Source: a virus
Length of the DNA: 33,244 nucleotides
IMG/VR virus record: IMGVR_UViG_3300030118_003075
Coordinates: 1 to 33,244 of that record
Reading direction: 5' to 3' (one strand)
Shown piece by piece: positions 1-33,244 of the stretch. A program made the translations under genes and the position numbers. The notes under the pieces were generated by a model that was given only the letters and a program-made list of their open reading frames with translations, was not told where the DNA came from and searched no databases. Within the stretch, counting starts at the first letter, position 1. Each line of letters starts with the position of its first letter.

Positions 1-174
1 TTAAAAGGAATAACAGAAATAAGATTAGTTGACCAAAACACTATATGGTTTATAGTTTATGGTAAAACAAAAAGAAGTTTAGAATGTTTAGAATCTTTCA
101 ATAAAGAAGAGTTAGATTTCAAATGTATCAAATATCGATTACAACATAGTAGGAACATAGTAAAAATTAACTAG
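1..174 (+). CDS. C-terminal end of an unidentified protein (partial)
   Basis: An open frame enters from the left edge in frame 1 and ends at TAG 172-174, giving the last 57 residues of a protein whose start is outside the window. The visible part is mixed polar and basic, with segments such as IRLVDQNTIWFIVYG and KYRLQHSRNIVKIN. I do not recognise a family. It lies upstream of a late promoter that opens the virion gene block, so it probably belongs to the preceding transcription unit, but nothing visible indicates its function. Confidence 0.55.
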   Translation, partial: LKGITEIRLVDQNTIWFIVYGKTKRSLECLESFNKEELDFKCIKYRLQHSRNIVKIN

Positions 175-190
175 TTGATTCACCGATTGT

Positions 191-198
191 TATAAATA
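191..198 (+). promoter_or_regulatory. T4-type late promoter TATAAATA
   Basis: This is an exact match to the T4 late promoter consensus TATAAATA in the gap between the partial first gene and the gene at 224. Its last base is 26 bases upstream of that start codon. An AGGAG ribosome binding site follows at 212-216. It should be read by RNA polymerase carrying the gp55 sigma factor, which is encoded in this window. Confidence 0.8.
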
Positions 199-223
199 CT
201 TCAGTATATGTAGGAGTATTTAG

Positions 224-553
224 ATGGCAACTAGAGTTAATATTCTAATAGACCAAGGCACTGACTTTACTACGTCAGTAAGTTTAACAGATAATAATGG
301 AGCACAGTTAGACCTAACTGGAATGACTGCTGCATCACAAATAAGAAAAACACATAGTTCATCTAATTCTACAAGTTTTACAACAGCCTTAGCAAACAAT
401 ACAGGCACACTTACTCTATCACTAAACAACTCAGTGACGTCAAGCCTTTCAGCTGGACGATATGTATATGATGTTGAGTTGACAGATTCTTCTAGCGTAG
501 TATCCAGAATACTAGAAGGAATCGTTACAGTAACACCAGAGGTAACTAGATAA
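224..553 (+). CDS. small beta-rich virion protein, function unknown
   Basis: 109 residues. It begins MATRVNILIDQGTDF and continues with alternating hydrophobic/polar residues and many Ser/Thr, as in small beta-sandwich domains of phage tail and baseplate proteins. The pattern VSLTDNNGAQLDLTGMTAA followed by RYVYDVELTD resembles an Ig-like domain often found in phage baseplate-associated proteins; this is a resemblance, not a firm family call. It is the first gene after a late promoter and has an AGGAG ribosome binding site 7 bases before ATG. The stop overlaps the next start (TAATG). The late promoter and structural neighbours suggest a virion component. Confidence 0.6.
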   Translation: MATRVNILIDQGTDFTTSVSLTDNNGAQLDLTGMTAASQIRKTHSSSNSTSFTTALANNTGTLTLSLNNSVTSSLSAGRYVYDVELTDSSSVVSRILEGIVTVTPEVTR

Positions 554-804
554 TGGCTAACACTCTGTTCAATCAAACTTCATCAAACATAAAGGTAAGC
601 ATAGGTGGAAGTGGTGGCATAGAAAATGCTACTAGCGCAAATACAATTACATTATCATCTAGTGGAGGTACAGGTTCTAAGAAACTAACAGACCTTACTG
701 ATGTTAATGATACAGTCGAAGTTGATGGAGGAACATTAGTATACAATGCTTCAACAGATGAATACGTGTTGAAGAAATTGCCTATTGATGGAGGCACATT
801 CTAG
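553..804 (+). CDS. small virion-associated protein with C-terminal GGTF
   Basis: 83 residues, Ser/Thr/Gly/Asn-rich, with no recognised domain. The ATG overlaps the upstream stop (TAATG), and the TAG stop overlaps the GTG start of the next gene, so the three genes look translationally coupled. The middle (KLTDLTDVNDTVEVDGGTLVY) resembles the short linker segment common in phage fibre proteins, in which a 'LTDLTDV' repeat precedes a 'YNASTDEYV' strand. The protein ends DGGTF, a C-terminal signature shared in this window with the proteins ending at 4579, 6366 and 8944. It is probably a fibre-associated or accessory structural protein. Confidence 0.55.
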   Translation: MANTLFNQTSSNIKVSIGGSGGIENATSANTITLSSSGGTGSKKLTDLTDVNDTVEVDGGTLVYNASTDEYVLKKLPIDGGTF

Positions 805-3800
805 TGTCAAATACCGTCATACAAATAAAAAGAAGTCATTCCAATGCTACACCTACGTTGTTAGCAAATGGTGAACTAGCTTATTCTTTTCAATCTAATA
901 ATTTATTCATAGGTGCTAATTCAGATACTAATGAAATAATTAAGATTGGTGGTGGTAGTGATGTTGCACTTCTAAATGTAACACCAGGAACAACTAAAAA
1001 TAGTGCAGCATTAGTAGCTAACTCTACTGGTGGTGTTGATGCTTTAACAATAGGTACATTAACTGTAGGAACACAATCAACAACAGATGTAGCAGCTGGT
1101 GGTAATGTAACTGCTAACATCTTTACATCAAACACTATAACTGCTGGTAATGGTAATTTTACAGACGTATCAATATCTGCTAATCTAACAGTAGATGGAG
1201 ATATATCTCTAAGAGGAGATAATATATCTCTTGGTGATGGAGGAGATGTTATATCATTAGGTGCATCAGTAAACAATAATGTTGTACCTACAACAGATGA
1301 TACATTTACATTAGGTACATCATCTTTAAATTACAAAACAGTATTTGCAAATCAAGTCACATTAGGTTCAGCACCATCTAACTCGACAGATGCTGCAACA
1401 AAAGCATATGTTGATAATGAAATAAGCAGCATAAGCACAGTAGGAAATACAACACAAATAGGAGCACCTACAGATGGAGTCTTTGCAAATGGCTCAGGAT
1501 CTGGAAATATAGAAGGTGCAGTAACTTCATTATCAAACACAACATCAGTAGCTGATGCTATTGATTCTATGAATGAAGTAATGTTTAACATACATCAAAA
1601 AACATATGTACGTGACGTAGTAGTAACATGCCCATCAGGAAGTACAGGTGGAGCACCATTAACTGCAACACTACAAATAGATGTTGTTGGAAACGCCAAC
1701 GCATTTGATATCAACTGGGGAGATGGTAGTTCAGACAGTAATGTAACAGACTCGACGCCATCGCATACTTATACGGATAATACCAACTCCCCTTTTGATA
1801 TTACAGTAACAGCTAAGAACACAGGTGCCTTAGGTGAAGGTAATTCAGCTTCACAGACTGTTACAGATTTAATTACATTGTTTACAGCTGATCCAGTAGC
1901 TGACTTTGATATAATGTCAGCATCATCTGGTGGAAGTGAGATTACAGCAGCTAATGTAAACCAAACAATATATGTAGATAATGATACTACAAATGCAAAT
2001 GATGTAGTAGCAACATTCCACATAGACTGGGGTGATGGTAGTTCAAACTCAATATCAAATACATCAGTAGCTGGTGGTACACAAGGTGCAAGAGAACCTC
2101 ATGTTTATACTTCTGGAACAGGAACAGGTACAAATACAATAACATTATCTATTAATACACATTCAACTGCTGATCCTTCATCATTACCTAATAGTGCAAC
2201 AAAAACAATTAAGATATATGATACATCTATTGCTACACCAGAAGGATTATCAGGTAAGACAATTACATTTACATCTAGTAGTGTAGGATCTAATCCTAGA
2301 TTAGCTCAAGGATTTGTAGATCATTCATCAGAAAATACATTAGGTGAAGGAAGTTCTGTAACAAGATATACTACATCAGGAGCAATAGCAACTAGTGGTG
2401 AAGCAAACAATCAAGTTACATACAATGCAGGTGCTGGAACATTATCAGCTATAGTTGATGGTTCAGCAGAAGGTGCAATAGCATTTGACGGAACGGATAA
2501 TACAGGAACAGATCAATCATTAGTAGTTGTAGATGAATTAGATTTCAATGGATTTGACAATACTGGTGATGCAACAATAGCTGCTTCTTCTATATATGCT
2601 CCAGGATTATATTCTGGATTTAGAGCAAGAATATCTAAATCAAGTGTAGCAACAGGATTGCACACATATAAATTATCACACAGTACTACAGGTAATACTA
2701 ATGTGTTAGAATTTGTAAAAGATAATTTAACTGGCACACCAGTAATGCACTTCGGGGGAACTACCTTGACACAGAATTCTGCAGGCACTTTAGCGTATGT
2801 GTCAGGTATCCCCTATTATACTAATGATGCAGTGTTAAATGTAGTAGGCGCATTAGTAAGTAATGTTGCTGGTCAAGTGTATAAACATGACTCAGATATC
2901 TTTAATATATCAAGTGGAACAAATGTAGAAGGAGACAGTGGATCCGCATTCTCATCTCAAACAAAAGACTATACTATTTTACCATCTGGATCATTAAGTT
3001 CAGATAAGCCAAAAGCCAATACAGGTGTTGGAGCTAATGTTAACATAGAAACATTCCAAATAAATGTAAATGGTGGTGGAAGAAGAGTACAAGGATTTGC
3101 AATGAATATGGAAAATGTAAATGGTACAGGTAGTACTGTACAATTTGCAAACACATTAGTATCAGTATATAATGGAAACTCATCAGGAGTAAGAGAGGAT
3201 GCAATACCAGTAGCAGATAGTTTAGGAGCTGGTTTTGATACTGATGGAGTTAGAATAGTAACTGGATTCTCTGGATCAACTCCTGCATTCAATAGTAGCC
3301 AAGATTATTTTGCTTCTAATGCTTGGTCTGGAGAAGTAACGATTGCAGGAACAGATGAAGCAGTAGTGAGATATGGAAACCTACAACACTATGATACAAA
3401 CTTATCAACAGGATACTTACCAGCAGGACCAAATTTAAACACAGGAAGATCTGGTTCACAATTCTTTAGATTTGCATTTAAGAGAACTGCAATGGCTAAC
3501 TTTACAGTTAAGTTAACAGGTAAGGTATCAGGATTCTTTATAGCAGCTCCGGGTACAGATATAGATAATACATCTTCTGTAAACGGATGGCTTGATGCTT
3601 CAACAACATATGCAGGTGCAGGAACACCAGGAGCAGATACAGGTGCTGGTGGTAATGGATCAGATGGTTGTGCATTTACATCTGGTGATAGAATTATAGA
3701 CGGAACAACATATAGTAATCAATCATTTACTTTAACATTAGGTGATCAGAATGCAACTAATTCATTTAACAACCAGATATTAGTTAATGTTAAATTAGAT

Positions 3801-3836
3801 GACGGTGATCACTTATCACAATTGGAGATTGAATAA
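804..3836 (+). CDS. large fibre-like virion protein with two PKD-like repeats
   Basis: 1010 residues from a GTG start at 804 that overlaps the upstream TAG. The N-terminal 40 residues (VIQIKRS, then NGELAYSF and LFIG) match the conserved N-terminal segment seen in many phage fibres (Mtd N-terminal-like), and recur in the genes at 4834 and 6437. Residues about 265-475 contain two PKD-like beta domains, each with the WGDGSS signature (Trp305 and Trp409) followed by a His-x-Tyr-Thr strand. PKD folds are adhesion or spacer modules of the Ig type. The remainder is Ser/Thr/Gly/Asn-rich beta sequence without a recognisable enzyme motif. The position upstream of gene 13, where T4 keeps tail fibre and whisker genes, supports a role as fibre or adhesin. 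The host receptor is unknown. Confidence 0.75.
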   Translation: MSNTVIQIKRSHSNATPTLLANGELAYSFQSNNLFIGANSDTNEIIKIGGGSDVALLNVTPGTTKNSAALVANSTGGVDALTIGTLTVGTQSTTDVAAGGNVTANIFTSNTITAGNGNFTDVSISANLTVDGDISLRGDNISLGDGGDVISLGASVNNNVVPTTDDTFTLGTSSLNYKTVFANQVTLGSAPSNSTDAATKAYVDNEISSISTVGNTTQIGAPTDGVFANGSGSGNIEGAVTSLSNTTSVADAIDSMNEVMFNIHQKTYVRDVVVTCPSGSTGGAPLTATLQIDVVGNANAFDINWGDGSSDSNVTDSTPSHTYTDNTNSPFDITVTAKNTGALGEGNSASQTVTDLITLFTADPVADFDIMSASSGGSEITAANVNQTIYVDNDTTNANDVVATFHIDWGDGSSNSISNTSVAGGTQGAREPHVYTSGTGTGTNTITLSINTHSTADPSSLPNSATKTIKIYDTSIATPEGLSGKTITFTSSSVGSNPRLAQGFVDHSSENTLGEGSSVTRYTTSGAIATSGEANNQVTYNAGAGTLSAIVDGSAEGAIAFDGTDNTGTDQSLVVVDELDFNGFDNTGDATIAASSIYAPGLYSGFRARISKSSVATGLHTYKLSHSTTGNTNVLEFVKDNLTGTPVMHFGGTTLTQNSAGTLAYVSGIPYYTNDAVLNVVGALVSNVAGQVYKHDSDIFNISSGTNVEGDSGSAFSSQTKDYTILPSGSLSSDKPKANTGVGANVNIETFQINVNGGGRRVQGFAMNMENVNGTGSTVQFANTLVSVYNGNSSGVREDAIPVADSLGAGFDTDGVRIVTGFSGSTPAFNSSQDYFASNAWSGEVTIAGTDEAVVRYGNLQHYDTNLSTGYLPAGPNLNTGRSGSQFFRFAFKRTAMANFTVKLTGKVSGFFIAAPGTDIDNTSSVNGWLDASTTYAGAGTPGADTGAGGNGSDGCAFTSGDRIIDGTTYSNQSFTLTLGDQNATNSFNNQILVNVKLDDGDHLSQLEIE

Positions 3837-4579
3837 TGGCTATCAGTGATACCCAAAAAGTAGACCTCTTGTGGAAGAAGGTAGGATTTAGTAAAACTAA
3901 AACAGATACTAATGCAAATAAGAAAGCTCCTAACGAAGCTATTGTATCAGATTTAATTATCAAACCAGCAGAGATATGGTCAGATGTAGGATCTATACCA
4001 TCTACAATACCAGCATCTAATACTTCAATCATTAGAATATATACTGGAGAAGAAACAACAGAGGACGGAACCTCAACAAACAATAGAACATGGAAGACTG
4101 GAATTACTAACTGGATACCACCAAAGTTTGGTGCTACATATCAATTGAAAGTATATGCAGATTCACCAGGTAGTGGTAATCCAACTTCTAACGGAACGCA
4201 GTTATTTGAAACTGGATCAGGTAATGATGACCAATGGTACTTTGATTATCAATCAGGTGTATTGAATTTCATTGGAACAAATTTACCTAGCCAAGTTACA
4301 GATAGCGCAAGCATTTTTGTATCTGGAGCAAGGTATCAAGGTAATACATTTGCAACAGGAATAAAGGATGTAACATTATATAATGCAACAATAGATAGTT
4401 TAGCATCACCATTAAAGACCAGCGATGGTGGTACTGGATTAACTACATTTACTGCCAAAGGAGTATTCTATGCAAGCAATACTTCTACAATGGCACAAGC
4501 AACAGGATCAAATGGACAGGTCTTACAGATTAGTTCGGGCGATCCAGCTTTTGATGATTTAGATGGAGGAACTTATTAA
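3836..4579 (+). CDS. fibre/tail structural protein with GGTGLTT segment
   Basis: 247 residues, ATG overlapping the previous TAA (ATAATGG). The N-terminal part (ISDTQKVDLLWKKVGFSKTKTDT) is of a type I associate with marine T4-like virion proteins. The middle carries aromatic-rich beta sequence. The last 60 residues carry the common fibre segment GGTGLTTFTAKGVFYAS with NGQVLQISSGDPAF, which in phage fibres precedes trimerising or tip domains. It ends DGGTY. The exact position in the particle cannot be deduced, but the repeat segment, C-terminal signature and neighbours make it a structural, probably fibre-associated, protein. Confidence 0.65.
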   Translation: MAISDTQKVDLLWKKVGFSKTKTDTNANKKAPNEAIVSDLIIKPAEIWSDVGSIPSTIPASNTSIIRIYTGEETTEDGTSTNNRTWKTGITNWIPPKFGATYQLKVYADSPGSGNPTSNGTQLFETGSGNDDQWYFDYQSGVLNFIGTNLPSQVTDSASIFVSGARYQGNTFATGIKDVTLYNATIDSLASPLKTSDGGTGLTTFTAKGVFYASNTSTMAQATGSNGQVLQISSGDPAFDDLDGGTY

Positions 4580-4824
4580 TGAGTGATTTGAGTGATTTAG
4601 ATAGAGATGAATTAGAAATGTTAAGTCAATACATACAAAATCAACAACAAATAATAAACGATTTAACAGAAAGAAACATGCAATTAACAACTGAGGTTCA
4701 AGTACAAAGATTACGTATCAAAGAACTTGAACAAATAAATAATGTCAAAGGAAATTTGAATAAACCTAAGGTAAGGCGAAGTCCTTACGTCTTAGAGAGA
4801 TTGCAAAACGCTATTAAGGAATAG
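4579..4824 (+). CDS. small coiled-coil protein
   Basis: 81 residues, start ATG overlapping the previous TAA stop. Residues about 6-55 are strongly helical with heptad-like spacing and many Gln/Glu/Asn (LSQYIQNQQQIINDLTERN, then RLRIKELEQI), so a coiled coil is expected. The last 25 residues are basic (KPKVRRSPYVLERL). It has no enzyme motif. Lying between two fibre genes, it could be a fibre chaperone, a trimerisation factor or a small whisker-type component; this is inference from position only. Confidence 0.55.
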   Translation: MSDLSDLDRDELEMLSQYIQNQQQIINDLTERNMQLTTEVQVQRLRIKELEQINNVKGNLNKPKVRRSPYVLERLQNAIKE

Positions 4825-4833
4825 GAGAAAAAA

Positions 4834-6366
4834 ATGGCTTCAGTTATTAAACTAAAAAGATCGTCAACCGCATCAGCGGTACCGGCGAACAGTTCGTTGC
4901 AAGCTGGTGAATTAGCGATTAACTTAGCGGATAAGAAGCTATATTCAGCGAATGCAACTGGACATACAATACAGTTATCAGGTGATGATTTTACAATATC
5001 AACAGTTGCAAATACCAACACAGGTAGTATCAAACAAACTGGTACAGGAAATGGATCCAATTCACAAGTAAACATTACTGGTGCTAACGGTGTCCATGTA
5101 ACATCTGATGGTTCAGGTGCTATTACAATTACAGCAAATACATTTGACTATGATATGTCAGCTGGTGGTACTGCTGCAACTGGTACAATTGGATTAGCAG
5201 ATTCTGGCGGTAACGACGGAGATTCAGATACAGTTACTATTAGTGGTAACAATGGTATCGTTGTATCAAATACTTCAACATCAGCTTTATTAGTTGAGAA
5301 CAAAGGTGCTCAACATACAGTAACAGTTTCTGGTGGTAAGTTTGTAATAGATGGAACTTCACAACAAGCATTAAGACTTGTACCAGGAGTAATCTATTGG
5401 TTCGATCAATCAGACAGTTCAAACGGTTCACATCCATTACACTTTAGTACAACTTCAGACGGAACACATAATAGTGGTTCTCAATTGTCTCAAGGTACAG
5501 GTAGTGGTTTTATTATTTACGAAAAAGTAGGAACACCAGGATCAGCTGGAGCTTACACAAGAATTAAATTACAACAAGACGCTGGTAATGTCTACTACTA
5601 TTATTGTGCAAACCACAGTAATATGGGTGGAGCAGCATATGTACAACCTGACAACTTATACAGTAATGCATCTCATGTAATTACAACACAACCATTAAAT
5701 GTAACAGGATTAGTTACAGGTTCTGCTGGTTTAAACATTACAGGTCTTGCAAACATTTCTGGAAACACAATATTAAGTGATTCATTAACAGTAGCTGATG
5801 GGTTAACTATTTCAGCTAGTGGTGCTTCAATCACAGGTGCTGTAGACATCACAGGTGCAGCTAACGTATCTAGCACATTGGGTGTTGATGGTGTAGTTGA
5901 TATCGATGATACAACAAACAGTACATCTAATACTACAGGTTCATTAATAACAGCCGGTGGTGTTGGTATTGCTAAGTCAGCAACAATTGGTGAAAACTTA
6001 ACAGTACATGGAGACATATCTGGTAATGATATGACTCTTTCTGGTAACTTAACTGTTCAAGGAACAACAACAACAGTACAAAGTACTACAGTAAACATTA
6101 ATGATAACATGTTATCTCTAGCAGATAACCAAACTGGCGAAGATACTGATGCAGTAGATATAGGTTTCTACGGAAACTTTGATGAGGGTGGTACAGATAA
6201 GTTTTCTGGTTTATTCAGAGACAAATCTCACTCAGCTAAAGCATTTGTATTTGTAGAGGGCATAACAACAGAACCTGCTGGTGAAGTAACTTACAATGCT
6301 GCTAACTCCTCAAGCACAGGAAGTTTAGCACAAGTTGATGCAATCATTGACGGTGGTACTTACTAA
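4834..6366 (+). CDS. fibre-like virion protein with cupredoxin-like domain
   Basis: 510 residues behind an AGGAG ribosome binding site. Residues 1-50 repeat the Mtd-like N-terminal segment (SVIKLKRSS, LQAGELAINLADKKLYSA). Residues about 160-275 form a cupredoxin-like unit: a strand with FVIDGTSQQ, then YWFDQSD, HPLHF (His200/His203), and YYYYCANHSNMGG. Cys258-x2-His261-x2-Met264 reproduces the C-x(n)-H-x(n)-M spacing of type-1 copper proteins, with His200 or His203 as the upstream ligand. The C-terminal half is a repetitive beta region with LNITGLANISG and SGNLTVQGTTTTVQSTTVNI, typical of phage fibre shafts. The protein ends DGGTY. A fibre or adhesin role is well supported; copper binding is a prediction. 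Confidence 0.75.
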   Translation: MASVIKLKRSSTASAVPANSSLQAGELAINLADKKLYSANATGHTIQLSGDDFTISTVANTNTGSIKQTGTGNGSNSQVNITGANGVHVTSDGSGAITITANTFDYDMSAGGTAATGTIGLADSGGNDGDSDTVTISGNNGIVVSNTSTSALLVENKGAQHTVTVSGGKFVIDGTSQQALRLVPGVIYWFDQSDSSNGSHPLHFSTTSDGTHNSGSQLSQGTGSGFIIYEKVGTPGSAGAYTRIKLQQDAGNVYYYYCANHSNMGGAAYVQPDNLYSNASHVITTQPLNVTGLVTGSAGLNITGLANISGNTILSDSLTVADGLTISASGASITGAVDITGAANVSSTLGVDGVVDIDDTTNSTSNTTGSLITAGGVGIAKSATIGENLTVHGDISGNDMTLSGNLTVQGTTTTVQSTTVNINDNMLSLADNQTGEDTDAVDIGFYGNFDEGGTDKFSGLFRDKSHSAKAFVFVEGITTEPAGEVTYNAANSSSTGSLAQVDAIIDGGTY

Positions 6367-6378
6367 ATAATTTTATAA

Positions 6379-6398
6379 AGCCCCTTATATAAGGGGCT
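6379..6398 (+). terminator. hairpin, possible terminator after fibre gene
   Basis: AGCCCCTTAT/ATAAGGGGCT is a perfect 20-base inverted repeat starting 12 bases after the stop codon of the fibre gene. There is no T-run on the 3' side, so it may stabilise mRNA ends or act as a weak terminator rather than as a classical rho-independent one. Confidence 0.5.
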
Positions 6399-6436
6399 AT
6401 AAACTCAGCGTATATACGCAATAAATGAGGAGCTAA

Positions 6437-7135
6437 ATGGCATCAGTAATTAAGATTAAGCGTAGTGCCTCTACAGGTAACGCGCCTACAAACGCACAAC
6501 TATTAGACGGAGAGTTAGCGATCAATACCGCTGACGGTATTCTCTATTCTGCAAATAGTTCAGCGGTCTTTGAAGTCGGTGCTAACCTATCCTCACTTAC
6601 AGTCAACGCTCAAGCATTTCCATCAGAAGATGGTGGCTCGGGTCAGATCCTAAAAACATATGGTAACGGTACTCTGTTCTGGACTAATGAAGCCGGTGCA
6701 GCAGGGTTCAGTGCATATACACTATATGAATTTGTTACAGCTAATAATCAGACAAACTTTGCTGGTAATGATGACAATAGTAATAGTTTAGGATATAGAA
6801 CTGGTGATAGTATTCAAGTATTCTTGAATGGTATATTATTAGAAGAGAACGAAGACTATACAGCAACTAATGGTGCCAATGTTGTATTGACACAAGGTGC
6901 ATCCAATAATGACTTATTACAAATATATTCATATGGTATTGGATCATCAAATAATATAACTATAGCATCTAATAACAATATAGGTATAGCAAATACAAAT
7001 CCAGCTCATGTATTTTCTGTTAATGGTAACACATTCTTTGGTGCTAATGTAACAGTTAAGGATACGTTGTTGGATGGAAGTAACAGAGCATTTAAAGTAT
7101 ATTATGCTAACGGTGATATCGCATGGGGAGAATAA
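6437..7135 (+). CDS. fibre-like virion protein (third Mtd-N paralogue)
   Basis: 232 residues, preceded by GAGGAG six bases upstream of ATG. Residues 1-48 are a clear paralogue of the start of the gene at 4834 (ASVIKIKRSAS, DGELAINTADGILYSANSS). Residues about 95-180 carry the phage module YTLYEFVTANNQT, FLNGILLEENEDYT and NDLLQIYSYG, a beta domain common in marine phage structural proteins. The C-terminus (FKVYYANGDIAWGE) is nearly identical to the end of the following gene. It is a structural, probably fibre or whisker, protein; the exact location in the particle is unknown. Confidence 0.7.
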   Translation: MASVIKIKRSASTGNAPTNAQLLDGELAINTADGILYSANSSAVFEVGANLSSLTVNAQAFPSEDGGSGQILKTYGNGTLFWTNEAGAAGFSAYTLYEFVTANNQTNFAGNDDNSNSLGYRTGDSIQVFLNGILLEENEDYTATNGANVVLTQGASNNDLLQIYSYGIGSSNNITIASNNNIGIANTNPAHVFSVNGNTFFGANVTVKDTLLDGSNRAFKVYYANGDIAWGE

Positions 7136-7444
7136 ATGGCAAGTAAAGCAAGACATTTCGCATCTTTAATGACCGACGGAGCAAGAGGTGTAGACCTAGG
7201 TAACGCTAATGCTAAAATTAAAGCAGCAAAACAATCAAGAGGTGGAACTAGATTAGGTGCAACTGACACAGATGATCTATTAGTTGCAAACACTACTTCA
7301 GATAGAGTAGGTATTCAAACAACTAATCCACAAGCAGTTCTTGATGTTGAAGGCGATGTTAGAGTAGGTACAGACCTAGAAGATAACACTGGAAGAGTGT
7401 TTAAAGTGTATTATGCTAACGGCGACATAAGCTGGGGAGAATAA
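7136..7444 (+). CDS. small virion protein sharing its C-terminus with the previous gene
   Basis: 102 residues. ATG follows the previous TAA with no gap; the GGGGAG that encodes the end of the upstream protein serves as ribosome binding site. The N-terminus is basic (MASKARHFASLMTD, KIKAAKQSRGG). The middle has the fibre-type segment RVGIQTTNPQAVLDVEGDVRVG, like the 'VGIGTTNP' module found before many fibre C-termini. The end (VFKVYYANGDISWGE) copies that of the upstream protein. The pair looks like a partial tandem duplication of a fibre tip or docking segment. Confidence 0.65.
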   Translation: MASKARHFASLMTDGARGVDLGNANAKIKAAKQSRGGTRLGATDTDDLLVANTTSDRVGIQTTNPQAVLDVEGDVRVGTDLEDNTGRVFKVYYANGDISWGE

Positions 7445-7452
7445 ATAATAAC

Positions 7453-8193
7453 ATGAGCAGACCAAATAGTAAAGCAACATTTAAAGAGCACTGCCTAAGA
7501 AGGTTGGGTAAACCTGTCATTGAAATAAATGTAGATGAAGACCAACTAGATGATAGAGTAGACGAAGCATTAGACTATTGGGTCGACTATCACTTTGATG
7601 GAATGGAACACACATTCTACAAACATCAAGTGACACAAACAGATAAAGATAACAAGTACTTTACCGTACCAGATAACATTATAGGTGTATTTGATATCTT
7701 TGATATTGGTGATGCACTATCAACTAATAACCTCTTTAATATCCGTTATCAGATCGCTTTAAACGACCTCTACGACCTTTCTAGGTATGAACTGGTCCCT
7801 TACTATATGAACTTCCAAAATATACGTATGATCGAAGAAATACTAGTTGGTAAACAAAGATTAAGATATAGCAGACATTTAAACCAAGTCCATGTAGATA
7901 TGGATTGGGACAGACTAAGTGTTGGTGACTTTATTGTTGCAAGAGCATATAAAGTTATTGACCCAGACACATACACTGATGTATGGAAAGATAGGTGGCT
8001 TTTGAGATATGCAAGTTGTTTGATTAAAATACAATGGGGTTCTAATTTAACAAAGTTCGAAGGTATGCAATTACCTGGAGGAGTTCAATTTAACGGTCAG
8101 AAGATTTATGACGATGCAATCGCTGAGAGGCAACAGCTAGAAGAAGAAATGGCAACAGCATACTCATATCCGCCAGAAGATATGGTAGGTTAA
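7453..8193 (+). CDS. 13: neck protein gp13 (head completion)
   Basis: 246 residues, homologous to the gp13 neck protein of T4-like phages (T4 form 309 residues; marine forms are shorter). It begins SRPNSKATFKEHCLRRLGKP, followed by INVDEDQLDDRVDEALDYW, the conserved start of marine gp13. gp13 and gp14 form the neck that closes the filled head and joins it to the tail. It is followed after one base by gp14 and then 15, 16, 17, exactly as in T4. Its own ribosome binding site is poor: GGGGAG lies 13 bases upstream, so translation may be coupled to the gene before it. Confidence 0.85.
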   Translation: MSRPNSKATFKEHCLRRLGKPVIEINVDEDQLDDRVDEALDYWVDYHFDGMEHTFYKHQVTQTDKDNKYFTVPDNIIGVFDIFDIGDALSTNNLFNIRYQIALNDLYDLSRYELVPYYMNFQNIRMIEEILVGKQRLRYSRHLNQVHVDMDWDRLSVGDFIVARAYKVIDPDTYTDVWKDRWLLRYASCLIKIQWGSNLTKFEGMQLPGGVQFNGQKIYDDAIAERQQLEEEMATAYSYPPEDMVG

Positions 8194-8194
8194 G

Positions 8195-8944
8195 ATGGCT
8201 AACAGAAGTGTATTTTTCAATAACTTTCAAAGTAGTCAAGAACAAGACTTAATTGAAGATTTAATTATTGAATCTATAAACATCTATGGAATAGATGCAT
8301 ACTATCTACCAAAGACATATGGTGATTATGATTTTCTATATGGTGAAGATGATCTAGGAACATTCAAAGAATTTTATACAGTACCAATGTATATTAATAC
8401 TGTAGAAGGATTTGGTGGTGAAGGAGACTTCTTATCTAAGTTTGGTGTTGAACAAAGAGACACTATGACAATGTCTGTTGCTAGAAGAACATTTGAACAA
8501 GATGTTGGAAGAGAAGATTTAGCAAACATAGAAAGACCAAGAGAAGGAGATGTCATCTTCTTCCCACTTAACAAAAAACTATACACTGTCAACTTTGTAG
8601 AACATGAGCCAGTATTCTATCAAATGGGTTCATTACAATTCTATGAACTAAGATTAGAAATGTTTGAGTATGGTGGTGAAAGATTCAATACAGGTATATC
8701 AGATATTGATGTACTTGAAGATACTAGATCAACAGATATATTCTTACACAATCAATTAATGATGGAAACAGGTGATCTTCCAATACATATAGAGACAGGA
8801 CAAAGAGTACTCTTAGATGGTATTGGTACTGCATTAGATCAAGATGATATTACAGATAGTGAAAACACATTCCTTGAGACTGGAGCTGATAACTTTATAG
8901 ACTTTAGTGACGCAGATCCATTCAGTGAGGGAGGTACGTTCTAA
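8195..8944 (+). CDS. 14: neck protein gp14
   Basis: 249 residues, close to T4 gp14 (256). Features typical of the family are NRSVFFNNFQSSQEQDLIEDLI at the start, YGIDAYYLPKTY, and the central EGDVIFFPLNKKLYTVNFVEHEPVFYQ. It partners gp13 in the neck joining head and tail. The gene lies between 13 and 15 with one-base spacing on one side and a TAATG overlap on the other. The C-terminal 60 residues are acidic and end SEGGTF, matching the C-terminal signature of upstream fibre-block proteins. Confidence 0.85.
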   Translation: MANRSVFFNNFQSSQEQDLIEDLIIESINIYGIDAYYLPKTYGDYDFLYGEDDLGTFKEFYTVPMYINTVEGFGGEGDFLSKFGVEQRDTMTMSVARRTFEQDVGREDLANIERPREGDVIFFPLNKKLYTVNFVEHEPVFYQMGSLQFYELRLEMFEYGGERFNTGISDIDVLEDTRSTDIFLHNQLMMETGDLPIHIETGQRVLLDGIGTALDQDDITDSENTFLETGADNFIDFSDADPFSEGGTF

Positions 8945-9768
8945 TGTTAGGTAATCAATTTTATCATGCTTCATTAAGGAAGTATATTATTTTATTTGGA
9001 ACATTGTTTAATGATCTTCATATCAATAGAAAGAATAGTTCAGGTAATATTATACAAAGTATAAAGTGCCCATTAACTTATGCACCTAGAGAAAAAGTTA
9101 CTGCAAGATTAGAACAAAATATATCATTAACAGAAAAGCAAAGTATCATACTTCCAAGATTATCTTTTGAAATGACAAACCTAACATACGATCCAGCTAG
9201 AAAATTAAATACTATAAACAAAATAGTTAAGGATCCAAATACAGGCAATACAGTTAAAAGAATGTTTACTCCTGTTCCATATGACATCAACTTTGAATTC
9301 AATATGTATACTAGATATGCTGAAGATGCAACTCAGTTATTAGAACAGATTGTTCCTTTCTTTACACCTGAGTTCACAGCAACTATTGACTTGATTCCAG
9401 ATATGGATTACAAAGTGGATATTCCTGTCGTACTAAATAGTTTAGCATCTCAAGATACTTACGAAGGTGATTTTGAGACTAGAAGAGCATTAATATGGAA
9501 TCTGAATTTTACTATGAGAGCTTATCTATTTGGACCAATAAAAGATAGCGGTGTTATTAAGAATGTTAATACAAACCTATATACAACTCATGCTAATGGA
9601 GCATTTGGAAACACACCAGCAATAGGTATAAAACAAAAACCAGGCTTAGATCAATTTAGAAATCCAACTACTAATACTGCAGCAACTATAGCAGTTAGTG
9701 GTATATATAGTAATGATAATTATTCTGTAATAACAGATTTTGAGGATTATTTCAATGGCGAAACATAA
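8944..9768 (+). CDS. 15: tail completion and sheath stabiliser gp15
   Basis: 274 residues (T4 gp15: 272). The start (MLGNQFYHASLRKYIILFGTL) and the central YDINFEFNMYTRYAEDATQLLEQI with FFTPEFTATID are hallmarks of gp15, which caps the tail tube end and stabilises the contracted sheath at the head-proximal end. It overlaps gp14 by TAATG. Its 3' end overlaps the small terminase start by 14 bases. Gene order 14-15-16 confirms the call. Confidence 0.9.
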   Translation: MLGNQFYHASLRKYIILFGTLFNDLHINRKNSSGNIIQSIKCPLTYAPREKVTARLEQNISLTEKQSIILPRLSFEMTNLTYDPARKLNTINKIVKDPNTGNTVKRMFTPVPYDINFEFNMYTRYAEDATQLLEQIVPFFTPEFTATIDLIPDMDYKVDIPVVLNSLASQDTYEGDFETRRALIWNLNFTMRAYLFGPIKDSGVIKNVNTNLYTTHANGAFGNTPAIGIKQKPGLDQFRNPTTNTAATIAVSGIYSNDNYSVITDFEDYFNGET

Positions 9769-10162
9769 AGACCCAATAAGTAAGGCATTAGATATTGAAC
9801 CAATTCAAGGTGAAGTAGTGCCTGTAGATGAACCAAAAGTCAATCCAGAAATGGAAAATGACTTCAAATATGCTAGAGAAAATCTATACAATATTATTGA
9901 AAGAGGCTCAGATGCACTTAATGGAATAGTCGATCTAGCTCAACAAAGTCAACATCCAAGATCATTTGAAGTAGTAGCAGACTTAGTAAGAACATTATCA
10001 ACAGCTAACAAAGACTTGTTAGACTTACAAAAGAAAATGAAAGACCTACAACCAGAAGAAAAGAAAAATCAAAAAGTAACAAATAATTTATTTGTAGGAA
10101 CAACAAAAGACCTTACCGATTTATTAGAAGGTGGGGCAAGAAAAATTAAACCCAAAAAATAA
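9755..10162 (+). CDS. 16: small terminase subunit gp16
   Basis: 135 residues from ATG 9755, preceded by TGAGG about nine bases upstream. An in-frame TTG at 9740 would add five residues but has no ribosome binding site of its own. The region DFKYARENLYNIIERGSDALNGIVDLA with LVRTLSTANKDLLDLQKKMKDL is the helical core of gp16 in T4-like phages, which oligomerises, recognises viral DNA and stimulates gp17. T4 gp16 is 164 residues. The tail is basic (KIKPKK). Position directly before gp17, with the TAA of 16 overlapping the ATG of 17, supports it. Confidence 0.85.
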   Translation: MAKHKDPISKALDIEPIQGEVVPVDEPKVNPEMENDFKYARENLYNIIERGSDALNGIVDLAQQSQHPRSFEVVADLVRTLSTANKDLLDLQKKMKDLQPEEKKNQKVTNNLFVGTTKDLTDLLEGGARKIKPKK

Positions 10163-11814
10163 TGGCTGATCATTACCTAGGAAATCCAAAGCTAAAAAAA
10201 GCTAATATACAGATTGACTTCTCTGAACAAGAACTTCAGGAAATAGTTAAGTGTAGTAAAGATGTAGTTTATTTTTGTGAAAAATATATAAAGATTGTTA
10301 ACATTGATGAAGGTCTCATACCATATGAACCTTATAGTTATCAAAAAGAAATAATGAGAACTGTTGATGATAACAGATTTGTTATATGTAAAATGCCTAG
10401 ACAGACTGGTAAGACTACTACAATGGTAGCAGTAATGATGCATTATGCTTTATTCAATCCAGACTTTAACATTGCCATCTTAGCTAACAAAGCTGCAACA
10501 TCAAGAGAGATATTATCAAGATTACAATTAGCGTATGAGAACCTACCATGGTTTTTACAACAAGGTATAGTGGAATGGAACAAAGGTAATATAGAATTAG
10601 AAAATGGCTCAAAGATATTTGCTTCTTCAACATCAGCATCATCTGTTAGAGGTATGTCAATCAACTTAGTATACCTAGATGAGTTTGCATTCGTACCTGC
10701 AACCGTACAAGATGAGTTCTTTAGTTCTGTATATCCTACAATATCTTCTGGTACAACATCAAGAGTATTGATTACATCTACACCTAATGGTATGAATATG
10801 TTTTACAAACTATGGCATGATGCAGAAAAAGGTTTCAATGATTATGCAACAGTAAGTGTTAACTGGTGGGATGTACCAGGTAGAGATGAAAAGTGGAAAG
10901 AAGAAACAATACGTAACACTTCAGAAAAACAATTTGCAGTTGAGTTCGAATGTGAGTTCTTAGGATCAGCAGATACTTTGATTGATCCACATAAGTTAAA
11001 ACATTTAGTATTTGAGAATCCTCAACAAGAAAATGAGAGTTTAAAAATATTTGAAGAACCAAAACCAGATCATATCTATACTTTATGTGCTGATACAAGT
11101 AGAGGAGTTGGAAACGACTACAGTGCATTCATAGTTATAGATGTAACAGAACTACCATATAAAGTAGTTGCAACATATAGAAACAATACAATAGCACCAG
11201 TACTTTATCCAAAAGCAATATACAATGCAGCTTTTGCATACAATCAAGCTCATGTATTAGCTGAGATAAATGATATTGGTCAACAAGTCGTGGATATACT
11301 TCATCATGATATGGAGTATGAGAATATAATGAGAGCACAATGGAAAGGCCGTGCTGGACAAATAGTAGGTAGTGGCTTTGGAAGTGGAGATAGACAGATG
11401 GGTATTAGAACTACTCCTGCATTGAAACGAATTGGTTGTGCTATGTTAAAGACAATTATTGAGAATGATAGATTAGTTATCAATGATTTTGATATACTTT
11501 CTGAGCTAACTAGCTTTGTTGCTAATAAAAGAGGAACAAGTTATGAAGCTGAAGAAGGAAGAAATGATGATTTAGTTATGTGTTTAGTATTCTTTGCATG
11601 GTTATCACAGCAAGATTACTTTAAAGAATTGACTGATATAGACATTAGAAAAAACTTATATAAATTAAATGAGCAAGCATTAGAAGACGAACTCGTGCCA
11701 TTCGGTTTTATAGATAATGGTAAGGATAATAATTGGGAAGAGGACGACGAGTTCAAAGGTGGAGAACTTGTTAAAAGCTGGGATTATGACTACGATAGAG
11801 ACAGTACCTTCTAG
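10162..11814 (+). CDS. 17: large terminase gp17 (packaging ATPase and nuclease)
   Basis: 550 residues (T4: 610). The N-terminal ATPase has Walker A PRQTGKTT (Lys84) and Walker B LVYLDEF with Asp173 and catalytic Glu174. The coupling segment LITSTPNGMNMFYKLW follows. The C-terminal RNase H-type nuclease shows Asp311 in CADTSRGVGNDYSAF and a late acidic site near EEGRNDDLVMCL. Together these define the motor that cuts concatemers and packs DNA through the portal. Start ATG overlaps the stop of 16. The tail is acidic and Asn/Asp-rich and ends DRDSTF. No truncation or missing catalytic residue is seen. Confidence 0.95.
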   Translation: MADHYLGNPKLKKANIQIDFSEQELQEIVKCSKDVVYFCEKYIKIVNIDEGLIPYEPYSYQKEIMRTVDDNRFVICKMPRQTGKTTTMVAVMMHYALFNPDFNIAILANKAATSREILSRLQLAYENLPWFLQQGIVEWNKGNIELENGSKIFASSTSASSVRGMSINLVYLDEFAFVPATVQDEFFSSVYPTISSGTTSRVLITSTPNGMNMFYKLWHDAEKGFNDYATVSVNWWDVPGRDEKWKEETIRNTSEKQFAVEFECEFLGSADTLIDPHKLKHLVFENPQQENESLKIFEEPKPDHIYTLCADTSRGVGNDYSAFIVIDVTELPYKVVATYRNNTIAPVLYPKAIYNAAFAYNQAHVLAEINDIGQQVVDILHHDMEYENIMRAQWKGRAGQIVGSGFGSGDRQMGIRTTPALKRIGCAMLKTIIENDRLVINDFDILSELTSFVANKRGTSYEAEEGRNDDLVMCLVFFAWLSQQDYFKELTDIDIRKNLYKLNEQALEDELVPFGFIDNGKDNNWEEDDEFKGGELVKSWDYDYDRDSTF

Positions 11815-11824
11815 TCAAGAGTTT

Positions 11825-11832
11825 TATAAATA
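11825..11832 (+). promoter_or_regulatory. T4-type late promoter before tail sheath gene
   Basis: Exact TATAAATA ten bases after the stop of gp17 and 44 bases upstream of the gp18 start. The AGGAG ribosome binding site at 11864-11868 completes the late expression signal. This should allow separate high expression of sheath and tube proteins. Confidence 0.85.
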
Positions 11833-11875
11833 AATCTGAGCTTTATAATCTACCGTAAATTAAAGGAGAATTGAA

Positions 11876-13816
11876 ATGCCATTTCAGGTTAGTCCAGGCG
11901 TAAATGTATCAGAAGTTGATCTGAGTACAGTTGTACCAGCAGTTTCTACTACAGAAGGCGCCATAGCAGGGGTTTTCAACTGGGGACCAGCTAAAACTCG
12001 TGTCTTAATAGACAGCGAGGAAACGCTTGTTGCCAGATTTGGTAAACCTATAGCGGGTTTAAATCCCGAAACATTCTTTACCGCTGCTAACTTTTTAGCA
12101 TATGGTAATAAATTATTTGTATCTAGAGTTGTCGATACTAGCTTAAGCAGGAACGCAACTGTAAGTGGTACAGGCGTATTAATAGAAAATGAAGATAAGT
12201 TAGCTGGAGTCACCTTACAATCAACTGATCACTTTGCAGCAAGATATTTTGGAACACTTGGAAATAGTTTACAGGTATCAGTATGTAAATCATCAGGTGA
12301 TTATGAAGAGGCTGGAGTTATTAATTTAACAATTACAGCTGGTTCCAATAGTGGAACATTATCATCAAATGCAAGTTTAACAAATTTAGATGTCGGAGAC
12401 ATTGCTAGATTTGGAGACTCGACAGTAGGATTCCATGAGTTAGAAGTAGCATCAACTACTGATGACGCAAGTAGTCCTTCTATTACTTTTAAGACAAAGT
12501 ATCTTGGAAGTAAAAATATTTCAGCAAACACAGTTACTAAAAAATGGAAATACCATAGTTTATTTAGAGCTGCGCCTGGAACATCAGCATACGCTAAACC
12601 AATCAAAGCAGATGCAAATGACGAGCTTCATATTGTCGTAGTTGACGAAGATGGAGATATTACAGGAACAAAAGGAACAGTATTAGAAACATACGAAGGA
12701 GTTTCAAGAGCTACAGATGCTAAAACAGAATCTGGAGAAAACAACTTCTTCATTGATGTAATCGAAAGAAAATCAGAATGGATCTATGCAAAGGAGGCTG
12801 ATCATTTAGTAACCACAGGTCTTGCATCAGCATTATCATCATTAGGTACCAACACTGCAACTTTCTCTTCACTATCTGGTGGAGTTGACACAGCAGCAGA
12901 AGGATCTGATTCTCTTGAGTTAGGAGATGTTACCGATGCATATGATATGTTCAAATCAGCAGAAGATGTTGACATTAGCTTAATCTTACAAGGTAAGGCA
13001 ATAGGATCTAGTGGAGGTCATTACGCAGAATTAGCAAGACATATTGTAGACAACATTTGTGAAACAAGAAAAGATTGCGTTCTATTTGCATCACCACATT
13101 ATTCAGATGTAGTAGACAACATTGGATCAGAAGTAGATCACATCAAACAATTTAGAAATGGAGTAACAAATTCAAGTTATGCATTTTTAGATAGCGGATA
13201 CAAATATCAATACGATAAATTTAATGACGTATATAGATACGTTCCACTAAACGGAGACATAGCAGGTTTAGCAGTTCGTTCAGACGAACTAAGAGATGCT
13301 TGGTTCTCACCAGCTGGATATAACAGAGGTGGAATTAAGAATCTTGTTAAACTAGCATTCAATCCAAAGAAAGCAGAAAGAGACTTGTTATATCAATCAG
13401 ATATTAACCCAGTAGTTACATTCCCAGGTCAAGGTACAATCTTGTTTGGTGATAAAACATTACTTGGTAAACCATCTGCATTTGATAGAATCAACGTACG
13501 TAGGCTCTTCATTGTATTAGAGAAGGCTATATCAACAGCAGCCAAATTCTCATTATTTGAGTTTAATGACTCATTCACAAGATCACAGTTTAAGAATCTT
13601 GTTGAGCCATTCTTAAGAGATATACAAGGAAGAAGAGGAATCGTAGACTTCAGAGTTGTTTGTGACGATACAAATAACACAGGTGAAGTTATCGATAGAA
13701 ACGAATTTGTTGGAGACATATATGTCAAACCTTCAAGAAGTATCAACTTTATTCAACTCAACTTTGTTGCAGTTAGAAGTGGAGTAGAATTCTCAGAAGT
13801 AGTTGGACAATTTTAA
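11876..13816 (+). CDS. 18: tail sheath protein gp18
   Basis: 646 residues (T4: 659). The N-terminus FQVSPGVNVSEVDLSTVVPAVS and EGAIAGVFNWGPA is the conserved sheath start. Residues 60-75 carry the PETFFTAANFLAYG segment. The C-terminal domain has AFDRINVRRLFIVLEKAIS, then LFEFND and the strand near FIQLNFVAVRSGVEFSEV, which form the sheath hand-shake region in contractile phages. It is the contractile outer tail, expressed from its own late promoter with AGGAG. The following tube gene gp19 is 23 bases downstream. The first 200 bases use more C/G-ending codons than the rest. Confidence 0.95.
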   Translation: MPFQVSPGVNVSEVDLSTVVPAVSTTEGAIAGVFNWGPAKTRVLIDSEETLVARFGKPIAGLNPETFFTAANFLAYGNKLFVSRVVDTSLSRNATVSGTGVLIENEDKLAGVTLQSTDHFAARYFGTLGNSLQVSVCKSSGDYEEAGVINLTITAGSNSGTLSSNASLTNLDVGDIARFGDSTVGFHELEVASTTDDASSPSITFKTKYLGSKNISANTVTKKWKYHSLFRAAPGTSAYAKPIKADANDELHIVVVDEDGDITGTKGTVLETYEGVSRATDAKTESGENNFFIDVIERKSEWIYAKEADHLVTTGLASALSSLGTNTATFSSLSGGVDTAAEGSDSLELGDVTDAYDMFKSAEDVDISLILQGKAIGSSGGHYAELARHIVDNICETRKDCVLFASPHYSDVVDNIGSEVDHIKQFRNGVTNSSYAFLDSGYKYQYDKFNDVYRYVPLNGDIAGLAVRSDELRDAWFSPAGYNRGGIKNLVKLAFNPKKAERDLLYQSDINPVVTFPGQGTILFGDKTLLGKPSAFDRINVRRLFIVLEKAISTAAKFSLFEFNDSFTRSQFKNLVEPFLRDIQGRRGIVDFRVVCDDTNNTGEVIDRNEFVGDIYVKPSRSINFIQLNFVAVRSGVEFSEVVGQF

Positions 13817-13823
13817 ATAAATA
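13816..13823 (+). promoter_or_regulatory. possible weak late promoter AATAAATA before gp19
   Basis: AATAAATA differs from TATAAATA at one base and ends 17 bases before the gp19 ATG. That is the same spacing as the exact sites before gp20 (17) and gp67 (16). The GGAG ribosome binding site follows. The mismatch at the first T makes it a candidate only. Confidence 0.35.
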
Positions 13824-13839
13824 GGAATAGGAGAAAACA

Positions 13840-14391
13840 ATGGCTTTTAACATTAACGAGATTAGGTCCCAGTTATCACTAGGTGGTGCTAGACCTACCC
13901 TGTTCCAGGTTAATATGTCGAATCCTGCAAACGCTGCTGGAGATCTGAAGACACCTTTCTTGGTAAGGGCTTCTCAGGTTCCAGCATCAACTTTAGGTTT
14001 TATTGAAGTACCATACTTCGGTAGAAAGGTTAAGATTGCAGGTGATAGAACATTTGCTGAATGGAACGTAACAGTAATTAACGACGAAGACTTCTTAATT
14101 AGAAATGCAATGGAAGAGTGGATGAACACAATCAACTCACATCTAGGCAACGTAAGAGGTTTTGGTTCAGCTTCTGATTTATCTTATAAATCAACAGCAC
14201 AAGTTATACAGTATTCTAAAACTGGAGTACCTATCAGAGAATATTCCTTCAATGGAATCTTCCCTACTAACATAACTGAAATGGACGTTGATTGGAATGC
14301 AACAGATGTGATCCAAGAATTTAACGTAACATTCCAGTACGACTGGTGGGAAGTTACTGGTGGTTCTACAGGTAACGCTGGCGGAAACTAA
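13840..14391 (+). CDS. 19: tail tube protein gp19
   Basis: 183 residues (T4: 163). FNINEIRSQLSLGGARPTLF, then PFLVRASQVPASTLGFIEVPYFGRKVKIAGDR and FAEWNVTVINDEDF are diagnostic of the tail tube family of T4-like phages, which stacks as hexamers inside the sheath. It has an AGGAG site before ATG and lies directly after gp18. A hairpin follows the stop. The C-terminal GGSTGNAGGN tail is short and flexible. Confidence 0.95.
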   Translation: MAFNINEIRSQLSLGGARPTLFQVNMSNPANAAGDLKTPFLVRASQVPASTLGFIEVPYFGRKVKIAGDRTFAEWNVTVINDEDFLIRNAMEEWMNTINSHLGNVRGFGSASDLSYKSTAQVIQYSKTGVPIREYSFNGIFPTNITEMDVDWNATDVIQEFNVTFQYDWWEVTGGSTGNAGGN

Positions 14392-14396
14392 GGATA

Positions 14397-14419
14397 AAAG
14401 GCAACTAACCGTTGCCTTT
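14397..14419 (+). terminator. hairpin terminator after gp19
   Basis: AAAGGCAAC, loop TAACC, GTTGCCTTT: a nine-base-pair perfect stem six bases after the gp19 stop, followed by ATATCTTTATT. It is T-rich but not a pure T-run, so it is a likely though moderate rho-independent terminator ending the sheath/tube transcript. Confidence 0.7.
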
Positions 14420-14448
14420 ATATCTTTATTGGGGTATTCTAGTACTCT

Positions 14449-14456
14449 TATAAATA
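14449..14456 (+). promoter_or_regulatory. T4-type late promoter before portal gene
   Basis: Exact TATAAATA, 30 bases after the gp19 terminator hairpin, ending 17 bases before the gp20 ATG; TGAGG at 14462-14466 is the ribosome binding site. Terminator then promoter marks a transcription-unit boundary between tail and head genes. Confidence 0.85.
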
Positions 14457-14472
14457 TATTATGAGGTAATCA

Positions 14473-16065
14473 ATGGCAGAATTATTCGGATTCGAGATTA
14501 AGAGAAAGACCACAGACCAAGATCTGGGGTCTTTTGTTGCGCCATCTACAGACGACGGTGCTGTCGTAGTAGCAGAAGGTGGCGTATATGGACAGTATGT
14601 TGATCTTGAACAAAACAGTAAGACAGAAGGTGAGCTGGTTACTCGCTATAGAAAAATGTCAATGCAACCAGAATGTGAAAATGCTATAGATGATATTGTA
14701 AACGAATCAATCGTTTATGATCCAGACAGCCACACAGCAGAAATCAATTTAGATGCAGTAGAAGTATCTGACGCAATCAAACTAAAAATACACGAAGAGT
14801 TTATGAACATCAAAGACCTTTTGGACTTTGAGCGTCAGGCATATGAAATATTTAGACACTGGTATATTGATGGTAGAATGTACTATCATGTTATCATAGA
14901 CGAAAAGAATGTACAAGAAGGTATTCAAGAATTAAGGTTTATAGATCCTAGAAAAATAAGAAAGGTTAGAGAGGTCAGAAAGAAACGAAGCGGTACTGGC
15001 CCTAACACTATTCATCTAGCTCAGACCAAACAAGAATACTACATGTACAATGACAAAGGTTTTAAAGGCGGACCTGGAACAGTCAATCCCGCTCAAGGAA
15101 CTACTCAAGGCATAAAGATCGCTAAGGATAGTATCCTCCATTGTACATCTGGTCTTATGAGTGAAGATAATAAAATGGTATTATCTCATTTACATAAAGC
15201 AATAAAACCTCTAAACCAATTACGTGTTTTAGAAGATGCAACAGTCATCTATAGAATATCAAGAGCACCAGAGAGAAGAATATTCTATATAGATGTTGGA
15301 AATCTTCCTAAAGTGAAAGCAGAACAATATCTTAGAGATATGATGGCCAAGCATAAGAATAGATTAGTTTACGATGCGTCAACAGGAGAACTGAGAGATG
15401 ATCGTAAGTTTATGACTATGCTGGAAGATTATTGGTTACCAAGGAGAGAAGGTGGTAAAGGTACAGAGATTACTACATTACCAGCTGGACAGAACCTTGG
15501 TGAAATGGATGATGTATTATACTTTCAAAAGAAATTGTACAGAGCACTTAATGTGCCAGTGTCGAGATTGGAAGCCGAGACAGGCTTCGCAATAGGCAGA
15601 GCTTCTGAAATTAGTAGGGATGAAATAAAGTTTCAGAAGTTTATTGCTAGATTAAGATTAAAGTTTAGTCAGGTATTTGAAAAAGCATTAGAGAAACAAT
15701 TGATACTAAAAGGTATCATTACTCCAGATGACTGGCCAACACTAAGAAGAGAAATAAGATTTGATTATATAACAGATAGTCATTTCTCAGAACTAAAAGA
15801 TTTAGAAATATTCAGAGAGCAGATATCAGCTATCAATGACGTCGATCCATACTTAGGAAAATACTTCTCACAACAGTATGTTAAGAAGAATATCCTCAAG
15901 CAAACAGATAAAGAGATCGAAGATATGCATGCAGAAATGATGATAGATGCTGAGAATGAACAAGAACAAATGGATGCTCAACAGCCGGAACAACCGGAAA
16001 ATGGTGAAGAACCTATGGATCCACAGGGAAATGGATACCCAGAAGCACCGCCTGAGCAAGTGTAA
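14473..16065 (+). CDS. 20: portal vertex protein gp20
   Basis: 530 residues (T4: 524). Family marks include GVYGQYVDLEQNSKTEGELVTRYRKM near the start, PECENAIDDIVNES, the wing segment ELRFIDPRKIRKVREV, and the highly conserved FYIDVGNLPKVKAEQYL, NRLVYDASTGEL and DYWLPRREGGKGTEITTLP. The C-terminal helices with AIGRASEISRDEIKFQKFI close the channel domain. The dodecamer is the DNA entrance and starts prohead assembly. The extreme C-terminus is Glu/Gln/Pro-rich and probably disordered. Preceded by a late promoter, followed by core genes 67 and 68. Confidence 0.95.
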   Translation: MAELFGFEIKRKTTDQDLGSFVAPSTDDGAVVVAEGGVYGQYVDLEQNSKTEGELVTRYRKMSMQPECENAIDDIVNESIVYDPDSHTAEINLDAVEVSDAIKLKIHEEFMNIKDLLDFERQAYEIFRHWYIDGRMYYHVIIDEKNVQEGIQELRFIDPRKIRKVREVRKKRSGTGPNTIHLAQTKQEYYMYNDKGFKGGPGTVNPAQGTTQGIKIAKDSILHCTSGLMSEDNKMVLSHLHKAIKPLNQLRVLEDATVIYRISRAPERRIFYIDVGNLPKVKAEQYLRDMMAKHKNRLVYDASTGELRDDRKFMTMLEDYWLPRREGGKGTEITTLPAGQNLGEMDDVLYFQKKLYRALNVPVSRLEAETGFAIGRASEISRDEIKFQKFIARLRLKFSQVFEKALEKQLILKGIITPDDWPTLRREIRFDYITDSHFSELKDLEIFREQISAINDVDPYLGKYFSQQYVKKNILKQTDKEIEDMHAEMMIDAENEQEQMDAQQPEQPENGEEPMDPQGNGYPEAPPEQV

Positions 16066-16069
16066 GATA

Positions 16070-16077
16070 TATAAATA
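16070..16077 (+). promoter_or_regulatory. T4-type late promoter before core gene 67
   Basis: Exact TATAAATA (inside GATATATAAATATAG) just after the gp20 stop, ending 16 bases before the ATG at 16093; AGGAG at 16082-16086 is the ribosome binding site. The predicted start of transcription would lie close to that site, giving a very short leader. Confidence 0.75.
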
Positions 16078-16092
16078 TAGTAGGAGAATATA

Positions 16093-16473
16093 ATGAGTGA
16101 TAATGTAAGAGATATAGTTGACTTGGCATTAGATGACAAACCTAATAAAGCTGGTGATGTCTTGAATGATGTACTCGTAGACAAACTAGGAGACAAAGTA
16201 CAAGATATAAAGAACCAGGTTAGTAATGAGTTGTTTGGCCAAGAACACGATCCAGACGCTGAGATGGTTGAGGTTCAACCTGAGCTAGACTTAGAGCCAG
16301 AAGTAGAAGAAGAAGATGGCGAAGAGTATCAAGCTGACCAGGAACAGATAGAAGAACCTGATGAATCAGAGTCTGTTGAAGATGAAGGTGAAGAACTAGA
16401 AGTAGAACCCGAAACTGATGAAGGTCAGGAAGAAGAGGAAGAGGAAAATGAAATCACTGAGACAGATAGTTGA
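16093..16473 (+). CDS. 67: acidic prohead core protein, gp67-like
   Basis: 126 residues. The first 50 residues form a helical segment (VRDIVDLALDDKPNKAGDVL, VLVDKLGDKVQDI), after which nearly every second residue is Glu or Asp up to the end. This layout, a short helix domain followed by a long acidic tail, is that of T4 gp67 (80 residues), the core protein degraded by the gp21 protease after assembly. The position between 20 and 68/21 is the T4 position. Sequence identity to T4 is weak, so the call rests on layout and synteny. The last 26 bases overlap gp68. Confidence 0.75.
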   Translation: MSDNVRDIVDLALDDKPNKAGDVLNDVLVDKLGDKVQDIKNQVSNELFGQEHDPDAEMVEVQPELDLEPEVEEEDGEEYQADQEQIEEPDESESVEDEGEELEVEPETDEGQEEEEEENEITETDS

Positions 16474-16867
16474 ACTTAAAAAGATAGACTTAGTACCAGA
16501 TCCTGAACTACAGGCAGGTAAAGTGTCTAACTATGCTAATCCAAAATCAGAAGCTGAAGCAAACTTCGTAGGTAAGCATACTGATAATGTACAACAACAA
16601 CTACATCCAGCTTTTAAAAATGAAGAAGAGCAAGCAAGAGTATTTGCTGGTGGTGGAGTAAACAAAGACTTAACTCATGACAACGCAGGAGCAGGTCATT
16701 ACAAAGATGGTGCTGATGCAGAAGTATATGAGCAAGCAATTCACTTAGTTAGAGAAAATTTAACAGAAGAAAACTTAGTTGCTTTTGACGAGCTAGCACA
16801 AAATAATCCAGACGCAGCTGTAGAGTTTGCAATGGAAATAGCAAGCGAGGTAGCTGACAGTGAGTAG
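16448..16867 (+). CDS. 68: prohead core protein, gp68-like
   Basis: 139 residues from ATG 16448 (MKSLRQIVELKK), close to T4 gp68 (141). An upstream in-frame alternative start at 16418 would add ten basic residues encoded by the Glu-codon run of gp67 and has no reason to be used. GAGG at 16435-16438 and 16441-16444, inside the acidic codons of gp67, provide the ribosome binding site. The protein has a polar middle (NVQQQLHPAFKNEEEQARVF) and a helical acidic end. It is expected to be part of the internal scaffold with gp22 and gp67. The assignment rests on position and size more than motif. Confidence 0.7.
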   Translation: MKSLRQIVELKKIDLVPDPELQAGKVSNYANPKSEAEANFVGKHTDNVQQQLHPAFKNEEEQARVFAGGGVNKDLTHDNAGAGHYKDGADAEVYEQAIHLVRENLTEENLVAFDELAQNNPDAAVEFAMEIASEVADSE

Positions 16868-17114
16868 AATAATTAAACTAAAGGGTGCTGAGTTTACAGC
16901 TCCAACAGGATTAGCAGCTGCTAACTCTGCTGTTGATAGTCCATTAGTTAAAGTCTACCATACAGCAGCTGTTACAGTTACAGTTGTTACATCTGCTAAT
17001 GCTGCAGTAGGAAATACAACATTAGATGCTGGAGTACATTATATACAAAAAGCTCCAACAGATAAAATTTATGCAAGTGCTGGTAAATTCACTCCAGTAG
17101 CATTTGGAGATTAA
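16860..17114 (+). CDS. small beta-rich head-region protein, unknown
   Basis: 84 residues from GTG 16860, overlapping the end of gp68 by eight bases. It starts SRIIKLKGAEF and alternates hydrophobic and small residues in strands (LVKVYHTAAVTVTVVTSA, LDAGVHYIQKAPTDKIYAS), suggesting a compact all-beta fold. T4 has no gene between 68 and 21. Its place among capsid genes makes a small head component, such as a decoration or vertex protein, plausible; there is no sequence proof. No membrane segment or signal peptide is seen. Confidence 0.6.
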   Translation: MSRIIKLKGAEFTAPTGLAAANSAVDSPLVKVYHTAAVTVTVVTSANAAVGNTTLDAGVHYIQKAPTDKIYASAGKFTPVAFGD

Positions 17115-17117
17115 CAA

Positions 17118-17780
17118 ATGAAGCTAATATCAGAAACAACATTTGACCACATCAGACCAGTAATAACTGAAGCTAAAGATGGTAAAGGAAAAGATTACTT
17201 TATCGAAGGTATCTTTATGCAAGGTGGTATAAAAAACAGAAACGGTCGTATGTATCCAATGGAAACATTAGATAAGGAAGTACAAAGATACAACGACACA
17301 TTCGTAAAGAACAACAGAGCTTATGGTGAATTAGGACACCCAGACGGTCCAACCATAAACTTAGAAAGAGTCTCCCATATGATCAAAGACTTACGAAGAG
17401 AAGGTCAAGATTATATAGGAAAGGCAAAAGTCATGGACACACCATATGGTAAGATTGTTAAAAGTCTTATAGATGAAGGTGCATCTTTAGGTGTATCATC
17501 AAGAGGTATGGGATCCATTAGACAGACGCCTGAAGGTATCAACGAAGTGCAGGGTGATTTTCAGCTTGCGACTGCCGGTGATATCGTTGCAGATCCTTCT
17601 GCTCCTAACGCTTTTGTAAATGGAGTTATGGAAGGGGTAGAATGGATTTATGACGCTGCTTCCAATTCTTGGAAATCACAAGCTGTGGTAGAAGAGATTG
17701 TGAAGACTGGCAACGTAAATGCTAGAGAATTACAGGAGAAAAAGGTAGAATTGTTTGAAAAATTCCTAAATACCCTGTAA
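17118..17780 (+). CDS. 21: prohead core protease gp21
   Basis: 220 residues (T4: 212), start ATG three bases after the previous stop. Family marks are YFIEGIFMQGGIKNRNGRMYP, the catalytic His74 in AYGELGHPDGP, and the nucleophile serine in LGVSSRGMGS (Ser127 or Ser128). This is the assembly protease (S77/prohead protease fold) that cuts core proteins and the capsid protein before DNA packaging. The C-terminus is helical and charged, as in T4 where the protease processes itself. Neighbours 67, 68, 22 and 23 are its expected substrates. Confidence 0.95.
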   Translation: MKLISETTFDHIRPVITEAKDGKGKDYFIEGIFMQGGIKNRNGRMYPMETLDKEVQRYNDTFVKNNRAYGELGHPDGPTINLERVSHMIKDLRREGQDYIGKAKVMDTPYGKIVKSLIDEGASLGVSSRGMGSIRQTPEGINEVQGDFQLATAGDIVADPSAPNAFVNGVMEGVEWIYDAASNSWKSQAVVEEIVKTGNVNARELQEKKVELFEKFLNTL

Positions 17781-17790
17781 ACTAATAATT

Positions 17791-17798
17791 TATAAATA
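17791..17798 (+). promoter_or_regulatory. T4-type late promoter before scaffold and capsid genes
   Basis: Exact TATAAATA eleven bases after the gp21 stop and 41 bases before the gp22 ATG, with GAGGAG at 17827-17832 as ribosome binding site. It should drive gp22 and gp23, whose short 29-base intergenic gap contains no late promoter of its own. Confidence 0.85.
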
Positions 17799-17838
17799 AT
17801 ATACAAACGTATACACTCAAATTAACGAGGAGAAAAAA

Positions 17839-18885
17839 ATGGCTAATGAACTAGATAAGTTCGACAATGAAATCGAAGCTGTGGCCGAAGAGCAAGTAGA
17901 ACTTGACGAGTTTAAGGCCAGCGGTGAAAATTCAGAAATCGCTGACCCTGTGGTTAAAGGAAGCAATAAAAGACCTGCTGATAAAACAGTAGGATTTACT
18001 GCACCTAATCCAGGCGGAGCGGACGTAAAATCTGGATCAGAGTCTAAAGGAGAAGATTTAATTAGCGCTAAAGGAAGTAAAGCACCAGCACGTAAAGCAG
18101 ACAAAAGTGTTTCTGCTAACATGAAGGATGCTCCTAAAGTAGCTACTCCTGGACAAGGTTCAGGTGTCAAGGAAGATATCGACGCTATATTTGGTGAAGA
18201 TTTATCCGAAGACCTAAGAGAAAAAGCTGAGACAGTATTTGAAGCTGCTGTTAGTGCTAGAGTTGCTGAGATCAATACTCAATACTCTGAAGCATTTGAT
18301 GAGCAGATCAATGAAGCTAAAGAAGCAATCAAAGAAGACATGACTGGTAAACTTGATGAATACATCAATTACTTATCAGAGCAATGGTTAGAAGAGAATA
18401 AAGTTGCTATCGAGTCATCTTTAAAAGTCGAAGTTGCTGAATCTTTCATGTCTGGTCTAAAAGGATTAATAGAAGCACATAACGTGATTCTTCCTGAAGA
18501 TAACGAAACAGATGTTCTTGCATCTCTTGAATCAAGAGTAGAAGAACTAGAAGGTAAACTTGAAGAGGAAACTAGTGAGAAAATAGGTCTTGCTAATGAA
18601 CTCATCGAGTCACAAGTACAGAACATATTTGCTGAAGCTGTAGATGGCTTAGCAGATACTCAGATTGAAAAACTCCGTGCTCTATCGGAAGGACTTGATT
18701 ATGAGAACGTCGAGGATTTCTCTAACAAACTTAACACTTTGAAAGAGTCATACCTTGAGGACAAACAGGCTAAAACATCAGACTTGTCTGATGAAGACCC
18801 AGTGGAGCTTGACGAAGAAGTTAAGTCTCTTCCAGGTGGCATGGCCAAGTATGCTGACGCGATTTCGCGAACAGTTAGGAAATAA
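17839..18885 (+). CDS. 22: prohead scaffold protein gp22
   Basis: 348 residues (T4: 269). The N-terminal third is polar and disordered with Lys/Gly/Ala/Ser. From residue about 110 the protein is almost wholly helical and acidic with heptad-like runs (LREKAETVFEAAVSARVAEI, then LASLESRVEELEGKLEEE), as expected of the major scaffold of T4-like proheads. It is located directly before the capsid gene and after the protease. The C-terminal SLPGGMAKYADAISRTVRK is the conserved scaffold-to-capsid contact end. It is removed by gp21 after assembly. Confidence 0.9.
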   Translation: MANELDKFDNEIEAVAEEQVELDEFKASGENSEIADPVVKGSNKRPADKTVGFTAPNPGGADVKSGSESKGEDLISAKGSKAPARKADKSVSANMKDAPKVATPGQGSGVKEDIDAIFGEDLSEDLREKAETVFEAAVSARVAEINTQYSEAFDEQINEAKEAIKEDMTGKLDEYINYLSEQWLEENKVAIESSLKVEVAESFMSGLKGLIEAHNVILPEDNETDVLASLESRVEELEGKLEEETSEKIGLANELIESQVQNIFAEAVDGLADTQIEKLRALSEGLDYENVEDFSNKLNTLKESYLEDKQAKTSDLSDEDPVELDEEVKSLPGGMAKYADAISRTVRK

Positions 18886-18914
18886 TTCGTATTATATTTT
18901 AAGGGGAAATTAAA

Positions 18915-20240
18915 ATGGAATCAAACTACGAAGCACTCCAAAACAAGTGGCAGCCAATTATTGAGCATACAGACTTACCTGAAATTTCAGATAGTCACAA
19001 AAAATCAGTAACTGCTGTTTGTTTGGAAAACACAGAGAGAGCAATTGCAGAAGATAAAGGTTTTTCACCTAACAATCTTTTAGCAGAGGCTCCAACAAAC
19101 GCAACTGGTTCAAACATAGATAACTATGACCCAGTTTTAATTAGCTTAGTACGTAGAGCAATGCCAAACTTAGTCGCTTATGACTTAGTTGGTGTTCAGC
19201 CAATGACTGGTCCTACAGGTTTAATATTTGCTATGAGAAGCAGATATACAAACCAGACTGGTGATGAGGCTTTCTATAACGAAGCAAACTCAGAATTCTC
19301 TACAGTAGTAGCAGGTTCTGGTAACAATACCTTAGGTCAATCACAAGACGGTACTCAGCCATCAGGTAACAGTACTTCTTATAACTTTGCAGAAGGTATG
19401 TCAACAGCTCAAGCAGAAACTCTTGGTGAATCTGGAAACAGTGCTTTTGCTGAAATGGCTTTCTCAATTGAGAAAATTGCTGTTACAGCTAAGTCAAGAG
19501 CTCTAAAAGCTGAGTACTCAATGGAACTAGCTCAGGATCTAAAAGCTATTCATGGCTTAGATGCTGAAACAGAACTTGCAAACATCTTATCAACAGAGAT
19601 TTTAGCAGAGATCAACAGAGAGATCGTCAGAACAGTTAACTTAGTTGCTGTTACTGGTGCTCAACAAAATGTTAGCTCAGCTGGATCTTTCGACTTAGAC
19701 GTTGATTCAAATGGTAGATGGATGGTTGAGAAGTTCAAAGGTTTAATGTTCCAAATTGAGAGAGAAGCTAATGAGATCGCAAGAGGAACAAGAAGAGGTA
19801 AAGGTAACATCATGTTATGTTCATCCGATGTCGCTTCTGCTCTTCAAATGGCTGGCGTGTTAGATTACACACCTGCTTTAAACTCTAACAACTTACAAGT
19901 TGATGACACAGGCTCAACATTTGCTGGTGTCCTTAACGGAAGAATTAGAGTGTTCATCGATCCATACTTTGCTCCAAGTTCAGGTATTCACTACATGACT
20001 GTTGGTTACAAAGGATCAAGCGCTTTTGATGCTGGATTATTCTACTGCCCATACGTTCCACTACAAATGGTGAGAGCGGTTGGTGAGAATACATTCCAAC
20101 CAAAAATTGGATTCAAAACTAGGTATGGAGTTGTTGAAAACCCATTCGCTAGAGGTACTGATGCACTAAGTGCTGCAGGTGCTCTTGATGACAATGCTAA
20201 CAAATACTACAGAAGAGTATTAGTTAAAAACATAATGTAA
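18915..20240 (+). CDS. 23: major capsid protein gp23
   Basis: 441 residues (T4: 521; marine forms are shorter). LQNKWQPIIEHTDLPEISDS near the start, IDNYDPVLISLVRRAMPNLVAYDLVGVQPM and the C-terminal YYRRVLVKNIM are diagnostic. Residues 56-58 (LAE) followed by APTNATGSN fit the T4 protease rule (Leu/Ile-x-Glu), so processing after Glu58 is expected. AAGGGG about nine bases before ATG is the ribosome binding site. It is the end of the head operon and is followed by a strong terminator. It builds the HK97-fold shell. Confidence 0.97.
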   Translation: MESNYEALQNKWQPIIEHTDLPEISDSHKKSVTAVCLENTERAIAEDKGFSPNNLLAEAPTNATGSNIDNYDPVLISLVRRAMPNLVAYDLVGVQPMTGPTGLIFAMRSRYTNQTGDEAFYNEANSEFSTVVAGSGNNTLGQSQDGTQPSGNSTSYNFAEGMSTAQAETLGESGNSAFAEMAFSIEKIAVTAKSRALKAEYSMELAQDLKAIHGLDAETELANILSTEILAEINREIVRTVNLVAVTGAQQNVSSAGSFDLDVDSNGRWMVEKFKGLMFQIEREANEIARGTRRGKGNIMLCSSDVASALQMAGVLDYTPALNSNNLQVDDTGSTFAGVLNGRIRVFIDPYFAPSSGIHYMTVGYKGSSAFDAGLFYCPYVPLQMVRAVGENTFQPKIGFKTRYGVVENPFARGTDALSAAGALDDNANKYYRRVLVKNIM

Positions 20241-20260
20241 TAGTAATTACTATAATGTTT

Positions 20261-20288
20261 AAAGGAGGCTTCGGCCTCCTTTTTTTTT
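20261..20288 (+). terminator. strong rho-independent terminator after capsid gene
   Basis: AAAGGAGGC, loop TTCG, GCCTCCTTT, then an eight-base T-run ending at 20288. A nine-base-pair GC-rich stem closed by the very stable UUCG loop with a T-run is a textbook terminator. It separates late head genes from the next block. Confidence 0.95.
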
Positions 20289-20296
20289 GTCTTTAC

Positions 20297-20353
20297 CTGT
20301 TGACTTCAAATCGGATATTGGAGATAATAGTTGTATGTTAAGTAAGGAGAAAA
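20297..20353 (+). repeat. promoter/leader cassette, copy A
   Basis: A 57-base unit repeated at 20947-21003. The first 16 bases and the last 31 bases are identical in both copies; only the ten bases in the promoter spacer differ. It holds the -35, -10, leader and ribosome binding site (AAGGAG 20344-20349) of the gene at 20359. The conservation of leader as well as promoter suggests functional constraint or recent duplication. Confidence 0.85.
20300..20328 (+). promoter_or_regulatory. sigma-70-type early promoter A
   Basis: TTGACT (20300-20305), a 17-base spacer and GATAAT (20323-20328): near-consensus host vegetative promoter immediately behind the capsid gene terminator. The predicted transcription start is near 20335. 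Confidence 0.85.
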
Positions 20354-20358
20354 AAGAA

Positions 20359-20556
20359 ATGAGTAATCACGTAAACGAAATAGTCCTTGAGCAAATCTTG
20401 GACGATGTGTTAGACCTTCATAAGGGTGACATTTGGAATGTAATCTTTGCAATTGAGAATGAGTTTGGTATTGAACATTTACCTAACCCAGCTGATGGTG
20501 AAGATGGTTTTATCAACAAGCTAGTAGAGCTTAGATTTGAAGCGAGGTGCATATAA
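20359..20556 (+). CDS. small acidic protein, unknown (early island gene 1)
   Basis: 65 residues from ATG 20359, nine bases after AAGGAG. It is acidic and helical (VNEIVLEQILDDVLDLHKGDIWNVIF) with no recognised family. An in-frame ATG at 20335 (MLSKEKKE...) lies almost exactly at the predicted transcription start and would give a leaderless longer form of 73 residues; the ribosome-binding-site start is preferred. It sits downstream of early promoter A. The stop overlaps the next start. Its function is unknown; small acidic early phage proteins often bind host proteins, but nothing here proves that. Confidence 0.65.
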   Translation: MSNHVNEIVLEQILDDVLDLHKGDIWNVIFAIENEFGIEHLPNPADGEDGFINKLVELRFEARCI

Positions 20557-20945
20557 TGAAATTTGTAGAAAGATTTAACGATTGGAGTGTCCGTAAGTAT
20601 GACGGAGCTGAAATGGTAATTGATGGTGAGTTCTATCACGGAATGATAACTGAGTTATCTGAAGAAGGTATAGAGTTTTTACCATTCACTATAGATCATG
20701 AATACAAACATAACGATCCAAGAAATAGTTATGATAAGATTTGGATTCATATGGAAAACTTTGACAAATATAAGTTAGAGATATGGGATGAGGCTAGAGG
20801 ATGTGATAATTCTGCTATTGGTGTTTCAGGATGTTTTGAACCTTGGAGACATGTATGGCCAGAAGAGAACATGGCTGTCAAAACCATGACAGGAACATAC
20901 TTAAAGTCATTAGAACCTAAACAGTTGGAAATTAATTTTGGATAA
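20556..20945 (+). CDS. hypothetical protein (early island gene 2)
   Basis: 129 residues from ATG 20556, which overlaps the TAA of the upstream gene; GAGG lies about eight bases before. A TTG three codons upstream is an unlikely start. The sequence is rich in Trp, His and acidic residues (FNDWSVRKYDGAEMVIDGEFYHG, then KIWIHMENFDKYKLEIWDEARG, FEPWRHVWPEE). It looks like a soluble mixed alpha/beta domain, no signal peptide or membrane segment. I recognise no family. It is co-transcribed with gene 1 of the island. Confidence 0.6.
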   Translation: MKFVERFNDWSVRKYDGAEMVIDGEFYHGMITELSEEGIEFLPFTIDHEYKHNDPRNSYDKIWIHMENFDKYKLEIWDEARGCDNSAIGVSGCFEPWRHVWPEENMAVKTMTGTYLKSLEPKQLEINFG

Positions 20946-20946
20946 A

Positions 20947-21003
20947 CTGTTGACTTCAAATCAAGAATTTAGGATAATAGTTGTATGTTAAGTAAGGAGA
21001 AAA
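20947..21003 (+). repeat. promoter/leader cassette, copy B
   Basis: Second copy of the 57-base unit described at 20297-20353, placed two bases after the stop of island gene 2. Identical over 16 bases at the left and 31 at the right. It includes AAGGAG at 20994-20999. Confidence 0.85.
20950..20978 (+). promoter_or_regulatory. sigma-70-type early promoter B
   Basis: TTGACT (20950-20955), 17-base spacer, GATAAT (20973-20978), the same boxes and spacing as promoter A. It should start transcription near 20985 and drive the genes at 21006 and 21527. Confidence 0.85.
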
Positions 21004-21005
21004 GC

Positions 21006-21527
21006 ATGGAAAATTTTGAGATAATTAGAGACTACTACAGACAGTTTGATCTGAAGAAAGAAGATAGATATGAAGCACCTAATGGTGTGTCAGCTGACGA
21101 CAGTTATGTGTTAGCTGGTAGAAGCCATAGATGTCTTGGTCCTGGTAGAGAGCGTGGATTGTTTACTAACAGAAACGCTACTGAAGCAGATAGACTTTCT
21201 GCAAAGTTTCCTTCATACGAAGGTGATTCAGTTGAAGGTTCTGCTAAGAAGGCTTTCTTTGATGGCGATATTGTTAGATGGAAGTCTAATGGTAGAATAC
21301 CTTTCGGTGATATGTTGCTTGACTTCTATCACTGTGGATACATTACTAAGGATCAGATGATTGAGTCAGCTATCCTTCAAGAGAAAGGTAATGAAGACTT
21401 TTGGGATAACATGACTACTAAAAGATATGTAGATGAAGAAACTGGTCAGCATATGGTTAGGTTCGTACCAGGTGAGTCTTCTTTCAAAGAAGAAGTTGAA
21501 TATACTAACCAAAGGAGTGTAGCGTAA
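21006..21527 (+). CDS. hypothetical protein (early island gene 3)
   Basis: 173 residues from ATG 21006, six bases after AAGGAG. An in-frame ATG at 20985 (MLSKEKS...) lies at the predicted transcription start, as in copy A, giving a possible 180-residue form. It is charged and soluble, with Gly/Arg-rich patches (LAGRSHRCLGPGRERGLFTNR) and aromatic segments (FGDMLLDFYHCGYITKDQM). No family is recognised and no membrane or signal segment is seen. The stop overlaps the next gene (TAATG). Confidence 0.65.
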   Translation: MENFEIIRDYYRQFDLKKEDRYEAPNGVSADDSYVLAGRSHRCLGPGRERGLFTNRNATEADRLSAKFPSYEGDSVEGSAKKAFFDGDIVRWKSNGRIPFGDMLLDFYHCGYITKDQMIESAILQEKGNEDFWDNMTTKRYVDEETGQHMVRFVPGESSFKEEVEYTNQRSVA

Positions 21528-21949
21528 TGTTAGAGTGGGATCAATTATCAGAGAAGGAGCAACTGCTCCAGTATATCTCAGACGAGTACAAGCGTGCTTA
21601 TGGCATGAGACCTAGAGGCGACTTCTATAACAATAGAACTGTCGAGCAGCTTAGAGTTGATCTTGATGAGCTCAATAAGTATGCTAACGAGCAGTATGAG
21701 ATTGAGAAGGCTCATGAAGTTGAAAAACTTGAAGAGTTTGAAGAAAAACTATTCTGGATTCAACAAGAGCTTGGTGCTGAGAATAGAATGCAAGCTCTTA
21801 GATGGGTAATTCAAGATGATGAGTATGCTCAAACAGATCCAGGATACTTCATGTATATGAATGGATTCTCTGAGTATACTAATGACGCTGCAAGATATCT
21901 TCTTCAAGATATCATCACAATCAATAAGCAATTAGCTGTTGACTTATAA
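21527..21949 (+). CDS. hypothetical helical protein (early island gene 4)
   Basis: 140 residues, ATG overlapping the upstream TAA, with AAAGGAG before it. It is highly charged and helical, with a coiled-coil-like stretch (VEQLRVDLDELNKYANEQYEIEKAHEVEKLEEFEEKL, residues about 40-75, in shorter heptads) and an acidic overall composition. No family is recognised. Its TAA stop is embedded in a late promoter (TATAAATA 21945-21952), so the island ends exactly where the next late unit begins. Confidence 0.65.
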   Translation: MLEWDQLSEKEQLLQYISDEYKRAYGMRPRGDFYNNRTVEQLRVDLDELNKYANEQYEIEKAHEVEKLEEFEEKLFWIQQELGAENRMQALRWVIQDDEYAQTDPGYFMYMNGFSEYTNDAARYLLQDIITINKQLAVDL

Positions 21950-21952
21950 ATA
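21945..21952 (+). promoter_or_regulatory. T4-type late promoter overlapping a stop codon
   Basis: Exact TATAAATA; its bases 3-5 are the stop codon of island gene 4. Expected transcription start is near 21958, at the foot of the first leader hairpin. It drives the gene at 22033 and probably gp3. Confidence 0.8.
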
Positions 21953-21958
21953 CAATTA

Positions 21959-22001
21959 GCATATACTGATATGCAAGTCGGGGGAGTCATGACTCCCACC
22001 G
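21959..22001 (+). promoter_or_regulatory. two-hairpin 5' leader of a late transcript
   Basis: Two stems in tandem directly behind the late promoter. The first is GCATAT, loop ACTG, ATATGC (21959-21974). The second is centred on the perfect palindrome GGGAGTCATGACTCCC (21982-21997), with flanking CGG/CCG able to extend it to 21979-22001. No T-run follows, so a terminator is unlikely. A 5'-end structure protecting mRNA or regulating translation is the simplest reading; the palindrome could also bind a dimeric protein. Confidence 0.5.
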
Positions 22002-22032
22002 GCGATATTGACACATACACACAGGAGGAATT

Positions 22033-22269
22033 ATGTCAGATAAGAAATCAGGCTATGAGATAAGAGCCGACTTGCTTTCGCAAGCTCAGGGGTTATTGCA
22101 AGATAACAGACACGCAATCACAGACAAATATCACAATATGGTTTGTAGAGCACAAGAACAGAAAGATGTTCCTTGGCCGGAATATCCATCGGAGTTAATG
22201 ACTCCAATGACTGCTCAAGATGTTATCAATGTTGCAAAACAGTTTAACGATTTTGTAAATAGCAAATAA
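22033..22269 (+). CDS. small conserved marine T4-like phage protein, unknown
   Basis: 78 residues, with AGGAGG four bases before the ATG. The N-terminus (SGYEIRADLLSQAQGLLQDNRHAI) and C-terminus (MTAQDVINVAKQFNDFVNSK) belong to a small helical protein that I recall as recurring in marine T4-like phages near virion genes; this is memory of a family, not a search. No catalytic motif is seen. It is expressed from the late promoter at 21945, suggesting a late role, possibly in assembly. Confidence 0.65.
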   Translation: MSDKKSGYEIRADLLSQAQGLLQDNRHAITDKYHNMVCRAQEQKDVPWPEYPSELMTPMTAQDVINVAKQFNDFVNSK

Positions 22270-22275
22270 TTCAAC

Positions 22276-22293
22276 GGGGCATTAACTTGCCCC
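22276..22293 (+). terminator. hairpin between small late gene and gp3
   Basis: GGGGCA, loop TTAACT, TGCCCC: a six-base-pair GC-rich stem seven bases after the stop codon. No T-run follows (CTACAAGG), so it may attenuate, or protect the 3' end, rather than terminate fully. Confidence 0.5.
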
Positions 22294-22316
22294 CTACAAG
22301 GAAGATAAATACCGAT

Positions 22317-22829
22317 ATGGCAATTCAACCAACAAATACAAACTTCCTAGCACAAGTAGGTGGTAAGTTTGTCATCAAAAAAATACCAAATGTAAATTAT
22401 TTTATACAAAATGTAGCACTGCCTTCAGTCGATGTTGGTCAATTAGAAGTAGCTACTCCTTTAAGTAATAGAATAAAATATCCTGGAGACCTAATAACTT
22501 ATGGTGATCTAGTTGTTACATTTAGAGTTGATGAAGATTTGAATAATTATAATGAATTATATAATTGGATCCTATCGTTTTCAAGAGTAGAAGATTTTGA
22601 GAAAAGTACTGCTTGGACCAATGAACAATCACCTGGAAGTGATGACAGAGTATTCAGTGACGCGACATTAACAATATTAAACAGTGCCATGAATCCAAAC
22701 AAGGAAATACAATTTACAGACGTATATCCTTCATCCCTATCAGATCTGCCCTTCACTACTCAGGCAGCAGACATTGATTACATTGAGTGTACAGCAACAT
22801 TTAGATATAGAAGTTTTAAAATTACATAA
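22317..22829 (+). CDS. 3: tail tube terminator gp3-like
   Basis: 170 residues from ATG 22317, behind AAGGAAG. A longer in-frame reading from about 22287 would run through the upstream hairpin and is rejected. The start (QPTNTNFLAQVGGKFVIKKIP) and VTFRVDEDLNNYNELYNWI, LTILNSAMNP and DIDYIECTATFRYRSF correspond in order to the pattern of T4 gp3 (176 residues; F-VDEDL---YKW, then a Y/F-rich last strand). gp3 caps the finished tail tube. Marine T4-like phages often place gp3 between gp23 and uvsY/uvsW, as here. A related tube-type virion protein cannot be excluded. Confidence 0.75.
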   Translation: MAIQPTNTNFLAQVGGKFVIKKIPNVNYFIQNVALPSVDVGQLEVATPLSNRIKYPGDLITYGDLVVTFRVDEDLNNYNELYNWILSFSRVEDFEKSTAWTNEQSPGSDDRVFSDATLTILNSAMNPNKEIQFTDVYPSSLSDLPFTTQAADIDYIECTATFRYRSFKIT

Positions 22830-23078
22830 TTGAATCAAAGAAAAAGAAGAGCGCTGAAAGAAGCGACAGTCGATACGTTTTTAGGAACATTAATAATGTT
22901 TCCTTTGAACTTTCTTATTGTATATATTTGCCTAGAACTGTTGTCTTTTAATGCGTTACAGATTACAATAGCCAGTACGGCAACATTGTTTATTGTTGCT
23001 GTATGGAGAAAAGCAACTGTAAGATTATATTTTGAGAAAAAGTATGACACTAGAAGAAATACAAACATTATGGAGTAA
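22830..23078 (+). CDS. small two-helix membrane protein (DUF7220-like)
   Basis: 82 residues from TTG 22830, directly after the gp3 stop, with no visible ribosome binding site; translation probably depends on coupling. A basic start (NQRKRRALKEAT) precedes two membrane helices, residues 17-38 and 42-59, and a basic C-terminus (RKATVRLYFEKKYDTRR). The pattern of short basic N-terminus, hairpin of two helices and Arg/Lys end resembles the DUF7220 family of small phage membrane proteins. Function is unknown. The last 35 bases overlap the uvsY start. Confidence 0.6.
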   Translation: MNQRKRRALKEATVDTFLGTLIMFPLNFLIVYICLELLSFNALQITIASTATLFIVAVWRKATVRLYFEKKYDTRRNTNIME

Positions 23079-23478
23079 AGATGCTCCTGTCGATAGAACA
23101 GAGCTAGCAACAGAGGCTAGTAGAATTCCACAATTACATTCTAAGTATTTTAAAATCTTTTCAACAGAAAGATTGATACTTAAGAAGATGGAACAAGAAT
23201 CAAAACAACTATGGAAAGATTTATGGGAATACTATCAAGGCAACTTTGACTATGAAGAGTTAAAAGAAAGAGGATGGGATCAAGTAAATCAAAGAATACT
23301 AAAAGCAGACTTAGGTATTCATATAGACGCAAATCAAAATTGGATTGATAATAACCTAAAGGTAGCATATCAAAAAGAGAAAGTTGATTTCCTAGAAGCA
23401 ATAATTAAGTCTTTAAACAATAGAGGTTTCAACATCAACGCAGCAATCCAATGGGAGAAGTTTAAAGTTGGTATCTAA
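23044..23478 (+). CDS. uvsY: recombination mediator UvsY
   Basis: 144 residues from ATG 23044 (T4: 137). An upstream in-frame start at 23032 (MRKS) is possible. TLEEIQTLWSKDAPVDRTELATEASRIPQLHSKY matches the conserved first half of UvsY, and the second half (LERG-type: ELKERGWDQVNQRILKADLG) is also characteristic. UvsY loads the UvsX recombinase onto gp32-covered single-stranded DNA in recombination-dependent replication. It overlaps the membrane protein upstream and the uvsW start downstream (TAATG). Confidence 0.9.
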   Translation: MTLEEIQTLWSKDAPVDRTELATEASRIPQLHSKYFKIFSTERLILKKMEQESKQLWKDLWEYYQGNFDYEELKERGWDQVNQRILKADLGIHIDANQNWIDNNLKVAYQKEKVDFLEAIIKSLNNRGFNINAAIQWEKFKVGI

Positions 23479-24935
23479 TGGAAACATTAACAATTAAAAA
23501 AGTAAACGAAGTTTACATGACTATAGATTGTGATGGTGGTTCTTGTTGGGAACTACAAGATTACTTTACGTTCACTGTTCCTGGTATGCAATTTATGCCT
23601 GCAGTCAGAAATAAATTCTGGGACGGCAAGATAAGATTATTCAATGCACAAACAAAAAGAATTTATTCAGGTTTACTACATCATGTTCAAAAGTTTTGTG
23701 AAGAAAGAGATTACAATTTAGAAATAGATCCAGCTTATGCTGATGCTGAGTTTAGTATAGCAGAAGCAAAACAATTTACAAAAGGATTGAATCTACCTTT
23801 TGAAGTTAGAGATTATCAATTAGATGCATTTGCTCATGCAATAAAAAAGAAAAGAGCATTAATGTTATCACCAACAGCTAGTGGTAAATCATTGATCATA
23901 TATTTACTAGCAGAATATCTAAAAAGAAAAACATTAATTATAGTACCAACTATATCATTGGTACAGCAGATGGCAGGAGACTTCAAGTCATATGGTTATC
24001 AAGGTGAGCCTCATATGATAACTGCTGGTGTAGAAAAAGAAACAGATAATCCAATAATAATTAGTACATGGCAATCAATACATAAAATGCCAAAGAAATG
24101 GTTCGAGCAATTTGATTTAGTTATTGGAGACGAAGCTCATTTGTTTAAGAGTAAAAGTTTAACTTCAATAATGACTAAGACAGTAGGTACAGAATATAAA
24201 TTTGGTTTTACAGGTACACTTGATGGAACAGTTACACATAAATTAGTACTTGAAGGATTGTTTGGAGCAGTTGAAAAAGTAATTACTACTGATGAGCTTA
24301 TCAAAAAAGGAACGCTTGCAGAATTTAATGTCAAGTGTTTAGAATTACAATACCCAGATGAAATAAAAAAGCTGCATGCGAAAGATAAATACCAAGACGA
24401 AGTAGATTTTTTAGTAAGGAATGAATCAAGAAATAGGTTCTTAAAAAATTTAGCTATTAGTCTACAGGGCAATACATTATTGTTATATCAATTTGTTGAA
24501 AAGCATGGTAAGCCTCTATTCTTAGAAATAAAAAATGCTATTGATAGTTCGGTTGAAAAAGATCGACCTGTATTTTTTGTATCTGGAGAAGTTGATGGTG
24601 ACGCAAGAGAAGAGATAAGAGCATTGGTAGAACAGAATGACAATGCTATTATTGTTGCAAGTTTTGGAACATTTAGTACTGGAGTAAACATAAAGAGATT
24701 ACATAATATTATTTTCTCTTCTCCAAGTAAGTCAAGAATAAGAGTTTTACAAAGTATAGGTAGAGGATTGAGAAAAGGAGATAACAAAGAGAGTGCTACT
24801 CTTTTTGATGTTGCAGATAATCTTCAATGGAAATCTAAACTTAACTTTACTCTTCAACATTTTGCTGAAAGAATAAAAATGTATAATGAAGAAAAATTTA
24901 AGTATAAGATATATAAGGTAGCATTAAAAGAATGA
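23478..24935 (+). CDS. uvsW: helicase UvsW
   Basis: 485 residues (T4: about 500). N-terminal double-stranded DNA-binding part with FVRDYQ-type entry (FEVRDYQLDAF), then superfamily 2 motifs: Walker A SPTASGKS (Lys137), motif II GDEAH (Asp218-Glu219-Ala220-His221), motif III GFTGTLDG, and motif VI VLQSIGRGLRKGD. It unwinds R-loops and branched DNA and helps the switch from origin-dependent to recombination-dependent replication. It lies between uvsY and gp55, as in marine T4-like phages. No missing motif is seen. Confidence 0.95.
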   Translation: METLTIKKVNEVYMTIDCDGGSCWELQDYFTFTVPGMQFMPAVRNKFWDGKIRLFNAQTKRIYSGLLHHVQKFCEERDYNLEIDPAYADAEFSIAEAKQFTKGLNLPFEVRDYQLDAFAHAIKKKRALMLSPTASGKSLIIYLLAEYLKRKTLIIVPTISLVQQMAGDFKSYGYQGEPHMITAGVEKETDNPIIISTWQSIHKMPKKWFEQFDLVIGDEAHLFKSKSLTSIMTKTVGTEYKFGFTGTLDGTVTHKLVLEGLFGAVEKVITTDELIKKGTLAEFNVKCLELQYPDEIKKLHAKDKYQDEVDFLVRNESRNRFLKNLAISLQGNTLLLYQFVEKHGKPLFLEIKNAIDSSVEKDRPVFFVSGEVDGDAREEIRALVEQNDNAIIVASFGTFSTGVNIKRLHNIIFSSPSKSRIRVLQSIGRGLRKGDNKESATLFDVADNLQWKSKLNFTLQHFAERIKMYNEEKFKYKIYKVALKE

Positions 24936-25342
24936 AAGATCATATAGCAACAATCAAATTAATCTCTGGTGAAGAGTTAATCTCTCAAGTTGAAAAACAA
25001 TCTAATCCTTTACATATAAAATTAATTAATCCTGTATTAGTACATAAAACTAACACTGCCTTAGGTCCAGTATTGTCTGTTTCACATTGGCTAATGTTTA
25101 CAGAAGAGAATGAAATTGTACTTGAACGCAAGAATATCGTTGCCTTAAAGTTCGGAATAGAGGATAATACAATTCAACATTACCTTAACTTTACAAGAGA
25201 TAAAGGTGAAATAATTAACTTCAGAGGTTCTTCTAAGTTAGAAGACCTTGTGAGACAACTTGGAGAGAAAGCGTTAGGACATCGAGATGAATATGAAGAG
25301 TTCATAGAAGAACAAGATGTCGCTAATACTACTATACACTAA
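24932..25342 (+). CDS. conserved protein with possible LSm-like fold
   Basis: 136 residues, ATGA overlap with the end of uvsW. The start IATIKLISGEELISQVEKQ followed by LHIKLINPVLV has the alternation and the 'L-SGEEL' turn of Sm/LSm (Hfq-like) beta barrels, and is a type often seen in marine T4-like phages. Function is not known. Its fixed place next to the late sigma factor suggests a role in gene expression, but this is inference. The C-terminus is acidic and helical. The stop overlaps the gp55 start (TAATG). Confidence 0.55.
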   Translation: MKDHIATIKLISGEELISQVEKQSNPLHIKLINPVLVHKTNTALGPVLSVSHWLMFTEENEIVLERKNIVALKFGIEDNTIQHYLNFTRDKGEIINFRGSSKLEDLVRQLGEKALGHRDEYEEFIEEQDVANTTIH

Positions 25343-25902
25343 TGCCTAGAGCTAAATCAGAACACTACGTAGATAATAAAAGGTTATATGCAGAGATGGT
25401 TGAATATCTCAATGGAGTAAAAGAAGCTGAAGAATCAGATTCAACTCCACCTAGAATACCTGAATACATTGGAGAATGTTTGTTAAAAATCTCAACAAGA
25501 TTATCTACTAAACCAAACTTTATTAACTATACATATAGGGATGAAATGATCAGTGATGGTATTGAAAATTGTATCAATTATATTGGTAACTTCAATCCTG
25601 AAAAGTCAACTAATCCATTTGCATACTTTACTCAAATAATATACTATGCATTCTTAAGAAGAATACAAAGAGAAAAGAAACAATTGTACATTAAACATAA
25701 ATCTTTAGAAAGAAGTGTTGTGTTTGATGAACTTGCTACTACAGATGGCAATGGAGAAAGAGGTGATCAAGGTGCATATATTAATCTTGATACTCCTTAT
25801 ATGAATGACTTTGTTGCTAACTTTGAGAAGAAAGAAGAAGAGAAAAAGCAAGCAAGAAAGAAGAAAAAAGGTTTAGAGAATTTTGTTGAGGATGATAAAT
25901 GA
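25342..25902 (+). CDS. 55: late sigma factor gp55
   Basis: 186 residues (T4: 185). YVDNKRLYAEMVEYLNG at the start and the core IGECLLKISTRLSTKPNFINYTYRDEMISDGIENCINYIGNF, followed by NPFAYFTQIIYYAFLRRI, correspond in order to gp55, the minimal sigma factor that reads TATAAATA. The C-terminal third is rich in Lys/Glu (KKEEEKKQARKKKKG) as in other gp55, which ends in a sliding-clamp-binding tail. It is encoded next to the replication/recombination genes and is predicted to act on the six exact late promoters in this window. Confidence 0.95.
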   Translation: MPRAKSEHYVDNKRLYAEMVEYLNGVKEAEESDSTPPRIPEYIGECLLKISTRLSTKPNFINYTYRDEMISDGIENCINYIGNFNPEKSTNPFAYFTQIIYYAFLRRIQREKKQLYIKHKSLERSVVFDELATTDGNGERGDQGAYINLDTPYMNDFVANFEKKEEEKKQARKKKKGLENFVEDDK

Positions 25903-26969
25903 AGATAGCTTTAGTTACAGACCAACACTTTGGAGCAAGAAATGATTCAAAAAGAGTACACGACCACTTTCAAAAATTTTATGACGATATATTCTTTCCT
26001 GAAATCAAACGCAGGAATATTGATACTGTTATTAACCTTGGTGATACTTTCGATCGCAGAAAGTATATTTCTTTCACGTCTCTCAAACGAGCCAGGGAAA
26101 TGTTTTTCCAACCATTATATGACAACGGAATCAGGATGCACGTTATCGTCGGAAACCATGATAGCGTATACAAAAACACACTCGAGGTCAATAGTGTTGA
26201 TCTCTTAATGGAAGAGTTTACAAACATAACAACATACACAAGACCTAAAGTAATTGAAATAGACGGTACAGAGATCATGTTAGTACCATGGATCTGTCAA
26301 GACAATGAAGAAGAAACATTTGTAATGGCTGATAAGACATCAGCACAAATACTATTAGGTCATTTAGAACTATCTGGCTATCAAATGTACAAGGGTGGTT
26401 TCATTGATCATGGTATATCAGATCATTGGTTAAAGAAGTTTGATCTAGTATGTAGTGGACACTATCATCATAAAAGTACAACTGGTAATGTAAACTATCT
26501 TGGTTGTCCTTACGAAATGACTTGGAGTGATTATGATGATGTAAAAGGTTTTCATATCTTAGATACATTAACAAGAACATTAGAGTTCGTACCTAATCCT
26601 CATACACTCTTTCATAAAGTATGGTATGATGATACAGATTTAGATATGGCTGGACTGTTGCAACAAACAGAAAAGTTTGAAGACTTCAATGGTAAAAGTG
26701 TGAAAGTTATTATAAAGACTAAAGATAATCCTACATTGTTTGATATGTTTATAGAAAAACTAGAAAAAGTTGATCCATTAAACATACAAGTAGTACAAGA
26801 TCACTTACATTTAGATATGGAGGATGATGAAGATATTATAGATGAAGCAGAAGATACACTAACAATACTTAACACATATGTAGATAACTTAGAGATAAAG
26901 AATGATAGAGTTGATCTACAACAATTGTTGAGAAGTTTATATGACGAAGCATTAAGCATTAGCAACTAA
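25899..26969 (+). CDS. 47: recombination nuclease subunit gp47 (Mre11-like)
   Basis: 356 residues (T4: 339), ATGA overlap with gp55. The metallophosphoesterase motifs are complete: TDQHFG (Asp8, His10), NLGDTFDRR (Asp49), VGNHD (Asn86-His87-Asp88), then LLGHLEL and CSGHYHH. With gp46 it forms the Mre11/Rad50-type complex that processes DNA ends and degrades host DNA. The first 300 bases use more C- and G-ending codons (for example 25 of 60 bases are G/C at 26041-26100) than the rest of the gene. Confidence 0.95.
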   Translation: MKIALVTDQHFGARNDSKRVHDHFQKFYDDIFFPEIKRRNIDTVINLGDTFDRRKYISFTSLKRAREMFFQPLYDNGIRMHVIVGNHDSVYKNTLEVNSVDLLMEEFTNITTYTRPKVIEIDGTEIMLVPWICQDNEEETFVMADKTSAQILLGHLELSGYQMYKGGFIDHGISDHWLKKFDLVCSGHYHHKSTTGNVNYLGCPYEMTWSDYDDVKGFHILDTLTRTLEFVPNPHTLFHKVWYDDTDLDMAGLLQQTEKFEDFNGKSVKVIIKTKDNPTLFDMFIEKLEKVDPLNIQVVQDHLHLDMEDDEDIIDEAEDTLTILNTYVDNLEIKNDRVDLQQLLRSLYDEALSISN

Positions 26970-26975
26970 TATATT

Positions 26976-28691
26976 ATGATTACATTTGAGAAGATTAGAT
27001 TCAAAAACTTTCTGTCATATGGCAATAGCTGGACAGAAATAGACTTAAACAAACATAAAGATACATTAATCATAGGAGAGAATGGAGCAGGTAAGTCTAC
27101 ATTCTTAGATGCATTATCTTATGCATTGTACATGAAACCTTTTAGAAAGGTAAACAATCCACAACTTGTAAACAGTATTAATAAGAAACATTTGTATGTA
27201 GAAGTAGAATTCAAAGTGGGTGGTAATCATTACAAAGTAGGAAGAGGCCATGCACCGAGAAAATTTGAAGTGTATCAAAATGGTGAACTACTTAACCAAG
27301 AAGCACATACAAAAGATTATCAAAAGATATTAGAACAACAGATACTAAAAATGAACTACAAATCTTTTACACAGATTGTAGTATTAGGATCGAGAAACTT
27401 TGTTCCATTCATGCAATTGAATGCTACAGATAGAAGAACAGTTATAGAAGACTTATTAGATATACAAATCTTTAGTGTGATGGCTGGTATACTAAAAGAT
27501 AAACTAGCAGAGAATACAAAAGACCTTACACAGATAGAGTATGAGGTAAATCTAATAAATGAAAAGATAGAAGTACAGCAAGAATATATTGATAAAGTAA
27601 ACCAAGATAAAGAAGATGTAATTCTCAAAATCCAGAATCAGATAAATGAGAAGACAGTAGAAGTAGAAAACCTTGTTGAAGAACAAGATAACTTGTTAGA
27701 GCAAGCAAAACTATTAGCAGAGCAAGCAGATCCACTAGAATCTGTTTCAGCTAAGATTCAACAATATCTTGCTTTAGAAAATCAAATAGAAAGTAAATTA
27801 ACAAAGCTCAAGAAGCAATTGAAGTTCTATGAAGAGAATGATCATTGTGATACTTGTGGACAGGAGATAGAACATGAATTTAAAAAGTCGCAAATCGAAT
27901 CGTCAAATTCGGCTATCTCCGAAACAGTGGGCGGCCTTAAGCAGCTCGAACAAGAAATTACTAAGAGCTCATCTCGAGTCGAGAAACTTAGATCCCTTAA
28001 AGAAGAAGCAGATGAACTTAAAACCACAGCCTCGAATAAGGGAAGCACTGCAGCAGCAATTGAAGAAATCATTGAAAGCCTACAAAATGAATTGGATGAA
28101 GTTCAAGTCCAAGCTGGTGAAGATGGTAAAGCTAGAACAAAGTTAAACGAATTACAAACTAGTCTTGATGATATCAATATTAGAAAGACAGACTTAAGAC
28201 GTAAAGCATCTATATACAACACAGCACAGATTCTGTTAAAAGATACTGGTATCAAGTCAAGGATTATAAAACAATATGTTCCTGTAATAAACAAGTTGAT
28301 TAACAAGTATCTGGCAGCAATGGAATTCTTTGTAGACTTTAACTTAGATGAAGACTTCAAAGAAACTATTAGATCAAGACATAGAGACGACTTTGTATAT
28401 TCATCTTTCTCAGAAGGTGAGAAAATGAGAATTGACTTATCATTATTGTTTACTTGGAGAGCAATAGCTAAGTTAAAGAATAGTGCAAGTACAAATATAT
28501 TGATTATGGATGAGATATTTGATAGTAGTTTAGATAGTCAAGGAACAGATGAGTTCTTAAAGATTATAAAAGAGTTGACTTCTGATACGAATATCATTAT
28601 AATAAGCCACAAGACAGATCAGCTGTTGGATAAGTTTAGTAATGTAATTAAGTTTGAGAAGTACAAGAACTTCTCTAGGATAGCAGGATGA
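26976..28691 (+). CDS. 46: recombination nuclease subunit gp46 (Rad50-like)
   Basis: 571 residues (T4: 560). Walker A GENGAGKST (Lys40), a long coiled coil interrupted by a zinc hook CDTCGQ (Cys291, Cys294), the signature SSFSEGEKMRIDLS, and Walker B LIMDEIFD (Asp512, Glu513). It is the SMC-like ATPase partner of gp47. It begins six bases after gp47. About 150 bases after the hook (27886-28035) are distinctly richer in G/C (29 of 60 at 27901-27960) than the surroundings. A near-perfect sigma-70 promoter is embedded near its 3' end. Confidence 0.95.
   Translation: MITFEKIRFKNFLSYGNSWTEIDLNKHKDTLIIGENGAGKSTFLDALSYALYMKPFRKVNNPQLVNSINKKHLYVEVEFKVGGNHYKVGRGHAPRKFEVYQNGELLNQEAHTKDYQKILEQQILKMNYKSFTQIVVLGSRNFVPFMQLNATDRRTVIEDLLDIQIFSVMAGILKDKLAENTKDLTQIEYEVNLINEKIEVQQEYIDKVNQDKEDVILKIQNQINEKTVEVENLVEEQDNLLEQAKLLAEQADPLESVSAKIQQYLALENQIESKLTKLKKQLKFYEENDHCDTCGQEIEHEFKKSQIESSNSAISETVGGLKQLEQEITKSSSRVEKLRSLKEEADELKTTASNKGSTAAAIEEIIESLQNELDEVQVQAGEDGKARTKLNELQTSLDDINIRKTDLRRKASIYNTAQILLKDTGIKSRIIKQYVPVINKLINKYLAAMEFFVDFNLDEDFKETIRSRHRDDFVYSSFSEGEKMRIDLSLLFTWRAIAKLKNSASTNILIMDEIFDSSLDSQGTDEFLKIIKELTSDTNIIIISHKTDQLLDKFSNVIKFEKYKNFSRIAG
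28575..28603 (+). promoter_or_regulatory. sigma-70 promoter inside gp46, upstream of def
   Basis: TTGACT (28575-28580), 17-base spacer, TATAAT (28598-28603). Both boxes are at or one base from consensus. Transcription would begin near 28610, about 80 bases before the peptide deformylase ATG, providing an early promoter for the metabolic cluster independent of gp46/47. Confidence 0.75.
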
Positions 28692-29260
28692 CAGAAAAGA
28701 AATTTGAAAAGAAGTATAATTTGATAGATGCTAAAGATCCATTACTTTGGGAAAAGTTACCAAGATTTGATATAAACAATCCGCCTGAGGGTGTTGATCC
28801 AGTAGAACTTGGTAAAGATTTATTAGCTCACATGAGGTACTTTGGTGGTATAGGATTGTCTGCAAACCAGTTAGGATTGCCTTATAGAGTATTTGTTATG
28901 GAAGGTGATCCTGGATTTGTATGTTTCAATCCAACAATTACAGCTTATGCAGGTGAGTTAGTAAATTTAGATGAGGGTTGTTTATCATATCCTGGCCTGT
29001 ATGTTAAAAAGAAAAGACGAGGATTGATAAGAGTTAGGTTTCAAGATCCATATGGCAATCCTTGTGTCAAGAAGTTTTCAGGAATGTCTGCGAGAATATT
29101 TCAACACGAAATGGAACATATGGAAGGTGAAAATTTCTTAGAAGGAGTTAGTAGATTAGCTTTAGATAATGCAAGAAGGAAACAAAGAAACTTGTTAAGA
29201 AGAGTAAAAAGAGAAACAGAAGGAAGATCAAAACACGGAACAGGTAAAAGAAGAGGATGA
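28688..29260 (+). CDS. def: peptide deformylase
   Basis: 190 residues, ATGA overlap with gp46. All three family motifs are present: motif I GIGLSANQLG, motif II EGCLSYPG (metal ligand Cys98), motif III QHEMEHMEG (His140 and His144 as ligands, Glu141 catalytic). The canonical HEFDH core reads HEMEH here, a conservative change. The enzyme removes the N-formyl group from new proteins. The C-terminus carries a basic tail of about 40 residues (RKQRNLLRRVKRE, then KHGTGKRRG) that could bind ribosome or RNA. Phage deformylases occur in marine T4-like phages and are thought to help host or phage protein turnover during infection. Confidence 0.92.
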   Translation: MTEKKFEKKYNLIDAKDPLLWEKLPRFDINNPPEGVDPVELGKDLLAHMRYFGGIGLSANQLGLPYRVFVMEGDPGFVCFNPTITAYAGELVNLDEGCLSYPGLYVKKKRRGLIRVRFQDPYGNPCVKKFSGMSARIFQHEMEHMEGENFLEGVSRLALDNARRKQRNLLRRVKRETEGRSKHGTGKRRG

Positions 29261-29784
29261 AAATAAATCTAATCTATGGAACAGAGACAGGTTTCACCAA
29301 GTCTATTGGTGAAGATATATTAAGACTATGGGAAGTTGCTGGACATGAGACTAGATTAATAAAAGTAGATGAAGCTGCAACAGAAGACTGGAGAGCCGAC
29401 TTATTGATTATGGGTGCACCTACTTGGTGTGAACCTAGATTAGATACATTTGGTGAGTATAGTGATGATTGGAATGAAACAGACTTATCTAAAATAGACT
29501 TCAAAGATCAAACAGTAGCTTTGTTTGGTTTAGGTGATCAAGTAGGTTATGGAAATAACTTTGTAGATGCCTTAGGTATGATGTCTGAACCAGTACTTAA
29601 GGGTGGTGGTAAACTTATAGGTAAAGTACCTACAAAGCTATACAACTACGAACTATCTCAAGGAGAAGATGGTGAAGGAAACTTTTGGGGACTACCAATA
29701 GATGAAGATAATGAACCTACTATGTCTCCACAAAGAATAATGGACTGGGTAGAACAACTAAAGAAGGAATTAAATGTCGAATAA
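29257..29784 (+). CDS. flavodoxin
   Basis: 175 residues, of the long-chain flavodoxin length. The FMN phosphate loop TETGFT (residues 9-14), the isoalloxazine loop GAPTWCEPRLDTFGEYSDDW and the LFGLGDQVGYGNNFVDALG segment are all present in family order. Flavodoxin is a one-electron carrier that replaces ferredoxin under low iron and reduces the cluster of radical-SAM enzymes in many bacteria. It overlaps the def stop (ATGA) and the queE start by 11 bases, so it is probably translated with queE and may serve that enzyme directly. No signal peptide, so cytoplasmic. Confidence 0.93.
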   Translation: MKINLIYGTETGFTKSIGEDILRLWEVAGHETRLIKVDEAATEDWRADLLIMGAPTWCEPRLDTFGEYSDDWNETDLSKIDFKDQTVALFGLGDQVGYGNNFVDALGMMSEPVLKGGGKLIGKVPTKLYNYELSQGEDGEGNFWGLPIDEDNEPTMSPQRIMDWVEQLKKELNVE

Positions 29785-30649
29785 CGTATACGCATATTCA
29801 GAAATATTTGACTCAATACAAGGTGAGGGTGAGTACACTGGGTATCCTACTGCGTGGTTAAGATTCTATCTTTGTAATCTACAATGTAATGGTTTTAGTC
29901 AAGATGATCCAACAGATCCAAGTACATACAAACTACCATACAAAGACTTTGATCTTATAGAAGTAAACAGATTAGAAGAACTACCTGTATGGGAATATGG
30001 CTGTGATAGTTCATACTCTTGGTCTAAGAAGTTCAAACACTTACAGCATAAGTTTACATCAAGAGAGATAGCTGATAAGATTAGAAAAGAGTTTACTAAT
30101 GAGCACAATAAAGGTAAGTGGCTCAATAGACATATGTGTTTCACTGGTGGTGAGCCTTTGATGAAACATGCACAGTTATGTACAATGGAAGTTATGCAAC
30201 ACTATATGAATGATGGTGACTATCCTAAGTTTGTAACATATGAAACTAATGGTACACAAATGCCTAGACCAGAGTTTATTGATTTCTGGAAAGAGTATGA
30301 TGGAGAGTTAATGATATCATGTAGTCCTAAATTGTTTACTGTAGCAGGTGAGACTACTAAGAGAGCTATAAGACCAGAAGTAGTAGCTAGGTATATGGAG
30401 TTTGCAGATAGAGGTTATCTTAAGTTCGTTGTAACTGGTGAACCAAGAGCTTGGGAAGAGTTAGATGTGACAATAGAAAAGTTTAGAGAAGCTGGAGTCG
30501 ATTGGCCTATATGGATTATGCCAAGTGGTGCTACAGTAGAAGGTCAACAAGTACATGATGGTGATGTTGCTAAGATGGCTTTCCAAAGAGGATATAATGT
30601 AAGTGCAAGGGTGCACACATACTTGTGGGGGAATTTGATAGGTGTTTAG
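29774..30649 (+). CDS. queE: 7-carboxy-7-deazaguanine synthase QueE (radical SAM)
   Basis: 291 residues. IFDSIQGEGEYTGYPTAWLRF is the QueE start, and FTGGEPLM is the radical-SAM GGEP strand. The third and later segments (TYETNGTQMP, ISCSPKL, YLKFVV) are also family features. The SAM-cluster motif is unusual: Cys34-x3-Cys38 is present, but the normal third cysteine position is Phe41, and the next candidate is Cys77 in YGCDSSYSW. The 38 residues between hold a Pro/Asp/Thr-rich insert. QueE converts 6-carboxytetrahydropterin into 7-carboxy-7-deazaguanine. The gene overlaps flavodoxin. Activity depends on Cys77 completing the cluster. Confidence 0.92.
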   Translation: MSNNVYAYSEIFDSIQGEGEYTGYPTAWLRFYLCNLQCNGFSQDDPTDPSTYKLPYKDFDLIEVNRLEELPVWEYGCDSSYSWSKKFKHLQHKFTSREIADKIRKEFTNEHNKGKWLNRHMCFTGGEPLMKHAQLCTMEVMQHYMNDGDYPKFVTYETNGTQMPRPEFIDFWKEYDGELMISCSPKLFTVAGETTKRAIRPEVVARYMEFADRGYLKFVVTGEPRAWEELDVTIEKFREAGVDWPIWIMPSGATVEGQQVHDGDVAKMAFQRGYNVSARVHTYLWGNLIGV

Positions 30650-31220
30650 TCCAATAATGTTATGTGGTACATTCAAAACTACAATAGATGTAGACAATGA
30701 TCAAATCAATGAAGATGTTTTGAAAAGAAAAAATATGAAACTTTCTGATGATCCAGGCAATACATTTCAAGAAGATAGTTTTTATCCATCAACAGAAGCA
30801 TGTAACGATTTGATTGAAAAAGTAGATAATGTTATACAAAAAGAAATAAATCCATACTTTAAATCTTATAACAAATGGGCACATATATTAGAACCTAATG
30901 AACAAACAATGATTCATACTCATGATAGTCCAGGTAGTCCTCCTCATTTATCTTGGGTATATTATTCAAAAACCGATGACAATTGTGGAAATATAGTATG
31001 GCAAAGTACTATACACAATAGATTTTTCTCAATAGAAGAAACACCAAAAGTTGGAATGCTAATTATCTTTCCTAATTGGATGCCACACTTCACTAAAAAG
31101 AACAACAGCAATAATATTAGAATAAGCATAAGCGGAAACGCAAAGCCTGATGAAAAGGATTACAATGCTGTTGGAACTAATCCAGGAGGGCTTTTTAATA
31201 TAGTAGGAGTTACACAATAA
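30642..31220 (+). CDS. 2OG-Fe(II) oxygenase-like protein
   Basis: 192 residues from GTG 30642, overlapping the queE stop by eight bases; ATG 30657 is the alternative start and would give 187 residues. The second half has the pattern of the putative 2OG-Fe(II) oxygenase family PF13759: MIHTHDSPGS (His92, His94), HLSWVYYSK, GNIVW, then GMLIIFPNWMPHF (His149) and NIRISISGN (Arg160). These suit iron and 2-oxoglutarate binding. Substrate is unknown; members are common in marine T4-like phages and are sometimes near DNA-modification genes. The N-terminal third has no recognised motif. Confidence 0.7.
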   Translation: MFSPIMLCGTFKTTIDVDNDQINEDVLKRKNMKLSDDPGNTFQEDSFYPSTEACNDLIEKVDNVIQKEINPYFKSYNKWAHILEPNEQTMIHTHDSPGSPPHLSWVYYSKTDDNCGNIVWQSTIHNRFFSIEETPKVGMLIIFPNWMPHFTKKNNSNNIRISISGNAKPDEKDYNAVGTNPGGLFNIVGVTQ

Positions 31221-31432
31221 TGCCAGTGAAGTTAAAACCAAGTGTTGTGAAGATAGATAGAGCAACAAAAAAGAAGTCAATAGAGCATACATATGCTAAG
31301 ACTCAATCAAAAGAAGAATTAGTTAAAATGTTAAATCATGAATACACAAGACCAAAAGTAAAACAAAAAATTAGAAATGAACTAGTGAGAAGAGGTTATA
31401 AAATTGTATACGTCAATAAAGAAGTTCTCTGA
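31220..31432 (+). CDS. small basic conserved phage protein, unknown
   Basis: 70 residues, ATG overlapping the upstream TAA, AGGAG about ten bases before. It is strongly basic (KKSIEHTYAKTQSKEELVKML, then KQKIRNELVRRGYKIVYV). The MPVKLKPS start and the KVKQKIRNELVRRG helix recur, as I recall, in small proteins of marine T4-like phages. It may bind nucleic acid, judged only by charge. The last 29 bases overlap the acetyltransferase gene in another frame. Confidence 0.6.
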   Translation: MPVKLKPSVVKIDRATKKKSIEHTYAKTQSKEELVKMLNHEYTRPKVKQKIRNELVRRGYKIVYVNKEVL

Positions 31433-31847
31433 GTTGACCACAAATGAATTATATGATATACTGCAACTTAGAAATAAATGTTTTATAGTAGATCAACAAG
31501 TTGCATATCAAGATTTAGACAACTATGATAAAGAAAGCTATCATTTTATTATATATGATGGTGGCAGTAGTAGCTTGGCTGCTTACGCAAGGGTCATAAA
31601 ACCAAACATAAGATTTGAAGAACCTTCCTTAGGAAGAGTTTGCATAGACAAACAATATAGAGATGGAACATACTTGAATGAGATATACAAAGAAGTAATT
31701 AGGTGGGGTGATTTTCTTGGATATAAAGTTTGGAGAGCAATACTACAAAAAGAATATTGGTCAATATGGAAACGAAAAGGTTGGGAAATAGATAAAGAAA
31801 TTATTGAAGATGGAGTCGAAAGTTATGAAGTTATTCTTAGGAGGTAA
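31404..31847 (+). CDS. GNAT acetyltransferase, ElaA-like
   Basis: 147 residues from TTG 31404 (an upstream TAA in frame excludes a longer form and no ATG lies near). ILQLRNKCFIVDQQVAYQDLDNYDKESYHF is the ElaA-type N-terminus (LQLR--VFVVEQ--PYQD-D), followed by the core strand AAYARVIKP and the CoA-binding region LGRVCIDKQYRDGTYLNEIY. It is a probable acetyl-CoA N-acyltransferase of unknown substrate. GAAGAGG lies about eight bases before the TTG. It has a candidate sigma-70 promoter within its first 60 bases. The queD GTG starts two bases after its stop. Confidence 0.75.
   Translation: MYTSIKKFSELTTNELYDILQLRNKCFIVDQQVAYQDLDNYDKESYHFIIYDGGSSSLAAYARVIKPNIRFEEPSLGRVCIDKQYRDGTYLNEIYKEVIRWGDFLGYKVWRAILQKEYWSIWKRKGWEIDKEIIEDGVESYEVILRR
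31434..31462 (+). promoter_or_regulatory. candidate sigma-70 promoter inside the acetyltransferase gene
   Basis: TTGACC (31434-31439), 17-base spacer, TATACT (31457-31462). Less perfect than the other four early promoters but with the same spacer length. It would drive queD and folE2. A chance match in AT-rich DNA is possible. Confidence 0.4.
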
Positions 31848-31849
31848 AG

Positions 31850-32332
31850 GTGAAGAAAAGATTTCTTAGTGGCAAAACTTATACTCACAGCACTGGCCAC
31901 AGCTGTGCATTTAGACAATGGAGAGCAGATAGTCATTGTAATCTAATACATGGTTATGCTCTTCAATTTGAACTTACATTTGGATCCACTGGTCTGGATG
32001 AAAAGAATTGGGTAGTAGACTTTGGTGGTCTAAAAGAACTGAAAGAATGGTTGAAGCATATGTTTGACCATACATATCTGATTGCAACAGATGATCCACA
32101 CTTCGATACATTTGTAGAGTTAGCAGATAAAAACCTCGTAGACCTCAGAGAAGTAGAGGCAGTTGGTTGTGAAAGGTTTGCAGAGTTGACTTTTGATAAA
32201 GCATCTAGTATAATAGCAGACAAGTATGGAGATAGATGTTGGGTTGAAAGTGTTACAGTTAGAGAACATGAATCTAACTCAGCTACTTGTGTAAACATGG
32301 AAAGACCAATGAACGAGGAACAAGATGCCTAA
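31850..32332 (+). CDS. queD: 6-carboxy-tetrahydropterin synthase QueD
   Basis: 160 residues from GTG 31850, with AGGAGG (31839-31844) five bases before. The 6-pyruvoyl-tetrahydropterin synthase fold shows the first zinc His17 (TGHSCAF), catalytic Cys30 (SHCNLIHGYAL), VVDFGGLKEL, the catalytic Asp-His in MFDHTYLIATDDP, and VREHESNSATC at the end. QueD turns dihydroneopterin triphosphate into 6-carboxytetrahydropterin. The canonical HGH zinc pair is HGY here (His34, Tyr36), so one zinc ligand is replaced. Its gene overlaps folE2, the enzyme of the previous step. Confidence 0.92.
   Translation: MKKRFLSGKTYTHSTGHSCAFRQWRADSHCNLIHGYALQFELTFGSTGLDEKNWVVDFGGLKELKEWLKHMFDHTYLIATDDPHFDTFVELADKNLVDLREVEAVGCERFAELTFDKASSIIADKYGDRCWVESVTVREHESNSATCVNMERPMNEEQDA
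32186..32214 (+). promoter_or_regulatory. sigma-70 promoter inside queD, upstream of folE2
   Basis: TTGACT (32186-32191), 17-base spacer, TATAAT (32209-32214). The boxes are identical to those of the promoter inside gp46. Transcription would start near 32221, about 105 bases before the folE2 ATG. Confidence 0.7.
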
Positions 32333-33244
32333 TATAGATTATTCAAAGAAAATGCCGGGAACAATCTTCTCTTATGATGAAGATTTTTATACTGATGACT
32401 TACCAGATCCACAAATAGATCCAGTCCTTCCAGGAGCTCGCGTACCACTTAAGAAGGTTGGAATTGCTCCAGTTGATCTGCCAGTCAAGCTAAGAAGTAG
32501 AAGTGGTGGTGAAGATAAACTACTTCAAGCTGAAGCTAGCTTGTATTGTTCTTTGGATGATCCAATGGCTAAAGGTCTTAACTTATCAAGACTATATCTA
32601 CTAATGCATGAGAAGATAAAAGACTCATTCTCATTAGATGGTATGGAACAAGCATTGAAAGAACTAGCAGAAGGTCAAGGAGCTAAGAACGCATACTGTA
32701 AACTTAGATTCAAATATCCTATGTACCAAGAAGCTCTTAGAACTAGAAAGCAAGGTTCTAAAGAAAAAGCTAGAGGTCATATTGCATACAAGACTGAACT
32801 AGAAGGACAGTATAGAGATGGAGCTTATAGATGGTTCCTAACTATTGATTACGTATACTCATCTACTTGTCCTTGTTCTTTTGAGTTAGCACATGATGCT
32901 AGAGAGAAAAGAAATGCAGCAGCTAATGCTCATAGTCAAAGATCAATACTAAAAGTAAAAGTAGCTTTCGATAGAATGTTAGACAACATTGTATGGATTG
33001 AGGACTTAGTAGACTTATGTAGAGAGAACATTCCTACAGAAGTACAGATAGTAGTTAAGAGAAGAGATGAGCAAGCATTTGCAGAATTGAATGGTGCTAA
33101 CTTATTGTTCTCAGAAGATGCTGTAAGAATTATGCATAATGCATTAGACGAATGGGTTGATATGGGTAAGATAAATGACTTCAGTATTGTGGCTTCACAT
33201 GAAGAGTCATTACATCCTTGGAATGCAATTGCAGTATCAACAGG
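32325..33244 (+). CDS. folE2: GTP cyclohydrolase FolE2 (GCYH-IB), cut at window end
   Basis: 306 full codons from ATG 32325, which overlaps the last eight bases of queD; no stop before the window edge. The diagnostic segment STCPCSFELA (Cys182, Cys184), followed by NAAANAHSQRS (His203), is the metal and catalytic site of the type IB enzyme. The last residues (EESLHPWNAIAVSTG) match the usual C-terminal strand, so only a few residues are probably missing. FolE2 converts GTP to dihydroneopterin triphosphate, the substrate of QueD, and works with metals other than zinc. Overlapping queD fits a shared pathway. Confidence 0.93.
   Translation, partial: MPNIDYSKKMPGTIFSYDEDFYTDDLPDPQIDPVLPGARVPLKKVGIAPVDLPVKLRSRSGGEDKLLQAEASLYCSLDDPMAKGLNLSRLYLLMHEKIKDSFSLDGMEQALKELAEGQGAKNAYCKLRFKYPMYQEALRTRKQGSKEKARGHIAYKTELEGQYRDGAYRWFLTIDYVYSSTCPCSFELAHDAREKRNAAANAHSQRSILKVKVAFDRMLDNIVWIEDLVDLCRENIPTEVQIVVKRRDEQAFAELNGANLLFSEDAVRIMHNALDEWVDMGKINDFSIVASHEESLHPWNAIAVST

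Follow-up and report, generated by a model that had tools for sequence, protein, structure and literature searches.

A putative PeSL-like site of exchangeable early-type cassettes behind gp23 in a marine T4-like phage clade

Mobile regulatory cassettes called PeSLs (promoter-early stem-loops) were reportedly described in RB49, phi1, and other T4-type phages by Arbiol et al. in 2010 and Comeau et al. in 2014. In T4, the stretch from genes 23/24 to uvsW (segD, rnlB, hoc, and inh) is hyperplastic and occupies the same syntenic position as the locus described here. It contains nonessential, variable genes, including a ligase, as our site does; the two were compared by family only.

The PeSL definition followed here comes in part from passages of PMC4503421, which cites Arbiol 2010 and Comeau 2014. 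Our locus resembles a PeSL in having, at its first unit, a terminator stem-loop and a strong sigma-70-like, presumably early promoter that lead orphan genes in a plastic region. It also resembles one in its apparent shuffling by recombination between repeated regulatory units. A 2006 paper on T4-like phages (PMC1524935) reports, in part of its text, a gene 23 terminator in six genomes and early promoters that lead novel ORFs. That part of the text describes no near-identical promoter array at the gene 23 site, unlike what we found.

The DNA analyzed (the window) is one entire viral contig of 33,244 bases. Its genes are those of a T4-like phage's late structural region and, after these, UvsY, UvsW, gp55, gp47, and gp46. 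The order gp23, gp19-like, UvsY, UvsW, gp55, gp47, gp46 has homologs in relatives and is that of a T4-like late region. The genes for gp23, the gp19-like protein, and UvsY were named by family match, and those from UvsW onward were read from the sequence. The nearest named relatives of gp23 were from Stenotrophomonas phage DLP_6 (73%) and Methylophilales phage Melnitz (68%), with others from cyanophages and pelagiphages. The nearest terminases were from a marine virus and Melnitz, both at about 56%. Melnitz (PMC9004378; 31 early and 15 late predicted promoters) and DLP_6 share with the window the core order from gp23 through UvsY, UvsW, and gp55 but lack the island. Melnitz has one gene between gp23 and UvsY, and DLP_6 has an exonuclease and a tail-tube gene there. 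The island promoter pattern was absent from both genomes.

The island in the window contains four genes, A to D. We consider it very probably an exchangeable, PeSL-like early-cassette site behind the gp23 terminator, shared by a marine T4-like clade. This reading draws on variable gene content, a breakpoint inside a repeat, and the occurrence of the same promoter and of homologs of A, B, and D beside replication genes.

Terminator and promoters of the island

The gp23 gene ends at 20240. An intrinsic terminator was found behind it by scan and fold at 20261 to 20290 on the plus strand. It consists of AAAGGAGG-CTTCGG-CCTCCTTT and a T run. The stem is 9 bp (20261 to 20282), with the T run behind it and a fold z of -3.3. 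Terminator stems at this position vary in sequence among relatives, and their pairing is kept.

Two copies of a 57-bp promoter/leader repeat, 88% identical, lie on the plus strand. Copy 1 (20297 to 20353) has its -35 element at 20300 to 20305, its -10 element at 20323 to 20328, and a Shine-Dalgarno (SD) sequence, AAGGAG, at 20344 to 20349. Its predicted +1 is the ATG at 20335. Copy 2 (20947 to 21003) has its -35 element at 20950 to 20955, its -10 element at 20973 to 20978, and its predicted +1 at the ATG at 20985. No terminator lies ahead of it. Both promoters (20300 to 20328 and 20950 to 20978) read TTGACT-17-GATAAT and match the consensus at 10/12 positions. The repeat, the terminator, and the four open genes bear out a first-pass annotation, which had placed two gene pairs between the gp23 terminator and the gene at 22033, each led by a host-type promoter.

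The likeness to PeSLs is partial. Only the first unit in the window has a stem-loop, and the predicted +1 coincides with an ATG. The site lies within the structural region, behind gp23, and the phages are uncultured and marine. The second promoter is not a full PeSL because it has no stem-loop. The first cassette has a terminator, so terminator and promoter form a PeSL-like unit there.

Promoter-like sites as a class were not in excess here (60 found, 56 expected in shuffles). The repeat promoter pattern had two sites in the whole window and none in 100 shuffles. It was conserved in 33 further viral contigs, several with at least two copies. Many of these contigs come from close relatives that differ in their genes between gp23 and E. 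Of the 57 distinct promoter sites, 25 had a terminator no more than 110 nt upstream, versus 0.5% of random positions. Where an array has a terminator, it precedes the first promoter. The late motif NATAAATA had 11 sites on the plus strand of the window and none on the minus strand. Nine of the 11 were directly ahead of genes, and none fell within 20241 to 21944. Late promoters of the form TATAAATA are likewise present elsewhere on the plus strand and absent inside the island.

Genes A to D could instead be ordinary late genes for assembly or accessory virion functions, read through from gp23, with the promoter-like sites as AT-rich by-products. The genes do share the late strand with the late genes around them, and as a class the promoter-like sites are as frequent as in shuffles. 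However, the strong terminator, the missing late motif, and a conserved 57-bp repeat common to many contigs all argue against read-through. So do the A, B, and D homologs near replication genes and the lack of any sequence match to a virion-protein family, which also agrees with the earlier view that no island protein is virion-like. The late-gene reading is highly improbable. The island promoters appear to be strong sigma-70-type and presumably early. Early firing is suggested by their sequence, by the missing late motifs, and by the surroundings of the homologs.

Under the cassette reading, the site would be filled by small early-type cassettes, each with at least one accessory gene behind the same promoter and leader. 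The terminator and the strong host-type promoter would insulate and drive these genes within a late region. Unmodified host polymerase would transcribe them early in infection.

A hybrid promoter precedes gene E at 21939 to 21967 on the plus strand. It has TTGACT (-35; 21939 to 21944) and TATACT (-10; 21962 to 21967) with a spacing of 17. The late motif TATAAATA sits in its spacer at 21945 to 21952. The late promoter previously proposed before 22033 is thus present as a motif at 21945, but it is nested in a host-type promoter. Two hairpins (21959 to 22003, plus strand) have a fold z of -3.7. The first, GCATAT-ACTG-ATATGC at 21959 to 21974, covers the -10 element. The second, GTCGGGGGAGT...ACTCCCACCGGC, is at 21977 to 22003. 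The hybrid layout is conserved in this clade: 25 of the 51 distinct sequences examined from upstream of E have it, and in L193 and L211, the host-type elements alone are kept. The arms of the inverted repeat over the -10 element vary among relatives (GTAGTA/TACTAC, GCATAT/ATATGC, and others), with complementarity kept. Such an arrangement is consistent with an operator or with a 5'-terminal hairpin of the late message. The hybrid promoter may allow E to be expressed both early and late.

The end of gene D, where AVDL runs into TTGACTT, was considered as a promoter scar. The idea was suggestive because D runs into a real island promoter in L177 to L179. The TTGACTT may just be the -35 element of the hybrid promoter.

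Farther downstream, TTGACT-17-TATAAT at 28575 to 28603 (plus strand; 11/12) was the best host-type promoter match on the plus strand in the scanned part. It is near the end of gp46 and ahead of a peptide deformylase-like gene at 28688. By inspection, 28688 to 32332 contains host-like metabolic genes (peptide deformylase, flavodoxin, QueE-like radical SAM, and QueD-like), possibly a 7-deazaguanine pathway.

Cargo between gp23 and gene E

Genes A to D are all on the plus strand. Gene A (20359 to 20556) encodes 65 amino acids, or 73 when counted from the +1 ATG at 20335. Gene B (20556 to 20945) encodes 129 amino acids and overlaps A by 1 nt. Gene C (21006 to 21527) encodes 173 amino acids, or 180 from 20985. 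Gene D (21527 to 21949) encodes 140 amino acids and overlaps C by 1 nt. All four are real genes, since pairwise dN/dS against relatives was 0.19 to 0.56, which indicates purifying selection.

None of the four had a match above cutoff in Pfam or NCBIfam, and none matched T4 families in Pfam or PHROGs. The earlier statement that they belong to no recognized family stands for Pfam and NCBIfam but not for D, which matches phrog_21968 (1.3e-15), a family without assigned function. Relatives of D occur in Sinorhizobium and Agrobacterium phages. C was found only inside this phage group, with a conserved core (RWKSNGRxPFGDMLLDF), and a search for it in bacterial genomes found none. Island DNA had no similarity to named phages, and protein searches with C and B had no match in named phages. 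Rfam gave subthreshold matches alone on the island. The predicted structure of B was beta-rich and of low confidence (pLDDT 60; residues 17 to 46 were the best part), and that of C was too poor (pLDDT 57). With these poor models, Foldseek returned no match at an E value of 0.001 or less for C against PDB or for B against BFVD. A sequence-profile search of PDB returned nothing for C and weak matches for D (best E value, 0.02).

Gene E (22033 to 22269, plus strand) is the conserved gene that bounds the site downstream. It adjoins gp23 in outgroups without the island. Loci were collected by the promoter, gp23, E, F (22863 to 23078), B, C, and D, and the interval from gp23 to E or to the gp19-like gene was compared. 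The many loci fetched by the promoter are biased toward it, a bias not shared by those fetched by gp23, E, or F. Short metagenomic fragments make up most of the collection.

The content of the interval differed among close relatives. With > for the promoter, the order >A-B>C-D was found in the window, L004, and L015, and some loci had an extra gene after D. L032 has >C-D; L014 and L033 start likewise but run off their ends. L012 has >B and runs off its end. L006 has >f1-B>C-f2-f3, L177 has >D>C-f4-f5-f6, and L193 has >f1>D-f4-f2. L178 has >f8-D>C-f4-f5 and runs off its end. D is ahead of C in L177 to L179, and the first promoter leads straight into C in L014, L033, and L005. In L037, whose gp23 is 83% identical, one small ORF alone lies between gp23 and E. 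In more distant phages, E or the gp19-like gene usually follows gp23 by about 100 to 400 bases. The cargo is variable and noncore and consists mostly of orphan genes. These comparisons uphold the earlier proposal of variable cargo with its own host-type promoters in the late region, and A to D were not universally conserved.

Some cargo genes of relatives have recognizable families. Gene f5 encodes an ATP-dependent DNA ligase (Pfam, 3.4e-14; phrog_114, 1.7e-67). L020 contains an HNH-like gene (0.00075, just under the Pfam cutoff, and also in phrog HNH families). Gene f8 resembles the ArdC N-terminal domain; its match did not reach the Pfam cutoff (L179:53-322, 16.9 bits versus 22.6). The ligase, HNH-like, and ArdC-N-like matches fit roles in DNA metabolism or antirestriction and say nothing direct about A to D.

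Two loci locate a breakpoint. L014 and L033 share 96.6% identity with the window across approximately 17118 to 20353 (gp21, gp22, gp23, and the promoter). The match resumes at 20944, just ahead of the second promoter. Exactly A-B is missing, with the break inside the promoter repeat; the difference arose by a loss in L014 or a gain in the window. The L014 promoter joins the copy 1 spacer of the window, GGATATTGGA, to the copy 2 leader, AAAAGCATGGAAAATTTTGA, as a crossover between copies 1 and 2 would give. Identity of C-D between the L014 pair and the window is a mosaic that jumps between 73 and 100%. In L012, the island promoter and leader are fused straight to gene B. The junctions and the reordered loci suggest that cargo is shuffled or deleted when units recombine with one another, as in PeSLs. 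The phage's own recombination machinery would use the near-identical promoters as homology, so that cassettes could be lost, gained, reordered, or swapped with the flanking late genes undisturbed. Some of the variation in content could reflect divergence rather than recombination.

A chance tandem duplication of the promoter in this lineage, within an ancestral, conserved, nonmobile island, is a highly improbable explanation. It would account for the A-B/C-D order repeated in L004, L015, and the window. It does not sit well with the reordered loci (L177 to L179), the partial ones (L032, L014, L033, L005, and L012), the foreign content, or the same promoter at other genome positions. C and D occur together in many members, so a portion of the island may form a stable core.

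The two pairs could also be toxin-antitoxin or counterdefense modules specifically, that is, two two-gene operons directed at the host or a rival phage. This is unlikely. The overlapping pairs with host-type promoters would suit it, as would the ArdC-N-like fragment at the site in a relative and a similar protein led by the island promoter in a different array. However, the ArdC match is under the Pfam cutoff, and A to D matched no toxin-antitoxin or antidefense family in Pfam, NCBIfam, or PHROGs. The pairings of B and D also vary among loci. B followed A, f1, or an unrelated 87-amino-acid gene or stood alone. D occurred with or without C, ahead of C, or together with an A-like gene. Such varied company argues against strict toxin-antitoxin pairs.

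The promoter and its cargo at other loci

Arrays of the island promoter were also found beside gp41 helicase-like genes (L003, L008, and L011) and, in four copies, beside RNase H-like and DUF932-like genes (L025). In L001, the promoter leads f1 within a cluster of metabolic genes. In L197, B is behind the island promoter near RNase H-like and DUF932 genes, and in L199 it is close to ribonucleotide-reductase-like (nrdAB-like) genes. D follows UvsX- and gp41-like genes in L192 together with an A-like gene, which adjoins D in L189/L192. Of these neighbors, DUF932 in L197 was tested by profile, and the others were named by reading the sequence.

Several other features were observed in relatives. 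In L025 (3427 to 5655), the four promoter copies within 2.2 kb lead an f8-like (ArdC-N-like) gene, orphans, and a DUF932-like gene. In L037 (2151 to 2612; the same record as L221) and L035 (2446 to 2843), the promoter leads an RNA of about 440 nt without a long reading frame. The two RNAs are 90% identical and occupy different sites, one after E and the other directly after gp23. Their hairpins show paired changes between the two loci, and their minimum free energy was no better than that of shuffles. Rfam contained no match to this RNA, and ARAGORN did not support a tmRNA or tRNA. A glutamine riboswitch (RF01739; 60.9 bits) is ahead of a small ORF, f7, at the site in relatives (L221, 1615 to 1667; L215, 638 to 690; L031, 4755 to 4807). 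In Melnitz, a glutamine riboswitch is reported with a tmRNA gene instead (PMC9004378). A tRNA gene is near E and the gp19-like gene in L006 (5882 to 5955), L020 (3045 to 3118), L031 (4247 to 4320), and L215 (1125 to 1198). Homologs of E (76 to 86%) are beside sliding-clamp/clamp-loader-like genes, not gp23, in L125 (4887 to 5123) and L128 (5001 to 5237).

Start codons, possible roles, and significance

The island promoter reads GATAAT-AGTTGT-ATG, with the A of the ATG as the predicted first RNA base. In 31/31 scorable sites, the +1 ATG shared an open frame with the SD-led ATG of the gene, with leader lengths of 18, 21, 24, 27, and 33; because many leaders share ancestry, 31 is too high as a count of independent cases (perhaps five). 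In 16 distinct leaders, an ATA replaces the +1 ATG; 10 of these were in frame, and 3 were also open. In L193 (+1 ATG at 4621), the SD-led ATG of f1 is turned into ACG, and L197 (+1 ATG at 4738) has no second ATG. The +1 ATG is the likely start in both, as the SD-led ATG is lost or absent. A leaderless or double start at the island promoter is plausible from these sequences.

A broader reading would join several of these points and is rather doubtful as a whole. It holds that the unit is a portable promoter with its own +1 start and a second, SD-led start a few codons inside. Early cargo genes would be translated from leaderless messages, and the cargo would include new host-takeover protein families and, in two relatives, a new structured RNA. 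Recombination at the unit would join new genes both transcriptionally and in frame.

Accessory roles for A to D in host takeover, nucleic-acid metabolism, or counterdefense would fit the cassette reading. Direct anti-host or counterdefense action by these proteins is a tentative proposal, with the odds somewhat against it. Genes that recur behind the island promoter are good candidates for host takeover and counterdefense screens. The pattern TTGACTTCAAATC-N10-GATAATA offers a simple handle for pulling accessory early genes from viral metagenomes. If the +1 ATG is used, the island promoter would provide a clear test case for how early phage genes are translated without a leader. The site would extend promoter-based gene shuffling, known in cultured T4-type phages, to an uncultured marine T4-like clade.
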